NCBI GenBank assembly: GCA_021776435.1
Contig: JAJFFW010000098.1
Coordinates: forward strand, 1-64,000
Source: Parvularculaceae bacterium
Lineage (GTDB): Bacteria > Pseudomonadota > Alphaproteobacteria > Caulobacterales > Parvularculaceae
DNA length: 64,000 nt
Direction: 5' to 3'
Both the position numbers and the translations under genes were made by a program. The notes below the pieces were generated by a model. The model was not told where the DNA came from. It saw only the letters and a list, made by a program, of their open reading frames with translations, and made no database searches. Shown one piece after another: positions 1 through 64,000 of the stretch. Each line of letters starts with the position of its first letter. The stretch's first letter is position 1.

Positions 1-128
1 GGTGCGACGCAATATTTTTACCATTCAAACTGCGCGCGAATCCGGCGATTGCCATTCCCCGGGAATATCATAAGTTTTGCACCATTGCGGCTCGCTTCGA
101 GTTCGTGACCAAATGAAGATGGATATGT

Positions 129-1313
129 ATGGCTGACCAAGACGAGAGAAAACCTGAAGCCCCTCCGAAGAAACGGAGTGCTTTACGGCGCATCGGATCC
201 GGGGTTGGGCGTCTTACTCGGCCAAAGCAACGGTTTCAAATGCCCAACCCTGAGAGCGGTCTCAGAGTTCTGATCGCGACCGACGCATGGAAGCCTCAAC
301 TCAATGGCGTTGTTCGTACGCTGGACACCCTGGGCGATATTCTGACCCGATTTGGAAATCAGGTGCGGTACGTCACGCCTAACGAATTTAAGTCCGTTCC
401 GCTTCCGTCCTACTCTGAGATCCGCTTATCGCTACTGCCAAATCGAAAAGTCGCGCAGATCATTAACGAGTTTAAGCCCGACGCAGTGCACATCGCAACG
501 GAAGGACCGATCGGGCGCGCGACCCGGCGTTTTTGCAAGCGGCGCGGTTATCCGTTCACAACCAGTTTTCATACCCGCTTTCCCGAATACGCAAATGAAC
601 GCTGGGCTGTACCAATCAATTGGGGATACGCCATTCTTAAGGATTTTCACAAAGACGGCGCTACGATGATGGTTGCAACGCGCGGTCTTGTGGAAGAGCT
701 TGAGGAGCGCGGATTTTCGAATATGAAACTATGGGCGCGCGGTGTCGATCTTAATCAGTTTGCGCCAGGCGACCGCTCATTTCTTGATGCGCATGAGCGG
801 CCGGTTTTTCTTTATGTCGGCCGGTTGGCCGTTGAAAAAAGTATTGAGGACTTTCTGGCTGTAGACCTTCCAGGCACGAAAGTGGTCGTTGGCGAGGGAC
901 CCCAGCGTGAAGAGCTGGAAGCAAAATATTCTGACGCCGTGTTTGTAGGGCCAAAATACGGAGATGATCTTACCAAGTTTTATCAGGCGTCAGACGTATT
1001 TGTATTTCCGTCGCGTACGGACACATTCGGGCTTGTGAATGTCGAGGCGCTTGCCTGTGGGACGCCGGTAGCGGCTTATCCGGTGCGCGGACCGTTGGAA
1101 ATCCTTGATGGCGCGGCGCCTGGGTGCGGCGCGATGCATGACGACCTAAGAACGGCATGCCTGCAAGCCTTTGACAATCGCGATCCAGAACTCTGTCGTC
1201 GTCACGCCGAGAATTTCTCGTGGGAAACCGCTTCGCGCCAGTTCATCACTAATCTGGAGATCCCCGGCTTTGACGAAGAATTCTGGCTACGGTCCGCCCG
1301 CATGATCGATTAG
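129..1313 (+). CDS. GT4 family glycosyltransferase (mannosyltransferase-like)
   Basis: Cytoplasmic or membrane-associated retaining glycosyltransferase with two Rossmann-like halves, likely moving a sugar from a nucleotide donor to a lipid. After a basic, low-complexity N-terminus (residues 1-40) the family opening LIATDAWKPQLNGVVRTL is visible. The C-terminal half carries YVGRLAVEKSIEDFL, then GEGPQREEL and the donor-site E-x7-E element in DTFGLVNVEALACGTP. The 394-residue length is normal. It resembles GDP-mannose-dependent alpha-mannosyltransferases acting on diacylglycerol or phosphatidylinositol lipids, but donor and acceptor cannot be settled from sequence. It stands alone on the plus strand. 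Confidence 0.85.
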   Translation: MADQDERKPEAPPKKRSALRRIGSGVGRLTRPKQRFQMPNPESGLRVLIATDAWKPQLNGVVRTLDTLGDILTRFGNQVRYVTPNEFKSVPLPSYSEIRLSLLPNRKVAQIINEFKPDAVHIATEGPIGRATRRFCKRRGYPFTTSFHTRFPEYANERWAVPINWGYAILKDFHKDGATMMVATRGLVEELEERGFSNMKLWARGVDLNQFAPGDRSFLDAHERPVFLYVGRLAVEKSIEDFLAVDLPGTKVVVGEGPQREELEAKYSDAVFVGPKYGDDLTKFYQASDVFVFPSRTDTFGLVNVEALACGTPVAAYPVRGPLEILDGAAPGCGAMHDDLRTACLQAFDNRDPELCRRHAENFSWETASRQFITNLEIPGFDEEFWLRSARMID

Positions 1314-1550
1314 GGGTTCCGTCTCGGATCAAAGTGTTCCGTTTTGGAGCGAACTCTAAGATTCACAGCGTCATAACGAACCATAATCGCTTGTTTTTCT
1401 ATAAATGATTGTGATGGGCAGGCTTATTCGCGCGAAAAGTGAAGCTTGTCCTATCTTCATGTGAACTCGGCATGAAGCTTGCCTTGAGCCAGGTGAAAAG
1501 CGACGCGCAAATTCCCCCAATGGCGTGTCTGCACTCTAAGGAGGCAAGGT

Positions 1551-1952
1551 ATGGTTCATCCGATAGATCTATATGTCGGCCAGCGATTGCGGCAGCGCCG
1601 GCGTCTGCTCGGCCTGACCCAACAAAAACTGGCGGATGCTGTTAATATACGCTTTCAACAGATCCAGAAATATGAAAGCGGTTCTAACCGTGTATCGGCT
1701 TCTAGGTTGTGGTCGCTTGCACGCGCCCTCAGCGTTCCGGTTTCGTATTTTTTTGAAGGTCTCTCTGCGCAAACACGTGACCGCATGGCGCAGAGCGCAG
1801 TTCACAACGATAATAGTGTTCAGGCGCCCGCCTCAGCAGATGTTTTCAATGAAAAAGAAACTATCGACCTCGTCCGGGCTTATTATAATTTGGGCGAAGG
1901 TCCGCGCCGCCGCTTGCTTGATCTCGCCAGGGCGATGTCCGGAGAGATTTGA
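1551..1952 (+). CDS. XRE-family helix-turn-helix regulator
   Basis: Small DNA-binding regulator of the Cro/CI (XRE) class, 133 residues. The HTH spans about residues 11-68: LRQRRRLLGLTQQKLADAV, then the recognition region with QIQKYESGSNRVSASRL, ending at VPVSYFFEG. The tail (about 70-133) is predicted helical and may dimerise. Short regulators of this shape are common in alphaproteobacteria. A strong AAGGAGG Shine-Dalgarno lies 7-13 bases upstream of the ATG. It is followed 59 bases downstream by hisN. The target is unknown. Confidence 0.85.
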   Translation: MVHPIDLYVGQRLRQRRRLLGLTQQKLADAVNIRFQQIQKYESGSNRVSASRLWSLARALSVPVSYFFEGLSAQTRDRMAQSAVHNDNSVQAPASADVFNEKETIDLVRAYYNLGEGPRRRLLDLARAMSGEI

Positions 1953-2011
1953 TTATGTTTTCTGGACCTTGCTTGCGTCTCAGCGTGCGGATTGTCATGA
2001 TCCTCTGAGCT

Positions 2012-2830
2012 ATGGCCGCTGATTCAGATTACATCTCAGAGTTTATTTCTTTCGCCCATGTGCTTGCTGACGCGGCGCGGTGCGAAACCTTACCGATCTT
2101 CAGAAATGCCGCTGTCGTCTCCAATAAGGCGAAAGGGTCGGATTATGACCCAGTCACCAATGCTGACCGCGAGGCTGAGCGGGTGCTGCGCAAACTCATT
2201 CAGACCCATTACCCGGAGCACGGTATTCTCGGCGAGGAATTTGGCGAGCGCGAAGGAAAGAGCCAATGGCGGTGGGTGTTAGATCCGATAGACGGCACAC
2301 GGGCTTTTGTTTGCGGCGTCGCCAGCTGGGCGACGCTGATCGCTCTGGAATGTGATGGCGAACCCGTTCTTGGGCTCATTGACCAACCCTTTACGGATGA
2401 GCGTTGGGTCGGAGTGATGCGTGAGACGCGCTATAAAAGGAGCGACAATGAAGGGGGCTGCCTTACAAGCGGCGTGACGGACCTTGCCAAGGCGCGGCTG
2501 TCTACGACCGATCCGCGCCGTGCTGGCTTTTTCAATCTTGATGAAGAGCGCGCTTTTGCCCGTGTCGCCGAACGTGCGCAGATCTGCCGGTTTAGTCTCG
2601 ACGCTTATGGATACGCTCTACTGGCCATGGGTGAGCTTGATCTTGTGATCGAGAGCGGTCTTCAACGACATGACTACGCGGCGTTAATTCCAGTGATCGA
2701 AGGCGCTGGGGGGGTGATCACCAATTGGCGCGGCGAAGTTGCTGGAACCGATACGCGTGGTGAGATACTCGCAGCAGCCACATCCGACTTGCATCGCGAA
2801 GCGCTTGGTGTGTTGGGCGCTCAGGGTTAA
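2012..2830 (+). CDS. hisN: Histidinol-phosphatase, inositol monophosphatase family
   Basis: Mg-dependent phosphatase of the IMPase fold that probably dephosphorylates histidinol phosphate in histidine synthesis. Seen: GILGEEFGE (metal-binding Glu), WVLDPIDGTRAFVCG (the D-P-I-D-G-T motif), and a late ESGLQRHDYAALIPVIEGAGG corresponding to the family WD-AA-ILEEAGG metal site. The TRAFVCG continuation is more typical of HisN-type enzymes than of inositol phosphatases (TTNF). Length 272 is normal. It converges with the hydrolase gene at 2827 and the two stop codons overlap by four bases. Confidence 0.82.
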   Translation: MAADSDYISEFISFAHVLADAARCETLPIFRNAAVVSNKAKGSDYDPVTNADREAERVLRKLIQTHYPEHGILGEEFGEREGKSQWRWVLDPIDGTRAFVCGVASWATLIALECDGEPVLGLIDQPFTDERWVGVMRETRYKRSDNEGGCLTSGVTDLAKARLSTTDPRRAGFFNLDEERAFARVAERAQICRFSLDAYGYALLAMGELDLVIESGLQRHDYAALIPVIEGAGGVITNWRGEVAGTDTRGEILAAATSDLHREALGVLGAQG

Positions 2831-3795
2831 GCGATGACGTTCGCTCGGGCCGTTTGCGAGGGGGCAAGCAGTGGCTCTGTGAATTCGTCAAAGGCCTTCC
2901 AATATTGATCACGCAATTCATCGCGTTCCATTAGAATTTCATGAAGCGCCCCCTTGATTGTTATGCAGTCGATTTTCTCATAAGCATCGGCCAGTTCTTC
3001 ATGATCTGTGTGATCAATCAATAAATCGCGCTCAGCGGAAATGATCCGTACCGGGACGTGAATACCATTGAGTCGGCCAGGCTTATGGAGTTCGTCAATA
3101 GAGTCTGTAGCGGCTTTCAGCCAACCGTATGTGGGTGACCGGATGATTGCGTTCGGCGCAGCGGTTTGAAGCTCGAGAAAGCGCGTGTGGCGCGTTCGGT
3201 CAGACGTTAATGCATTGCCTTCGAATTCCAGTGAATATTCCTTGACACCGAGCACTGACTGTCTGGAAGCGCCAAGGCGACAAGCTGAACCTGACGCCAG
3301 TCTTGCGTATAAACGCATTACAGGATTCGCGAAAAATCGGGTCATCGGGGCGCACAAAATCGCCCCGGCGAAGCCTTCGTAACCCTCAGCCAGTAACTGC
3401 AATGCCGGTGCTCCGCCCATGGAGTGAGTTATCAAAATATATGGGCCGGTAAAATTGGTCTTCGCGACCTGCTCCATAAGCAGACGAAGATCGGAGACAT
3501 ATGTCTTAAAGTCGTCGATATGCCCTTTTTCAGCAGCTGGCAGGAGACGTGATGACAAACCCTGGCCGCGCCAGTCCATTGTTGCGACCGACAAACCTCT
3601 TGCGCGAAGATCTTCGATCACTTCGAAATATTTTTCGATGAATTCACATCGCCCGTTTAGAAGAACGACGGCGCCTCGTGCATTCTCAACAGGAAAAATC
3701 GCTGAGCGCAGCTGGGCGCCATCTGCGGTTTCAAGGCAGAAAACCTCGCCGCCAGCGGGTACTGGGTTATCAGGTATACGGATAAATTCGCTCAT
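2827..3795 (-). CDS. Alpha/beta hydrolase, lysophospholipase/PldB-like
   Basis: Serine hydrolase of 322 residues. The nucleophile elbow is THSMGGAP (Ser in S-M-G-G). The Asp region is SAERDLLIDH and the His lies in GALHEILMERDELR near the C-terminus, giving a full Ser-Asp-His triad. ATMDWRGQGLS and LLNGRCEFIEKYFEVI match the monoacylglycerol lipase/lysophospholipase L2 family. No signal peptide is seen, so it is probably cytosolic or membrane-associated. Its ATG overlaps the stop of the upstream SCP2-like gene by four bases, which implies translational coupling and a shared lipid-related role. Confidence 0.82.
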   Translation of the reverse strand: MSEFIRIPDNPVPAGGEVFCLETADGAQLRSAIFPVENARGAVVLLNGRCEFIEKYFEVIEDLRARGLSVATMDWRGQGLSSRLLPAAEKGHIDDFKTYVSDLRLLMEQVAKTNFTGPYILITHSMGGAPALQLLAEGYEGFAGAILCAPMTRFFANPVMRLYARLASGSACRLGASRQSVLGVKEYSLEFEGNALTSDRTRHTRFLELQTAAPNAIIRSPTYGWLKAATDSIDELHKPGRLNGIHVPVRIISAERDLLIDHTDHEELADAYEKIDCITIKGALHEILMERDELRDQYWKAFDEFTEPLLAPSQTARANVIA

Positions 3796-4103
3796 CGGGC
3801 AGGGACCAGTTTTAATCGATTCATGACGCTCATATCGCCAGCTATAGATAACCGGCCTGAAATATAGTTATTCTCAAGGCCGCGCTCGCTTTCGAAGATG
3901 CGTCGAAATGTTTCCGGCGAGGCGCGCCAGATGCAATTCGCAGGTTTTTCCGATAGTGGTGTTGTTTTAATTGCGGGTGGATTTTTCCAGCCATCTACCC
4001 ATAAAGGCTTTCCGCCCGTTGGCTCCAGCGCGATTACGGCGTCGAATGGTTCCGTGAACGCTTTCTGCGCCGCAGCGCGAAGTTCATTTTCTTCTGCAGT
4101 CAT
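3792..4103 (-). CDS. SCP2 sterol-binding-like small protein
   Basis: 103-residue protein resembling the single SCP2 lipid-transfer fold: an N-terminal helix, a strand-rich middle (DAVIALEPTGGKPLWVDG) and a C-terminal FESERGLENNYISGRLSIAGDMSVMNRL. The G-R-L-x-I-x-G-D pattern is characteristic of SCP2 domains, which bind acyl-CoA or sterol-like lipids in a hydrophobic tunnel. The gene is the first of a two-gene unit with the overlapping lipase-like hydrolase, so a lipid carrier/lipase pair is a reasonable inference. The substrate is unknown. Confidence 0.7.
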   Translation of the reverse strand: MTAEENELRAAAQKAFTEPFDAVIALEPTGGKPLWVDGWKNPPAIKTTPLSEKPANCIWRASPETFRRIFESERGLENNYISGRLSIAGDMSVMNRLKLVPAR

Positions 4104-4106
4104 TGC

Positions 4107-5006
4107 TTATTCCAAAAGAGCGCCGTCAGCAGCGAGCGGTTTACGGAATTTCAGTGTCATTCTGTCACTTTCTCCAATGGCCTCATACTTTGCTCGGTCG
4201 AAATTTGGGTCTTCCGTTCCGCGCATGGCCGCGCTGCGCCGGACTGGCGGCAGTGTCCATACGCCGAAAGGGTGATCCTTTGTGTCTTTCGGATTGGCGT
4301 TGATTTCCGATTTGGCTTCAAGTTTGAAACCAGCTTTTTCAGCCATAGCAATCACGGCATCTTCGCGAACATAGCCTGTAGCCGCTTTTGGATCTTGTTC
4401 TTTGCCCGGGTCAGCGCGGTGCTCAACAACCCCAAGGACGCCGCCAGGTTTGAGAGCATCATAAAATTTCACGAAGTAGTCTTGCGCCACGCCGCGCGCC
4501 ATCCAATTATGAACATTGCGGAATGTCAGCACAGTATCGGCGCTGCCCGCTGGGGCGACGTCATGCTCCTCGCCGAGAACCGTAAGTATAACGGTCCCAT
4601 AAATTTCCGGATTTTTGACGTAATTTTCTTTATAAGCCTCATAGGCGGCGCGCACGCGCTCGTTCGCATTCTCCGGATCGAAATTGGCTGCGAAATAAAC
4701 ACCTCCCCCAGAGGCGAGATAAGGTGCGATAACTTTTGTGTACCAACCGCCGCCCGGCCAGATTTCGACAACATTCATGTCTGGTTCGATCTCGAAAAAC
4801 AAAAGTGTTTCTTTAGGGTGGCGCTGTTGATCGCGGAGGCGCTCTTCTTCGGACCTGTGCTCGCCGGTGATAGCAGCCGTAAGTAATGCCTCCAGATCTG
4901 GCGGGATAGGTGCAGCGACTTCCGTTGATGCTGAATCCTCGCCGCCGCTGCACGCAGCAACTGCGGCCAAGCCGATCATTGCCAAAGCGGCTGTTAAAAA
5001 CTTCAT
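4107..5006 (-). CDS. Lipoprotein with class I SAM methyltransferase fold
   Basis: 299-residue exported lipoprotein. The start at 5006 is chosen because GGAGGG lies four bases upstream and the protein then opens with a lipoprotein signal, MKFLTAALAMIGLAAVAAC, with lipidated Cys19. A longer frame begins at 5072 but adds residues ahead of the signal. The rest has a methyltransferase-like core: MNVVEIWPGGGWYTKVIAPYL (SAM loop), AGSADTVLTFRNVHNW and a later DALKPGGVLGVVEHR. Similar exported methyltransferase-fold lipoproteins are widespread in proteobacteria. Activity outside the cytoplasm is unproven, since SAM is not normally available there. Confidence 0.78.
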   Translation of the reverse strand: MKFLTAALAMIGLAAVAACSGGEDSASTEVAAPIPPDLEALLTAAITGEHRSEEERLRDQQRHPKETLLFFEIEPDMNVVEIWPGGGWYTKVIAPYLASGGGVYFAANFDPENANERVRAAYEAYKENYVKNPEIYGTVILTVLGEEHDVAPAGSADTVLTFRNVHNWMARGVAQDYFVKFYDALKPGGVLGVVEHRADPGKEQDPKAATGYVREDAVIAMAEKAGFKLEAKSEINANPKDTKDHPFGVWTLPPVRRSAAMRGTEDPNFDRAKYEAIGESDRMTLKFRKPLAADGALLE

Positions 5007-5154
5007 AAAACCCTCCGGTGCGAGGTTAGTGTTCACTAGATGCCATGAGCCCGCAAGCATGCTTCCTAGCATGCCTGCACGGTACGTCTAGCAGGCCTTG
5101 AATAGCGATTTTTTGCGCCCATCTAAAACCTGTCAGAGGCCATCTGGTTCTGAT

Positions 5155-5223
5155 CGCATCTTCCCGGCTCTTGAGCGTGAATGATGCGCGCAACCCTCGC
5201 TTGGAATAAGGAGGACGAAATCC
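5155..5223 (+). promoter_or_regulatory. ROSE-like RNA thermometer in hsp20 leader
   Basis: The leader folds into two hairpins. The upper uses CGCATC (5155-5160) with GATGCG (5183-5188), extended by TTC/GAA and an inner GCT/AGC. The second pairs CCTCGCTT (5195-5202) with AAGGAGG (5208-5214), the Shine-Dalgarno, around a GGAAT loop, leaving one G bulged. The anti-Shine-Dalgarno strand contains TCGCT, matching the conserved U-Y-G-C-U box of ROSE elements, which hide the ribosome site at low temperature and melt on heat shock. Confidence 0.75.
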
Positions 5224-5685
5224 ATGCGTAGTTTTGACCTAACCCCCCTTTATCGATCTACTATCGGTTTTGACCGTGTCTTTGATTTGCTGGATTCTGT
5301 TGGCAAGACTGAGTCAGGCGGCTATCCGCCTTATAATATTGAGCGGATCGACGAAGATGATTACCGCATCACGCTAGCGGTGGCCGGATTCGGGGAAAAA
5401 AACCTCGATCTTGTGCTTCATGAAAACACATTAACCGTAACCGGTAAGAAGCCCGATTCTGATGATGGGCGTAGTTTTCTCTATCAGGGCATTGCGGGAC
5501 GGTCTTTCGAACGCCGCTTCCAGCTTGCCGAGCATGTTGAAATCACTGGCGCCTCTCTCGTCAATGGGATCCTCAATATTGAGCTCAAACGTGAAATACC
5601 GGAAGCCATGAAACCGCGTAAAATTGCCATTAAAGGCGAAAATCAAGGGAAGGTAGAGATTCTTAAAAGCTCAAGCGCCGCCTAA
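5224..5685 (+). CDS. Small heat-shock protein, Hsp20/IbpA class A
   Basis: 153-residue alpha-crystallin chaperone that holds unfolding proteins as oligomers in the cytoplasm. The N-terminus (DLTPLYRSTIGFDRVFDLLD) matches the IbpA/HspH class of alphaproteobacteria. The alpha-crystallin domain runs from YNIERIDEDDYRITLAVAGF to LVNGILNIELKREIPE, including the G-x-L-type motif GIL. A short tail follows. It is preceded by a ROSE-like thermometer that occludes its Shine-Dalgarno and followed by a strong terminator, so it is a single-gene transcript. Confidence 0.93.
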   Translation: MRSFDLTPLYRSTIGFDRVFDLLDSVGKTESGGYPPYNIERIDEDDYRITLAVAGFGEKNLDLVLHENTLTVTGKKPDSDDGRSFLYQGIAGRSFERRFQLAEHVEITGASLVNGILNIELKREIPEAMKPRKIAIKGENQGKVEILKSSSAA

Positions 5686-5722
5686 TGGAAGGCTGGCTTT
5701 AATCTACCCCTTCTGGTTGCAT

Positions 5723-5751
5723 GGGCGCGTCTGAACGACGCGCCCTTTTTT
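5723..5751 (+). terminator. Rho-independent terminator after hsp20
   Basis: Perfect 9-bp stem GGGCGCGTC/GACGCGCCC with a five-base loop, followed by six T. It is 38 bases past the hsp20 stop codon. Confidence 0.92.
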
Positions 5752-5802
5752 CCTTGGCCCATGATTGCTACAGTCACGGGAGGAACATGAAGAGATGAAA
5801 CA

Positions 5803-6084
5803 ATGAGCTTGGCCACCGCCACGACATATTTACGACTGGTCGTTTTTTTTGGCTCGACCATTATCGGCGCCAGCGCTCTGGTCGCCTGTACGTCCGGCCG
5901 CAATATTACTGGGACAGAGAATTCGATTTCAATTCCGTTTGACCCGTACGACTTTGACCCCAAAGCGCTTCTTGCGAAGGCGCAAGATCATTGCCAAGCG
6001 TACGGATTAAATGCCGAGTATCAAGACGAGACTATCGACCCGCATTCGGTGCGTTGGCGTTACCGGCATTATCTCTGCGTTTAA
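5803..6084 (+). CDS. Small conserved-looking lipoprotein, function unknown
   Basis: 93 residues. An N-terminal hydrophobic stretch ends in GASALVACTS, a plausible lipobox with Cys at about residue 29. The mature part contains FDPYDFDPKALLAKAQDHCQ and ends in WRYRHYLCV, with two Cys that could form a disulfide. The spacing of Cys and aromatic residues looks protein-like rather than random. It sits between the hsp20 terminator and the convergent suhB gene. The function is not recognised. Confidence 0.6.
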   Translation: MSLATATTYLRLVVFFGSTIIGASALVACTSGRNITGTENSISIPFDPYDFDPKALLAKAQDHCQAYGLNAEYQDETIDPHSVRWRYRHYLCV

Positions 6085-6095
6085 TTGCTGGCGGT

Positions 6096-6890
6096 TTAAC
6101 TCTTGTCGTTCAAAATCTTCTTCGCCAGTTCGTGAATCTCGGAATTGGAGGCAAGGATCGACCCTGCTGTGTGCGGTTTCAGGCCGCCCTCAATTTCGCT
6201 CACAAGACCACCTGCTTCACACACGATGATCACCCCGGCGGCTACATCCCAAGGATTTAATCCGCGTTCCCAAAATGCGTCGAACCGGCCCGCCGCCACG
6301 TAAGCAAGATCCAGAGCCGCTGAGCCGAATCGGCGGACACCGGCAGTCTCAGAGAGAACCCGGTCGGTTTCAGTGAGCGCGACAGCGCGTCCGGGCTTGC
6401 CGCGAAAAGGAAGGCCGCAGGCGAACAGACACTCTGAAAGATCGACGCGTGAAGAGACCCGTATCCGTCGGTCGTTTAAAAAAGCGCCTTCGCCTTTTTC
6501 AGCCCAGAAGAGTTCATCGGTGGCTGGATTGTAGATAACACCGGCATAGGGCTGGCGGTCACGTTCCAGTGCAATCGAGATCGCGAATTGCGGTAGGCCG
6601 TGGAGAAAGTTGGTCGTTCCGTCTAGCGGATCGACAATGAAGCGGTTCGAATTATCGATGCCTTCGATCTCGCCGCGCTCTTCCATCACAAAGCCATATT
6701 TCGGACGCCCGGCTGAAAGCTCCTCGAACAGGGTCTGCTCGGCCTTGAGATCAGCTCCGCTGACGAAGTCGGCGGCGCCTTTTTTAGAGACCTGCAAGGC
6801 TTCAAGCTCGCCGAAATCGCGACGAAGCCCGCGCGCGGCTTTGCGCGCGGCGTTGATCATAATGGTCATTAAGGCGGATGTGTGGGTCAT
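6096..6890 (-). CDS. suhB: Inositol-1-monophosphatase family protein
   Basis: 264-residue Mg-dependent IMPase. Visible metal-site motifs are FVMEERGEIEG (Glu), IVDPLDGTTNFLHGLP (the classical D-P-L-D-G-T-T-N-F box) and NPWDVAAGVIIVCEAGG (W-D-x-A-A). It is the SuhB type, in contrast to the HisN type at 2012. SuhB proteins hydrolyse inositol phosphates in vitro and in enterobacteria also join rRNA antitermination complexes. Whether that holds here is unknown. It is a monocistronic minus-strand gene convergent with the small lipoprotein. Confidence 0.9.
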   Translation of the reverse strand: MTHTSALMTIMINAARKAARGLRRDFGELEALQVSKKGAADFVSGADLKAEQTLFEELSAGRPKYGFVMEERGEIEGIDNSNRFIVDPLDGTTNFLHGLPQFAISIALERDRQPYAGVIYNPATDELFWAEKGEGAFLNDRRIRVSSRVDLSECLFACGLPFRGKPGRAVALTETDRVLSETAGVRRFGSAALDLAYVAAGRFDAFWERGLNPWDVAAGVIIVCEAGGLVSEIEGGLKPHTAGSILASNSEIHELAKKILNDKS

Positions 6891-6947
6891 GACGACTTAT
6901 TAAGTTGCGGCGGCGCACAATAGCCATCGGACGCGTTGGTGCAAGAG

Positions 6948-6992
6948 CCAGCATGCATGTCGCCCAAGTTCGGAATCATCTAAGCATGCTGG
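6948..6992. repeat. Interrupted inverted repeat upstream of the flippase
   Basis: CCAGCATGC (6948-6956) and GCATGCTGG (6984-6992) form a perfect 9-bp inverted repeat with a 27-base spacer, between the divergent suhB and flippase genes. It could be a dimeric operator. No T run follows, so it is not a terminator. Confidence 0.5.
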
Positions 6993-7022
6993 ATTGTCCG
7001 TGATTCATCTAAAGGCCGCCCC

Positions 7023-8522
7023 ATGAGACAGGAAAAAGAACTGAACTCGCTGACCGGACGGGTCGCCCGAGGCACTGCTTGGATTGTGTCCGGGCGGTTG
7101 GCGATGCGGGTTATGGGTCTCGTCAATACAATCATTGTAGCACGATTGCTGGCGCCGGAAGATTTCGGCCTGGTCGCAGTGGCCCTCACCGCGATGCAGT
7201 TGTTGCAGGGGTTCTCAGATATTGGCGTCGCTCAGACCGTTGTGCGGTTTGACGACGCCGGCCAAGATGACCTCGATACATTATTTACTCTGTCTTTAAT
7301 CCGAGGATTATTAATCGGCGCTCTGCTTGCCGGTGCGGCGCCATTGGCGGGGTCATTTTACGGAGATGGGCGTTTGACGCTCGTTTTTCTGGCGATCGCC
7401 GCCCATCCTGTCATTCTTGGTTTCGTCAATCCTCGATTCTTCGAATTCGAGCGCAAATTAGATTTCTCCAAAGAATTCGTCTCCAGCGTGGTCAACAAGC
7501 TCCTTGGCGTTGCTGCATCGATAACTATAGCCGTCATTTTTCGTAGTTATTGGGCTATTGTCGCGGGTATTCTTGTCGGCGGCTTCGTGCAAATGGCCTT
7601 GTCATATCTCATGCGCCCGCACCTTCCACGGTTTACCTTTGCCTCCGTGCGTAAGGTTTTCGGGTTTTCCGGGTGGCTTACTGGCATAAGTTTTATCGCC
7701 GCGCTGAATAACAAGCTCGATACATTCATATTGGCGAGAGTGATCGGCGTTAGCGCCACCGGCACATTTTATCTTGGCTCGCAGCTTTCAGAATTGCCAA
7801 CGTCCGAACTGGCTTCGCCGATTGCGAGGGCGATCTATCCGGGGCTGTCCGAGTTAAAACACACACCAGACCGAATGCGACTTGCTTATCTGCGTGGTGT
7901 CGAGGCGTTGGGCGCGCTCGCAATGCCGGCCTCTCTCGGCTTTGCGTTTATCGCCCACGATTTCGTTGAGGTTTTCCTGGGTGAGAAGTGGCATGATGCG
8001 GTTCTGGTCGTACAGATACTGACCCCTGTCCTTGGTCTCCATACGCTTTTCATCGCAACTCAATTCTATGCAATGGCTTTAGGGATGGCTCGCCTCGTAT
8101 TCTTCCGTGAACTCATTTATTTTATTATCAAAATGCCGGTCTTTATATGGGCGACTGTAACTTATGGGTTTCTTGGCGCAGTCTGGGCGGTGTCAGGGCT
8201 TGGGATCTTGCATATCGCTCTCAATACCGGTCTGTACGCCCGCGCCACGGGTAGAAACCCACTAGAACCGTTTTGGAGCGCGCATCGTTCTCTCTTCGCA
8301 GCTGCGGTAATGGCGGCGTATTTTTTATTCATGCGGCCTTCTATCGGCGGATTTGATAGTATCATGGCGCTATTGCGGCTCGCGATAGATATTGGGGCTG
8401 GCGCTTTAGTTTACGGATTGGCGCATCTGGTTATTTGGCGCATCGAAGGCATGCCAGATGGGGTTGAGCGTGTCGCTTTCTCGTTTCTCAAGAAAATGTG
8501 CTCGAAGTTGAACAAGGCATGA
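7023..8522 (+). CDS. Polysaccharide flippase, WzxC/MOP type
   Basis: 499-residue inner-membrane protein with about 12-14 hydrophobic helices. It opens with SLTGRVARGTAWIVSGRLAMR and NTIIVARLLAPEDFGLVAVA, typical of the lipopolysaccharide/exopolysaccharide flippase group of the MOP superfamily, which move undecaprenyl-linked sugar units across the membrane. The C-terminus (SIMALLRLAIDIGAGALVYGLAHL) matches the polysaccharide synthesis C-terminal domain. No other polysaccharide genes adjoin it, so the cargo is unknown. An ATG at 7023 begins right after a GCCGCCCC stretch without a clear Shine-Dalgarno. Confidence 0.85.
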   Translation: MRQEKELNSLTGRVARGTAWIVSGRLAMRVMGLVNTIIVARLLAPEDFGLVAVALTAMQLLQGFSDIGVAQTVVRFDDAGQDDLDTLFTLSLIRGLLIGALLAGAAPLAGSFYGDGRLTLVFLAIAAHPVILGFVNPRFFEFERKLDFSKEFVSSVVNKLLGVAASITIAVIFRSYWAIVAGILVGGFVQMALSYLMRPHLPRFTFASVRKVFGFSGWLTGISFIAALNNKLDTFILARVIGVSATGTFYLGSQLSELPTSELASPIARAIYPGLSELKHTPDRMRLAYLRGVEALGALAMPASLGFAFIAHDFVEVFLGEKWHDAVLVVQILTPVLGLHTLFIATQFYAMALGMARLVFFRELIYFIIKMPVFIWATVTYGFLGAVWAVSGLGILHIALNTGLYARATGRNPLEPFWSAHRSLFAAAVMAAYFLFMRPSIGGFDSIMALLRLAIDIGAGALVYGLAHLVIWRIEGMPDGVERVAFSFLKKMCSKLNKA

Positions 8523-8604
8523 CCAGATAGACTGCAGCTCAATGTTTCTCCGTACCGCTGCGTCGGTTATGACAACCTCGCAGTGTTGAAAGTCCGCAGG
8601 AACT

Positions 8605-10323
8605 ATGAATATGGTCGACACCTCCCCGTTCAGCCAGGAGAACCTCTTCGCAGCCGCGCAGAAGCTACTTGCTGAAAATCCATTATTTACGCTTGGTGAA
8701 GCAGAAATTCGTGGCAACACCTATGCAGTCTTCAAAAATGCCCCAACGAGCGTTGCAGGGTTATTTATGCATGGAGCGTCTCATGGTGACCGGGATTTCA
8801 TCCTCTTTGAGGGTGAAACCCTGAGTTTTCAGGAGACCTGGCGACGAGCCAGCCGATTTGCTCACGCCCTAGCAAGCGAGCTCGGTGTCAAACAGGGCGA
8901 CCGTGTCGCCATCGCCATGCGTAATTACCCTGAGTGGTGCATCAGTTATATGGCGATCATCTCGCTGGGCGCCGTCGTGGTGCCGTTAAACGCCTGGTGG
9001 AAGACGGATGAGCTCCGCTACAGCCTTGAGGATTGTGAGGCGAAAACCATCATCGTCGATGACCGGCGCCTGAAATATCTGGAGCCGATCAAAGAAAAAC
9101 TTGGTCTTACGCTGGTGCTTGTTCGTAGCGATGAGGAAGATGGCGCCGATTATCTTTACAGCGATCTCTTGGCGAGAAGCGTGGATGAAACGCCATTAGT
9201 CGCGAATGTTCATCCGGACGATGATTTTTGTATCATTTACACCTCAGGTTCGACGGGAAAGCCGAAAGGAGCGATCCTTACTCATCGTGGATGTATCAAC
9301 ACGATTCTTTCATGGGCTTTTGTTGCTTCGACCCTTCGCGAGGCGCGAGGCGGCGTCAGCCTGTTCGGAGACGACCCGGGAATTCTTCTTGGAATACCAC
9401 TGTTTCATGTAACCGGGTCTCACAGCATTTTTCTTCTATCTTTTGTTGTTGGGCGCCGCGTAGCGATCGCTTATCGTTGGGACCCGAAGGAAGCGGTCGA
9501 GATCATTAAGCGTGAAAAGTTGACCAACTTCGTCGGCGTTCCAAGTCAATCTTACGAATTGATGCAGGCAGCGGGCCCTGAAGGCCTGCCGAGTCTTATC
9601 GATATCGGCGCTGGTGGCGCCAAACGCCCGCCTGAACATGTGAAGATGCTATCCGAACAGTTTAAAAACGCAAACCCATCGTCTGGATACGGATTGACTG
9701 AGACGAATGCAATCGGATGCGTGATTTCCTTGGATGATTATCGCAAGCACCCTGACTCGACCGGTCGGGTTGTGCCACCGGTGACCGACCTCAAAATTGT
9801 CAAAGAGGATGGCGTTCAGGCAGCCCCCGACGAGGTCGGTGAAATCTGGATACGTTCAGCATCCAATTTCCGCGGCTATCTGAATTTGCCGGAAGAAACT
9901 GCCCACGCGCTCACAGCCGACGGTTGGTTCCGTACTGGCGATCTGGGTAAGATAGATGAGGACGGTTTCGTTTATATTGTTGACCGAATTAAAGACCTGA
10001 TCATTCGGGGAGGCGAAAATATCTCCTGCCTGGAGGTTGAGAACCGCGCCTATGAATATGCTGACATTGCGGAAGCATCGGTATTTTCCGTGCCAGATGA
10101 GGTGCTCGGCGAACGCGTTGGGCTCGTCGTCTATCCACGTAACGGTATCGAAGTGGACGTTCATAAGCTACGGGAATTTATGGCGAAGGACCTTGCGGGG
10201 TTCAAAGTTCCGGAACGAATTTGGGTCTCCCCCTCGGCTTTACCCAGGCTGGGTACGGCCAAAATCGATAAGCGTACGGTGAAGCTGATCGCGCTTCAGC
10301 ATCCACCTGTGCTCTCGGCTTGA
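8605..10323 (+). CDS. Acyl-CoA synthetase, class I adenylate-forming enzyme
   Basis: 572 residues. It activates a carboxylic acid to acyl-AMP and then acyl-CoA. The P-loop IIYTSGSTGKPKGAILTHRG is intact, as are SGYGLTETNA (A5), GWFRTGDLGKIDEDGFVYIV (A7), DRIKDLIIRGGENISCLEVE (A8) and the catalytic Lys of A10 in LPRLGTAKIDKRTVK. An in-frame ATG at 8611 is an alternative start. Followed by acyl-CoA dehydrogenases, hydratase, dehydrogenase and thiolase genes, it is the probable entry step of this beta-oxidation cluster. The chain length of the acid cannot be read from sequence. Confidence 0.9.
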   Translation: MNMVDTSPFSQENLFAAAQKLLAENPLFTLGEAEIRGNTYAVFKNAPTSVAGLFMHGASHGDRDFILFEGETLSFQETWRRASRFAHALASELGVKQGDRVAIAMRNYPEWCISYMAIISLGAVVVPLNAWWKTDELRYSLEDCEAKTIIVDDRRLKYLEPIKEKLGLTLVLVRSDEEDGADYLYSDLLARSVDETPLVANVHPDDDFCIIYTSGSTGKPKGAILTHRGCINTILSWAFVASTLREARGGVSLFGDDPGILLGIPLFHVTGSHSIFLLSFVVGRRVAIAYRWDPKEAVEIIKREKLTNFVGVPSQSYELMQAAGPEGLPSLIDIGAGGAKRPPEHVKMLSEQFKNANPSSGYGLTETNAIGCVISLDDYRKHPDSTGRVVPPVTDLKIVKEDGVQAAPDEVGEIWIRSASNFRGYLNLPEETAHALTADGWFRTGDLGKIDEDGFVYIVDRIKDLIIRGGENISCLEVENRAYEYADIAEASVFSVPDEVLGERVGLVVYPRNGIEVDVHKLREFMAKDLAGFKVPERIWVSPSALPRLGTAKIDKRTVKLIALQHPPVLSA

Positions 10324-10399
10324 CAGTCTGTTGAGCGAATAAGTTGCGCATTTACATCCGTGCGTCATCATTGGGGGCGCCGTGCATTAGGAGTCTATT

Positions 10400-11602
10400 A
10401 TGACCGAACTTGAGACTTTCCGCACTGAGACAAGGGTTTGGCTCGAAGAAAACTGCCCGGAGGAGATGCGTGGGTCGACGCGTGGCGAGGAAGATATCTG
10501 CTGGGGCGGATTGCGATGGGAATTCAGGTCGGAGGCCCAAAAAACATGGCTTCAACGCATGGCGTCGAAAGGCTGGACCGTGCCGGCCTGGCCTCAGGAA
10601 TATGGCGGCGGTGGGCTCTCCAAGGACGAAGTCAAAATCTTGAAAGAGGAGATGCGCGCGATCAAGGCGCGTTCGCCGCTTGAAAGCTTTGGTATCTGGA
10701 TGCTTGGGCCTGCGTTATTGAAGTATGGCGCGCATGAACAGAAGCTCCATTTTTTACGACCGATTGCGCGTGGTGAGATTCGTTGGTGCCAAGGGTATTC
10801 CGAACCGAATGCTGGCTCTGATCTCGCCTCACTTCAATGCAAATGCGAAGACAAGGGTGATCATTGGCTCGTCAACGGTCAAAAAATCTGGACGTCTTAT
10901 GCAGATGAATCGGACTGGATTTTTGTCCTGGTAAGAACAGACTCCACAGCGACCAAGCATAATGGGATCAGTTTTATATTAGTGGATATGTCGGCGCCCG
11001 GCGTTTCGACAAAGCCAATCAAGCTCATCTCGGGTAAATCCCCTTTTTGCGAGACATTTTTTGATGACGTTAAGACGCCTAAAGAACATAGCGTGGGCGT
11101 GTCCGCTGTTGTGGGTGAAATCAATCGCGGCTGGGATGTAGCCAAATATTTGCTAACCCATGAACGCGAAATGATTTCCGCTGGCGGCGGCGGGCTTTTC
11201 GGAGGTCGCGGGCTTGGCGAAGTCGCGGCTCAGGATGTTGGACTTGAAAACGGACGCCTTGCCGACCCGATCCTGCGCGCCAAGATCGCTCAAGCTGAAA
11301 TCGATGGCTGGGCGTTTTTGTTGACCCTTGAGCGCATGAAAGACGAAGCGAAATCGGGGCAAGGTGTCGGTGCTAATTCCTCAATGTTGAAATATTATGG
11401 CACTGAATTCAACAAGCGTCGTTTTGAACTGATGATGGATTCGGGCGGGTCGGATTCTCTCGAATGGGAGGGGGAACGCTCTGAAGATGGTAAGCTTGCG
11501 CGCAGCTGGTTGCGCACAAAGGGGAACTCGATTGAAGGCGGAACGTCGGAAGTACAACTTAACATTATCGCCAAGCGGATATTGGATCTGCCGAATGCGT
11601 GA
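10400..11602 (+). CDS. Acyl-CoA dehydrogenase (first of an adjacent pair)
   Basis: 400-residue FAD enzyme that introduces the alpha-beta double bond of acyl-CoA. Seen: WPQEYGGGGLSKDE, the FAD-binding YSEPNAGSDLASLQCK and KIWTSYADESDWIFVLVRTD, and the C-terminal IEGGTSEVQLNIIAKRILDLP. It has the longer form typical of the class whose genes come in tandem. The neighbouring dehydrogenase at 11773 is only about 170 bases away, a pattern seen in heteromeric (alpha2beta2) acyl-CoA dehydrogenases of steroid side-chain degradation. Heteromer formation is inference. Confidence 0.9.
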   Translation: MTELETFRTETRVWLEENCPEEMRGSTRGEEDICWGGLRWEFRSEAQKTWLQRMASKGWTVPAWPQEYGGGGLSKDEVKILKEEMRAIKARSPLESFGIWMLGPALLKYGAHEQKLHFLRPIARGEIRWCQGYSEPNAGSDLASLQCKCEDKGDHWLVNGQKIWTSYADESDWIFVLVRTDSTATKHNGISFILVDMSAPGVSTKPIKLISGKSPFCETFFDDVKTPKEHSVGVSAVVGEINRGWDVAKYLLTHEREMISAGGGGLFGGRGLGEVAAQDVGLENGRLADPILRAKIAQAEIDGWAFLLTLERMKDEAKSGQGVGANSSMLKYYGTEFNKRRFELMMDSGGSDSLEWEGERSEDGKLARSWLRTKGNSIEGGTSEVQLNIIAKRILDLPNA

Positions 11603-11611
11603 GAAATATCC

Positions 11612-11748
11612 CTTCATCCTTCGAGGCCGTCCTGCGGACGGCGCCTCGGGATGAGGGTTGTGGCTATAACGGGTCCCTCATCCTGAGGTGCTTTTGCACG
11701 CGCCGGCGAAAGCCGGCAAACTAAAGTGCAAAAGCCTCGAAGGATGGC
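11612..11748. repeat. Palindromic intergenic repeat cluster
   Basis: The gap between the two dehydrogenase genes holds two stem-loops built on the same core. One is CATCCTTCGAGG.. paired with ..GCCTCGGGATG near 11614-11654. The other pairs CATCCTGAGGTGCTTTTGCAC (about 11680-11700) with GTGCAAAAGCCTCGAAGGATG (about 11727-11747), with an inner GCCGGC/GCCGGC hairpin. The CATCCTGAGG..CCTTCGAGG core is a known type of dispersed intergenic repeat in alphaproteobacteria, and a related copy occurs near 52084. Confidence 0.75.
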
Positions 11749-11772
11749 GGCAAAAGCGGAAACGGAAAAAAC

Positions 11773-12912
11773 ATGCCTCTCGTGCTTACCGAAGAACAGG
11801 AAATGTTGCGCGATGCGGCGCGTGGGTTTTTGGATGAAAAAGCGCCCGTTAGCGCGTTGCGTAAGTTGCGCGACAGTGATGATGCGACCGGCTTTGACCG
11901 GGATCTCTGGAAAGAGATGGCGGAGATGGGGTGGGCCGGCATTCTCGTTGAAGAAGAATATGGCGGCGCCGATTTTGGTTTTGTCGGCGCTGGTATTCTC
12001 TCAGAGGAAATGGGTCGAACGTTGACGGCGTCCCCTTTTCTTTCCACTTCGATTCTCGCTGCAACGGCGCTAAAGAAAATTGCCGCAAGTTCTCAAAAAG
12101 AAGAACACCTTCCTAAACTAGCCGCTGGTGCAACCTTGTATGCGCTTGCAGTCGATGAGGGACGAAAGCACGCCCCTTCAAAAACGGCTCTTTTTGCCGA
12201 AAAAGCGGGCAACGGATTCAAGTTATCGGGCGCAAAGACCTTCGTCGCTGACGGTCATGTTGCGGATAAAATTATCGTTGCCGCCCGCACTGCCGGGGCT
12301 CCCGGTGAAGAGGCGGGGTTGACGCTTTTCCTTATAGACGCTAGCGCCAAAGGCCTGACAAGCAACCGCACCATCATGGTCGATAACCGCAATGCGGCGC
12401 GTATCGAATTTGACGCCGTCGAAGCGACCGGAGGCGATGTCTTGGGAGAAGTGGATGGCGGCTATCTTGCCCTTGAAGGTGTTCTGAATGCGGGGCGCGC
12501 GGGGCTTGCGGCTGAGATGTCAGGCGCGTCGCAGCAAGCATTTTCAATGACACTTGATTATCTGCGGGAGCGCAAGCAATTCGGTCAATCCCTCGGTTCC
12601 TTTCAGGCGCTGCAACACCGTGCTGCGCATCTCTATTCTGAAATCGAAATGATGAAATCGGCGATCTTGAAGGCGCTTCAGGATCTTGATGCACATTATG
12701 GGATGGCTGGGCCGATCTGCACCCTGGCGAAAGCCAAAGCGGGGGAAGTCGCTAAGCTTGCCGCCATAGAAGCAGTGCAATTGCATGGCGGCATCGGCAT
12801 GACCGATGAGTTCGACATTGGCTTTTATCTAAAACGCATCAGGGTGGCGCAGGAAATGTTCGGCGATTCGGCATTTCACGCTGACCGCCTCGCGCAGATG
12901 CGCGGCTATTGA
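11773..12912 (+). CDS. Acyl-CoA dehydrogenase (second of the pair)
   Basis: 379-residue FAD-dependent acyl-CoA dehydrogenase. The N-terminal helical domain starts LTEEQEMLRDAARGFLDEKAP. The C-terminal domain has the conserved YLRERKQFGQSLGSFQALQHR and AVQLHGGIGMTDEFDIGFYLKR. A weaker central FAD region (GAKTFVADGHVADKIIVAART) suggests divergence from its neighbour. Together with the dehydrogenase at 10400 it probably forms one enzyme or acts on successive substrates. The start ATG follows GGAAACGGAAAAAAC, a modest ribosome site. Confidence 0.9.
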   Translation: MPLVLTEEQEMLRDAARGFLDEKAPVSALRKLRDSDDATGFDRDLWKEMAEMGWAGILVEEEYGGADFGFVGAGILSEEMGRTLTASPFLSTSILAATALKKIAASSQKEEHLPKLAAGATLYALAVDEGRKHAPSKTALFAEKAGNGFKLSGAKTFVADGHVADKIIVAARTAGAPGEEAGLTLFLIDASAKGLTSNRTIMVDNRNAARIEFDAVEATGGDVLGEVDGGYLALEGVLNAGRAGLAAEMSGASQQAFSMTLDYLRERKQFGQSLGSFQALQHRAAHLYSEIEMMKSAILKALQDLDAHYGMAGPICTLAKAKAGEVAKLAAIEAVQLHGGIGMTDEFDIGFYLKRIRVAQEMFGDSAFHADRLAQMRGY

Positions 12913-13170
12913 CCTACATAGGCGCCGTCAAAGGGCGTCGGAGCAGCGTTAATGGGAAAAATGGCCTACATGGCGTAGGGATGGGGCGTTCCACCATTTA
13001 CTTGTCGAGCATGGATGACACTTCGCGTGCGATAGCGTGTTTTGAAAGATTGGGCGGTAAGATGAAGGGGAACGTAAAAAAGAGTGTTTTGCTAATAAGG
13101 CTTTTAACTGCAAAATTGAGCGGTCTGATCAGTCGATGATGCAGTCTGCGCGGCAGGGGCCCTAAGAAAA

Positions 13171-13626
13171 ATGAATATTATAACTCCGGACGCTGTCTCC
13201 GAATTTATCGGTAAGGAAGTGGGTCTGTCTGACTGGGAAATGATCGATCAGGACCGTATCAATCAATTTGCTGACGTAACGGATGATCGACAGTTTATTC
13301 ACGTCGATCCTGAAGCGGCAAAGGCGACACCATTCGGAACCACAATCGCACATGGGTTCCTAACCCTTTCAATGTTGTCAAAGCTCGCTTCGGGGTCCGT
13401 GCTTATCCTCGATGGCGTGAAGATGGGCGTCAATTACGGGTTTCAAAAGGTGCGTTTCGTTAATCCGGTGAAATCTGGCACGCGCATTCGTGGCCGGTTC
13501 ACGTTGATGTCAGCGGATGAAAAACTCCCCGGCCAATGGTTTTTTAAATACGCGGTCAAGGTCGAGATCGAAGACGAGGTAAAACCAGCGCTCCTCGCCG
13601 AATGGTTGACCATGCAGTTTGTGTAA
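13171..13626 (+). CDS. MaoC-family (R)-specific enoyl-CoA hydratase
   Basis: 151-residue single hotdog-fold hydratase that adds water to enoyl-CoA. The catalytic segment is visible as FADVTDDRQFIHVDPEAA, with the Asp-x4-His pair, followed by PFGTTIAHGFLTLSMLSKL. Length matches single-domain MaoC/PhaJ hydratases. It lies within the beta-oxidation cluster between acyl-CoA dehydrogenase and SDR genes, so it is the likely second step. The 258 bases upstream (12913-13170) hold no gene I can support. Confidence 0.9.
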   Translation: MNIITPDAVSEFIGKEVGLSDWEMIDQDRINQFADVTDDRQFIHVDPEAAKATPFGTTIAHGFLTLSMLSKLASGSVLILDGVKMGVNYGFQKVRFVNPVKSGTRIRGRFTLMSADEKLPGQWFFKYAVKVEIEDEVKPALLAEWLTMQFV

Positions 13627-13721
13627 CTCATTCAACCGTATTATCATGTATCGGGGATCGAGCTTAGGTGTTATCTTTTTCTATTGGGATATGCGCCAAG
13701 TCTTAGAGAAAACATGATGAT

Positions 13722-14477
13722 ATGACCATTGTATTTAATGTCCAAAGCCAAACCCTGATTGACGACGATCGACTCAGACCAAAACCCGCCCATGAGGTCC
13801 TTCCCAACTGGAAGACTGAATTACCTGCGAAAGCTGTTGCCGATCTGGTCCATTATCGCACGGCGCGCACATGCCCGGCAGTCCATGATTATCTGCATCT
13901 CGGTTACGTCATTCCTCTGTGGGCGGATATACGTCTTGAGAGGGTGACGATGGATGCGAGCGGACGCGCCCGTCTCGATCCAAACGGCAAACATATCCAT
14001 TGGCAATCGTCACACGCAGCCTTTCCTGTTGAGTTTCACGGGGTTGATCAGGTGAAGGGCGCAAAGCCGCTTGAACCACCTTTTGACATTCAACAAAATG
14101 TAAAGCCGATCTGTCCATGGCTTGTTGAAACACCGCCGGGTTGGTCTATCCTGGTTTTGCCGTTGGTGATGCATGAAACGCAGCGTAAGCTTCCGATTCA
14201 ACCTCTTCCCGGCGTTATCAATACCGACCACTGGCATCAGATTCATGCGCCCTGTGGATGGGCGAATGTTGAACCAGTGATGACGATGCGTGCCGGCACC
14301 CCCTTTATGCACATCATTCCTTTCCGCCGGGATGAAAGCTTGAAGGCTGAATTTAAGCTGATCACGGAGCAAGCCAGGTTGGCCAATCTTGCGGGCGTAT
14401 TGCCTGATTTTAGTGGCAGCTACCGTCGTCAGGAAAAAATGGCTGACAAAGCACGCAAAACGAATACCGAAGATTAG
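13722..14477 (+). CDS. Uncharacterised protein, DUF6065-like
   Basis: 251 residues, no signal peptide or membrane helix. Striking features are a proline-rich start (LRPKPAHEVLPNWKTELPAK), a CPAVHDYLHLGYVIPLWADI segment, ICPWLVETPPGWSILVLPL and NTDHWHQIHAPCGWANVEPV, then MRAGTPFMHIIPFRRDESLK. This arrangement, a cysteine-led early motif followed by a GWS..P strand and an aromatic/His segment, resembles the DUF6065 family as I remember it, which has no known function. It sits between hydratase and SDR genes of the beta-oxidation cluster, but nothing visible links it to that chemistry. Confidence 0.65.
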   Translation: MTIVFNVQSQTLIDDDRLRPKPAHEVLPNWKTELPAKAVADLVHYRTARTCPAVHDYLHLGYVIPLWADIRLERVTMDASGRARLDPNGKHIHWQSSHAAFPVEFHGVDQVKGAKPLEPPFDIQQNVKPICPWLVETPPGWSILVLPLVMHETQRKLPIQPLPGVINTDHWHQIHAPCGWANVEPVMTMRAGTPFMHIIPFRRDESLKAEFKLITEQARLANLAGVLPDFSGSYRRQEKMADKARKTNTED

Positions 14478-14587
14478 GGTGTGGTCTAAGCTTTCTGTCA
14501 TCGGTATGAACGAGGGTTCTCTCTCCCCTTTGTATGATTGGTTAAAGCTGGGCGGCCGGTCGCTTCAATTGCCAGGAGTAAATTTAA

Positions 14588-15511
14588 ATGTCAGATATCC
14601 GCTTCGACGGAAGAACCGCCATTGTTACCGGCGCCGGAAATGGTTTGGGAAAAAGCCATGCTCTTGCTCTTGCTGCGCGTGGAGCAAGAGTCGTTGTTAA
14701 TGATCTAGGCGGCGCACGAGATGGATCGGGTGGTTCGCTTAGTGCTGCTGAAGAGGTTGTTCAGGAGATCCAAGCGGCTGGTGGTGAAGCTTTTGCTGAT
14801 GGCGCAAATGTCGCAATCGCTGATGACGTTGAGGCCATGGTCGCGAAAGCGATGAGCAAATGGGGCCGCATTGATATCCTAATCAACAATGCGGGTATTT
14901 TGCGCGACAAGTCGTTTGTCAAAATGCCGACTGAGGATTTCAAGCTGGTGCTTGACGTCCACTTGATGGGCTCAGTCAATTGCACAAAAGCGGTGTGGCC
15001 AACCATGCGCGATCAACAATATGGCCGCATTGTCATGACCACTTCTTCTTCTGGACTTTATGGTAATTTCGGTCAGTCAAATTACGGAGCCGCGAAGCTG
15101 GGGCTCGTCGGGCTGATGAACACGCTGCATATTGAAGGTGTAAAGTATAATATTCGAATCAACTCCATTGCCCCTGTTGCAAAAACCCGCATGACAGAAG
15201 ATCTTGGCATTCCACAGCCCGCGCTAGAGTTGCTGACGCCAGAAGCGGTGACGGCGGGCGTTGTCTTTCTTGTCAGCGAAGATGGGCCATCGCGCACAGT
15301 CCTTTGTGCAGGCGCTGGTGGTTTCTCGCGCGCTGTCATCTATGAAACCGATGGCGTTTATCTCAAGCCTGAGGATCAGACACCTGAAAATGTCGCCGCG
15401 AACTTTGATCAAATTTCTAATCCCGTTGGCCAATTGGCTTATGCAGCGGGCAGTGAACAGAGTGTCAAATACCTGACAAAGGCTGCAACTGCTTTGAGGA
15501 TGAAGTTGTAA
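14588..15511 (+). CDS. SDR 3-hydroxyacyl-CoA dehydrogenase, multifunctional-enzyme type
   Basis: 307-residue short-chain dehydrogenase. The NAD site is TGAGNGLGKSHALALAARGA, followed by VVNDLGGARDGSGGS, the signature of the hydroxyacyl-CoA dehydrogenase part of peroxisomal multifunctional enzyme type 2 (17-beta-HSD4). The catalytic Ser and Y-x3-K are in TTSSSGLYGNFGQSNYGAAK. It oxidises (R)-3-hydroxyacyl-CoA, which fits the product of the MaoC hydratase upstream. The start follows CCAGGAGTAAATTTAA. The NTF2-like gene begins 26 bases after its stop, so they are probably co-transcribed. Confidence 0.9.
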   Translation: MSDIRFDGRTAIVTGAGNGLGKSHALALAARGARVVVNDLGGARDGSGGSLSAAEEVVQEIQAAGGEAFADGANVAIADDVEAMVAKAMSKWGRIDILINNAGILRDKSFVKMPTEDFKLVLDVHLMGSVNCTKAVWPTMRDQQYGRIVMTTSSSGLYGNFGQSNYGAAKLGLVGLMNTLHIEGVKYNIRINSIAPVAKTRMTEDLGIPQPALELLTPEAVTAGVVFLVSEDGPSRTVLCAGAGGFSRAVIYETDGVYLKPEDQTPENVAANFDQISNPVGQLAYAAGSEQSVKYLTKAATALRMKL

Positions 15512-15537
15512 GGATGAATCTGAGAAGGAATTTTACC

Positions 15538-16071
15538 ATGGGACCGCGCAAATCTGGATGGATCATCTTCGCTGCGCTCTGCTTCGTTGTTGGTTGTACG
15601 GCATCGGATGAATGGCCTGTAACGGCTGAAGATCAATCCGAAATTCTTGAAACCGTAGATGCATTTTTTGTTGCGCTTGCGACCGGTGACGCCGACACGA
15701 TCGAGGCCATGTTTTCGGAGGAGGCGATCACAGTCTCTGTGCGTCCGGATGATCCAGCCCAACCTCCGACGCGCGCTCAGGCGGCTGATCTTGTGGTCGG
15801 CATGCGTTCTGGCCAGTTTCCTCGCGTTGTGGAGCCCTATTGGGCGCCGACAGTCATGCAGCGCGGGCCTCTCGCTGTGGTTTGGACGCCATATGAAGTT
15901 GGTGTCGATGGTAATTTGATCCATTGTGGAATTGATGTTTTCAACATGTCTCGCGAAGAGGGCCGTTGGAAAATCGATGCAATCAGCTGGACGTCTGAAC
16001 CATCAGCATGCGAAGAGCTTTGGCCAAAAGACAAAAACACTTTCCGCCCCCAATTTCCTAAAGGAGAATAA
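15538..16071 (+). CDS. NTF2/SnoaL-like lipoprotein
   Basis: 177-residue exported lipoprotein. The start at 15538 is preferred over 15514 because AAGGA lies at good distance upstream and the protein then opens with a signal and lipobox, IIFAALCFVVGC. The mature part is a cone-shaped NTF2-like domain: ILETVDAFFVALATGDADTIEAMF, then VDVFNMSREEGRWKIDAISW-like strands (written GIDVFNMSREEGRWKIDAIS in the protein). The role is unknown. It is wedged between the SDR and thiolase genes with short gaps, so it belongs to the same transcript. Confidence 0.8.
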   Translation: MGPRKSGWIIFAALCFVVGCTASDEWPVTAEDQSEILETVDAFFVALATGDADTIEAMFSEEAITVSVRPDDPAQPPTRAQAADLVVGMRSGQFPRVVEPYWAPTVMQRGPLAVVWTPYEVGVDGNLIHCGIDVFNMSREEGRWKIDAISWTSEPSACEELWPKDKNTFRPQFPKGE

Positions 16072-16074
16072 TTC

Positions 16075-17271
16075 ATGCGCGAAGCAGTTATCGTTTCCAC
16101 AGCCAGGACACCGATTGGCAAAGCCTATCGCGGCGCCTTTAACGCCACAACAGCGCCAACGCTGGGCGCTCATGTGATTAAGCATGCGGCTGAACGCGCC
16201 GAAGTCGACTTCGAAGAAATTGAGGACGTCGTTATGGGGTGTGCGTTGCAGCAGGGGACAGCGTTTCAAAACGTTGCGCGCCAGGCGGCTTTACGCGCGG
16301 GCTTTCCCATAGGCGTATCCGGGATGTCTCTCGACCGTCAGTGTGCGTCTGGGATGATGGCGATTGCGACGGCCGCCAAACAGGTGATTGTCGATAACAT
16401 GCAGGTCGCGATTGGGGCCGGCGTTGAGTCTATTTCAACAAATCAGACCAGTGACATGTTCATCCGTCCAGACCCGTGGCTTTTGAAGAATATGCCTGCC
16501 GCTTATATGCAAATGATTGAAACCGCAGAAGTCGTCGCCGAACGATATGACATCAGCCGTGAAGCCCAGGACGCATATTCGTTGCAATCGCAGCAACGCA
16601 CGCATGCGGCGCAACAGGCAGGTCGGTTCGATGACGAGATCGTGCCAATGGCTTCGGTCATGAAATTCAAGAACAAAGAAACCGGTGACGTTAACGACGT
16701 TGAAACAACACTTGAAAAAGACGAGGGAAACCGCCCGGAAACGACATTGGATGGGCTTAGCGGTCTGAAGCTCGTCTTCCCCGGCGGTCAGACGATTAAG
16801 GAAGGCAAGTTTATTACTGCTGGAAACGCTTCGCAGTTGTCTGACGGCGCCTCCGCCGCAGTCGTGATGGAAGCCAAAGAAGCTGAAAAGCGCGGACTTT
16901 CTCCTCTCGGTTTTTATCGAGGTATGGCCGTCGCCGGTACGCATCCGGATGAAATGGGCATTGGCCCCGTTTACGCTGTGCCGCGCCTGCTCGAGAAAAC
17001 CGGACTTAAGATGGACGATATTGGTTTGTGGGAACTGAATGAAGCTTTCGCGGTCCAGGTCCTTTATTGTCGCGACAAGCTGGGCATCCCTGATGAGCTG
17101 TTGAATGTTGACGGCGGCGCCATTTCTATCGGCCACCCTTATGGCATGTCGGGTGCGCGCATGGTCGGTCATGCTTTGATTGAAGGCAAACGGCGCGGCG
17201 CAAAATATGTCGTGTGCACGATGTGCGTTGGCGGCGGTATGGGCGCGGCCGGTTTGTTTGAAGTCGCATAA
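16075..17271 (+). CDS. Acetyl-CoA C-acyltransferase (thiolase)
   Basis: 398-residue thiolase that cleaves 3-ketoacyl-CoA, the last step of beta-oxidation. Active-site residues are intact: nucleophilic Cys90 in [10 protein letters not shown], His in the [13 protein letters not shown] loop and the second Cys in [27 protein letters not shown] is also conserved. Degradative rather than biosynthetic use is inferred from the surrounding ligase, dehydrogenase, hydratase and SDR genes. The ATG is three bases after the stop of the lipoprotein gene and follows AAAGGAG. Confidence 0.93.
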
Positions 17272-17330
17272 GCGATTTTGAATTCACTCGGTAATCGCAA
17301 TGACAAATGTGTGGGTTAAAAAAACTTCAT

Positions 17331-17702
17331 ATGATGAATGTCGTCAATCTAATCGCTGAGCTTGAGAACGTGCACGATTATTGGTCGCCACGGATCGTTG
17401 GGCGGGTGAATGATCAATACATCAAAGTTTCCAAGCTCAAAGGGCAGTTGGTCTGGCACAAACACGATAATGAGGACGAGCTTTTCTATGTCTTAAAGGG
17501 GAGCCTGGCGATCGAATATGAGGACGGCAAGGCCGAACTGAATGAAGGCGATTTTCACGTTGTTCCTAAAGGAAAAATGCATAACCCGGTTGCTGAAGAA
17601 GAGTGCTGGATCGCGTTGATCGAAACCGTGACCACCGCCCACACGGGTGATGTCATGACAGACAAGACGAAGACGGTTAAACAGCAATTTGGAACGACTT
17701 AG
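17331..17702 (+). CDS. Cupin-domain protein
   Basis: 123 residues forming a single conserved beta-barrel. Metal-type cupin motifs are present: WHKHDNEDELFYVLKGSLAIEYED (motif 1, H-x-H-x4-E) and GDFHVVPKGKMHNPV (motif 2, His). The start at 17331 matches relatives that begin M-N-V-V-N-L. A frame opening at 17307 adds eight residues. An ATG-ATG pair leaves the exact start open. The substrate is unknown. Distance from the thiolase gene is about 60 bases, so it may be the last gene of the cluster. Confidence 0.8.
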   Translation: MMNVVNLIAELENVHDYWSPRIVGRVNDQYIKVSKLKGQLVWHKHDNEDELFYVLKGSLAIEYEDGKAELNEGDFHVVPKGKMHNPVAEEECWIALIETVTTAHTGDVMTDKTKTVKQQFGTT

Positions 17703-17860
17703 GCGATCATAGTGCGGTTTGTGGGGCGTCATAATCAAATTGTGCAGGCTTTGATTAACAAAAGTTCGTAATCATTAGATATGTGATTATGTTATGTGGT
17801 GATTCCTGCCGGAGGCGTAGTCGCGCACCCGGATGAACCGCCAATTTTCGGAGAGCACTC

Positions 17861-18412
17861 ATGATCATCAGATCTTTCACCCGCCCCCTCATGATGCTGA
17901 TCGCAGCATTTATGGCGTTTACTAGTGTGGCCGAAGCCGCTTCGAAGGCGAAGATCGACCGGCGCACGGACAAGGCTCTCACCGTATTTAAGGAAGATAT
18001 TGGCGGCGCCGAAGCATTGCTCGCGAAAGCTGCGGGCGCGCTGGTTTTCCCATCCGTCAAAAAGGCCGGTATTGGCGTCGGCGGTGAATATGGCCAGGGT
18101 GCGTTGCGGGTGGGCGGGCAAACCGTCGGCTATTATTCCACGGCGTCCGCCTCGATCGGGTTTCAGCTCGGCGCTCAGGCGCGCACCCAGATTCTGGTGT
18201 TTATGGAACAAAGCGCCCTCGATAAATTCCGCGCCAGCGATGGATGGGAAATCGGCGTTGATGGCTCTGTTGCAGTCGTCACTGTGGGCGCAGGCGGCAC
18301 GGTCGACACTGCTAATATCAATCAGCCGATTGTCGCCTTCGTCTTCAACAATAAGGGGTTGATGTACAACCTTTCGCTTGAAGGCTCGAAAATCAGCCGC
18401 ATCAAGCACTGA
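17861..18412 (+). CDS. YSC84/SYLF-domain lipid-binding protein
   Basis: 183-residue exported protein. After a signal peptide (about residues 1-25, ending VAEA) comes the SYLF domain: KALTVFKEDIGGAEALLAKAAGALVFPSVKKAGIGVGGEYGQGALRVGG and a C-terminal SVAVVTVGAGGTVDTANINQPIVAFVFNNKGLMYNLSLEGSKI. (Both segments are quoted in part only.) SYLF domains bind phosphoinositides in eukaryotes. Bacterial periplasmic members are common and their role is unknown. It has its own upstream region and GGAGAGCACTC before the ATG. Confidence 0.85.
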   Translation: MIIRSFTRPLMMLIAAFMAFTSVAEAASKAKIDRRTDKALTVFKEDIGGAEALLAKAAGALVFPSVKKAGIGVGGEYGQGALRVGGQTVGYYSTASASIGFQLGAQARTQILVFMEQSALDKFRASDGWEIGVDGSVAVVTVGAGGTVDTANINQPIVAFVFNNKGLMYNLSLEGSKISRIKH

Positions 18413-18429
18413 CTGCCATCGGCAATGTT

Positions 18430-20666
<2,237 letters not shown>

Positions 20667-20701
20667 TTGTCTCTCCCATTGCAATCACCGGTCATCCCCG
20701 C

Positions 20702-22432
20702 TTATCCAAAGAGAAAGCGTTCCTTGAGGGAGAGATTACCAGCGCCCGTAAATTTTGCACGCTTGTCTGTTCTAGCAATCTTGAAAGTGGCTTTGGTGAA
20801 GGCGTTATACGTCCGGTCCTCGATCGTATCGACTGCGATATAGCGTGCGGTCGCCTTTTTGGGTGTCACATAAAGGTCAATATATCCGCGATCATCGCCG
20901 GAAAGGTAGCGGACGTCTTTGTTGAACTGGTTTGTAAGCAATGAATAATCAGCGCCTTTGCCTCCCAGAAATGATGCTTCATATTCAGAAGGCGATGTCA
21001 CCGCATGGACACCGAGCTCTACGCCAATCTTGGTTCCGTCCTTAGCCGTTAAATCATTCGCCCACCATGTGTGCGTGTCGCCAGTCAAGACGACTAATCC
21101 GTCTGCATCTGTTTTCTTCACAATGTCGTAAAACCGCTCGCGGGCGGCTGGATAGCCGTCCCACGCATCCAGATTTGACGGCAGTCCCAGCGCCGAAGTT
21201 TCTACGAACGAACGCGCTTGATCCCACAATGCTTCAAGCACAATTAAATCGTCCTCATCGACGTGGGGGCGAAGGTCAGGCGCAATCACCTTCGCCATAA
21301 GGACCTGGTTTGCGATCAACTGCCAAGGTTGCTTTTTTGAGACGGATTCACGCAGGGTGCGTTCGAGGAAGGCGAGTTGCGTCGCGCCCAGCATTTCCCG
21401 TGATTCATGCCAGAGCGTCTCGGACTTAAATCGAGCCAGATCTTCTGAAGTTTTCAGAGTGGGCGCGATCTCGTTGAGATTGAGTTGTTTGGAGCGCGCC
21501 ATTAAGCGCGTCTCAATGGCTGTGATGGTTAGAAGGTCGCCATAGGAATAAGCATTAAACAGGGCCTCGCGTGCTTTACCGGGTTCAGGATCACGAACCG
21601 GCATCCATTCATAATAAGCCTGCAATCCGGCGCGACGGCGCTCATCCCATGATCCTTCGGTCGTTTCATCATGATTGTCAGCGCCGGCTTTCCATGAATT
21701 ATTTGACGTTTCGTGATCGTCCCAGATCATGATGAACGGGTGTGCGGCGTGCACGGCCTGCGAAGATGGATCGGCTTTATATTGCGCGTGCCGGGCTCGA
21801 TAGGCGTCCAGTGTGATGATCTCCTGCATCGGTTGATGATCGCGGCCGATCCTGGCGCCTGTTTCGCCGCCATATCCGTTGGGGCCATGTTCATAAATAT
21901 AATCACCAAGGTGGATGACCGCGTCGAAGTCATCTCCGCGCGCGATCAGGTCATAGACGTTGAAATATCCAAATGCATAATTAGAGCAGGATACCACTGC
22001 GAAGCGCGCATGATCGATTGCATCTGCCGGCAATGTCTTTGTACGCCCAACTGGAGAATAGATTTCGCCAAAACGGAACCGGTAATAATAAGACCCGCCG
22101 GGCGCTAACTTGTTGAGAAGAACTTTCACTGTCCAATCGTTAGCGGCGCGTGTTTCGGTTTCGCCCCTATCGATCATCTCAACGAATTCAGCATCTGCCG
22201 CGACCTCCCAGTTCACCCGAGCAGGACTTGAATTTTCTGGCAGCGAAACACGAGACCAAATCACGACACTGTCGGGTCCAGGGTCTCCGCTGGCGACTCC
22301 ATGAGCGAAAATGCCGCCTACGCTTTCAGCAGGGGAGGAAAAAGATTTAAGGTCTGGGCCGCGTGTGCAGGCTGCCGTTCCCGTCACCAAAACGGCCTGA
22401 AGGGCTATGCGGCGGGTTACTTTTAGTGTCAA
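20702..22432 (-). CDS. Alkaline phosphatase D (PhoD) family protein
   Basis: 576-residue secreted metallophosphatase/phosphodiesterase. A TTG start at 22432 is proposed because GGGAGG lies five bases upstream; the frame open from an ATG at 22453 would encode that ribosome site. The N-terminus VTRRIALQAVLVTGTAAC looks like a Tat signal (RR-x-A-L) and possible lipobox. PhoD N-terminal beta domain (FAHGVASGDPGPDSVVIWSR) is followed by metal-site motifs HLGDYIYEHG, IWDDHETSNN and VVLTGDTHTWWAND. Members use Fe/Ca and release phosphate from phosphodiesters or teichoic acid-like polymers. Confidence 0.9.
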   Translation of the reverse strand: MTLKVTRRIALQAVLVTGTAACTRGPDLKSFSSPAESVGGIFAHGVASGDPGPDSVVIWSRVSLPENSSPARVNWEVAADAEFVEMIDRGETETRAANDWTVKVLLNKLAPGGSYYYRFRFGEIYSPVGRTKTLPADAIDHARFAVVSCSNYAFGYFNVYDLIARGDDFDAVIHLGDYIYEHGPNGYGGETGARIGRDHQPMQEIITLDAYRARHAQYKADPSSQAVHAAHPFIMIWDDHETSNNSWKAGADNHDETTEGSWDERRRAGLQAYYEWMPVRDPEPGKAREALFNAYSYGDLLTITAIETRLMARSKQLNLNEIAPTLKTSEDLARFKSETLWHESREMLGATQLAFLERTLRESVSKKQPWQLIANQVLMAKVIAPDLRPHVDEDDLIVLEALWDQARSFVETSALGLPSNLDAWDGYPAARERFYDIVKKTDADGLVVLTGDTHTWWANDLTAKDGTKIGVELGVHAVTSPSEYEASFLGGKGADYSLLTNQFNKDVRYLSGDDRGYIDLYVTPKKATARYIAVDTIEDRTYNAFTKATFKIARTDKRAKFTGAGNLSLKERFLFG

Positions 22433-22567
22433 AGTCTCCTCCCAAAATACCACCCGGTGCTATAACCGGGGTTACGATCGTAGAAAAACCAACTAAGCTT
22501 GCAACAGCTTATGACAGCTTATGCCGGAGTGCGTGATTTACGCTAGGGACCCAGATCGAGGGCAACA

Positions 22568-24043
22568 ATGAAGACTTACAGTTTGGCGGTGCTAGCCGCC
22601 CTGACGCTTTCTGCTTGCACGGAATGGAGTGCAAACAAAGACACCCCCTCTGACGCAACGACGTCATCGAACGATAATGGTTCAAAAAAGGGCGCCGTTG
22701 TTCGCCCTCCGACTGATCCTTATCCATCGACTTATAAACCCTACTTGTCCCACACCACGTTGTTAACGGGCGCAACAGTCCTGACGGCGACGGGTGAGCG
22801 AATCGATAATGGCGCCGTGCTGTTTATTGCAGGCAAGATATCGGCAGTCGGCGCCGCAGACCAAATGACCGCGCCTGACGGCGCTGTCGTCATTGACGCC
22901 GCAGGCAAATGGATCACCCCAGGGATTATCGACATTCACTCGCATCTGGGCGTTTATCCATCGCCGGGCATGGCCTCAACGTCGGACGGCAATGAAGCGA
23001 CAAGCCCCAATACTTCTCAAGTTTGGGCCGAACATTCTGTGTGGCCGCAGGATGCTGGCTTTACCCGGGCGCTCGCTGGCGGCGTGACTTCGATGCAAAT
23101 TCTGCCTGGCTCTGCCAATCTTTTTGGCGGTCGGTCGGCGATTTTGAAGAACGTGCCCTCGCGAACTGCTCAGGGGATGAAATTCCCCGGCGCTCCCTAC
23201 GGCCTCAAAATGGCCTGCGGTGAGAACCCCAAGCGTGTCTACGGCGAAAAGGGCGGACCATCGACCCGTATGGCGAACTTTTCTCATTATCGCGCGGCCT
23301 GGATCGAAGCCGCCGGGTATAAGAAAAAATGGGAAGATTATTTTGAGAAGATGGAAAAGGGGGGTGAGGACGCTGAGAAGGCTGAGCCTCCAACTCGCGA
23401 CCTGAAACTCGAAACGCTTGCCAGTGTTCTTGCCGGCGACATCAACATCAATATGCATTGTTACCGTGCGGATGAAATGGTTCAGGTCCTCGATATGGCC
23501 AAAGAGTTTGGCTATAAGGTCACAACGTTTCACCACGCGGTCGAAGCTTATAAAGCAGCCGACTATCTTGCTGAAAATGGTGTTTGCGCAGCGGTTTGGG
23601 CGGACTGGTGGGGCTTCAAACTTGAGGCTTATGACGGAATTAGAGAAAATGCTGCGCTCGTGCACGCTCAGCCCAATAGCTGTACGATCATTCATTCGGA
23701 CAGCGCTTCAGGTATCCAGCGACTCAATCAGGACGCGGGGAAGGCCATGGCGGCAGGGGCGAATATAGGGATTGATGTTCCTCCGGAAATTGGCGTGAAG
23801 TGGATTACGGCAAACCCAGCGAAAGCCATGGGGATCCTTGATCAGACTGGTACGCTGGAAGTTGGCAAGATGGCGGATATCACAGTTTGGAATGGCAACC
23901 CGTTCTCGGTTTATGCAAAAGCAGAGCAGGTCTTCATCGATGGTGCGTTAATGTATGACCGGTCTGACCCGGCGCGGTCTCCGCGAATGGATTTTGAGAT
24001 CGGTCAGGAAGACAATGGATTTACCGGAGGGGCCGGCCAATGA
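22568..24043 (+). CDS. Amidohydrolase-family lipoprotein
   Basis: 491-residue exported amidohydrolase. A lipoprotein signal ends LAALTLSAC with Cys17. The metal-dependent hydrolase core shows GIIDIHSHLG (His124, His126), a later TTFHHAVEAYK (His) and TIIHSDSASG. The C-terminus has the family ending NPAKAMGILDQTGTLEVGKMADITVWNGNPF. These proteins hydrolyse amide or imide bonds, and the exported ones are often annotated as imidazolonepropionase- or dipeptidase-like. The substrate is unknown. Its stop overlaps the next gene's ATG by four bases, giving a coupled pair. Confidence 0.88.
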   Translation: MKTYSLAVLAALTLSACTEWSANKDTPSDATTSSNDNGSKKGAVVRPPTDPYPSTYKPYLSHTTLLTGATVLTATGERIDNGAVLFIAGKISAVGAADQMTAPDGAVVIDAAGKWITPGIIDIHSHLGVYPSPGMASTSDGNEATSPNTSQVWAEHSVWPQDAGFTRALAGGVTSMQILPGSANLFGGRSAILKNVPSRTAQGMKFPGAPYGLKMACGENPKRVYGEKGGPSTRMANFSHYRAAWIEAAGYKKKWEDYFEKMEKGGEDAEKAEPPTRDLKLETLASVLAGDININMHCYRADEMVQVLDMAKEFGYKVTTFHHAVEAYKAADYLAENGVCAAVWADWWGFKLEAYDGIRENAALVHAQPNSCTIIHSDSASGIQRLNQDAGKAMAAGANIGIDVPPEIGVKWITANPAKAMGILDQTGTLEVGKMADITVWNGNPFSVYAKAEQVFIDGALMYDRSDPARSPRMDFEIGQEDNGFTGGAGQ

Positions 24044-25338
24044 CCGCGAAATTTTTGATAACTGCTTTCTCGGCTGTTGCTCTGACGCTTGTCACTGCAG
24101 CGCAAGCTCAAACGGTCGCTATTATGAATGGGCGCGTTCACACTGTGGGCGGTTCGGGTGTCATAGAAAATGGCGACGTGATCATGCGCGGCGGCGTTAT
24201 TGTCGAAGTTGGTCAGGATCTTCAGGCGCCGCCAGGTGCGCAAGTGATCGACGCCTCGGGTAAGATTGTTACACCCGGTTTCTTCGCGCCTTTCTCTTCG
24301 ATAGGTCTCCAAGAAATCAGCTCAGACCGGGAGTCTAATGATGCAGGTCCGCGTGACGGGTTCGTTTTAGGCGCGGCGCTTGATGTCGTTGACGCTTATG
24401 ACCCTTCTACGACGCTCTTGAGCATAAACAGAGCCGGTGGAATTACCCGTGCGCTATCGACGCCGCAAAATGGCGAGCACCTGTTTGCTGGCAGAGCGGC
24501 GGTTATTGACCTTTCGGGGGCGCCGCAATCCGTTACGAAGGCGCATGCGGCGCAAGTCGCTGTGCTCGGCTATTCCGGCGCCCGGATGAGCGGCGACACC
24601 CGCATGGGTTCGCTTGCCGTGATCCGTGAATATTTCGATGAGGCGCTTTCTTACACCGCCGATCCACGCGATTATGCGCGGCGGTATCATGACGGCCGGT
24701 TTGCCATTACGGATTTGAAAGCCCTCGGGCCTGTTGTCGCCGGACGACAGCCTTTGATCATTAGCGCCTCACGCGCCTCAGACATCCGCGGTCTTCTCCG
24801 TCTAAAGAACGAGTATCGTTTAAAAGTGATATTGCTGGGTGGGTCAGAGGCATGGCAGGTCGCTAAGGAGCTTGCTGCAGCGAATGTGCCGGTCATTCTT
24901 GATCCACTTTCCAATTTGCCAGGCCAGTTCGAAGACCTGGGCGCCACCCTGAAAAATGCCGCTCTGTTGCATGGGGCTGGTGTGAAAATCGCCTTTTACA
25001 ATCCGCCTGGTTTCGGTGCGCATAATCTTCGGGCCTTGCCGCAGCTTGCGGGCAATGCTGTTGCCGAGGGCCTTCCTTATGATGCCGCGATCGCAGCATT
25101 GACGATCAATCCGGCTGAGATGTTTGGTCTTCAAAACCAACTGGGCTCGCTTCAGGCAGGCAAGATTGCGGATGTTGTCATCTGGGACGGGGACCCGCTT
25201 GAGCTTTCCTCGCAGCCGAGCGCCGTTTTTATCAGCGGCAGAGAAACCTCTCTTGAAAACCGGCAAACCCGGTTGAGGGATCGCTATCGGGATTTATCGC
25301 GGGGTGACTTGCCTCACGCTTATCGCGGTAAAAAATAG
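24040..25338 (+). CDS. Exported amidohydrolase homologue lacking the HxH site
   Basis: 432 residues with a signal peptide (residues 1-23, cleavage near AQAQT). The overall amidohydrolase pattern remains, with an N-terminal composite domain (GRVHTVGGSGVIENGDVIMRGG) and a closing TINPAEMFGLQNQLGSLQAGKIADVVIWDGDPLEL segment, quoted in part. Where its neighbour has IIDIHSHLG this protein reads FFAPFSSIG, so both metal-binding His are lost (Phe85, Ser87). It is probably a non-catalytic partner of the upstream protein, with which it overlaps by four bases. Confidence 0.85.
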   Translation: MTAKFLITAFSAVALTLVTAAQAQTVAIMNGRVHTVGGSGVIENGDVIMRGGVIVEVGQDLQAPPGAQVIDASGKIVTPGFFAPFSSIGLQEISSDRESNDAGPRDGFVLGAALDVVDAYDPSTTLLSINRAGGITRALSTPQNGEHLFAGRAAVIDLSGAPQSVTKAHAAQVAVLGYSGARMSGDTRMGSLAVIREYFDEALSYTADPRDYARRYHDGRFAITDLKALGPVVAGRQPLIISASRASDIRGLLRLKNEYRLKVILLGGSEAWQVAKELAAANVPVILDPLSNLPGQFEDLGATLKNAALLHGAGVKIAFYNPPGFGAHNLRALPQLAGNAVAEGLPYDAAIAALTINPAEMFGLQNQLGSLQAGKIADVVIWDGDPLELSSQPSAVFISGRETSLENRQTRLRDRYRDLSRGDLPHAYRGKK

Positions 25339-25356
25339 CGGTTCGCTCTATTTTTT
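25330..25356 (+). terminator. Rho-independent terminator overlapping the stop codon
   Basis: AAAAAATAGCG and CGCTCTATTTTTT pair around a GTT loop with a two-base bulge, and the T run forms the tail. The stem includes the TAG stop of the second amidohydrolase. Confidence 0.65.
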
Positions 25357-25713
25357 CTATTCCCACCCTAATTTGGCCAAGAGCGCCAAGTTAGGGGAGT
25401 GGGCTATTCGTAATCAGCTAATCATTTTGGTATCCGACTTTCGTTGCCCTCCTGTCTAAGGCATCCCTTTGAGGGGCTGCCTGTCACAAGCGGTGAGTGC
25501 GGCGGTGTGTTTCTACCGCCAATTTAGGCATGCTCAAGGCGGATGAATTGTTAGCTGCAACGTCACTTGAAAATCAACCAGCAGTGGTGCATGTATTGAA
25601 TCGGGTCGACTGACCTGAGGAGCAGTTTTAAGCCAAACACCAAATAATATCCCCAACTTTCCGACGAGTTGGGGAGAAAATATCTCTTTTAAAGCGAGTT
25701 TTTTCTTTTGTAT
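25357..25713. other. Intergenic region with a long imperfect hairpin
   Basis: About 350 bases without a supportable gene. CCCACCCTAATTTGGC (25362-25377) pairs with GCCAAGTTAGGGGAGTGGG (25384-25402), leaving a three-base bulge and a mismatch. No T run follows. The remainder is AT-richer leader sequence ahead of the zur operator. Confidence 0.5.
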
Positions 25714-25735
25714 GATATAACATTGATATAACATT
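25709..25735 (+). promoter_or_regulatory. Zur-type operator, tandem 11-bp repeat
   Basis: GATATAACATT occurs twice in perfect tandem (25714-25724, 25725-25735). TGTATGATATAACA (25709-25722) is a near-palindrome of the TGTTAT..ATAACA kind known for alphaproteobacterial Zur boxes. It lies about 25-50 bases before the zur-like gene, so zinc-dependent autoregulation is likely. Confidence 0.65.
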
Positions 25736-25759
25736 CTGCCATCAGTTCATGAAAACGGG

Positions 25760-26266
25760 ATGAGGCTCAGAATACAGATGGCGAGTAAAGACGGCAAAGA
25801 TGGCCTGGGCGCGGGCGCAATCGGATTAGTCAACGGTTCAACGGTTGGAAGCGACCATGCGCGAACATGCCCGGCGGGTCTCACCAGAAACGAGAAGCAT
25901 GTTTGGGAGGTGCTGGCGGTAAGTAGCGAGGCGCTGAAAGCCTATGAAATCTTGGATAAGTTGAAAGATCAAGGCATCCGCGCTCCTATGACAATCTATC
26001 GGGCTCTTGATGGCCTCGAAGAAAAAGGCATCATTCATAAGCTCGAAGGAATGAATGCATTTGTCTTATGCACGCATGATGGCCCTCACCCGGTGCAGAC
26101 ATTTCTGGTTTGTGAAGACTGCGCGACGGTTAAAGAAGTTGAGCTTGGCGCCCTGGAGTCGGACGTTGTGCCGGCGGTGCGCCGTGCCGGGTTCGACATG
26201 CATATAGCCCGTCTTGAAATCAAAGGACTGTGCTCTCGATGCGTGGTAGCGCACGCAAATCATTGA
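25760..26266 (+). CDS. zur: Fur-family zinc uptake regulator
   Basis: 168-residue metal-sensing repressor. The winged-helix part reads AYEILDKLKDQGIRAPMTIYRALDGLEEKGIIHKLEGMNAF, quoted in part. The dimerisation part has CTHDGPHPVQTFLVCEDCATVKEVE and a final KGLCSRC, giving two CxxC pairs for the structural zinc. The H-D-G-P-H-P pattern is that of the Zur branch. M7 (25778) is an alternative start. A tandem Zur-like operator lies just upstream. Targets would be zinc uptake genes, none of which lie in this window. Confidence 0.88.
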   Translation: MRLRIQMASKDGKDGLGAGAIGLVNGSTVGSDHARTCPAGLTRNEKHVWEVLAVSSEALKAYEILDKLKDQGIRAPMTIYRALDGLEEKGIIHKLEGMNAFVLCTHDGPHPVQTFLVCEDCATVKEVELGALESDVVPAVRRAGFDMHIARLEIKGLCSRCVVAHANH

Positions 26267-26319
26267 CATGGTAAAGACGGCCCTTATTGTTTTTAATACC
26301 GCGCCCGCCTAAAGTGTGG

Positions 26320-26540
26320 TGTACGTATGCGGGAGAGACCGACGTATCTGATCGTTGGCGCCGAAGGAGCAACCGCCCCGGAAACTCTCAGGCAAAAGGA
26401 CCGCGCGTGCTTTTAAAGGCTGGAAAGTGGTGTTTGTGAACTTTCGCAAACGCCCGCCGAAGGAGTAAGCGTCGCGTTCATTTTGCGCGTATACGTGAAA
26501 TCTCTCAGGTTCCCGTGACAGCCGGGGTCGTCGCATCAAA
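26320..26540 (+). ncRNA. Tandem glycine riboswitch
   Basis: Two glycine aptamers precede gcvT. The first (about 26329-26404) has GCGGGAGAGACC, GCGCCGAAGGAGCAA, CTCTCAGGCAAAAGGACCGC, the canonical pattern. The second (about 26418-26523) has GGCTGGAAAGTGG, CGCCGAAGGAGTAAGCG and TCTCTCAGGTTCCCGTGACAG. Binding of glycine to the tandem aptamers normally switches on the glycine cleavage genes, so the operon is expected to respond to excess glycine. Confidence 0.93.
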
Positions 26541-26557
26541 GAGCGGCGTCTCGAAGC

Positions 26558-27721
26558 ATGGGAACCGTGATGAAAACAGACCTTAAATATACACCACTGC
26601 ATCCGCTCCATCTCTCACTCGGCGCCAAGATGGTAGAGTTTGCGGGCTATGACATGCCCGTTCAATATCCACTTGGGGTGATGAAAGAGCATTTGCATAC
26701 GCGTACTAAAGCCGGCTTTTTTGATGTTTCGCATATGGGTCAGGCGTTCTTAACGACAACCGAATGTGCGTTAGGTGATGAGGGCGCCCACGAGAAAATC
26801 GCCGCAGCGATTGAATCGATGGTTCCCGGAGAAATCAGGAAATTGAAGAAAGGCGGCTTGCGTTATTCGGTTTTCTTGAATGAAGAAGGCGGCGTTCTTG
26901 ATGACTTGATGATAACGCGGCCCGGCCGTGAAGATCTTCAAGGCATGTTGTACCTCGTCGTGAACGCCGCGATGAAGGCGCGCGATTTCGCTTTAATTCA
27001 AGAGAAGCTCGCGGGCCGCGCAACCTTAAAAATTGCCGATGACCGCAGCCTTCTCGCTTTACAAGGGCCGGCTGCCTCAGACGCCCTCGAAAAAATGGTT
27101 CCGGGCGTGTCTAGTCAGACCTTCATGACGATGAGGCCTTATGAGTGGGCAGGCGTTCCCCTCATTATCAGCCGGTGTGGTTACACAGGTGAGGACGGTT
27201 TTGAGATTTCTGTCCCCAACAGCCATGCAGAGGAATTCGCGCGTCTGTTGTTGAGTCATAGAGCCGTGGAAGCGATTGGTCTTGGTGCGCGCGATAGTCT
27301 TCGTCTCGAAGCCGGGCTCTGCCTTTACGGTCATGACCTCACCGCGGAGACAAGCCCTGTTGAAGGCAATATCAAATTTGCGATTGGTAAACGCCGCCGA
27401 CAAGAGGGTGGATTTCCTGGCGCCGAGCGCATTCAACGCGAGCTTTCTGAGGGGCCGTCAAGATTGCGGGTGGGTGTTCTGCCTGAAGGCCGCGCGCCAG
27501 CCCGAGAAGGAACAGTGATTCAATCAGTAGACGGCGAGTCTATAGGAGTCATTACTTCCGGTGGTTTTGGGCCCACATCTGGTTGTCCAGTGGCCATGGG
27601 GTATGTGACAGCACCCTTCATGGATACGGGAACAGAAGTTCACTTGATGGTTCGGGGTAAGGCCATGCCTGCGCGCATAGCAGACATGCCCTTCGCGCCA
27701 CATAATTATTTTCGGGGTTAG
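26558..27721 (+). CDS. gcvT: Aminomethyltransferase, glycine cleavage T protein
   Basis: T protein of the glycine cleavage system. It takes the aminomethyl group from lipoyl-H protein and transfers it to tetrahydrofolate, releasing ammonia. Recognised by [24 protein letters not shown] at the start, [25 protein letters not shown] and the folate-site [19 protein letters not shown], each quoted in part. An ATG at 26570, with GGGAA five bases upstream, is a plausible alternative start. It is the first gene behind the tandem glycine riboswitch. The residue count (387) is slightly above the usual 365. Confidence 0.95.
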
Positions 27722-27732
27722 GAGAAAGAAGA

Positions 27733-28101
27733 ATGATCAAATACACAAATGAACACGAATGGCTGCGCATCGAAGGTGACATTGTCGTCATCGGCGTTAC
27801 GCCGTATGCTGCCGAACAGCTTGGCGATGTCGTCTTTGTCGAGTTGCCAGATGTGGGCAAGAGCTTTTCGCAAAATGATGATATGGCGGTGGTCGAGTCC
27901 GTGAAAGCGGCGTCGGACGTCTATGCACCAATCTCTGGAGAGATCGTGGAGGTGAACGATGTGATTGTTGAAGAGCCGTCCAAGGTGAACGAGGATCCGG
28001 CGGGTGAAGCGTGGTTTGTAAAGATGAGAGTAAGCGACTCAAGCCAACTTGATGCATTGATGGATGAAGCTGCGTATAAAGAATTTTTGGAGAACGTCTG
28101 A
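27733..28101 (+). CDS. gcvH: Glycine cleavage system H protein
   Basis: 122-residue lipoyl carrier that shuttles the aminomethyl intermediate from P to T protein. The lipoylated Lys58 lies in the conserved [25 protein letters not shown] at the N-terminus is the family signature. It starts 11 bases after gcvT with an AGGAGAAAG ribosome site. Its stop codon shares one base with the ATG of the following small gene (TGATG), which implies coupled translation. Confidence 0.97.
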
Positions 28102-28274
28102 TGAAATCCTCCAAAAAGGATTATGCCGCCCTACTTCTGCCCGGCGTTGTTGCGGGTGGCATGCTTGTCACCGTGACAGACAATATCGCGATTCAGGTTG
28201 CGGCCTTGTTTGCGATTGGCGTTGCTATTGGGGTTATGCTGACGCAATTGTACTGTCGGCGCCGATGCCAATAA
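28101..28274 (+). CDS. 57-residue membrane protein inside the gcv operon
   Basis: Not a long frame, but well placed. It opens at the ATG that shares a base with the gcvH stop and ends 28 bases before gcvPA. The product is M-K-S-S-K-K-D followed by two hydrophobic stretches, about residues 9-25 and 29-50, and a basic C-end LYCRRRCQ with two Cys. This looks like a hairpin of two membrane helices with both ends in the cytoplasm. I do not recognise a family. Its place between the H and P subunits suggests a role tied to the complex or its membrane location. Confidence 0.6.
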   Translation: MKSSKKDYAALLLPGVVAGGMLVTVTDNIAIQVAALFAIGVAIGVMLTQLYCRRRCQ

Positions 28275-28302
28275 GTATGAATAGACTAGGAACAATAGCA
28301 TT

Positions 28303-29643
28303 ATGAGATACCTGCCTCTTTCACCGGCTGACCGGGGCGTCATGCTTGATGTTGTAGGGATCGCGACAATCGATGATTTGTTCGCTGATATTCCGGTAAG
28401 TGCACTCAATGCAAAATTTAATCTGCCTGAACATCAAGGTGAACTTGAAGTTGAGCGGTCGATGGGGGCAATGGCAGCAAAAAACAGAGCCGCAGGTGCA
28501 GGGCCGTTCTTCGTTGGTTGCGGCGCTTACAAACATCATGTGCCGGCGACAGTTGACCACATTATCCAGCGGTCCGAATTCTTGACGGCCTACACGCCTT
28601 ATCAACCGGAAATTGCGCAGGGTACGCTGCAATATCTGTTCGAGTTTCAGACGCAAGTTGCTGCGCTCACCGGGATGGAAGTCGCCAACGCCTCAATGTA
28701 TGACGGGTCAACAGGCTGCGCTGAAGCCGCGTTAATGGCGCGCCGTATAACGAAACGAAGGAAGCATATTCTGTCTGGTGCGCTGCACCCGCATTACGCA
28801 TCAGTAGTGCGCACGAGCTTGGAACTTCATGAGAACATAGTTGTTCCTGCGCCTATTGATATAAAGGGCACGGAAGATCTTGCTTCAATGATTGATGCGG
28901 AAACCGCCTGCGTTATCGTACAAAATCCTGATGTTTTTGGGAACCTGCGTGATTTGTCATCACTGGCGGACGCCTGCCACGCGAATGGCGCTTTGCTTGT
29001 GGCGGTGGTCACCGAAGCCATTTCACTGGGCGCCGTCAAGAGTCCGGGCGAGATGGGAGCGGATATCGTTGTCGGGGAAGGTCAATCCATCGGTAATGCA
29101 TTAAGCTTTGGCGGACCTTATGTTGGGCTCTTTGCAACCAGGCAAAAATATATACGGCAAATGCCGGGTCGGCTTTGTGGTGAGACCACGGATATCGACG
29201 GCAAACGCGGCTACGTACTGACGCTTTCGACGCGTGAGCAGCACATACGGCGCGATAAAGCGACATCGAATATTTGCACCAATTCAGGCCTCTGCACCCT
29301 CGCCTTTACGATCCATATGACGCTGCTAGGCGAGAATGGGTTGCGTCGTCTTGCGATGCTCAATCATGAAGCGGCATGTAAAACGGCAGATATGCTTGGC
29401 GGCGTTGATGGTGTTGAGGTTGTGAATAATGCCTATTTCAACGAGTTCACCTTGCGCCTGCCGACAAATGCTGTCGAAGTCGTCGATGCGCTCGCCGATA
29501 GAGGGATTCTGGCTGGTGTCCCTGGTGGACGTTTGTGGCCCGATGTTCCGGAGGCGGATAACCTTCTCATTGTCGCTGCGACGGAGTGCGCGACTGAAGA
29601 AGATATTGATCGGTTTTCTGTTGCACTTGGGGAGGTGCTTTAA
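28303..29643 (+). CDS. gcvPA: Glycine dehydrogenase subunit 1 (P protein, alpha half)
   Basis: 446-residue PLP-fold subunit of the two-subunit glycine decarboxylase. It decarboxylates glycine together with GcvPB and loads the aminomethyl group onto GcvH. Seen: [55 protein letters not shown] and [18 protein letters not shown], all typical of subunit 1 (each quoted in part). The PLP lysine lies in the partner subunit. It overlaps gcvPB by one base (TAATG). Confidence 0.95.
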
Positions 29644-31172
29644 TGTCTAAGATAACCTTCACTGGAAACAAAGCGCTGCAAATAGAGGAGGCGCTCATTT
29701 TCGAGGTGAGTGATTTCTCGCGAACAGGCGTTGATCTTCCTGCGCCGACTGGGAAAACAACCCGTCTCGGCGGGGTCGCACGTGAATCCGCTATTGGTCT
29801 CCCTGGCCTTTCCGAACCTGAGACCATGCGGCATTACGTGCGATTGTCTCAAAAGAACTATGCAATTGACATGGGACCGTTTCCGCTCGGGTCGTGCACG
29901 ATGAAACACAATCCACGGCTCAACGAAAAAATGGCGAGGCTTCCCGGTTTTGGTGACATTCATCCTCTGCAACCTGAAAAGACCGTACAAGGTGCGTTAG
30001 AACTGATCGATACGCTGGCTTTCTGGTTAAAAGAGCTTACCGGAATGCCCGCAGTTGCAATGTCACCCAAGGCGGGCGCTCATGGTGAGCTTTGCGGCAT
30101 GATGGCGATTAAAGCCGCACTGGAAGCGCGCGGGGAAAGCGCTACTCGAACGCGCGTCCTTGCGCCAGAATCATCTCACGGAACGAACCCAGCGACAGCG
30201 GCGCAATGCGGATTCACAGTTGATAACATTCCAGCGGATTCATCAGGGCGCATCGACCTTGAAGCGTTTCGCGCAAAACTGGGCCCGGACATTGCCGGCG
30301 TAATGGTGACGAACCCGAATACGTGTGGTCTTTTTGAGCGTGATATCTGCGCTATATCTGAGGCTGTGCATGAGGCTGGCGGTTACTTCTATTGTGACGG
30401 TGCTAATTTCAACGCAATAGCTGGTAAGGCGCGACCGGGTGACCTGGGCGTCGACGCCATGCATATTAATCTTCACAAAACATTCTCAACCCCGCATGGC
30501 GGCGGCGGGCCAGGCTCGGGCCCGACTGTGTTTTCAAAGTCGCTGGCGCCTTATGCCCCAGTGCCGAATGTGATTTCCGAGAACGGCGTGTACCGCTTAG
30601 TAGAATCATTACAAGCGACGGGCAGTGAAGATGACGGCGTTAAGAGTTTTGGCCGCCTCACTGCCTTTCATGGCCAGATGGGCATGTTTGTACGTGCTCT
30701 CGCTTACATGCTCAGTCATGGAATAGACGGAGTCGCTCAAGCGGCAGAGGACGCGGTGTTGAACGCCAATTACGTTCTGGCGCTCTTACGTAAGGAAATG
30801 ACCCCAGCTTTTGATGGTTACTGCATGCATGAATGTTTGTTCGATGATCGATTCCTGAAGGGTACAGGCGTTGAGACACTCGACTTCGCGAAGGCCATGA
30901 TTGATGAGGGGTATCATCCGATGACGATGTATTTCCCGCTTGTCGTTCATGGCGCCATGTTGATCGAACCAACGGAGTCTGAATCAAAACACGAGCTGGA
31001 TTTGTTTTGCGGTGCGTTGTTGTCTCTCGCTAAACGCGCCAAGGCTGGAGAGGTGGATGCCTTCCGGGCTGCACCGGAGCATTCACCGTGCCGTCGTCTC
31101 GATGAAACTACTGCGGCCAGGAAACCGATCCTGCGTTGGACACCTCCACCAACTGTGAACGAAGTCGAGTAA
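29643..31172 (+). CDS. gcvPB: Glycine dehydrogenase subunit 2 (P protein, beta half)
   Basis: 509-residue catalytic half of the split glycine decarboxylase. The PLP Schiff-base Lys is in NLHKTFSTPHGGGGPGSGP, and the opening MRHYVRLSQKNYAIDMGPFPLGSCTMKHNP, quoted in part, is characteristic. It decarboxylates glycine in the first step of the cycle. It is the last gene of the riboswitch-controlled operon and ends ten bases before a convergent acyltransferase gene, with no obvious terminator between them. Confidence 0.95.
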   Translation: MSKITFTGNKALQIEEALIFEVSDFSRTGVDLPAPTGKTTRLGGVARESAIGLPGLSEPETMRHYVRLSQKNYAIDMGPFPLGSCTMKHNPRLNEKMARLPGFGDIHPLQPEKTVQGALELIDTLAFWLKELTGMPAVAMSPKAGAHGELCGMMAIKAALEARGESATRTRVLAPESSHGTNPATAAQCGFTVDNIPADSSGRIDLEAFRAKLGPDIAGVMVTNPNTCGLFERDICAISEAVHEAGGYFYCDGANFNAIAGKARPGDLGVDAMHINLHKTFSTPHGGGGPGSGPTVFSKSLAPYAPVPNVISENGVYRLVESLQATGSEDDGVKSFGRLTAFHGQMGMFVRALAYMLSHGIDGVAQAAEDAVLNANYVLALLRKEMTPAFDGYCMHECLFDDRFLKGTGVETLDFAKAMIDEGYHPMTMYFPLVVHGAMLIEPTESESKHELDLFCGALLSLAKRAKAGEVDAFRAAPEHSPCRRLDETTAARKPILRWTPPPTVNEVE

Positions 31173-31181
31173 GCATGTCCT

Positions 31182-32336
31182 TCACCATGCCCGGTCTTGT
31201 GCGATGGCTTTTTGTGGCGGTGATTTGAAGAAACGGTCGCCAAGGCGTCTGGTCAAATTAAGTCCGGGTTTTTCGATCCATTTATGAATACAAAATGCGG
31301 TCACAAGTCCTGCGGTTGTTGCGAGGCAGATCAAGATTATATTGTCGAACCAACCCGGTCCGGCGATGAGAGAGATGAGCTTTCCAATGACCAGTACGAC
31401 AGGCAGATGGATGAGGTAAAGTGAATAGGAGGCGTCACCTGTGCGCCGCAACCAATGGGGCGCCGTCGTTCTGGATTCCGTTTCGAGTGTGATTGCGCCA
31501 TAAAGGACGAGCGTGAAGGGCGGAAGAAACAAGAGCACCCGAAGATGCTGATCCTCGAAGACGCCGGGGTAGAGCTGATGTGCAAATAACGCGGTGGGGA
31601 GGGCCAACCAAGCGACACCGAGAGCGAAGGTAAGCATTCCAAATCGGGCCGGCCAACGCCGAACAATAAAGGCGATAGCACATCCTGCAATGAACTCGAA
31701 TGTCAGCGGGCTGAAAGCAATTGCCGTCCAGGCGTTCACTGACCGCCACCCTAATGCATCACCGGCCGCGATCAACACCGCCCATCCAACAATCAAAAAC
31801 GGCAGTGCACGGCGTGGAAATAAAACAAATAGCGAAAAGACCGCATAGAAATAAACTTCGTGAACTAATGTCCAGCCTACTGTCAGAATAGGGAAAGCCT
31901 TATCAGGGAGTAAGAAGGCCGAGGCAAAGGGGTTTACGATTGCCGTGTCTTCACCGAAGAAATATTTTTTGCCTGCATAGAGAACGAGCAGGAGCAGGGT
32001 CGCGACCCAATATAATGGGTAGATCCGTGCTCCCCGATTAAACAAAAATCGGCTGCTTGATCGGATGCCTCCACTCATTGCACTGGCGACGTGCACCATC
32101 ACGAAGCCACTGATCACAAAAAATAAATCGACCCCGGCAACACCCATACGGAACCCATAAAAGAGAAGCTCGCCGCCGCCGCCATAATCAATTTCGGCGC
32201 CTTTGATGTGCGCAGCGAAGACGAGAAGCGCTGCGACTCCCCTCAAAGCCTGGATATTCTCGATCTGTTTTTTTTTCAAAACCGGTCCGCCAGTGCAAGC
32301 TGCCATGTGAACGCTACAGAGTTTTCTCAGCCTCAT
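31182..32336 (-). CDS. Acyltransferase-3 (OafA/YrhL) membrane protein
   Basis: 384-residue integral membrane acyltransferase with about ten helices. The catalytic motif region IQALRGVAALLVFAAHIKG near the N-terminus and DLFFVISGFVMVHV are diagnostic of family 3 acyltransferases, which add acetyl or other acyl groups to surface sugars. The first 15 residues precede the family start, and an internal ATG would be possible. It converges with gcvPB and stands alone otherwise. Its target is unknown, though a cell-surface polysaccharide is likely. Confidence 0.88.
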   Translation of the reverse strand: MRLRKLCSVHMAACTGGPVLKKKQIENIQALRGVAALLVFAAHIKGAEIDYGGGGELLFYGFRMGVAGVDLFFVISGFVMVHVASAMSGGIRSSSRFLFNRGARIYPLYWVATLLLLVLYAGKKYFFGEDTAIVNPFASAFLLPDKAFPILTVGWTLVHEVYFYAVFSLFVLFPRRALPFLIVGWAVLIAAGDALGWRSVNAWTAIAFSPLTFEFIAGCAIAFIVRRWPARFGMLTFALGVAWLALPTALFAHQLYPGVFEDQHLRVLLFLPPFTLVLYGAITLETESRTTAPHWLRRTGDASYSLYLIHLPVVLVIGKLISLIAGPGWFDNIILICLATTAGLVTAFCIHKWIEKPGLNLTRRLGDRFFKSPPQKAIAQDRAW

Positions 32337-32359
32337 AAAGCGTACACATGCTCATGTGG

Positions 32360-32959
32360 TTATGGCCGTTGTCGCACTCGAGAGGGGGTGGGGTTAAATC
32401 CGCCCGCTTTAAGAAAGGTTGCTTCTTCAGGGCGCATTGTGCGCCCCATGGTCGGGTTTCGATGCGGAAAGCGTCCGAACCGTGCGATAATATCGCGGTG
32501 TTCCTGGGCATGGCGAAGGTTTGATGAGCCGGGCATGCGTGTTTTGAATAGCGCTACGCACTTGTCTTGATCGGCAAGATTTTCTGAATGCATATACGTC
32601 ATATAGAAAAACGGTTGGCGGGCAATCGGTGCGATCATATCGAAACGCCTGCCGATGGCGTCATTCGACAGATATCGCGCTTTTTCATCATACGCATAGG
32701 CTTGAGCGCGGCCCCGAAAGAGGTTTCGTGAAAATTGATCGAGAATAATGATCAATGCCAGCGCCCCACCTGGACGCACGCGCCATGCATCGAGTCGTCC
32801 GGCGCAGGCTTCGGCGTGGAGTTGAGAAAACCGTTTTCTGATTTCGTCGTCGAATGAAGCACTGGTCCAGAACCATTTTCTGGGACCTGCTTCCTTAAAC
32901 CAAAATTCGAGTACAGCTGTTTCTGCAGCAAGGTGCGTCTTATAGAAGCCGCCGAACAT
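32360..32959 (-). CDS. DUF924 family protein
   Basis: 199-residue soluble protein with the family signatures AVLEFWFKEAGPRKWFW, ALALIIILDQFSRNLFRG and PFFYMTYMHSENLADQDKCV. DUF924 is a helical, TPR-like fold found in bacteria and plants. Its activity is not established to my knowledge. It lies directly after the ATP synthase b gene (six bases), and may be read from the same transcript, though a functional link is not evident. Confidence 0.85.
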   Translation of the reverse strand: MFGGFYKTHLAAETAVLEFWFKEAGPRKWFWTSASFDDEIRKRFSQLHAEACAGRLDAWRVRPGGALALIIILDQFSRNLFRGRAQAYAYDEKARYLSNDAIGRRFDMIAPIARQPFFYMTYMHSENLADQDKCVALFKTRMPGSSNLRHAQEHRDIIARFGRFPHRNPTMGRTMRPEEATFLKAGGFNPTPSRVRQRP

Positions 32960-32965
32960 CGACCG

Positions 32966-33529
32966 TTAATTGAGTTTTGATCGAATGCCGGCGATAGACT
33001 TATCAATCAGTGCTGTTTGAGCGCCGGAGTCCATCCGCTCTCGGATAACATTTTTCGCAGCGGCTATTGCGAGATTTGCCGCCTGATTGCGAACCTCTGC
33101 GATCGCCTGCGCTTCAGCGCGGGTAATTTTGTCCGCCGCCGCTTTGGTTCGGCGTTCAATTTGTTCGTTGATCTTCTCGCGCGCTTCTTCTCTGAGACGC
33201 TGTGCGTCACGCTTTGCTTGTGTGATAATGCTTTGAGCTTCTTCTTCAACTTCGCGTTGGCGACGCTGATACTGCGCTAATATCTCCTGAGCTTCCTCAC
33301 GAAATGACCTGGCTTGGTTAAGTTCATCGGCAATACGGTTTTGGCGTTTGTCTAAAGCGCCGGTAATCGCCTTATGTGCGCCCAGGCGCCAAAACAATCC
33401 CATCACCACTAGAAACGCCAGAAGCGTCCAGAAGCTGAGGTCTTGAAACAAATTATAGCGATCGTGAGAAGCGACTGCGCCGTGCGCTCCTTGAGTGGCG
33501 AGTGCGACGATGGTGGCGAGGGGTTGCAT
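32966..33529 (-). CDS. atpF: ATP synthase F0 subunit b
   Basis: 187-residue stator subunit. A membrane helix near residues 30-50 (FWTLLAFLVVMGLFWRLGAHKA) is followed by a long heptad-rich helix, with NRIADELNQARSFREEAQEI, and acidic, basic and Gln repeats to residue 180. It pairs with the b' subunit to hold the F1 head still. It is the last F0 gene, 18 bases after b'. The F1 operon is not in the window, as is usual for alphaproteobacteria. Confidence 0.92.
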   Translation of the reverse strand: MQPLATIVALATQGAHGAVASHDRYNLFQDLSFWTLLAFLVVMGLFWRLGAHKAITGALDKRQNRIADELNQARSFREEAQEILAQYQRRQREVEEEAQSIITQAKRDAQRLREEAREKINEQIERRTKAAADKITRAEAQAIAEVRNQAANLAIAAAKNVIRERMDSGAQTALIDKSIAGIRSKLN

Positions 33530-33547
33530 AGGGCGTAACTCTCTGCG

Positions 33548-34099
33548 TTAGATTTTTACAGCGTCAACGGCCGCAGTCGCCGCATCGCGCGAAGGGGCTT
33601 CGTCGAGCAGGGCTTGAACAATTGCCTGGGTCGTATCGATCGCGGCTTCACGGACCGCCTGCGCCGCGTTGCTTTTCATTGCGGTGATCTGTTTTTCGGC
33701 TGCGTCGATATCAGCGTTTAGCGTTTTTTCCATTTCGGCGTGCAGGGTGTTGATCTCGGCGCCAACCCCTGCGCGGGTGTCAGATGCGATCGCCTGGGCT
33801 TTTCCCCGAGCATTAGCGAGCTCTTTCTCGTAAGCATTTTGCGCGTCTTCTGCTTGTCCCTTGAACTCAGCGGCCTGATCGAGATCGTCGGCGATACGGT
33901 CGCGGCGTTCCTCGATCATACCGCCAATTCGCGGCAGAAAATGAGTCGCCATCAACGCGAATAGTGCGCCAAAAGTCACGGTCAGCCAGAATAGCTGACT
34001 TGGCCACGTCGACATGTCGAGTTGTGGCAAGCCAGCCGTTTCGCCACCATGGGCTTGTGTGGCGGTGACTGTGGCAACTGTCAGTATGAGGGTGGACAA
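33548..34099 (-). CDS. atpG: ATP synthase F0 subunit b'
   Basis: 183-residue second stator subunit typical of alphaproteobacteria, chloroplasts and cyanobacteria. A membrane helix (LFWLTVTFGALFALMATHFLP) follows a short N-terminus with LPQLDMSTWPSQ. The rest is a charged helix with IEERRDRIADDLDQAAEFKG, homologous to the corresponding part of subunit b. It also carries an Ala-rich N-terminal stretch resembling a signal. The gene symbol is used variously (atpG, atpX, atpF2) for this subunit; here it means b', not gamma. Confidence 0.9.
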   Translation of the reverse strand: MSTLILTVATVTATQAHGGETAGLPQLDMSTWPSQLFWLTVTFGALFALMATHFLPRIGGMIEERRDRIADDLDQAAEFKGQAEDAQNAYEKELANARGKAQAIASDTRAGVGAEINTLHAEMEKTLNADIDAAEKQITAMKSNAAQAVREAAIDTTQAIVQALLDEAPSRDAATAAVDAVKI

Positions 34100-34137
34100 G
34101 GCCAGCCTCCTTTCGCGAGGCTTGATGCGTCGATGAT

Positions 34138-34365
34138 TTAGAACGCGTAGAGAATGATCATTGAAATCGCGAAGCCGAGCAGGCCGGTGAATTCCGTCAA
34201 AGCAAAGGCGAGCAACATGGTTTGTTGGTTCGCAGCCGCTGCGGAAGGATTACGGAATGCACCCGAAAGAAAGTTACCGAAGATCAAGCCAAGACCCACG
34301 CCAGCGCCTGCGAGCGGTATGGCTGCTAGACCGCCGCCGATAAGTTTTGCTGCTTCAGCGTCCAT
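34138..34365 (-). CDS. atpE: ATP synthase F0 subunit c
   Basis: 75-residue c-ring protein of two membrane helices joined by the polar loop RNPSAAAANQQ. The proton-carrying carboxylate is Glu58 in FALTEFTGLLGF. No Na-binding pattern is evident, so the ring is expected to be proton-driven. The ribosome site AGGAG lies seven bases upstream of the ATG. It is 38 bases upstream of b'. Confidence 0.97.
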   Translation of the reverse strand: MDAEAAKLIGGGLAAIPLAGAGVGLGLIFGNFLSGAFRNPSAAAANQQTMLLAFALTEFTGLLGFAISMIILYAF

Positions 34366-34446
34366 TTTAGAACTCCTATATATCTTGAGCCGTTGATCCC
34401 TTATTCGCGGTCGGCCCTTTGGCCGCGAGGGAAACTTAAAACCGAA

Positions 34447-35253
34447 TTAGTGATCGCCCGCATGCACGGCGTCGTTAAGATAAATGCAGGTCAAAATCGC
34501 GAAGACGTAGGCTTGTAGAGCGGCAACCAGAAATTCAAGCATGGTGACGGCTACAGCGCCAAGAAATGGCGCAATCCCAAGCAATGAGATGAAACCCCCG
34601 GCCCCGATTAGCGAAATTACGAAGCCGGCAAACAGCTTCAAGATGATATGGCCTGCAAACATGTTGGCGAAAAGACGGACAGCCAGGCTAATCGGACGCG
34701 ATAGGAACGAAATAACTTCGATGGGCACCAGAAGCGGCATCAGCCACAAAGGCAATCCTGACGGGGCAAACAGTTTCAAAAAACCGAACCCATTTTTGTA
34801 AAAGCCATAGACGACCACGATGGCAATCGTAAGCATGGCGAGCGCTAGCGTGACGATCAGATGACTTGTTGTCGTGAATGTGTGCAGCGCATGAGGCATG
34901 CCGGGCAGCGAAGGAATCAGGCCGAAAAAATTCGCCACCAGAATGAAAATGAAAAGCGAAAAGACATACGGGAAAAATTTACGCCCTTCTGGTCCAATCG
35001 TGTCTCTCACTAAATCAAAAACGAATTCGTAAAGGACTTCAGCGATTGACTGCGAGCGACCAGGAATAAGGGCGCGCCCGCGAGTGGCGAAGAGGAAGAA
35101 AAGCAAAGTCGCGCTGACCCCTATCACCATCCACATAGCGGAGTTCGTGAAGGAGACATCTAGGTCGCCGAACGAAAGCGGCACAATTCGAGTAACCTCA
35201 AACTGCTCCATTGGGCCGGCTGCTTTGAAGTTGGAAACCCCGTATTCCATCAT
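34447..35253 (-). CDS. atpB: ATP synthase F0 subunit a
   Basis: 268-residue membrane subunit that forms the proton channel with the c-ring. The essential Arg is in LSRPISLAVRLFANMFAGH, and ALQAYVFAILTCIYLNDA is the conserved last helix. FFGLIPSLPG is also typical. A GGAAGAG ribosome site precedes the first of two tandem ATG codons. It is second in the operon atpI-atpB-atpE-atpG-atpF on the minus strand. Confidence 0.97.
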   Translation of the reverse strand: MMEYGVSNFKAAGPMEQFEVTRIVPLSFGDLDVSFTNSAMWMVIGVSATLLFFLFATRGRALIPGRSQSIAEVLYEFVFDLVRDTIGPEGRKFFPYVFSLFIFILVANFFGLIPSLPGMPHALHTFTTTSHLIVTLALAMLTIAIVVVYGFYKNGFGFLKLFAPSGLPLWLMPLLVPIEVISFLSRPISLAVRLFANMFAGHIILKLFAGFVISLIGAGGFISLLGIAPFLGAVAVTMLEFLVAALQAYVFAILTCIYLNDAVHAGDH

Positions 35254-35313
35254 CTCAATCTCTTCCTCACGATCGCTATCCAGAGCGACCGGTTGATCCC
35301 GCTCATGTAGTGA

Positions 35314-35631
35314 TTATCCGTCATCGGACGGCGTCTCACTGTTATTAAAGGTGCGGAAGACATTCAAGACGCCCGCCGCAAATCCTAACGCTATGCCAAT
35401 CAGAAGAAGCCATGGCGTCGTTCCGAGCAGCCTGTCGAACAACAATCCGAGCAGGACACCGATAAATAAGCCTGCAAGCAAATCCGCTGTGACGCGCAAC
35501 GCGCGTCCCATCGCTGCACCGCCTGATCCACTCGATGTTTCTGCGCCCGATTCTTCGCCGCGAACGGCTTTCAAACGGTCGCCGAAGTCATCCAGCGAAG
35601 GCGGATCTTGCTTGTCGGCGTTATTCGCCAT
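35314..35631 (-). CDS. atpI: AtpI/AtpZ-like ATP synthase assembly protein
   Basis: 105-residue small membrane protein. The start at 35631 (M-A-N-N-A-D-K) is preferred to the upstream frame that opens at 35712, which would add 27 basic residues ahead of the usual N-terminus. Two helices are seen: LRVTADLLAGLFIGVLLGLLFD and TPWLLLIGIALGFAAGVLNVF. This protein helps assemble the c-ring and may carry ions. It leads the F0 operon. Confidence 0.88.
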   Translation of the reverse strand: MANNADKQDPPSLDDFGDRLKAVRGEESGAETSSGSGGAAMGRALRVTADLLAGLFIGVLLGLLFDRLLGTTPWLLLIGIALGFAAGVLNVFRTFNNSETPSDDG

Positions 35632-35781
35632 GTAGCATGCCCGAAGAGAAGCGCAACGAATGCCGCGCCTGAAATTCGCGCGGAACTTAACGACGGTGCT
35701 GCGGCGCGTCAAGCAAGGGATTTAAAGAATAAGCCATTGAAGGAAAAGAGTTTTTTGCGGTGCGGCGAGACGACGCTGTGA

Positions 35782-38700
35782 TTACTCGGCTGCAGCGAGC
35801 TGTTCGGCCTTCGTCAGGTCTACAGAAACAAGTTGACTGACACCTCTTTCAATCATGGTGACCCCGTAAAGGCGGTTCATCCTCGACATGGTTAGGGCAT
35901 GGTGTGTGATGATGATAAATCGAGTTTCTGTCTCATGCGCCATCTCGTTCAGAAGGCGGCAGAAACGCTCAACATTAGCATCATCAAGTGGGGCATCCAC
36001 CTCATCCAGAACGCAAATAGGCGCAGGGTTCGCCATAAATACTGCGAAAATAAGCGCCGTCGCCGTAAGTGCTTGTTCGCCGCCCGACATCAAGGACATG
36101 GAAGCGAGCTTTTTGCCCGGTGGAGAGGCGAATATCTCTAGTCCCGCTTCAAGTGGGTCTTCAGCATCGATCAAGCGTAATTCAGCCTGACCGCCATTGA
36201 ACAAAGCGGTAAAGAGTTTAGTGAAATTCGTATTGACTGTTTCGAAGGCGCCAAGAAGTCGCCCTCGCGCCTCGCGGTTCAGGCCGCCGATTGCAGCACG
36301 TAGCTTCCTGATTGCGGCCTCGCAGTCTTCTCGTTCCCGCCCAAGATCTTCGAGCCGCACAGCCAATTCGCTCATCTCTTCATCGGCGCGCAGATTAACG
36401 CCGCCAAGGTTTTCACGCTCTCGCTTGTAACGCTCTAACTTTCGGTCGACATCATCGCGAGAGGGCAGTTCCTTGCCCTCTTTATGTTCTGCGATTTCGA
36501 GAAGTTTATCCGGTGTCGCATCACAGCTCTCTTGGGCGGCAAGAATTGCTTCCTCAACGCGGATTCGGGCGGCCTCTGCCTGGGCGTCAAGACGTGCTCT
36601 GTCTTCGCGGGCTTCCGCTGCCGCACAATCAGCCGCCTTTGCGGCTTTATCGACTTGCTGACTCTTTTCAACTGCTTCCGCTAGAGCGTCCGCCGCTTCT
36701 GAGCGGCGCGCTTGGGCTTCGCCAATTTGATCAAGAAGCGCTTTCCTTTTTGCCTCGATTTTAATTGGTTCGCTTTTCGCCGATTCCTGAGAGGCGGTGG
36801 TCTCGTTCAGTCTTTGTGCGAGATCTTCATTTCTACGTTTTGCTGTTTCGCTGCGATTCACCCAAACGCCGCGCTCACGGGCAATTGCTTCAAACCGTTC
36901 GGCCCGCATTTGGGCTTCCCGCGCGAGATCATTATGAGCGGCGCGGGCCTCAGCGGCTTGCCCTCTCGAGTGCGTTAGCGCTTCTCGCGCAGCCGCTAGC
37001 CCTTGGGCGAGCATCGCGGGTTCGGGCAGGGCGTTGGCTTCTTCACGCAACGTTTCAAGAACACCCGTCGATTCCATGAGGTCGCCGTTTAGGCGATCAA
37101 GGTTTTCATCAATAGATGAAATGCGCGCCGAAGCCCGTTCATGTGCGCGTTCAATTTCAGCTAGCTTGGTGCGCGCCACATCCAGCGCGCGTCCGGCTTT
37201 TGCAAAAGCATCCCGAGTTTCGCGTTCATGTGTTTGGCTCTGCGAGAGTTCTGCCGCTGCTGCCTCATGATCTTCGCAGGCTTGCTCCGCCCGCAGTGTG
37301 GCGCCTTCGATATCCAGTTCGAGGGCATGCAATCTATTGCGTTGTTCAAGCCTGACAGCCGCTGCCGTTTTTGCTTCGGCGTGCGCCACATACCCATCCC
37401 AACGCCATAAATCCCCATCACGGGAAACCAAACGCTGGCCAGGATTGAGTGTAATCTGTAAGCGCTCTCCGACTTCTCTATCAACAACGCCAATCATGTT
37501 CAGGCGGCGAATAAGTTCAGGCGGTGCAGTGACAAAGCGGATCAAAGGCGCCGCTTCTTCGGGCAGGGTCACATCGACCGGCATTCTGCCTACTGATGAC
37601 CAGTGAGCTGGCGCCGCCTCGTCGATTGAGGCGGACAAATCATCACCGAGCGCAGCGGCCAGTGCTGTCTCCAGGCCGGGCTGGACTTCGATTTCGCTAA
37701 TGAGAGTTGGCCAATCGCCGATCTCATGGGTGTCGAGAATGCGTTGTAGCCCGTCGCGTTCGGCACGGATTTCCGAAAGGGTTTTTTCTGCTTGCTGGCG
37801 CGGCGCGCGCAAAGCGAGTTCTTTTTCCTGGGCTCGGGCGCGATCTTCCTCTGAGCGGTGGACGGCGCCGTCGACAGCTGTGCGAGCCTCCTCAGCATCG
37901 GAGAAGAGGTTTTTTGCGTCTTCGAGTGCGCTGGCCTGCTCAGGCGTCGGTTCAATGCGGGTGCGCTCATCTTTCAGAGCGGCGATTTGAGAAGAATCTC
38001 TTTGTGAGCGTCGTTCAGTAGATTCGATATTTGCGTTCAGCGCGCGCCGTTTTGCGTCGAACTCTGCTGCTTCCCCACTTTTTGCTTCAAAAGCGCGTTC
38101 GCTCGTGGCGAGCGCTTCTGCAGTGGTCGCCATAGCTTCAGCAGCGTCAGCTAAACGTCCGGTTTCGGAACTTTCTCGGATTCGCAAGCCCGCTTCTTCA
38201 CGGTTGAGAGTCTCAACCGCTTCTTCAGCATCTATCAACAGTCCTTTTTCGCGCTCAGTGTCTGCGCTTAGGCGCGTAATTTCGTGTTCTATACGACTGA
38301 TTTCAATCGCAGCACGGCGCGCTTCCTCGTCGAGCCCTTCGCGTGCGACTGTCAGACGGTGAAGGGCCGCGGCGGCTTCCGCTTCATTCAGGCGAAGCGG
38401 GTCCAAGGCTTCATGGGCCTCGGTTTGAGCTATGGAAACAGCTGCCGCCGCGCGTGCGGATTCTTCAACCAGACGGGAGATTTCAGCAAGATCTTTTGCC
38501 GTCTCTTGTTCGTCGTTAACCGCCTCGCGCAAGCGTAAATGAGCAGCCATCGCTTCCGCTCGGCGGATATCGCCAGAGACATTGCGATAGCGCGCAGCCT
38601 GACGTGCCTGGCGCGCAAGCGCTACGCGTTGTGCATCGAGCTCTGTGATAACGTCATCAAGACGCTCTAGGTTCTGTTCTGTGGCGCGCAGCCGTAGCTC

Positions 38701-39249
38701 TGCTTCGTGTCGGCGCGAGTGAATACCAGATATGCCGGCGGCCTCCTCGAGGAGGCGACGTCTGTTTTGGGGCTTGGCGCTGATGAGTTCAGCCACTTGC
38801 CCTTGCCGAACGAGCGAAGGTGAATTGGCCCCGGTTGACGCGTCCGCAAACAACAGCTGAACATCTTTTGCGCGCACCTCCTTGTTGTTCACCCGATAGA
38901 TCGAGTGTGTCCCATCCTCCTTTTTCAGGATACGTCGGGAGATTTCGATGGTTTCTGAATCATTGTACTCTGCTGGTGCTGAGCGGTCGGCGTTATCGAG
39001 CGTCAGGATCGCTTCCGCCCAGTTCCGCGCCGGACGCATGCTGGTCCCGGAGAAGATGACATCCTCCATGCCATCACCGCGTAGTGCTTTGGCTGAGGTG
39101 GCGCCCATGACCCAGCGCAACGCTTCGAGGATATTTGACTTGCCGCATCCATTCGGTCCGACGATGCCCGTCAGGCCTTCACGGATCTCAAAATCGGTGG
39201 GTTCCACGAAGGATTTAAACCCGACAACTCGTAGATTTGTTAGCTTCAC
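35782..39249 (-). CDS. smc: Chromosome segregation protein SMC
   Basis: 1155-residue SMC ATPase, the core of the bacterial condensin that organises and resolves the chromosome. Walker A is GPNGCGKSN (residues 31-39). Two long coiled-coil arms flank a hinge near the middle. The C-terminal head has the signature SLMSGGEQALTATALIFAVF and Walker B CVLDEVDAPLDD. The start codon is GTG at 39249. The first residues MKLTNLRVVGFKSF are the family beginning. It is monocistronic on the minus strand, and its ScpA/ScpB partners are not in the window. Confidence 0.97.
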   Translation of the reverse strand: MKLTNLRVVGFKSFVEPTDFEIREGLTGIVGPNGCGKSNILEALRWVMGATSAKALRGDGMEDVIFSGTSMRPARNWAEAILTLDNADRSAPAEYNDSETIEISRRILKKEDGTHSIYRVNNKEVRAKDVQLLFADASTGANSPSLVRQGQVAELISAKPQNRRRLLEEAAGISGIHSRRHEAELRLRATEQNLERLDDVITELDAQRVALARQARQAARYRNVSGDIRRAEAMAAHLRLREAVNDEQETAKDLAEISRLVEESARAAAAVSIAQTEAHEALDPLRLNEAEAAAALHRLTVAREGLDEEARRAAIEISRIEHEITRLSADTEREKGLLIDAEEAVETLNREEAGLRIRESSETGRLADAAEAMATTAEALATSERAFEAKSGEAAEFDAKRRALNANIESTERRSQRDSSQIAALKDERTRIEPTPEQASALEDAKNLFSDAEEARTAVDGAVHRSEEDRARAQEKELALRAPRQQAEKTLSEIRAERDGLQRILDTHEIGDWPTLISEIEVQPGLETALAAALGDDLSASIDEAAPAHWSSVGRMPVDVTLPEEAAPLIRFVTAPPELIRRLNMIGVVDREVGERLQITLNPGQRLVSRDGDLWRWDGYVAHAEAKTAAAVRLEQRNRLHALELDIEGATLRAEQACEDHEAAAAELSQSQTHERETRDAFAKAGRALDVARTKLAEIERAHERASARISSIDENLDRLNGDLMESTGVLETLREEANALPEPAMLAQGLAAAREALTHSRGQAAEARAAHNDLAREAQMRAERFEAIARERGVWVNRSETAKRRNEDLAQRLNETTASQESAKSEPIKIEAKRKALLDQIGEAQARRSEAADALAEAVEKSQQVDKAAKAADCAAAEAREDRARLDAQAEAARIRVEEAILAAQESCDATPDKLLEIAEHKEGKELPSRDDVDRKLERYKRERENLGGVNLRADEEMSELAVRLEDLGREREDCEAAIRKLRAAIGGLNREARGRLLGAFETVNTNFTKLFTALFNGGQAELRLIDAEDPLEAGLEIFASPPGKKLASMSLMSGGEQALTATALIFAVFMANPAPICVLDEVDAPLDDANVERFCRLLNEMAHETETRFIIITHHALTMSRMNRLYGVTMIERGVSQLVSVDLTKAEQLAAAE

Positions 39250-39356
39250 GTGTCGTTTCCTGACGCCATACGCCCCACGAACCCGAACGGTTTGGGGTTG
39301 ATGCGCTTACTGTCGAGGGAGCGCCGATTCTTAACGGACGCCAAGCGTGAGTTTTC

Positions 39357-40070
39357 CTATTCGGGCGTCTTTTCGGCTGCCTTTTTAAGCTCTTCGTCTA
39401 CGACCTCTTCATAATTTTTGATCGATTGCGCAATATCGTCATTTAACCGAATATTGCGCTTCTCTCCGTTAAAAATGAAGCTTGGCGTGCCTGTCACGCC
39501 ATATTTGGTTTTGCCTTCTTTCACATTCGCTTCGACCAGCTTGGGGAGTTCATCTCGTCTCAAGCAAGCGTCGAAGGCTTCTTCATCCATACCGATCTGG
39601 GCTGAAATTTTCAACAATTCGAGTTTGGGATCTTCGCCAAAGATCCATGTTCTCTGTGTCTTAAAAAGGGAATCCACCACCGTGAAATAGGCGTCCATTC
39701 CGCCTTTATCGGCAGCGCACCGCGCCACAACCGAACCCACCAACGATAGCCCGGCGGGCGGGGTTGGCATCTCACGAAAAGTAAGGCTCATCAGGCCAGT
39801 ATCGATATATTTTTCTTTGATCGCAGGAAGAATGTCTTCATGAAATGCAGCACAATGCCCGCAAGTTACAGATGCATATTCAATTACCTTCACAGGCGCG
39901 TCGGGATTGCCCATTATCATCTCTGACAATGCTCCAACATCGGAGCCTTCATCACTGTTTCCAGACGCTGGTGAGCCTTCGCCGGATGTTGGGTCCGACG
40001 AAGCCTGGCCACAACCGACAATAAACACGGGGATCGCAACCATAATGGCGCGGTGGAGAAATGAGGTCAT
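39357..40070 (-). CDS. DsbA-family thiol-disulfide oxidoreductase lipoprotein
   Basis: 237 residues from the preferred start at 40070 (M-T-S-F-L-H-R). A lipoprotein signal ends in VFIVGC. After a Ser/Gly/Glu-rich linker comes a thioredoxin fold with an inserted helical domain: IEYASVTCGHCAAFHEDI (C-G-H-C redox motif) and TGTPSFIFNG with the cis-proline loop. It resembles the DsbA/ScsC-like oxidoreductases of alphaproteobacteria. It probably acts in the periplasm on cysteines of exported proteins. An upstream ATG at 40100 precedes the signal and is less likely. Confidence 0.88.
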   Translation of the reverse strand: MTSFLHRAIMVAIPVFIVGCGQASSDPTSGEGSPASGNSDEGSDVGALSEMIMGNPDAPVKVIEYASVTCGHCAAFHEDILPAIKEKYIDTGLMSLTFREMPTPPAGLSLVGSVVARCAADKGGMDAYFTVVDSLFKTQRTWIFGEDPKLELLKISAQIGMDEEAFDACLRRDELPKLVEANVKEGKTKYGVTGTPSFIFNGEKRNIRLNDDIAQSIKNYEEVVDEELKKAAEKTPE

Positions 40071-40215
40071 CGGGCGAGCCTTTCTGGAACACAGGAGCAA
40101 TGAAGAAGATGCCGATGGCCATATACCACAGCAAATGTCAGTTCATGAAAATTGCCCAACCGGCGTCTGGACGCAAGCCCCATAGCCGGATGATTCAGGG
40201 GCAAAAAATTAATAT

Positions 40216-40728
40216 TTAGTCGTTTTCAGTACGCTTTGTGACAGATTCGTGCATACGAATAAGCGCCTCTTCCAGGCTGGATAACGGTCCATCCCCAGCC
40301 TTGATGTCCGCCTTGAGTTCCGCGCTTTTTATCTTTTGATGAGTGCCGCCGCTTTGGCGAATCGAGACCCGCGCTATGGTATCCGGGCCAAGAAGCCTGT
40401 TCACGTGGTCAATAATTTCGCCGGCTTGAAACTGAGTTTGGGCTGCAGCGGCGCCATTTGCGACGATGATTTCCAGTGTTCTCGCCGTTCGCCCGCCTGT
40501 CAGCCTGCCAGGTCGGCATATCTTGGCGATTTCCTTTCCGACGATGGTCGGCCAGTGATCTGCGAGCGCGGGGTCAGCGAATCTGGTTTTTTTTGCAAGC
40601 AAAGAGAAAACAGCCGCCGTGTAACGGCTCAATTGAGGCGCTGGGCGGCGAGCGGCCCTCGTTTTAACCTGGTCTCGGGGTGACAAAGATGCTCTCCAGG
40701 GGTTTTCTAACTCAGCAGCGTTTAGCAT
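40216..40728 (-). CDS. DciA-like DUF721 protein
   Basis: About 170 residues. A DUF721 core is recognisable in ALADHWPTIVGKEIAKICRPGRL and ARTLEIIVANGAAAAQTQFQAGEIIDHVNRLLG, quoted in part. The DciA group includes the bacterial replicative helicase loader. The start at 40728 is one of two candidates; the other, at 40767, would overlap the divergent mutY start. The N-terminus is basic. The genes mutY and this one share a short divergent promoter region. Confidence 0.78.
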   Translation of the reverse strand: MLNAAELENPWRASLSPRDQVKTRAARRPAPQLSRYTAAVFSLLAKKTRFADPALADHWPTIVGKEIAKICRPGRLTGGRTARTLEIIVANGAAAAQTQFQAGEIIDHVNRLLGPDTIARVSIRQSGGTHQKIKSAELKADIKAGDGPLSSLEEALIRMHESVTKRTEND

Positions 40729-40739
40729 AACCGCTGACA

Positions 40740-41828
40740 GTGTTCGCTCAAGCCGATATTGATCCACTCAAAACAAGCGCCGCAATGGCGCTGTTGGACT
40801 GGTATGGCCAAAACGCCCGGATCCTGCCCTGGAGGATCGGCCCAGAAGAGATAAGTGCGGGGGAAAAACCAGATCCCTATCATGTCTGGCTGTCGGAGAT
40901 CATGTTGCAACAAACGACAGTCGCCGCGGTGGCGTCTCGTTACGTCGAATTCCTCGAGCGCTGGCCCACAGTTGAAGCGATGGCGGGTGCGCCGGTTGAG
41001 GACGTGCTCGGGCAGTGGGCGGGGCTCGGTTATTACGCCAGAGCGCGTAATCTTCATAAATGCGCCGTCGTAATTGCGAGCGAGCAGGGTGGAAACTTTC
41101 CTGATACAGAAGAAAAATTACTTGAGCTCCCCGGCATTGGCGAATACACGGCAGCAGCGATCGCCGCCATCGCATTTGACAAACCAGCGGTGGTTATCGA
41201 CGGTAACATTGCCCGCATTGTTTCCAGGTTGTTCGCTATTGAGACGCAGCTTCCTGCAGCCAAACCTGAGATCAAGCGTCGCACGGCGCAGATCTGGCCA
41301 GCCAAACGTTCTGGCGATTTTGCGCAAGGCTTGATGGATCTCGGGGCGGGAATTTGCAAACCCAAATCACCGCTATGTCATGAGTGTCCAATTTCATCCG
41401 TCTGCGATGCATATTCCCTGGGTTTGGTGGAAAGATTCCCTATAAAAGCCCTGAGAAAAGTAAAGCCACAACGCAAAGGTGTCGTTTTTGCGCTTCAGAA
41501 CGCAAAGGGCGAGGTGCTTTTTGAGCGCCGTCCCGAAAACGGTCTGCTTGGCGCAATGCTTGGTCTTCCCGGTTCGCCCTGGGCTGAAGAAGCATCTGAT
41601 GATGCGCTTGTCCATAAGCCTGTCCGTGCTGATTGGGCTCTTGTCGGGGAGGTTACGCACACTTTCACCCATTTTCATTTGGCCCTGGATGTTTTCATTG
41701 CGAATGCTCCGCAAGGGTTTCGCCGTAGCGTTAAGCAACAATGGATAGCGCCAAATCAAGCGAGGCTTCCAACCGTGATGAAAAAGGCGGTAGAGTTGGC
41801 GAAGAACAATCTGACGCTAAAAACTTAA
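40740..41828 (+). CDS. mutY: A/G-specific adenine glycosylase
   Basis: 362-residue DNA repair enzyme that removes adenine mispaired with 8-oxoguanine. Visible: ILPWRIGPEE, WLSEIMLQQTTVAAV, the helix-hairpin-helix LPGIGEYTAAAIAAIAF with catalytic Asp in VVIDGNIARI, and the Fe4S4 loop C-x6-C-x2-C-x5-C in GICKPKSPLCHECPISSVC. The C-terminal NUDIX-like MutT domain (RKGVVFALQNAKGEVLFERR) recognises 8-oxoG. The start is GTG at 40740, and an internal ATG at 40785 is possible. It is divergent from the dciA-like gene. Confidence 0.93.
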   Translation: MFAQADIDPLKTSAAMALLDWYGQNARILPWRIGPEEISAGEKPDPYHVWLSEIMLQQTTVAAVASRYVEFLERWPTVEAMAGAPVEDVLGQWAGLGYYARARNLHKCAVVIASEQGGNFPDTEEKLLELPGIGEYTAAAIAAIAFDKPAVVIDGNIARIVSRLFAIETQLPAAKPEIKRRTAQIWPAKRSGDFAQGLMDLGAGICKPKSPLCHECPISSVCDAYSLGLVERFPIKALRKVKPQRKGVVFALQNAKGEVLFERRPENGLLGAMLGLPGSPWAEEASDDALVHKPVRADWALVGEVTHTFTHFHLALDVFIANAPQGFRRSVKQQWIAPNQARLPTVMKKAVELAKNNLTLKT

Positions 41829-41840
41829 AGGGGTTGCATA

Positions 41841-42590
41841 ATGCTTATACGATTGATCGCACTTGCTGTTTTCGCGCTGAGTGTTGCGGCGTCCGCGCAA
41901 GCGAGTGAACGGGAAGGTGATTACCTTTATCGAGTGACGACCGTGCGCGCGGATGTTGGTAAATTGTCTGACCTGCTCGTCTGGGTCGCTGATATGAAGG
42001 CCTCTGGTTATTTTGCCGAGACGGGTGAACATCCGCCTTTTGTTATGCGGCACTCTCAAGGCGACCAATGGGATTTGCTGATGATCTCTCCAATGGAGAG
42101 CATGACGGCTTATCACTCGAAGTCGGCCACGAAGCGCCGTGCTAAGGCGCGAGAAAAATACGCAGAGAAAATGGCGCCAGGTTTCGCGCTCATTGCCTTT
42201 GGCGAAGATCACTTCGCCTACGGCCCCCCGTTGGTGGAACTTGAGCGGGAATTTGCCGAGAACGGGTTTTTCCATATTGAAATGTTCGAAGCCGCCGCAG
42301 GTAAGGCCGGCGAGCTTGTCGATCAACGGCGCATGGAAAACGCTTATCTTGGCGCCACCGGTCAGACGACAAATATGATTTTCCGCCGTGCCGCGGGCTC
42401 CGACGTCGATGTTTTCACTATCGGGTTTCACGAAAATCTCGTGGCCTTTGCCGCCCCGTCTGGCGCTAGCGCTGAAGAGGCGGAAACGGCCGCGAAAGAG
42501 GCTGGGTTTAAGAATCGTGCTGATATCTCGTTTTATCTCCGTTCTCTCATTTCCGGTCATCACGACACGCTCGCGGTCAAAGTAGAGTGA
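41841..42590 (+). CDS. Exported protein of unknown function, two-domain
   Basis: 249 residues with a cleavable signal (MLIRLIALAVFALSVAASAQA). The mature part seems to hold two similar halves of about 100 residues, each starting with an F/Y-x-x-x-V strand and a helix: YLYRVTTVRADVGKLSDLLV and FFHIEMFEAAAGKAGELVDQ. This looks like a duplicated dimeric alpha-beta barrel (a ferredoxin-like fold used by monooxygenases and stress proteins). No family is assigned. It begins 12 bases after mutY and may be read with it. Confidence 0.65.
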   Translation: MLIRLIALAVFALSVAASAQASEREGDYLYRVTTVRADVGKLSDLLVWVADMKASGYFAETGEHPPFVMRHSQGDQWDLLMISPMESMTAYHSKSATKRRAKAREKYAEKMAPGFALIAFGEDHFAYGPPLVELEREFAENGFFHIEMFEAAAGKAGELVDQRRMENAYLGATGQTTNMIFRRAAGSDVDVFTIGFHENLVAFAAPSGASAEEAETAAKEAGFKNRADISFYLRSLISGHHDTLAVKVE

Positions 42591-42856
42591 AGCGGATTGA
42601 GGGCTTTCGTTGATATTGCAACGTAATTAAATCACGCGATCGCCGCCTACTTAATGTATGAGCATGATTGTGTTGGTGTAAAATCACCGATCATATGAAC
42701 GCTCGGCTATACGCTTCTGATGTATAGAGCGTAGCAAAATGCACCTATTTGAGATAGATTAAATCGGTGAAGCGTTAATTGCGTTACTACAGCTCACTGC
42801 ACGTGCGGGCGTACGTGTGAGGATGCATTTGTAGGCATTAACCCTTGGGGGAAGAA

Positions 42857-44008
42857 ATGAAGCCAACCTCGCAATTATATTGCGCGGCCCTTGCTTTGAT
42901 TGCATGGGCTGCTCTCGATTCGTCAGTATCAGCCCATAATCCTGTGGGCTCTGATAGAGCTGGTGAGCTATCAGCGTTCGCTAATCAATCTAATCTGGTT
43001 TTTGTCGGTCGCGTTGCGAGCGTCGATTACAGATTGTCAGAATCAAGCACCGAGGGCGATGGTGCGATTCCTTATACAACTGTGACATACGCGGTTGATG
43101 AAATTTTTCGTGGTGACTTAGTCGGGCAAACATTCACTATGCGGTTCATTGGCGGACCCAATGGAATGGGCAGGTTTTTAGATGTTAGCGGTGTACCGCA
43201 ATTCGAGCAGGGCGATCAGGACCTGTTGTTTATCTCAGGCAATGGGGAACAGGCTTGTCCGCTGGTGTTGTGTGAGTGGGGTCGGTTCAGAATCCACGAA
43301 GGCGGAGTATACAATGCCAAAGGTGCGCCTGTGCGCGCAGTTATCAAGAATAACGTGATAGCTCGGGGCCCCGTGCCGAGTGAGTTTTTATCATTTCGGT
43401 TTCCCGCTCCGCGCTTCGACGATCTAATACGGAATCCTGAAGTGCAGGCTCTGATCAAAGAACAAAATATGCCTCTGGATCAATTGCGTGAACGCTATGA
43501 GAGTGAAGCGCCTAAGCAAATTGAAATCAGTGCGGGTCTTGCCGATCTCTCTAACAAAAATGATGCGTCTAAGGATATTAAGGTGAGGCCGACGCTTCGC
43601 CAGCAATTGAAGCGGACGCCGGTTCAACCGATCAAACCACAACCTGTTGAACGTCAACTCAAAAAACCTTTGCGTACTCTTGAGGAAAAAGCGGCGACGG
43701 TCATTACACGGCCAGATTTACAAATTGCGGCAATCGCTACGACGCCTGATGATTTGCCTGACGGCCCAATGGCCATTGAGGAATTCATCAGCCATGTCAA
43801 GCGTATTGCTGGTGATGTTGAACGTCAGCCTCAGCTCATAGAAAGCATCGATTTTGATGCCCTCATCTATTTCACTCCGCCGAATCAATCCGTGCCGCAA
43901 AGTGTCGAAGCCGGGAAATTTGATTCCGGACAGATGACGCCTGAGGACCGGGCTGAATTCGAAGCCCTTCAAAAGCAGGATTTTGATCCCGTCATCCGGC
44001 GCAAATAG
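42857..44008 (+). CDS. Secreted protein of unknown function
   Basis: 383 residues from the ATG at 42857, which follows GGGGGAAG; a longer frame starts at a TTG at 42845. A signal peptide covers about residues 1-26 (ending VSA). The N-terminal part (about 27-165) has a strand-rich domain, LVFVGRVASVDYRLSESSTEG to GDQDLLFISG, with two cysteines in QACPLVLCEWGRF. Similar strand-rich regions occur in secreted proteins next to metalloproteases. The rest is Gln/Pro-rich and unstructured-looking, ending in IEEFISHVKRIAGDV. It lies 42 bases upstream of the metzincin gene, so the two may act together. Confidence 0.7.
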   Translation: MKPTSQLYCAALALIAWAALDSSVSAHNPVGSDRAGELSAFANQSNLVFVGRVASVDYRLSESSTEGDGAIPYTTVTYAVDEIFRGDLVGQTFTMRFIGGPNGMGRFLDVSGVPQFEQGDQDLLFISGNGEQACPLVLCEWGRFRIHEGGVYNAKGAPVRAVIKNNVIARGPVPSEFLSFRFPAPRFDDLIRNPEVQALIKEQNMPLDQLRERYESEAPKQIEISAGLADLSNKNDASKDIKVRPTLRQQLKRTPVQPIKPQPVERQLKKPLRTLEEKAATVITRPDLQIAAIATTPDDLPDGPMAIEEFISHVKRIAGDVERQPQLIESIDFDALIYFTPPNQSVPQSVEAGKFDSGQMTPEDRAEFEALQKQDFDPVIRRK

Positions 44009-44050
44009 CGCCCGACAGTCGAATTACAGCTATTCAAAGGAATTAATATC

Positions 44051-45151
44051 ATGCGGAAGATGTTAGGATTTCTCAGCGCATTGATCGTGCTCACGCTCAC
44101 TACACCCGTTTTTGCTTACGGTTACAAAACGTGCTTGGGTGAAAAAATAAAGTGGAATTCAAACTCCAAAACGCTTCGTGCAAGCAGTACGAGTTTCCCG
44201 TCCGGTTACTGGCGTGATGGACTTCAGGACGGTATCGATAAGTTCAACCTCAATCCCAGTAAGTTTCGTTACGCATTGACGACAGATAGCGGTGGCGTCG
44301 GTCGTAACAATGGCCAAAGCGAAGCTTGGGGTGATAGCGGTTCGATCATGCAGGGCGCGCCGGCGATCGCCTATTCCAATTGGACCTGCTACTGGTTCTT
44401 TGGCGATCACGTGCACATGGACGAGGTGGATGTCATCTTCGAATATGGCGCGCCATGGCAGTGGACGGCGAATTCGACCAAGTCATCGCTGATCCGCTAT
44501 ACTGGCAGTTTACGGCCGTTGCAGACGACAGCGGCGCATGAGTTCGGTCACGGGTTGAAACTCAACCACGTCAACTACGAGTACAATATTATGGGTACGG
44601 ACTTTGAGCACATTCATGTCAATGGCTCGACCGCGCGCGCCTATATGGGTGAAGACGCCGCCGATGGGGCGGTCTTTCTTTATGGAACCCGTTCCGAAAG
44701 CTGGGAGGATGTCGGCGTCGTGCACTGGAAATATTCAGGCCCGTCCGGCGAATATTCCGACCATACGAAAACCAAAGTCTATAATTCGGCGGGCGGCAAT
44801 CTGCCGACATTCACGGTCAATGGCGAAACCGGTTATCGCGTCAGTCCAGGCCAGACGGTGAAGCTCGAACTGACTTACGAAAACAACGGCAAGAGCTATC
44901 AGGGCAATGTCAAGGTCGGCTATTTCGTCTCGACCAATGATTATATCAGCACCTGGGACCGCAGGATCGGCGGGTCGACATTCACGCTGGGTCGAAACGA
45001 CGTCTATACGACGACCAAGACGCTGACGATTCCGGCCGACCTCGATACAAACCGAAATTACTGGATTGGCGCTGTTGTTGATGAAACAGGGTCGATCAGT
45101 GAAGCGGTCGAATGGAACAACGCAACCTATGTTCCAATTCGCGTACAATGA
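44051..45151 (+). CDS. Secreted metzincin protease with CARDB-like domain
   Basis: 366 residues. Signal peptide at residues 1-22 (ending PVFA). Zinc site AAHEFGHGLKLNH gives His163, Glu164, His167 and His173, with a Met-turn at NIMGTD (Met181). This is the metzincin H-E-x-x-H-x5-H form, but the usual Gly at the eighth position is Lys170. The C-terminal part (about 250-366) reads VSPGQTVKLELTYENNGKSY, NVKVGYFVSTNDYISTWD and YWIGAVVDETGSISEAVEWNN, typical of the CARDB immunoglobulin-like fold. Probably an exported matrixin-like endopeptidase. Confidence 0.82.
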   Translation: MRKMLGFLSALIVLTLTTPVFAYGYKTCLGEKIKWNSNSKTLRASSTSFPSGYWRDGLQDGIDKFNLNPSKFRYALTTDSGGVGRNNGQSEAWGDSGSIMQGAPAIAYSNWTCYWFFGDHVHMDEVDVIFEYGAPWQWTANSTKSSLIRYTGSLRPLQTTAAHEFGHGLKLNHVNYEYNIMGTDFEHIHVNGSTARAYMGEDAADGAVFLYGTRSESWEDVGVVHWKYSGPSGEYSDHTKTKVYNSAGGNLPTFTVNGETGYRVSPGQTVKLELTYENNGKSYQGNVKVGYFVSTNDYISTWDRRIGGSTFTLGRNDVYTTTKTLTIPADLDTNRNYWIGAVVDETGSISEAVEWNNATYVPIRVQ

Positions 45152-45171
45152 GGGGGTGCGTCTATTGACTG

Positions 45172-45201
45172 GGAGGGGCGTGTTGCCCCTCCTTTTTCTT
45201 T
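45172..45201 (+). terminator. Rho-independent terminator after the metzincin gene
   Basis: GGAGGGGC and GCCCCTCC form an 8-bp stem with a GTGTT loop, followed by TTTTTCTTT. It separates the protease unit from convergent ccrM. Confidence 0.9.
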
Positions 45202-45203
45202 AG

Positions 45204-46463
<1,260 letters not shown>

Positions 46464-46469
46464 CACCCA

Positions 46470-47096
46470 TTAATATAGATCAGGTGAAGAGTCCGCATAC
46501 AACATATTGTGGATTGGCGCGAAAGAGCGACGATGATGAGGGGTAACGCCATAGCGCTCTAAAGCCTTTTTATGGACAGGGACGCCATAGCCTTTATTGC
46601 GCTCCCACTCATATTCCGGGAAGTCACGTGCGAGTTCGCGCATCATCCGGTCGCGCGTCGTCTTGGCGATAATGGACGCCGCGGCGATAGAAAGTGAGAT
46701 GGCGTCGCCCTTGACGAGCGTATAGGCGGGGCATCTGAGTTTCGGTTTGATCTTCCCGTCGACCATGCAAACGGCAGGGCGAACCGGTAAATTCGCTGCC
46801 GCGCGGCTCATGGCGAGCAAAGTCGCCTGCAGGATATTGATGCGGTCAATTTCGCCGACGTCCGACACGCCAACCCCGATTTGCGCTGTCTTCCATAAAG
46901 CCGCAGCCACTTCGCCGCGTCGCTTTTCCGAAAGCGTTTTTGAATCCCGGATGCCGTCTGGCGTGTTGGCTGGATCGAGAATGACAGCCGCCGCCACGAC
47001 AGGCCCGGCCCATGGGCCTCGTCCCGCTTCGTCAATGCCTGCGACCGGCGTGCGCAGGGTCTTCTCAATTTCGAAGGTTGGCGTCGGATGTGCCAT
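46470..47096 (-). CDS. rnhB: Ribonuclease HII
   Basis: 208-residue enzyme that cuts RNA in RNA-DNA hybrids and at single misincorporated ribonucleotides. VAGIDEAGRGPWAGPVVAAAV carries the first two acidic metal ligands (Asp22, Glu23). A third lies in AVCMVDGKIKP and the fourth in IIAKTTRDRMM. The C-terminus ending HHRRSFAPIHNML is typical. The operator-like palindrome and ccrM lie immediately downstream of its stop, so the two genes are probably transcribed separately. Confidence 0.95.
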   Translation of the reverse strand: MAHPTPTFEIEKTLRTPVAGIDEAGRGPWAGPVVAAAVILDPANTPDGIRDSKTLSEKRRGEVAAALWKTAQIGVGVSDVGEIDRINILQATLLAMSRAAANLPVRPAVCMVDGKIKPKLRCPAYTLVKGDAISLSIAAASIIAKTTRDRMMRELARDFPEYEWERNKGYGVPVHKKALERYGVTPHHRRSFAPIHNMLYADSSPDLY

Positions 47097-47385
47097 GGTT
47101 CTTAATTGAGGGTGATTCTTCGCGAAGGCAGCGCCGGTTTTTCAAGGGCGATTTTAAGGCATTATCGAGGACGAGCAGGTCTATCTTGCCCCGAAACTTT
47201 CCGTCGGCGCCCTTGAAGACCCTGAAAGAACTATTATGCCAATTTTTATATCGTTATGGAGTGCGGCTTGGCATTGCTGGTAATGAGTGCTGCTCTTGTA
47301 AAATCGTGATAGACGAGGCAGGCTTACAAGGTAGTATTAATTCTGCGAATTAATACATACGCTCCGACATCGTTCGTTGCGGGTG

Positions 47386-47859
47386 ATGATTGTGAAAACA
47401 TTATTTTTTGGTATTACCGGTTCAGCGTTATTGCTCATTACATTCTTGGGGTTACCGGGAACGGCTATGGCAGAGAGTGTTCCGCAGGCCTGTTATGACG
47501 GGTATAATTTTCTAAAGTCGGGAGACTACAAAAAATCAGTAAACAAACTTACCAGATGTCTGGAAGCAAACTCTCTTGATGCAGAAATAAAAGCCACTGC
47601 CTATTATAATCGCGCGTCTGCTTATTATTTACAAAGTTTAGCAGAGGAAGATTGGGAAAAGGCCGACAATATTAATGAAAAAGCTCTCAATGATGTTGAA
47701 AAATCCATTGAATTGGATCCGGGTTATGCGAAAGCCTATTGTCTTAGGGGCTGGATTTACCTTGATTTATCCTGGGGGGAATTTGGGGACGAGGATATTG
47801 ATACAGGCATGAAGTTGGGCGCTACAAAAGAAGAGTGTTCATACACTTACACGGAATGA
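47386..47859 (+). CDS. Exported TPR-like protein
   Basis: About 157 residues. A signal peptide (IVKTLFFGITGSALLLITFLGLPGTAMA) is followed by two or three TPR-like repeats, for example CYDGYNFLKSGDYKKSVNKL, YYNRASAYYLQSLAEEDWEK and KSIELDPGYAKAYCLRGWIY. The start could be the ATG at 47386 or the GTG codons beside it. The region 47100-47870 is markedly more AT-rich than its neighbours, hinting at acquired DNA. No specific partner is evident. Confidence 0.72.
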   Translation: MIVKTLFFGITGSALLLITFLGLPGTAMAESVPQACYDGYNFLKSGDYKKSVNKLTRCLEANSLDAEIKATAYYNRASAYYLQSLAEEDWEKADNINEKALNDVEKSIELDPGYAKAYCLRGWIYLDLSWGEFGDEDIDTGMKLGATKEECSYTYTE

Positions 47860-47871
47860 AAATTAGCGCCT

Positions 47872-49020
47872 CTAATCGTCAAACAGCGCGAGCTGCCCGC
47901 TAACATTCGCCGGCACGCGGAATTGCGACAGATCGAGCGGAGTTCGCTCGCGGTCGAGGCCGAAGCGGATCTTTGCAGCCCGCTGGCGTTGGCCGATCAG
48001 TTGTGCATACGGCGTTTTTATCTCGTTGCCGCGCGACCATTGCGGATCGTAGTCCCGACCGCCATTCATGTCGCGAATATGGCGCATGATACGCTTGGCG
48101 CGCGCCGGCGCGAAAGCTTCAAGCCATTCCCGAAAAAGCGAAGAGACCTCACGCGGCAGCCGTAATATTGTGTAGGCGGCAAACGTTGCACCAAATGACG
48201 AAGCCTTTTCCATAATCGCCTCCATCTCGTCATCGTTAAGCCCTGGGATCATCGGCCCGGTCATAATGCCGGTGACGACGCCGGCGCCGGCGAGGCGTTT
48301 TATCGCTTCAAAACGTTTGGGCGGGGCGGATGCGCGCGGCTCCATCGAGCGGGCGAGCTTTCTGTCTTGAGTCGTGATCGAGATCATCGCGCGCGTCAGA
48401 TTGCGCGCCGCCATCGGCGCGAGAATGTCGAGATCGCGCGCGATAAGATTTGATTTCGTCAGTATGGTGACGGGATGATTGAATTTCGAAAATACCGCCA
48501 GAATGCCGCGCATAATTTGAAATTTGCGTTCTATCGGCTGATAAGGATCAGTATTCGTACCCATGGCAATTGCGCGAGGCGTATAGTTCGGATTAGCCAG
48601 TTCTTTTTCCAGCAGCTTTGCGGCCGATGGCTTTGCAAACAGTTGGGTTTCGAAATCCAACCCCGCGGACAGGCCCATATAGGCATGGGTCGCGCGCGCA
48701 AAACAATAGATGCAGCCATGTTCACAGCCGCGATAGGGGTTGATCGACCGGTCAAAACCTACATAAGGCGACTTGTTGAAGGTGACGATTTTGCGTGGGG
48801 TTTCAATCGTGACGTTGGTGCGCAACGGCGGTAATTCCTCCCCCTCATCAACAGGGCCGTGGCCCCAGCCATCATCAAAACGCTCTCGTTGCTCTTTTTC
48901 GTATCGCCCGGACGTGTTGGAGCTCGCGCCGCGCCCTTTCCCTTGGGATGGCGGTCGGCCCTCTGCGGTCGGGCGGGGAGGGCTGAAGGGAAGGTGCGCG
49001 GCGCGAGCCATGACGGACAT
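47872..49020 (-). CDS. PA0069-like radical SAM protein
   Basis: 382 residues. The Fe4S4 site is C-x3-C-x2-C in NPYRGCEHGCIYCFARATH. It continues with LEKELANPNYTPRAIAMGTN and TILTKSNLIARDLDILAPMAARN, and a later PMIPGLNDDEMEAIMEKA. This is the group named after PA0069, a SplB-like radical SAM family of unknown reaction. Its first about 45 residues are disordered and basic, with an ATG at 49011 as an alternative start. It converges with the TPR gene. Confidence 0.88.
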   Translation of the reverse strand: MSVMARAAHLPFSPPRPTAEGRPPSQGKGRGASSNTSGRYEKEQRERFDDGWGHGPVDEGEELPPLRTNVTIETPRKIVTFNKSPYVGFDRSINPYRGCEHGCIYCFARATHAYMGLSAGLDFETQLFAKPSAAKLLEKELANPNYTPRAIAMGTNTDPYQPIERKFQIMRGILAVFSKFNHPVTILTKSNLIARDLDILAPMAARNLTRAMISITTQDRKLARSMEPRASAPPKRFEAIKRLAGAGVVTGIMTGPMIPGLNDDEMEAIMEKASSFGATFAAYTILRLPREVSSLFREWLEAFAPARAKRIMRHIRDMNGGRDYDPQWSRGNEIKTPYAQLIGQRQRAAKIRFGLDRERTPLDLSQFRVPANVSGQLALFDD

Positions 49021-49134
49021 GTATCAAATGAATTAGAACAAAACAAGAACTAATTTCTCATAGCTCAGCGTAAATTGATGATAACGGTGCTTTGCCTTCA
49101 CGCTCGAGCCAGATATGGAAATGGTTGGATTCAC

Positions 49135-49836
49135 ATGGCGCGCCGTTGCATGATCTCTGTTGTTATTCCGACATTAAATGCTTCGACGCGGTTTTCAGCC
49201 TGTCTTGAAGCCCTGGTCGGGTCCGCGATTGGCGGTGTGGTGCATGAAGTCATTATCGTTGATGGCGGGTCGACAGATGCGACAGTCCAAATCGCCGACG
49301 CCTTCGGGGCGAAGGTCTTAACGGCCAAGCCGGGGCGTGGCGGGCAATTACGCACCGGGGCTGGCGCCGCCAAGGGCGACTGGCTCTTGTTTTTGCATGA
49401 CGACACGGTGCTCGACGAAGAGTGGGTTGATGACGCGTTGGATTGCATCAGAAGCGGTGATCATAAAGTAGGCGTCTTTACGCTTCAATTTGATGCGTCA
49501 GGCATCGCGCCGCGCATTGTCGCTGCGGGAGCAATGTTTCGCACCAAGTATTTTCAAAGTCCGTATGGGGATCAAGGATTACTGATTTCCAAACAGCTAT
49601 ATGAAGAAATTGGCGGGTTCAGGGATATGCCCCTATTTGAAGACGTTGATATTATTCGGCGGCTTGTTCGGGCAAAAGGACGTGACGTGCTTCGCGTTCT
49701 TGAAGCCAAAGCCGTGACGTCCGCAGATCGTTATGAGCGTGAAGGGTATTATAAACGAGTTTTGAAAAATTTCTGGTTGCTTTTGCGGTATTACGCAGGC
49801 GCTTCGCCAGAAGCGTTGGCGAGGGCATATCGTTAA
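49135..49836 (+). CDS. Family 2 glycosyltransferase, TIGR04283-like
   Basis: About 233 residues from the ATG at 49135, preferred because the GT2 core MISVVIPTLNASTRFSACLEAL begins just after it. HEVIIVDGGSTDATVQIADAFGA and LLFLHDDTVLDEEWVD (the D-x-D metal site) are present. A longer frame opens at 49075. This type often sits next to a DUF2064 protein. TIGR04283 was named for arsenosugar synthesis, but no arsenic gene is nearby. Its stop shares a base with the next ATG (TAATG). Confidence 0.86.
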   Translation: MARRCMISVVIPTLNASTRFSACLEALVGSAIGGVVHEVIIVDGGSTDATVQIADAFGAKVLTAKPGRGGQLRTGAGAAKGDWLLFLHDDTVLDEEWVDDALDCIRSGDHKVGVFTLQFDASGIAPRIVAAGAMFRTKYFQSPYGDQGLLISKQLYEEIGGFRDMPLFEDVDIIRRLVRAKGRDVLRVLEAKAVTSADRYEREGYYKRVLKNFWLLLRYYAGASPEALARAYR

Positions 49837-50438
49837 TGTATGGAACGGCATTCATTTTCGTTAAGGCGCCGCAGGCAGGCCGGGTTAAAACCAGACTAGG
49901 GCGAGAAATTGGTATGGCTCGCGCCGCAGCACTCTTCCGTATCATGATGAAAAAAACTTTGACGGAGACGATTTCTGGTCCGTGGCGTACAGTCTTGGCG
50001 GTTGATCCACCATCCGCTTTAAGGGGTTGGGAGATTTACTGGCCGAGCGCGATTCCACGTGTCTCACAAGGGCCGGGGAACCTTGGTGATCGAATGGCGC
50101 GCATGATTAAATGGGCGCCGCCGGGACCCGTTATCATTATCGGCGCGGATGCGCCGCAAATGAGAACGCGCCATATAAGGAAAGCGTTTTCAGCGCTAGC
50201 TCGCAAAGATGCAGTATTTGGACCTGCTGACGATGGCGGTTACTGGCTGATTGGTCTCTCACGCCGCCGCGCTGCGCCGCACCTGTTCAAGAGCGTTCGC
50301 TGGTCGAGTCCGCATGCCCTGGAAGACACCTTAAAAAACTTGCCGGATTCGTTTTCTGTTCAGTTTCTAGAATCTCTACGTGATGTGGATGAAGCAGCTG
50401 ATCTTGAAATAATGAATGGCTTTGGCTCCCGCAAATAA
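49836..50438 (+). CDS. DUF2064/TIGR04282-like glycosyltransferase
   Basis: 200-residue nucleotidyl-transferase-like glycosyltransferase. FVKAPQAGRVKTRLGREIG opens the protein, GPVIIIGADAPQMRTRHI is the DUF2064 core, and FGPADDGGYWLIGLSRRR is the second motif. It is the usual partner of TIGR04283-type GT2 proteins, here coupled by a one-base overlap, so the two very likely make or attach one sugar. The product is unknown. Confidence 0.85.
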   Translation: MYGTAFIFVKAPQAGRVKTRLGREIGMARAAALFRIMMKKTLTETISGPWRTVLAVDPPSALRGWEIYWPSAIPRVSQGPGNLGDRMARMIKWAPPGPVIIIGADAPQMRTRHIRKAFSALARKDAVFGPADDGGYWLIGLSRRRAAPHLFKSVRWSSPHALEDTLKNLPDSFSVQFLESLRDVDEAADLEIMNGFGSRK

Positions 50439-50526
50439 TGTCTCTCATGCGCGATGAGAACTTAATCGTTGACGATAAAAACGACCCCGCCCTCCAAAGG
50501 GCAGTCCAGTATATTATCGATCTTCT

Positions 50527-51930
50527 CTATACCTCTGTTCTTATGGGCAGGCGGTCGAGCGTCCGCCGCACCATAAGCGCTCCGACGACGCCGGCGACGA
50601 GATAGGAAATGCATGCGGCGGCAAAAATACCTTCCGGCCCACTCATCCGTGAAAAGATGATGCCGAGAGGGATATAGAGTGCGATAAACCTAAGCGTTAC
50701 AACGCTCGTTGCAATGACCGGTCTGGAAAGCGAATTAAAAACGGACGTAGAGGCGAGCATCAGCCCTGCGCCGACAAAACCGGCTGTGGCAAAGGTGAGG
50801 TAATGCGCTGACATCGCTGCGATCGCGGGATCTTTTGTAAACAAGCCTGACATTGTGCGCCCGATGAACAATGAGGCGAACAATGTCACCGCCCCCCATG
50901 CAATCGCGAAACGCCATATCCAGGTTTCGGTTTGTTTCAAACGATCATAACGGCCCGCCCCGAAATTCTGTCCAACAAAAGGGGAAACGCCGCCCTGCAA
51001 TGCCCAAAACGGTATTAGAAATAATGCTTCAAGCCGGGCCCCGACAGCGAAAGCGGCGACGGTGTCTTGCCCCCATTCCGCTAGGAGGCGGGTCAAAACG
51101 GCGGCAGACAACGGAGTGACAATTTGAGTTGCGACGGCTGGGACACCGATTGCGAGGACGGCCTTTACGCTTGGCCAAAAGTCCTTGAATACGCTCAGTC
51201 GAAAATCAAACAGCCTTTCACGGAAATGCAGAATGAGAAGAGTCGCGATTGTCATCGTTGTCCGCGAGGCGACAGTGCCCCAGGCCGCTCCGGCAATATC
51301 TAGCTGAGGAAACCCCCACAGACCGAAGACGAGGAGTGGTGAAACCATCGCATTCATCGCCGCGCCGGCGATCATCACGGCCGATGGAATGATCATTTCA
51401 CCTGTCGCCCGCATGAAACCCTGAAGGATGATCGGCGATAAAATGACCGGCAGGCCGCCATAGAATACAGTCATATAACCACGAATATGACTGATCACTT
51501 CGGGCTCGGCGCCGAGGAGCGCGAATAAGGGGTCAATCGTCACCTGACCGAGGGCAGACAAGCAAAGCGTGATCACGACGACAAGGATGAGCGTGTTTGT
51601 TGCGAGACTCCGTAGATGAGTTTCATCACCCGCCCCGATCGACTGGCTCATCACGGCTGTGGCGCCTGCGGCTAATCCGAACGCGATGGAACTGAGGGTC
51701 AGTATTACTGGAAAGCAAAAGCCGATCGCCGCGAGTTCGGTCGCTCCGAGCCTGCCGATGTAAAATGTGTCGATAATATTGAAGGCGAGAACAGAAAAAA
51801 GCCCGAGCGTCGTAGGCCAGGCGAGCGCCCATAGTGTTATTCCCACTGGGCGATTGGTCAGGCGCGGGCCGCGTTTTTCCCGGAGTGGTGGTGGTAATTT
51901 TTCGGTAAGGGCGATGCCATGGCCGGTCAT
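50527..51930 (-). CDS. MATE-family efflux transporter
   Basis: 467-residue multidrug and toxic compound extrusion protein with 12 helices in two related halves: PTTLGLFSVLAFNIIDTFYIGRLGATELAAIGF and a later LAIGVPAVATQIVTPLSAAVLTRLL, quoted in part. FVGQNFGAGRYDRL is a characteristic loop between the halves. It exports cationic drugs or metabolites with Na or H. It is monocistronic and convergent with the glycosyltransferase pair. Confidence 0.92.
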   Translation of the reverse strand: MTGHGIALTEKLPPPLREKRGPRLTNRPVGITLWALAWPTTLGLFSVLAFNIIDTFYIGRLGATELAAIGFCFPVILTLSSIAFGLAAGATAVMSQSIGAGDETHLRSLATNTLILVVVITLCLSALGQVTIDPLFALLGAEPEVISHIRGYMTVFYGGLPVILSPIILQGFMRATGEMIIPSAVMIAGAAMNAMVSPLLVFGLWGFPQLDIAGAAWGTVASRTTMTIATLLILHFRERLFDFRLSVFKDFWPSVKAVLAIGVPAVATQIVTPLSAAVLTRLLAEWGQDTVAAFAVGARLEALFLIPFWALQGGVSPFVGQNFGAGRYDRLKQTETWIWRFAIAWGAVTLFASLFIGRTMSGLFTKDPAIAAMSAHYLTFATAGFVGAGLMLASTSVFNSLSRPVIATSVVTLRFIALYIPLGIIFSRMSGPEGIFAAACISYLVAGVVGALMVRRTLDRLPIRTEV

Positions 51931-52082
51931 TGACGAGGCTATAAGCTGGATGAGTGTTGGGCGCCAGTAATGGAACCCTGAAATAGGTATTTGTGCCGCT
52001 GTTCGTCATGTCTCCCTTCGTTGACGCGGTTGTCGTAACAGTGACAAGCTTGCAGTGGTTAAAGCGCCGGGCGAAAAAGTGG

Positions 52083-52187
52083 CCCTTCGACAAGCTCAGG
52101 ATGAGGTCCGGTTTTTCGCAAAACTGGCGCGACGACAAAGAAAACTATCGCATCGGGCGATCCTGATTTATCGCCCGATGCGATAGT
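52083..52187. repeat. Intergenic repeat and 18-bp perfect palindrome
   Basis: CCTTCGACAAGCTCAGGATG near 52085-52104 is a dispersed alphaproteobacterial intergenic repeat, related to the copy at 11612. Next to it ACTATCGCATCGGGCGAT (52144-52161) pairs perfectly with ATCGCCCGATGCGATAGT (52170-52187) around an eight-base loop, 18 bases before the dipeptidase start. Confidence 0.8.
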
Positions 52188-52205
52188 GAACATTAGGTTG
52201 TCCTG

Positions 52206-53357
52206 GTGAAATGGATTATTGGAATTCTGTTGCTTGCTGTCGCCGTTGGCGCTGTCGTCTTCTTTTACTACGCGCCGGTGCGAGCAGATGCGCAGATGAA
52301 TGTCGTTATTGCACACGATGCTTACGACGTTAGCCATGAAGCGAAGAAGGTTCATGATACCCTTCGGGTTGCGGATCTTCATGCGGATTCATTGTTATGG
52401 ATGCGCGATCCCTCGAAGCGTCACTCGCGAGGCCATGTTGATCTGCCGCGATTACGCGAGGGCAGCGTTCGCTTGCAAGTCTTCAGCGCGGTGACAAAAA
52501 CGCCGAGCGGTCTCAACTACGATAAAAATGATGCGGGCTCAGACGATATTACACTGTTAGCCATCGCTCAACGTTGGCCGGTCAAAAGCTGGAAAAGCCT
52601 TGCGGAGCGCGCACTTTTTCAAGCCGCTCGCCTTGATAAACTCGAACGAAATTCTGCCGGCCAGTTCATTTTCGCAAAGACAGCCGACGATCTCGCGGGC
52701 GCGTTAGATGCAGGTTTGATTGCGGGCGTTTATGCGATCGAAGGGGCGCATCCCCTCGAAGGCGATATTGCCAATATCGACCGCCTTTATGATGCGGGTT
52801 TGCGCGTTATGGGGTTACAGCACTTTTTTGACAATGAACTTGGGGGATCACTTCACGGGCAAAGCGGTCTTGGGCTGACCAGATTTGGTCGAGAAGCCGT
52901 CAATCATGCCATAGCGAAGGGCATGATTATCGACGTCGCCCATTCATCTGAAGCCACTGTGCGCGATGTCCTTCAGATTGCGGAAACCCCGGTAATCGTT
53001 TCGCACACCGGGTTTAAGGGGCATTGCGATAGCCATCGAAACATTTCCGACGAGTTAATGATAAGCATTGCCGAAAAAGGCGGATTGGTGGGCGTTGGTT
53101 ATTGGGACGGCGCTGTGTGCAACCCGAGTTTGGATGCCATCGCATCCGCCATAATCTATGCGATAAATCTCATTGGTGTTGACCATGTGGCGCTTGGTTC
53201 TGATTTTGATGGGACGGTGACAACGCCCATTGATGCCTCAGAGCTTTCCGCACTTACCGCGGCCTTACTTGCCGCAAAAGTTGACGAGACGGATATCCGC
53301 AAAATCATGGGAGAAAATGCCATCCAGTTTTTCCTTGAAAACTTGCCGGCGGATTGA
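52206..53357 (+). CDS. Membrane dipeptidase (peptidase M19)
   Basis: 383-residue zinc dipeptidase. An N-terminal anchor (IIGILLLAVAVGAVVFFYYA) precedes the catalytic domain. Metal ligands: ADLHADSLLWM (H-x-D), YAIEGAHPLEGD (bridging Glu), DVAHSSEATVRD (His) and VSHTGFKGHCDSHRN (His). ALGSDFDGTVTTP is also family-typical. The start codon is GTG at 52206. It likely cleaves dipeptides or D-amino acid dipeptides outside the cytoplasm. A strong palindrome in its leader may affect expression. Confidence 0.9.
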   Translation: MKWIIGILLLAVAVGAVVFFYYAPVRADAQMNVVIAHDAYDVSHEAKKVHDTLRVADLHADSLLWMRDPSKRHSRGHVDLPRLREGSVRLQVFSAVTKTPSGLNYDKNDAGSDDITLLAIAQRWPVKSWKSLAERALFQAARLDKLERNSAGQFIFAKTADDLAGALDAGLIAGVYAIEGAHPLEGDIANIDRLYDAGLRVMGLQHFFDNELGGSLHGQSGLGLTRFGREAVNHAIAKGMIIDVAHSSEATVRDVLQIAETPVIVSHTGFKGHCDSHRNISDELMISIAEKGGLVGVGYWDGAVCNPSLDAIASAIIYAINLIGVDHVALGSDFDGTVTTPIDASELSALTAALLAAKVDETDIRKIMGENAIQFFLENLPAD

Positions 53358-53373
53358 ATTTGTTTGCCCCAAT

Positions 53374-53405
53374 AAAAAAAGCCGCCGCACCTGATGCGCC
53401 GACTT
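53374..53405 (-). terminator. Terminator for the minus-strand small gene
   Basis: Read on the minus strand, an 11-bp stem with one G-G mismatch and one G-T pair (arms 53395-53405 and 53379-53389) carries a TCAGG loop and is followed by a run of seven T (53374-53380). Confidence 0.75.
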
Positions 53406-53440
53406 TATTTGAATCATGAACTGCCTTGAGCCGTGAGGAC

Positions 53441-53599
53441 TTAAAGAGGAGGTGAGGCCGCTGTCATGATTGCGGCAGGCACAGCCAGTCCAATCGCGAG
53501 AACCGCAACCGTAACATAAAATGTAATCAGGCGGGATCGCGCTCCCAGAAGGGGCTTAGCTACGGAAAAAACGCCAGCATGCGTTGAAATATGCGCCAT
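53441..53599 (-). CDS. 52-residue single-helix membrane protein
   Basis: Small gene too short for a usual gene finder. The ATG at 53599 has GAGGAG eight bases upstream. An in-frame ATG at 53605 is too close to that site. The product is M-A-H-I-S-T-H-A-G-V then LLGARSRLITFYVTVAVLAI (part of one membrane helix) and ends in SPPL. It is followed by its own terminator at 53374-53405. It may be a small transport accessory or stress protein; I recognise no family. Confidence 0.55.
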   Translation of the reverse strand: MAHISTHAGVFSVAKPLLGARSRLITFYVTVAVLAIGLAVPAAIMTAASPPL

Positions 53600-53605
53600 A
53601 ATCAT

Positions 53606-53910
53606 CACTCCTCAAGCTTTCAAAACAAACACCTATGAAGGCTTGTCATATAACTGTCACATTATATTGCGCACATTTTGCGCCCTGTCAAGTGTTTGCG
53701 CAAAAAGTGCACACAGTGGTGTGAAAGGGGTGCGGCAGCGCCTTTCCTAATGCGGGGGGTAGTTAGCGCTTAGCAGCGTAGTCAAAGACGAAATATCTGG
53801 TGCGCTGGAGGGGTGGAGGAGCCGAAAATTCCCCGTAAGAGTTTGTCATCATGGGGTTTTCCCAATTTCACCTTTAGAACCTTCACAAGATTAGAATGGT
53901 GATGGGAGGG
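53606..53910. other. Non-coding stretch at the edge of the accessory region
   Basis: About 300 bases with no supportable gene on either strand. It has an AT-rich promoter-like start (TTATAT, TATTGCGCACATTTTGCGC) that could drive the small membrane gene. The rest shows no repeat or structure I could support, and it marks the point where gene order becomes irregular. Confidence 0.5.
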
Positions 53911-53946
53911 AAAAATGAAAGGCGCCCGGTGGGGGATTCGGGCGCC
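53911..53946 (-). terminator. Hairpin with T-rich tail after the transposase relic
   Basis: GGCGCCCG (53921-53928) and CGGGCGCC (53939-53946) form a perfect 8-bp stem. On the minus strand it is followed by TTTCATTTTT (53911-53920), 15 bases past the stop of the transposase remnant. Confidence 0.7.
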
Positions 53947-53961
53947 TGGTATTGAAGAAAT

Positions 53962-54141
53962 TTAACTCTCGATCATCGCCTTTGTATCGCGCACCAAGCT
54001 GCTTGGTAGACCTTCTTGCCGACGGAGATAGGACCAACAGGCACTAAACCTCGAGTTTGCCTCTGCGGTGCGCCCGCTCTTGGCCAGCGCGACGACGTGT
54101 TCCCTGAATTCCGTCGGGTACAGATTCCTTGTTCTCGGCAT
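53962..54141 (-). pseudogene. Truncated IS3-type transposase OrfA remnant
   Basis: 59 residues starting MPRTRNLYPTEFREHVVALA, which is the N-terminal helix-turn-helix beginning of IS3-family OrfA proteins. After about residue 26 (KSGRTAE) the sequence loses the expected continuation and reads into an unrelated stretch ending DTKAMIES. The catalytic OrfB with its DDE residues is absent, so this is a dead fragment of an insertion sequence. Confidence 0.75.
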
Positions 54142-54143
54142 GA

Positions 54144-54174
54144 AAAATATCCTGTTCGGAAAATATCCTGTTCG
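54144..54174. repeat. Tandem 16-bp repeat by the transposase remnant
   Basis: AAAATATCCTGTTCG occurs at 54144-54158 and 54160-54174 with one base between, directly upstream of the remnant start codon. It may be a recombination or slippage scar. Confidence 0.8.
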
Positions 54175-54380
54175 ATAGTGCAAAAATTGTCCATCAAACC
54201 GGGGGAAGTCCATATCTGATAGATAAAAATTTGGTGCCCAGGAGAGGAATCAGCCGTCCCGAGTCTGATTTTTCTTTCAAAATCTTGCGAGGATGAAGTC
54301 ATCCGTGTACAAAGCATCATTCCAACACTTCATTACGCTTGGGTAATTAGCTTCCCAAACATGGCCTATTCTGTATCACG

Positions 54381-54439
54381 TTTGCGCATGTTTGTCAGTA
54401 TTAAGACCAATAAATTTTGGTGTTTTTTGCGCATGTTTG
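54381..54439. repeat. 14-bp direct repeat pair
   Basis: TTTGCGCATGTTTG occurs at 54381-54394 and 54426-54439, 45 bases apart, in the AT-rich gap (54215-54485) between the transposase remnant and fic. No gene is supported in that gap. It could be a duplicated target site. Confidence 0.7.
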
Positions 54440-54485
54440 CGACCGCAATCGCGCAGCATGAAGAACGGCTCAACGGAGTTAAAAA

Positions 54486-55664
54486 TCAGTTCTTCAGCGG
54501 CTCGGTGCCTTCGCTTAATATTTCAAGATAGCGTGAATAGGCATAAACGCGCCCCCGCTGTTTGCCGCTGACCTCGTCTATCAAGCCTAGCTCTTCCAGA
54601 TGCGTCATAGCCTTTGCCGTCGCCGGGAATGAGGTTTGAATGAGCTCTGCTGCTTTTCCGATCGAAATGATGGGACGTTGCTGTAACACCTGCAGGACCG
54701 CGCCTGCGGTCGGCGCCGCGCGCCCGAGCGTCTTGACGGTTTCGAGATCGGCTTCAAATAGCTCCGAAATGCGGTGCGCCGCTTCATGGGCGCCGCGCGC
54801 GACATCGCGGACTCCGGTAAGGAAGAATTCGAGCCAGGCTTCCCAGCGGCCGTGTTCGCGGACTTCTTGAAGCAGGTCGTAATATGTTCGGCGATTGGTT
54901 TTGAAATAAAGACTGAGATAGAGGAGCGGTTCTCGCAGCAGTCCTCGCTCACAGAGATAGAGCGTGATCAATAGACGGCCGAGCCGGCCGTTGCCGTCAA
55001 GAAACGGGTGAATGGTTTCGAATTGAACATGGGCAAGCCCCGCCTTGATGATGACAGGAAGGCCGCTCTCGTCCTCATGAAGGAATGCTTCCATGTCGCT
55101 CATGAGATCGGGGACGTCGCCCGGCGGCGGCGGAACGAATAGCGCATTGCCGGGCCGCGTGCCCCCGATCCAGTTTTGCGAGGTTCTGAATTCGCCTGGC
55201 TGTTTCGTGCTGCCGCGTCCTGTCGCCAGCAGGATTTCATGCATTTCGCGTAGCAGACGAAGCGACAGCGGAAAGCCCTCCGCCATTCGGCGAAGGCCAT
55301 GGTTCAGAGCGGCGACATAGGTCGAGACTTCCGCCACATCGTCAATGGGCGCCCCCGGCGCGGCATCGCTCTCGTACAGCAGGAGATCGGAAAGGGAGGA
55401 CTGCGTGCCCTCGATCTGCGAAGAGAGCAGCGCTTCCTTACGCACATACATATATAGAAACAGGGACGTATCGGGCGCGATGGTGCGAACGCCGTCAAGC
55501 CGCCCCAAGGCGTGCATGGCTTCGCTGATCAACCCGGCGAGCGCGGATATGTCTACGGGCGGTGAAGGCGGCAGGGGGTTGGGTATATAAGCGCGCACGC
55601 GCTTGCCCACGGCGCTGGTGGTCACATAGCGCCCGATACGCTGACTTAAATCGAGTGTCGGCAT
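54486..55664 (-). CDS. Fic-family AMP-transferase with built-in inhibitory motif
   Basis: 392 residues. The active site HPFLDGNGRLGR (219-230) matches H-x-F-x-[DE]-G-N-G-R-x-x-R. The inhibitory helix SSQIEG (81-86) matches [ST]-x3-E-[GN], so this is a class II, self-inhibited Fic. A C-terminal winged-helix region (about 310-392) includes ISIGKAAELIQTSFPATAKAM, DNA-binding-like. Fic proteins AMPylate target proteins and several act as toxins or regulators. Two palindromes just upstream of its start suggest self-repression through the winged helix. Confidence 0.88.
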   Translation of the reverse strand: MPTLDLSQRIGRYVTTSAVGKRVRAYIPNPLPPSPPVDISALAGLISEAMHALGRLDGVRTIAPDTSLFLYMYVRKEALLSSQIEGTQSSLSDLLLYESDAAPGAPIDDVAEVSTYVAALNHGLRRMAEGFPLSLRLLREMHEILLATGRGSTKQPGEFRTSQNWIGGTRPGNALFVPPPPGDVPDLMSDMEAFLHEDESGLPVIIKAGLAHVQFETIHPFLDGNGRLGRLLITLYLCERGLLREPLLYLSLYFKTNRRTYYDLLQEVREHGRWEAWLEFFLTGVRDVARGAHEAAHRISELFEADLETVKTLGRAAPTAGAVLQVLQQRPIISIGKAAELIQTSFPATAKAMTHLEELGLIDEVSGKQRGRVYAYSRYLEILSEGTEPLKN

Positions 55665-55673
55665 GGCGGCGAG

Positions 55674-55744
55674 CCTTTAATAACGCTTTCCTTATTAAAG
55701 GATAGGGCATGAAAGTTAAATAAGGAAAGTCCTTATTTAACTTT
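55674..55744. promoter_or_regulatory. Double palindromic operator upstream of fic
   Basis: Palindrome 1: CCTTTAATAA (55674-55683) with TTATTAAAGG (55692-55701), eight-base spacer. Palindrome 2: AAAGTTAAATAAGGA (55712-55726) with TCCTTATTTAACTTT (55730-55744), three-base spacer. Both contain the same TCCTTATT/AATAAGGA half-site. They lie 10-80 bases ahead of the fic ATG and would cover its promoter. Confidence 0.75.
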
Positions 55745-56108
55745 AACCGACGCCAGCGCTACAAGGTCAATAAAATCAATATCTTATGAGTTTCGTGGGC
55801 CGGGCGGTAAACAGGGCTTCAGGCCTAGGGGCTAATTTTTGTTTGACCGGCATTTTCTTAAAGTGTCGGGCCTTGCGCCCCGAGCTAAGCGGCCAATGTT
55901 AACCACCCGTTCACGTCTGCAATCTGTCCGCTTCTATGAGCGCTGCCGATAAAACGTTGTTCGCAGCGTCTCGAAAGAAACGTAAGACGCAGAATGACTC
56001 AGGTCGCGTGAAGAAACTTTTGGAGCGGTTCGGGCGGACATCAGTGCGCAGAGCTAGGCGGTAAGACTGCAGGCATGACGCCGATTCTTACGAATCTGTT
56101 TGGTTTGC
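55745..56108. other. Gap between fic and restriction genes
   Basis: About 360 bases. An ATG at 55936 opens a 42-residue frame rich in Lys/Arg (ASRKKRKTQNDSGRVKKLLE), without a convincing ribosome site, and I do not count it as a gene. No repeat or structure stands out. Confidence 0.45.
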
Positions 56109-59027
56109 TCACCCTTCTTGCTTCTTCGCCCGGTCCTGGTTTAGCTCGAACAAGCGCTTGAGAATTTCCTCGTCGGTCAGCTTACCCGATCTGAAATCCT
56201 CTTCCCAGCCATAAGCGGCGGCGACTGCCGCATCGAGCGCGCGATGCGCATTGTCGAGCCAAGCCGGGCGCTCATTGTATAGATTGGTCAGCGTGCGTTT
56301 TTTGAGAATCTTCTCCGCCTTTTCGTCCACCGGCAGGATGCGATCAGGATAGCCCTCGACCACTTCCGGCACGCGCTTGACGAGATCAGGCGGGTTCAGC
56401 CAGTTCTCGCGCAGTTCGTTCAGACTCGCTGCAGCGGCCGCGATCGCCTGCGCGCGCGGATCGTTGGCATAATCCGCAGCGGGGATGTTAGGTGTCAGAC
56501 CTTTGGGAAAGGGGAAGGTTTCGAAGCAATCACTTGGCGTATAAACAGGATCATTTCCCACGCCATGATATTGGCAATTCGCCAAAGTCCACACCTCGTG
56601 GAATTTTCCCGAAAGAATGCCAAAGACTGTGTCAGCCTCACTATCAATAATAATTACACGTGTATCTGGTATCACTACCGGGCTCGCCCACCTGAACACG
56701 CGGTATTTTGTTACAAGCCCAGTTACCAGCAACCGGGATTTTGAATTTATTGCCGCGCGAGCGGTTTCGCCAGTCCTTCTAAAGAGCCACCAATTTTTGG
56801 ACGTCCGGCTTTCACGGTTCTCGGCGCGCGCAACAGGAGTTCTCTTCTTGATTAGAGCGAATGGCGCCTCATACAGCGAAGCAGCTTCATAGTTTTTACC
56901 GAAGAAGTCTATTATCCATTTGTCAGTAGGACGGCCAATGATCTCGCGAACGGTTAAGTATGGTTTTACAACGTCAGCGTTGGAGTTACCATTGGGATTT
57001 CTTGGCAAATCAATAAGGTCAATAGCTTCATCGCGCGCTATCTCAAATGGACCACCCTTCTCAATGCCACGGACAGCTTTTTTCAAATTTTGCTTTAATA
57101 AATGCTTCTCCGATAGATCAAATGTAAATCCCTTTAGAGTCGAAGATATCTTTGCAACGTCTGCTGAGTCCAACTCGCGGCTCACCTCTTGAGAAACATC
57201 GCAAACAATTATTGAAACTCGCACATCAGCTCCATCGACGACCCATGGTTCATCGCTTCGAGCGAATGAAATTGGCGCTAAATCATATAGAGCTTCAGCC
57301 GCAAAAGAGTTTGCTGGGCTCCTAATCATATTCGTTGCAACAAATCCTACGCGTTTGGTTTTGTGGCGAATTTTATCCGCGGCTTTTAGGAACCAATAGA
57401 CAACCAGATCAATTGCATTTCCTTTCCCTTCGACGAGGGTTCGCAATTGACGGACATAATCATCCCCCAATCGATCAAGCATCCATTTGGCGCCCAGAAA
57501 TGGCGGATTCCCAACAATTACATCTGCGTCTGGCCATTGCGCTTCGCACCATTCACCAGTTTCTGGCATCTGTTCTATGAGAGCATCCCGGCATTCGATG
57601 TTCCCCAGCGGCCTAAGGATCGGATTCGTGTGCGCGCTGAATCCGTTTCGGCGCATCCATTGGATTTCGCCGATCCAGATGGAGACGCGGGCGAGCTCCG
57701 CCGCATACGGATTGATCTCGATGCCTTTAACGGCCTCGGGCCCCACTTGTGGGAAGGCGCGCGGCAGCCCCAAAGTTTCCGCATCGAGATTGGCCTTGTG
57801 TTCCAAATCCTTTAGCGCTAGCAGCGAAAGATAAAGAAAATTGCCTGATCCGCACGCGGGATCGAGCACTCGAAAAACTTTCAGACGGTCGATAAAAGCC
57901 TTGTGTAATTTTTCAGCGCTGTTGAGGGCTTTAGTGCGCGCAGCGAGCTCCTTGCCGCGCAATAGCTTTTCCTTTGTTTCCTCTGGAACGCCGGCGATAA
58001 GTTTCTCGATCTTTGCCTTTGTTTCCTCCCACTCCTTCGTCAATGGCTCGACGATAACTGGATTCACGATCATCATGATCTTGTCGCGGTCGGTATAGTG
58101 AGCACCGAGCTGTGAACGCTTTGATGGGTCCAGCCCGCGTTCGAACAATGTCCCGAGTATAGAGGGATCGATGTCTTGCCAATCGAGCTTGGCCGCCTTC
58201 AGCGCCAGTGCGACGTCATCCCGATCCATCGGCAGCGCTTCGTCGCTATCGAAGAGACCGCCATTGAACCAGGGTATCTCCTCAAAGCCGACTGCGCCGC
58301 CATCCTTCATTGCGGCGAATAATTGCTGAAGAAAGCCTTGCGCCTTTTCCGGCGACCGCTCGGCCATCTCCATCGCCTTCTGGAACATTTTGTTCGGAAG
58401 CAAGTCGACATCTTCCGCGAACATGCAGAACACGAGGCGGTTGACAAAATGCGCGACCTTTCGCGCGTAGTCCTGCTCATCTTCGCCGTCTGGACGGCGA
58501 GCGCGAAGCCGCTGCGCAAGTTCGGAGAACTCGTCCGCCGCATCGGCTGTTAATTGTGTGCGCGTGCGCTTCGGTTTCAGCGATTCCGGATTTGAGAACG
58601 CCGCTTTCAGAAGGTCGCGCTTGGCCGCATCGACCAAATCCGTCAACGCAATCTCATGGTGTTCCTGGATCGTATTCGTCCAGTTCGTCCGAATAATAAT
58701 CTTTTTGGTGTCGGAAACGATCAGTAGCGGCGGATTTTCAAGCGCCACCGAATAGCGCAGCAACTGATCGTGTGCGCGGTCGAGGTCTTTGTGAGGTCCC
58801 TTGTATTCCCAACCAAAGCACCCTTTTTTCCAAACATCGGCGAAGCCGTTGCCGCCCGTTGATTTCGTGGCGCCCTTTTCAAAGCAATATGTCTCGCCAG
58901 TCTGATCGACATCCGTTGGCTTCGGCTCATCCAGCAAGTCGCACAAATCATTAAAATGAGACTGCGCGGCGGCGCTCTCCTTGAGCGTGGACTTTTCCCA
59001 TTTACGAATGAAGTCGGTCGGATTCAT
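56109..59027 (-). CDS. Type IIL restriction-modification enzyme, MmeI-like
   Basis: 972 residues from the ATG at 59027 (a TTG at 59099 is further upstream). One chain holds an N-terminal nuclease and a methyltransferase. The nuclease motif is D-x9-E-x-K: Asp64, Glu74, Lys76 in FADVWKKGCFGWEYKG, the same spacing as MmeI. A helical connector follows. The methyltransferase shows VLDPACGSGNFLYLSLLA (motif I) and VIVGNPPFLGAKW (motif IV). The C-terminal third is the specificity part. Such enzymes cut about 20 bases from the site and protect one strand by methylation. Confidence 0.85.
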   Translation of the reverse strand: MNPTDFIRKWEKSTLKESAAAQSHFNDLCDLLDEPKPTDVDQTGETYCFEKGATKSTGGNGFADVWKKGCFGWEYKGPHKDLDRAHDQLLRYSVALENPPLLIVSDTKKIIIRTNWTNTIQEHHEIALTDLVDAAKRDLLKAAFSNPESLKPKRTRTQLTADAADEFSELAQRLRARRPDGEDEQDYARKVAHFVNRLVFCMFAEDVDLLPNKMFQKAMEMAERSPEKAQGFLQQLFAAMKDGGAVGFEEIPWFNGGLFDSDEALPMDRDDVALALKAAKLDWQDIDPSILGTLFERGLDPSKRSQLGAHYTDRDKIMMIVNPVIVEPLTKEWEETKAKIEKLIAGVPEETKEKLLRGKELAARTKALNSAEKLHKAFIDRLKVFRVLDPACGSGNFLYLSLLALKDLEHKANLDAETLGLPRAFPQVGPEAVKGIEINPYAAELARVSIWIGEIQWMRRNGFSAHTNPILRPLGNIECRDALIEQMPETGEWCEAQWPDADVIVGNPPFLGAKWMLDRLGDDYVRQLRTLVEGKGNAIDLVVYWFLKAADKIRHKTKRVGFVATNMIRSPANSFAAEALYDLAPISFARSDEPWVVDGADVRVSIIVCDVSQEVSRELDSADVAKISSTLKGFTFDLSEKHLLKQNLKKAVRGIEKGGPFEIARDEAIDLIDLPRNPNGNSNADVVKPYLTVREIIGRPTDKWIIDFFGKNYEAASLYEAPFALIKKRTPVARAENRESRTSKNWWLFRRTGETARAAINSKSRLLVTGLVTKYRVFRWASPVVIPDTRVIIIDSEADTVFGILSGKFHEVWTLANCQYHGVGNDPVYTPSDCFETFPFPKGLTPNIPAADYANDPRAQAIAAAAASLNELRENWLNPPDLVKRVPEVVEGYPDRILPVDEKAEKILKKRTLTNLYNERPAWLDNAHRALDAAVAAAYGWEEDFRSGKLTDEEILKRLFELNQDRAKKQEG

Positions 59028-59079
59028 GTTTTTATTATGCTTTGATTTATTCCGCCCAGGAAGTCTACTGAATCTTGGT

Positions 59080-60117
59080 TTACTTACTTGTTTCGACAAG
59101 CGCTCTTGCGTCTTCCGATAGCCTGGCCATTCCCTCCTTGATTCGTTCGCGCCAGCCGACGCCGCGCTTTTTGGCCTCCGCTAGCGCTGATTTGAAATCA
59201 TCCAGGCGGCGTTTGGCCGACAGTGCTTCGATCAGGGTTGCGGCTTGCGCAATGTCCTTGTCGGATTTAGCGGCGCTCTCGCCCGAGCTGTGGCGCATCG
59301 TGGCGACGATGAGTTTGTGAACGGTGTAACGCTCCGGCGTTGGAACATTGACGAGCGCGCCGGTCTTGCTGAGCACTGCCGCTTGCACGGTATCCTTCAG
59401 CAAGAAGTCCATGAAACGAAGCGGAACGGCGTCGGTCTTGAGGCTCGGCAATTGCACGGGTTCGTCGCGGCCCTTGCCGCGATTGGTCGTGAGCACATCG
59501 ACGCGATAACCGCCCGGCCGCGCATAGGTTGTCGCTGCGGTCGGCGATGAAATGTGCGGAACCGGCGAGAATCGTTTGTCGACTTGTTGCAAGATGTCGA
59601 GAAACGGCGCGTCAACGGAATCATCAATCGCGACGGCGACCCCGTAGTCTTGCGCTACGTCAACGTCGCCGGTTCTGATCGACGCGCCCGGCAGTTTGAC
59701 GCCAAGCAACCCTGCATAGGTCTGGAACGCGACCGTGCCGACAATGACGCCGCGCAGACGGAAGACGCCGGCTTCGGCGAGCGCTTCAATTACGGCCGCG
59801 GTCAGTGCATCAGGTTCGGGAAGCCCTGCGCCTTTTAGCGAGCGGATAATTGCTTTGCGCGCATCGGCGTCCGCCTTGGCGGCCTGGCCTTTTTCGATCG
59901 CTGCGGCGAACTCTTCAGTGTCAGGGCCGAGATAGCGCTCGGGCGGGCGGCCGCTCGGCCCGGTCGGCTCCTGGACATACCAATACGTCTTGCCGGAAAT
60001 CTCTCGTTTGCGGAACGTCGAGCCGACCGGGAAGTCCGACGCCGTCTGGACGCGCAGAAGGTCTACGAGCTCGGCGTAGCTGGTCTGGATAACAAGCGGC
60101 AGTTCATGAATTGGCAT
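59080..60117 (-). CDS. GSU2403-like nucleotidyltransferase-fold protein
   Basis: 345 residues. The nucleotidyltransferase core is VIVGTVAFQTYAGLLGVKLPG followed by IRTGDVDVAQDYGV with Asp151-x-Asp153 and an upstream Gly-Thr pair (127-128), quoted in part. This resembles the GSU2403 family, related to AbiEii-like toxins, but a toxic role is not shown here. The N-terminal 90 residues include KTYWYVQEPTGPSGRPPERY and a charged helix. It starts at 60117 within an operator and ends 52 bases before the restriction gene's start, so the two are probably one transcript. Confidence 0.75.
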   Translation of the reverse strand: MPIHELPLVIQTSYAELVDLLRVQTASDFPVGSTFRKREISGKTYWYVQEPTGPSGRPPERYLGPDTEEFAAAIEKGQAAKADADARKAIIRSLKGAGLPEPDALTAAVIEALAEAGVFRLRGVIVGTVAFQTYAGLLGVKLPGASIRTGDVDVAQDYGVAVAIDDSVDAPFLDILQQVDKRFSPVPHISSPTAATTYARPGGYRVDVLTTNRGKGRDEPVQLPSLKTDAVPLRFMDFLLKDTVQAAVLSKTGALVNVPTPERYTVHKLIVATMRHSSGESAAKSDKDIAQAATLIEALSAKRRLDDFKSALAEAKKRGVGWRERIKEGMARLSEDARALVETSK

Positions 60118-60148
60118 TTACCGGCAATATAGACTTTTGCCGGTAAAT
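60116..60148. promoter_or_regulatory. Palindromic operator over the nucleotidyltransferase start
   Basis: ATTTACCGGCA (60116-60126) and TGCCGGTAAAT (60138-60148) are perfect 11-bp arms with an 11-base spacer. The left arm includes the start codon of the minus-strand gene. A repressor bound here would block both promoter and initiation. Confidence 0.75.
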
Positions 60149-60422
60149 CGGCAAGCGGTTCGATTTCACCCGCTTTGGGCGTCTTTTTAGCGGCGTTTCC
60201 CCGCCGTCTCCATCGACTGCATAGCCTTGTGACCTGCCCGGGCTGGCGGAGCGTCTTTCTAGCCCCGGCCCGCCGGGGCGCAACGGGCTCGCGCCCGTCC
60301 TCCAGTCATTCTTCCTTGCGGCTCTTCAGTGCGCCCCGGCTTCATGGTCCGGGGCTTTTCTGACGCGTCTCGCCGCCAGCCCGAAAGTCAAAGGGCGATG
60401 GCGGGAGAAAAGGAGACGCGCC
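60149..60422 (+). promoter_or_regulatory. Structured leader of ardC with attenuator-like hairpin
   Basis: Three hairpins: GCCCCGG/CCGGGGC (60262-60279, loop CCCG), ACGGGC/GCCCGT (60283-60298) and GCCCCGG/CCGGGGC (60333-60355) followed by TTTT, a terminator form. The first and third use identical arms, so they can exchange partners. A strong ribosome site (AAAAGGAGA) precedes the ATG at 60423. Similar leaders precede ardC genes in alphaproteobacterial mobile elements as far as I recall. Confidence 0.65.
60333..60359 (+). terminator. Attenuator-like hairpin upstream of ardC
   Basis: 7-bp GC-only stem with a nine-base loop, followed by TTTTC, lying 63 bases before the ardC start. Confidence 0.6.
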
Positions 60423-61307
60423 ATGAAACCCCGCAACAAGACTTCACTCTACACGGACGTAACGAACCGCATCATCATCGAACTCGAAGAAGGCCGCTTG
60501 CCCTGGGTGCAGCCCTGGAGCGCCGAGCAATTGTCCGCGCCCTTGGGCCTGCCGAAAAACGCCGCCACCGGCCGCGCCTATTCCGGCATCAACATCCTGA
60601 TCCTCTGGGACGCCACCGCCGAACACATCCGATCGACGCAGCGCTGGCTCACCTTCAAACAGGCGCAAACGCTCGGCGGAACCGTGCGCAAAGGTGAGAA
60701 AGGCGTCACCGTCTGTTACGCCGATCGCTTCACGCCGAAAACGGAAATCGATCGCGCCGCGGAAGCCGGCGAGCAACCGCAACAAGTCGCATTTCTGAAG
60801 CGCTACACTGTCTTCAACGTCGATCAATGCGACGGCTTAGGGGACGATCTATACGCCGACCCGGCGCCATTGCCGGAGCGTGAAATCATCCCTCACGCTG
60901 AAGCAGTCATCGCCGCAACTGGCGCCGATATCCGCATGGGCGGCGCGAAAGCCTTCTACAATCCGGCCCATGATTTCATCGCCATCCCGCCGCAACAGGC
61001 CTTCTTCGATCAGATCAATTTCTATCGCACCGCGTTCCATGAACTCTCGCACTGGACCGGTCACAAGAGCCGTCTTGACCGCGAGTTCAGCGGCAAATTC
61101 GGTTCGGAATCTTACGCCCGCGAGGAGCTTGTCGCCGAACTTTCTACCGGGTTCATTTGCGCCGAGCTTGGCATTCGCCCGACCGTCTGCCACGCCGATT
61201 ATATCGGCGCCTGGCTGGAGGCTCTCCGCGAGGATGACAAGGCGATTTTCCGCGCTGCGTCGCAGGCTTCGAAGGCTGCGGAATTCGTGATTGGCGGCGC
61301 TAACTAG
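60423..61307 (+). CDS. ardC: ArdC-like antirestriction protein
   Basis: 294 residues. The N-terminal part (about 8-135) is an ArdC-type single-stranded DNA-binding domain (DUF1738) with YTDVTNRIIIELEEGRLPWVQPW and the WLTFKQAQTLGGTVRKGEKG motif, quoted in part. The C-terminal domain has a zincin site FHELSHWTGH (His206, Glu207, His210) with the third ligand likely in REELVAELSTGF. ArdC proteins protect incoming plasmid or ICE DNA from restriction. It lies near a type IIL restriction gene but faces the other way. Confidence 0.9.
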   Translation: MKPRNKTSLYTDVTNRIIIELEEGRLPWVQPWSAEQLSAPLGLPKNAATGRAYSGINILILWDATAEHIRSTQRWLTFKQAQTLGGTVRKGEKGVTVCYADRFTPKTEIDRAAEAGEQPQQVAFLKRYTVFNVDQCDGLGDDLYADPAPLPEREIIPHAEAVIAATGADIRMGGAKAFYNPAHDFIAIPPQQAFFDQINFYRTAFHELSHWTGHKSRLDREFSGKFGSESYAREELVAELSTGFICAELGIRPTVCHADYIGAWLEALREDDKAIFRAASQASKAAEFVIGGAN

Positions 61308-61621
61308 GTCGGTCATGACTGTTCTAGTTTTGATCGCCAATCACCAGTTTACTCGCCTTATTCGTTTCAAGAATTCAACTTCCGCGCTTGCCGCTTAGAT
61401 GTCCGGACAGCGCAGGACTTGGCTTTAAGACCTACGCGCAGACGCTTTTTTTGCCTTAAAATTTCATTTCTGCAGCTGCCGCGCAGACCAAAATAGCGCC
61501 TCGCAGCCAGTCCATCACATAGCGTTTCGGGCCCTAATTTTATCGAGGTTCCGGCCGCCCTTTGCGCCATTCTTTCGATTCGCGTCAGCAGGAGATCAGC
61601 CACTCAATACGACCAGAAACT
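61308..61621. other. Gap after ardC
   Basis: About 310 bases without a supportable gene. The minus-strand frame at 61367-61603 has no recognisable motif. The stretch is probably debris from a decayed conjugative element. Confidence 0.45.
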
Positions 61622-61795
61622 ATGAAAAAGATTGCTCGGGCGATCCGGCATCTAAACCACAATACGTCAGGCGGATTTCTCGGAACAATTGCGTTTTTGA
61701 TCTGTAAAACAGCGATTAGAATTGCATCCAATGACACGAATATCGGCGATCGCCACCCGGATTATTGCGTTACAAATATCAAGCTTGGCGCGTAA
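61622..61795 (+). pseudogene. DUF736-family relic, frameshifted
   Basis: 57-residue frame resembling DUF736 proteins of conjugative plasmids and ICEs: GGFLGTIAFLICKTAIRIAS matches the G-F-x-G-T-I..L start and NIGDRHPDYCV the middle. The W-K-K region that should follow LGA is lost at the stop, and a frame-shifted continuation is visible in the next 40 bases. It supports the idea that ardC arrived with a conjugative element. Confidence 0.65.
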
Positions 61796-62765
61796 AACTT
61801 GCGCATATTAGAGAAAGCATGCGCACCGAGAACGCGCTAAAACTCGTCGATGAATTGGAGAAAAACTAATTCGATGCAGCGAAAATTCCGCCCAATTTGC
61901 AGATCGTCACTGTCAATAAAACGAACTTTCAGCCGCCAGAATGAGCCTAAATGCTCACTCAACATGAAGCCTTTTTGAATCGAAAAGCGATCGAACTTAC
62001 CGTAAATCGTGCGCCTCTACCGTCGGATAATATCCGCGATTTTCGCCGCACCAATGGCAAATCGGACGCCCCCCCGGCGGTGAACGCCGTCTCAAGTGAA
62101 GAAATCCGTAAACAAAGCAATTGCGAGAGAGTGAGTGACAAGGGGAAGAAAGGCTGTGAGGGCAAGATTAAAGAGGCGGCGCCGCTATGCGGCTAAGCCC
62201 TTGTCTGCACATCCTTTTAGGCGGCGCCGCTTTAATAGGGGCGGCGCCAAAATGCGGCGTTTGCGACGTGCAAAAATTCCGGCCGCAGATCGGTTCGGCG
62301 GCGGTTGTTTCAGCATCGAAGAAGTGACACTGCCAGGCGCGTCTATCTCGAGAATTTCGCTGAATGTTCTGCTAGGGCACCTGAAGAGTTTTCATCGGTT
62401 CGAAGGAGGTCGAGATCGCCGGTTTTGCAGGCGCGTGATGAAGCACCTGTTATTGCGGAAAACGGCCGACGTTTTCGAACAATGTAGCTGCTAAGGAATT
62501 GGCACGTAATAAAACGGTCGGATCATTGTCCTCTCTGCGCGCAGAACCGGACATAGAAAATTGGTAAACAGCCAAAGTGCCAAACTCTTGCCGTGCCAGC
62601 GAGAATTCGCTTGAGTTAATGCATCGGGAATTCGCAATACACTCAGCACGGTACTTGTAAGCGCGCTGGGGAAAACAAAAGATCGCATTAGCGCTTGAAA
62701 TAACCGCGCGCCATTCTCAAGTGGCACACATCGGCGTCATTTGGGCGTCGCAGTCGATCGTTTAA
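61796..62765. other. Relic-rich non-coding region with GGCGGCGCC repeats
   Basis: No intact gene is supported. AGGCGGCGCCGCT occurs at 62174-62186 and 62219-62231, 45 bases apart, with a shorter GGCGGCGCC at 62240-62248. Two partial frames (62135-62494 and 62305-62487) run in different phases over the same stretch and look like broken coding DNA. The region separates the conjugative relics from the reverse transcriptase. Confidence 0.5.
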
Positions 62766-62986
62766 ACTGTCAAGGCCTGTTGCCAAGTTTGTGCAGATTT
62801 TGGGGTTCACTTGTTGAGCTTCCTTATTTGGACCGACGATACGGCGACTACCCTGGATTACCCAGAGTATGATGACCTTAATAGTATATACGACTACGTC
62901 GATAGATTGGCACCACGCAGAACAGTCGGGGCCGGAACTGATAAGGGTAAGTGTCATGCCTGATGTTTCGGCCCCTCTCGCGTTTT
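62766..62986 (+). other. Candidate non-coding RNA region upstream of the RT
   Basis: An uninterrupted 64-codon frame without ATG runs from 62766 to 62960 on the plus strand and is acidic and Tyr-rich (WTDDTATTLDYPEYDDLNSI). GGGGCCG (62928-62934) pairs with CGGCCCC (62969-62975) to make a stem-loop just before the reverse transcriptase start. Reverse transcriptases of the DRT2 kind use an upstream RNA as template for a repeating, stop-free gene, so this region is a candidate; it is not demonstrated. Confidence 0.35.
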
Positions 62987-64000
62987 ATGGAACCTGATTT
63001 CTCCCCCAAGGACCTCAAGCATTATCCTCACTTTGATCGTCGTCTATCGATCGAAGAAGCAAACGAGATTGTTGCGGATCCTGACCGTGTAGCATCAAAC
63101 AAATTCTATCCTTTTTTTTTATATCACGAGACTTGGCAACCGTTCCGAACGGCAGCTAAGAACCGACCAACGCCAAAATCCCGGCCAATTCGTTACGCAG
63201 CGCGCAGGGACGCATATATTCTGACGCACTACAGAAGAATACTGGCCGAAAAGTACGAGCAACGTCTTGCTGATTTACACATTGAGGAATGTCCGATTGC
63301 TTATCGGAAAATACCGAAGGTGTATGGAGGCGGAAAATGTAACATCGATTTTGCAAAAGACGCATTCGACGAAATCGAGCGTCAAGGCGACTGTGTAGCC
63401 ATCGCTCTCGATATTAAAGGCTACTTCGAGAATCTTGACCATGTGCGCATCAAAGAAGTTTGGTGCGATTTGCTAGGAGTTGGACGCCTTCCGCCAGATC
63501 ACTTTACTGTTTTCAAAAACGTCACGAAATACCATGTCGTTGATCAAAAGGATGTTTATCGTCGATTGGGTTTCATTGAGACCGTTGAGGTAAACGGTTA
63601 TCCGAGAGAGCGGTACACTGTGCCGTTTAAGGATATGCCCACCCAGCTCTGCACGCCGGCTGAATTTAGAGAAAAGATATGTGGCGGCGATCCCGGCTTG
63701 CCAAGTCTGGTGCGCGCAAACTGCGACGACAAAGGCAACCTACTGGATCATGGGGTGCCACAAGGCGCGCCAATATCTGACTTGATAGCCAACTTCTATT
63801 TGTTGGAATTCGATGTAGCACTGAATGAATACGCCAAAGAACGAGGCGGCCGTTATATGCGGTATTCGGATGACATTTTATTGATTGTACCGGGTGATTC
63901 ATTGGAAGCGAATGAGGCCGAAAAATTTACCATCAACGAAATCCGAAAATTCGGCAGGGAAATAAAAATCAAAGAAGAAAAAACCTGTATCGTCAGCTTT
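62987..64000 (+). CDS. Reverse transcriptase, unknown-group/DRT-like (3' end cut by window)
   Basis: 338 residues visible, open at the window end. Polymerase motifs: ALDIKGYFENLDH (motif A, Asp142), HGVPQGAPISDLIAN (256-269) and RYMRYSDDILLI with the YSDD box (293-296), then IKIKEEKTC. About 110 residues separate motif A from the QG motif, far more than in retron or group II enzymes; the insert includes FKNVTKYHVVDQKDVYRRLG and MPTQLCTPAEFREKICGGDP. No maturase or retron features are seen so far. This suggests an antiviral unknown-group (UG/DRT) enzyme, perhaps DRT2-like. A GTG at 62951 and ATG at 62963 are alternative starts. Confidence 0.75.
   Translation, partial: MEPDFSPKDLKHYPHFDRRLSIEEANEIVADPDRVASNKFYPFFLYHETWQPFRTAAKNRPTPKSRPIRYAARRDAYILTHYRRILAEKYEQRLADLHIEECPIAYRKIPKVYGGGKCNIDFAKDAFDEIERQGDCVAIALDIKGYFENLDHVRIKEVWCDLLGVGRLPPDHFTVFKNVTKYHVVDQKDVYRRLGFIETVEVNGYPRERYTVPFKDMPTQLCTPAEFREKICGGDPGLPSLVRANCDDKGNLLDHGVPQGAPISDLIANFYLLEFDVALNEYAKERGGRYMRYSDDILLIVPGDSLEANEAEKFTINEIRKFGREIKIKEEKTCIVSF

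Follow-up and report, generated by a model that had tools for sequence, protein, structure and literature searches.

The reverse transcriptase (RT) gene that opens near the end of the window, the whole stretch of 64,000 nucleotides analysed here, raises two questions: to which family of enzymes the RT belongs, and what it copies. The first-pass annotation of this DNA had described a possible new or divergent DRT, of the unknown-group (UG) kind that serves in phage defence, whose subfamily could not be fixed and whose gene was said to sit alone at the end of a run of antirestriction, restriction and toxin-like genes.

Family and extent of the reverse transcriptase

The RT reading frame lies on the forward strand at 62951/62987–64000 of the window, and the catalytic boxes reported as intact (LDIKGYF, VPQGAPIS and YSDD) were confirmed in the sequence. 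The frame overruns the window end, and extension past position 64000, as the first-pass annotation had proposed, gave the complete gene, with a stop ending at position 64495 of the 91,792-base contig. The protein is 502 aa long when read from the ATG at 62987 and 514 aa from an in-frame GTG at 62951. The ATG is the likelier start because the GTG falls inside the conserved RNA scaffold described below. DIKGYFENLDH, PQGAPISD and YSDD are all intact in the complete protein.

The gene (62987–64000, continuing to contig position 64495, forward strand) was assigned as a DRT2-type RT by profile, by PDB sequence match and by AlphaFold/Foldseek. The PADLOC Drt2 profile PDLC03757 matched residues 15–495 with 449 bits (E = 6.5e-135) and a second PADLOC Drt2 model scored 298.6 bits, against 69.5 bits for the best non-Drt2 family; the PADLOC Drt9 profile reached 40.6 bits. 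The Drt2 equivalog model was the top NCBI match at 344.9 bits, short of its cut-off of 390 bits, and the RT is outside NCBI's narrow Drt2 definition, which leaves out the alphaproteobacterial clade. The top structure in a PDB sequence search was that of KpnDRT2 (9c0i, E 1.2e-56). An AlphaFold model built with an alignment of 30 rows (pLDDT 89, pTM 0.84) also placed 9c0i first in the whole-fold comparison by Foldseek (E 8.1e-35, TM 0.72/0.84), with the second structure at E 2.4e-10; overall, the model thus agrees with the DRT2 fold, which is marked by a long helical thumb and a finger insertion.

In a tree of 38 DRT2 proteins the RT fell into a fully supported 24-row clade (SH-aLRT 100) with a long stem, separate from both the Klebsiella-type proteins and those of Bacteroidota. 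All rows of this clade that are named by organism belong to Pseudomonadota and nearly all to Alphaproteobacteria, including Ruegeria, Litoreibacter, Sulfitobacter, Paracoccus, Caenispirillum, Novacetimonas, Tsuneonella and other genera, with one gammaproteobacterial metagenome bin. On the basis of profile, fold and tree, the RT is a DRT2 (UG2) enzyme. It belongs to a deep branch of Alphaproteobacteria whose sister is the Klebsiella type that has been studied. The subfamily that had been left unassigned can thus be fixed as DRT2/UG2, and the reading as a divergent defence-type UG/DRT enzyme is upheld, the gene being carried on a defence-rich mobile element.

It had also been suggested that C-terminal fusion partners could follow, or that a nitrilase, SLATT or other DRT partner might lie downstream. 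Over its 514 aa the protein matched RVT_1 only in a Pfam search; maturase and fused domains were absent, as were nitrilase and SLATT partners. Placement with group II or DGR enzymes, or a maturase domain, had been named as outcomes that would speak against the DRT reading; neither arose, 9c0i being the best match by sequence as well as by fold. The RT does give weak matches to group II RT profiles (61.5 bits, with a cut-off of 300), but no family other than Drt2 exceeds 69.5 bits against its 449, the maturase domain is missing, and the fold match drops from E 8e-35 for DRT2 to 2e-10 for the next structure. That the RT belongs to a group II intron or another mobile element and has no part in defence is hardly conceivable, and this explanation is already refuted by the profile, domain and fold results.

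The protein had been singled out for a long motif insert, with about 110 residues between the first and second catalytic boxes. The measurement was right, with 116 residues between motif A and motif B. However, the distance is 92–94 residues in Klebsiella-type proteins, 102–116 in the alphaproteobacterial clade and mostly 108–120 in Bacteroidota DRT2. Such a stretch is normal across DRT2, a trait of the family and not peculiar to the window protein.

The upstream RNA and the antisense repeat

The surroundings of the gene match the first-pass description, with ArdC, MmeI-like and Fic genes present. The gene does not, however, truly sit alone, since it is immediately preceded by a conserved RNA element. 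This RNA, with its Neo-like antisense frame, had escaped the first-pass annotation. A genome scan yielded 56 RT relatives with flanking DNA, among which conservation within the 1.6 kb ArdC-to-RT interval is confined to the final 270 bases before the RT. Two conserved blocks flank a variable middle there, which is the layout of a DRT2 ncRNA, and an nhmmer profile of the element found it in 25 distinct loci, always at the same position ahead of the RT. In the window the element, a putative DRT2 ncRNA of ~258 nt, occupies 62728–62985 on the forward strand, as delimited by nhmmer, alignment A1 and covariation. Of the 40 pairs predicted in the consensus fold, 20 have changed on both sides. In the helices 94.6% of the cells are paired, as against 40–48% in slid controls, and the observed level of covariation was reached by no shuffle.

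A 5′ handle hairpin lies at 62732–62750 (forward strand; helix 1, with compensatory changes in five of seven pairs) and a 3′ scaffold, comprising a tower-like stem and an inner hairpin, at 62898–62983 (forward strand; helices 6–8). Helices 7 and 8 are ~99% paired with compensatory changes and helix 6 is weaker at 88%; the nested helices of the fold are supported by the covariation analysis. An Rfam search of the region returned a single sub-threshold chance match and recognised no DRT2 RNA. A candidate −35 for the RNA and the RT, TTGAAA at 62695–62700 on the forward strand, was proposed from its match to the consensus, with CTTG conserved there in relatives; the corresponding −10 is weak in the window.

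The interest of the variable middle comes from KpnDRT2, in which the RT copies its template end to end and assembles, by rolling-circle reverse transcription, the effector Neo. The antisense concatemer of KpnDRT2 has a junction-split promoter, a stop-free repeat whose length is a multiple of three, and a Shine-Dalgarno sequence with a start (PMC12039810, PMC11100668). When 62760–62897 was reverse-complemented and concatenated, a 138-nt repeat with one stop-free frame was obtained. This predicted template, one neo repeat unit of 46 codons when circularly joined, is read on the reverse strand (VVVYTIKVIILWVIQGSRRIVGPNKEAQQVNPKICTNLATGLDSLN). Cut at the positions matching 62760/62897, all 20 aligned loci gave units of either 138 or 141 nt. 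A single antisense frame was free of stops in every one of them; the five remaining frames contain 13–65 stops. Over 300 shuffles of the alignment columns the frame held 33 stops on average and never fewer than 6. Across the 25 loci repeat lengths range from 120 to 150 nt and every one is a multiple of 3. Protein similarity in the neo frame was 1.87, against 1.36 ± 0.13 after shuffling. Rates at the three codon positions of the template hardly differ (0.39, 0.38, 0.41), and the coding signal therefore rests on the stops, the frame, the promoter and the start.

The promoter was found in two halves on the reverse strand. The −35 (TTGACA, 62768–62773) is exact in 24 of the 25 loci, the exception being L024, and the −10 (TATACT, 62883–62888) fits TATANT in 18 loci and has TAT as its first three bases in 23, being weak in L014 and L015. 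In the window unit TTGACA-N17-TATACT is formed across the repeat junction and the 17 bp spacing arises only after joining; the promoter spans the junction in 20/20 aligned loci. The predicted neo start codon, a GTG at 62808–62810 (reverse strand; ATG in most relatives), lies in frame behind a Shine-Dalgarno sequence, AAGGAAG at 62819–62825 on the same strand, where a GGAG-type motif is conserved in relatives. An in-frame ATG or GTG 5–10 nt behind such a motif was detected in 25/25 loci. The start falls at codon 24–34 of the unit and the ~23–33 codons before it are free of stops in every locus, which is sensible only for a unit that is read in concatemeric form.

Five loci outside the alignment (Azospirillum L064, Tsuneonella L021, Sneathiella L022, L075 and L076), cut at matching motifs, all showed a length divisible by 3, the same stop-free frame and TTGACA-N17-TATAxx. 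As these cuts were chosen by edge motif, the frame provides an independent test, whereas that provided by the spacing is semi-independent. Two clade loci, L008 and L020, give frame-breaking lengths with the simple cut. It should also be noted that in L077/L078 (G794), the one clade locus with a broken RT, the RT is split by a stop; its promoter halves and frame are kept and its Shine-Dalgarno start is lost, which we read, from the sequence, as decay. The procedure was calibrated on the Klebsiella-type loci L071 and L061, cut at ACA (or ATA) motifs, where it returned units of 117 and 111 nt with a stop-free frame and TTGACA-N17-TATAAT, matching the published anatomy (PMC12039810). Klebsiella-type and alphaproteobacterial units agree in the register of their promoter halves (xTT GAC A.., TAT A..).

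The template edges read GTT... and GTCG..., with GU alone common to both, and no flanking ACA is present. Among the cuts that keep the 17 bp spacing in 21 loci (near copies omitted), two bases are shared at both edges in 20/21 loci when 8 bases are kept on the −35 side and 9 on the −10 side (x=8), and in at most 6/21 elsewhere; we infer the exact junction base from this pattern. The shared motif has 2 nt, as against 3 in KpnDRT2, and less homology would thus be available for any jump. As ACA-1/ACA-2 motifs are missing from the template edges, the subtype differs from the KpnDRT2 type. Judged from these loci, the published rule for Neo fails in this clade with respect to ACA and holds with respect to the antisense frame and the split promoter at 17 bp. 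A promoter spacing of 19 bp with an ACGT-based jump motif was also considered and dropped, as the frame is then interrupted (TGA in L009). RNAalifold placed hairpins CAGU/ACUG and CGAC/GUCG at the two template edges; the former never varies and is therefore uninformative either way. A stem flanking the proposed cut, equivalent to SL2 of Klebsiella, was sought and no version fitted all loci.

Proposed mechanism, alternatives and genomic setting

We consider it very probable that the locus is a divergent alphaproteobacterial DRT2 phage-defence system making Neo from the 138-nt template via concatemeric cDNA. At the level of sequence, the analysis establishes the family and fold of the RT, the covariation of the RNA, a stop-free frame in circularly permuted form, the two-part promoter and the start site. 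RNA binding, priming, jumping, the phage trigger and growth arrest are carried over from the Klebsiella work. By that analogy, the RT would bind the upstream RNA, with priming near the template 3′ end as in Klebsiella DRT2, copy the 138-nt template to its 5′ end, jump back to the 3′ edge and restart, the jump being guided by the GU common to both edges instead of ACA. The product would be a head-to-tail repeat DNA. Second-strand synthesis would take place during infection, each junction placing −35 and −10 at 17 bp, and the repeat would be transcribed backwards relative to the RNA. Translation from the Shine-Dalgarno/GTG would then yield a stop-less repetitive Neo with 46 aa per repeat, and this protein is expected to arrest the infected cell.

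The same RT and template RNA could act differently if the cDNA itself were the effector, as with the poly-dA of DRT9, and the antisense frame arose simply from RNA structure. Non-coding cDNA is indeed the means by which Class 2 relatives, DRT9 among them, work (PMC12483538), and the nearly flat codon-position rates would agree with this. Yet a non-coding cDNA needs neither the zero stops in 25 loci, nor lengths that are all multiples of 3, nor a Shine-Dalgarno start, nor a split sigma-70 promoter at exact spacing, and these features count against an explanation that we regard as quite unlikely. An ordinary small antisense gene, read linearly from the chromosome, is very improbable: a linear antisense ORF is present (62688–62957), but −35 and −10 stand in the wrong order on the chromosome, the start codon lies in mid-unit behind ~23–33 conserved stop-free codons, and in most relatives a stop follows just beyond the template 5′ edge (ACG-TAA or ACG-TGA, alignment A1).

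It is also unlikely that the system is decayed and non-functional on a decaying mobile element. The frameshifted integrase beside the RT and the weak −10 of the RNA promoter in the window point in that direction. Against it, the RT is intact in reading frame and catalytic motifs, and the RNA helices, the frame of the template, both promoter halves and the start site are preserved as well. L077/L078 differs in having a broken RT and no remaining neo start.

The setting of the RT is a mobile, conjugation-linked defence island. Upstream of the RT lie genes for an ArdC antirestriction protein (60423–61307), an MmeI-like restriction-methylation protein (56109–59099, reverse strand) and a Fic protein (54486–55664). 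Downstream of the RT, a small helix-turn-helix protein and a frameshifted integrase of the phage type are encoded, together with a multi-ubiquitin/E2/E1-JAB conjugation system and the conjugation protein TrbI. The RT occurs in none of the 61 other genomes of the window's family (62 in all), which fits recent transfer. Its own genome holds no other RVT_1 gene, and a search for a tRNA as integration site found none.

Several further observations were made on this element. The MmeI-like gene overlaps that of an NTP_transf_8-type nucleotidyltransferase (together window 56109–60117, reverse strand), and the pair is a possible further defence unit. The arm-binding domain and catalytic part of the integrase beside the RT (L003:3522–5068, contig 65021–66567, reverse strand) are in different frames, and the enzyme is therefore probably inactive in this genome. 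Multi-ubiquitin, Prok-E2 and E1/JAB genes (L003:5362–8257, reverse strand) form a bacterial ubiquitin-like conjugation system on the RT's own element, and a helix-turn-helix protein followed by a CapP-like peptidase (L003:9229–10665, forward strand) is a regulator pair seen with defence systems. Upstream of the RNA, a 61-base GC-rich sequence (window 62158–62218) has an inverted copy with 77% identity close to the contig end, at contig 90489–90550 on the reverse strand.

Candidate Neo across DRT2 lineages and comparison with known systems

DRT2 and Neo themselves are already known. A preprint by the discoverers of DRT2 states that annotation of Neo was more challenging in divergent DRT2 clades, and a search of openly readable main texts found no later paper giving Neo for Alphaproteobacteria or Bacteroidota. 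The present clade loci supply a concrete and testable candidate Neo for a divergent clade, with exact repeat, promoter and start, and a testable candidate is likewise supplied for Bacteroidota DRT2. In 18 Bacteroidota loci (L029–L059) a Neo-like antisense unit of 150–159 nt was found in the upstream RNA, between two ATACC motifs ~300 bases ahead of the RT, with a length divisible by three in 18/18 and a stop-free frame in 18/18. TTTG-N20-TAnnTTTG, which we take to be the Bacteroidota promoter consensus, spans the junction in 16/18 (one with a last-base change).

With a slight preference, we suggest that assembly of the Neo gene is ancestral to DRT2 and that the jump motif and promoter grammar are lineage-specific: ACA with sigma-70 in the Klebsiella type, GU with sigma-70 in the alphaproteobacterial clade, and ATACC with TTTG-N20-TAnnTTTG in Bacteroidota. 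If this is true, jumping in the alphaproteobacterial clade would work on almost no primer-template homology, and the RNA structure or the RT itself would therefore have to place the cDNA end.

Compared with known systems, the next structural neighbours of the window RT are the group II intron RT and G2L4, which share its RT palm and fingers; unlike the group II enzymes, the window RT is without a maturase domain, and the fold match is E 2e-10 as against 8e-35 for DRT2. DRT9 (UG28) is likewise a Class 2 UG RT with an upstream ncRNA template, but its product is a poly-dA homopolymer and the enzyme is a protein-primed hexamer (PMC12483538), and its profile scores the aforementioned 40.6 bits on the window RT. 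The closest counterpart is KpnDRT2, consisting of the RT, a 281-nt ncRNA and neo, which has the RT family and fold in common with the window locus and carries no extra protein domain. Both have an upstream structured RNA of similar size with a 5′ hairpin and a 3′ scaffold, as well as an antisense repeat divisible by 3 with a stop-free frame, a junction-split TTGACA-N17-TATAxT in the same register, and a Shine-Dalgarno sequence with a start. However, the window RT is ~31% identical in protein sequence to the closest locus of the Klebsiella type and falls in a separate clade, and its clade differs in the A-to-B stretch (about 110–116 residues against 92–94), the repeat (138/141 nt against 120 in KpnDRT2), the position of the start (~30 codons into the unit against ~13 in the two Klebsiella-type loci analysed) and the template edges, where ACA in KpnDRT2 is replaced by a shared GU only.
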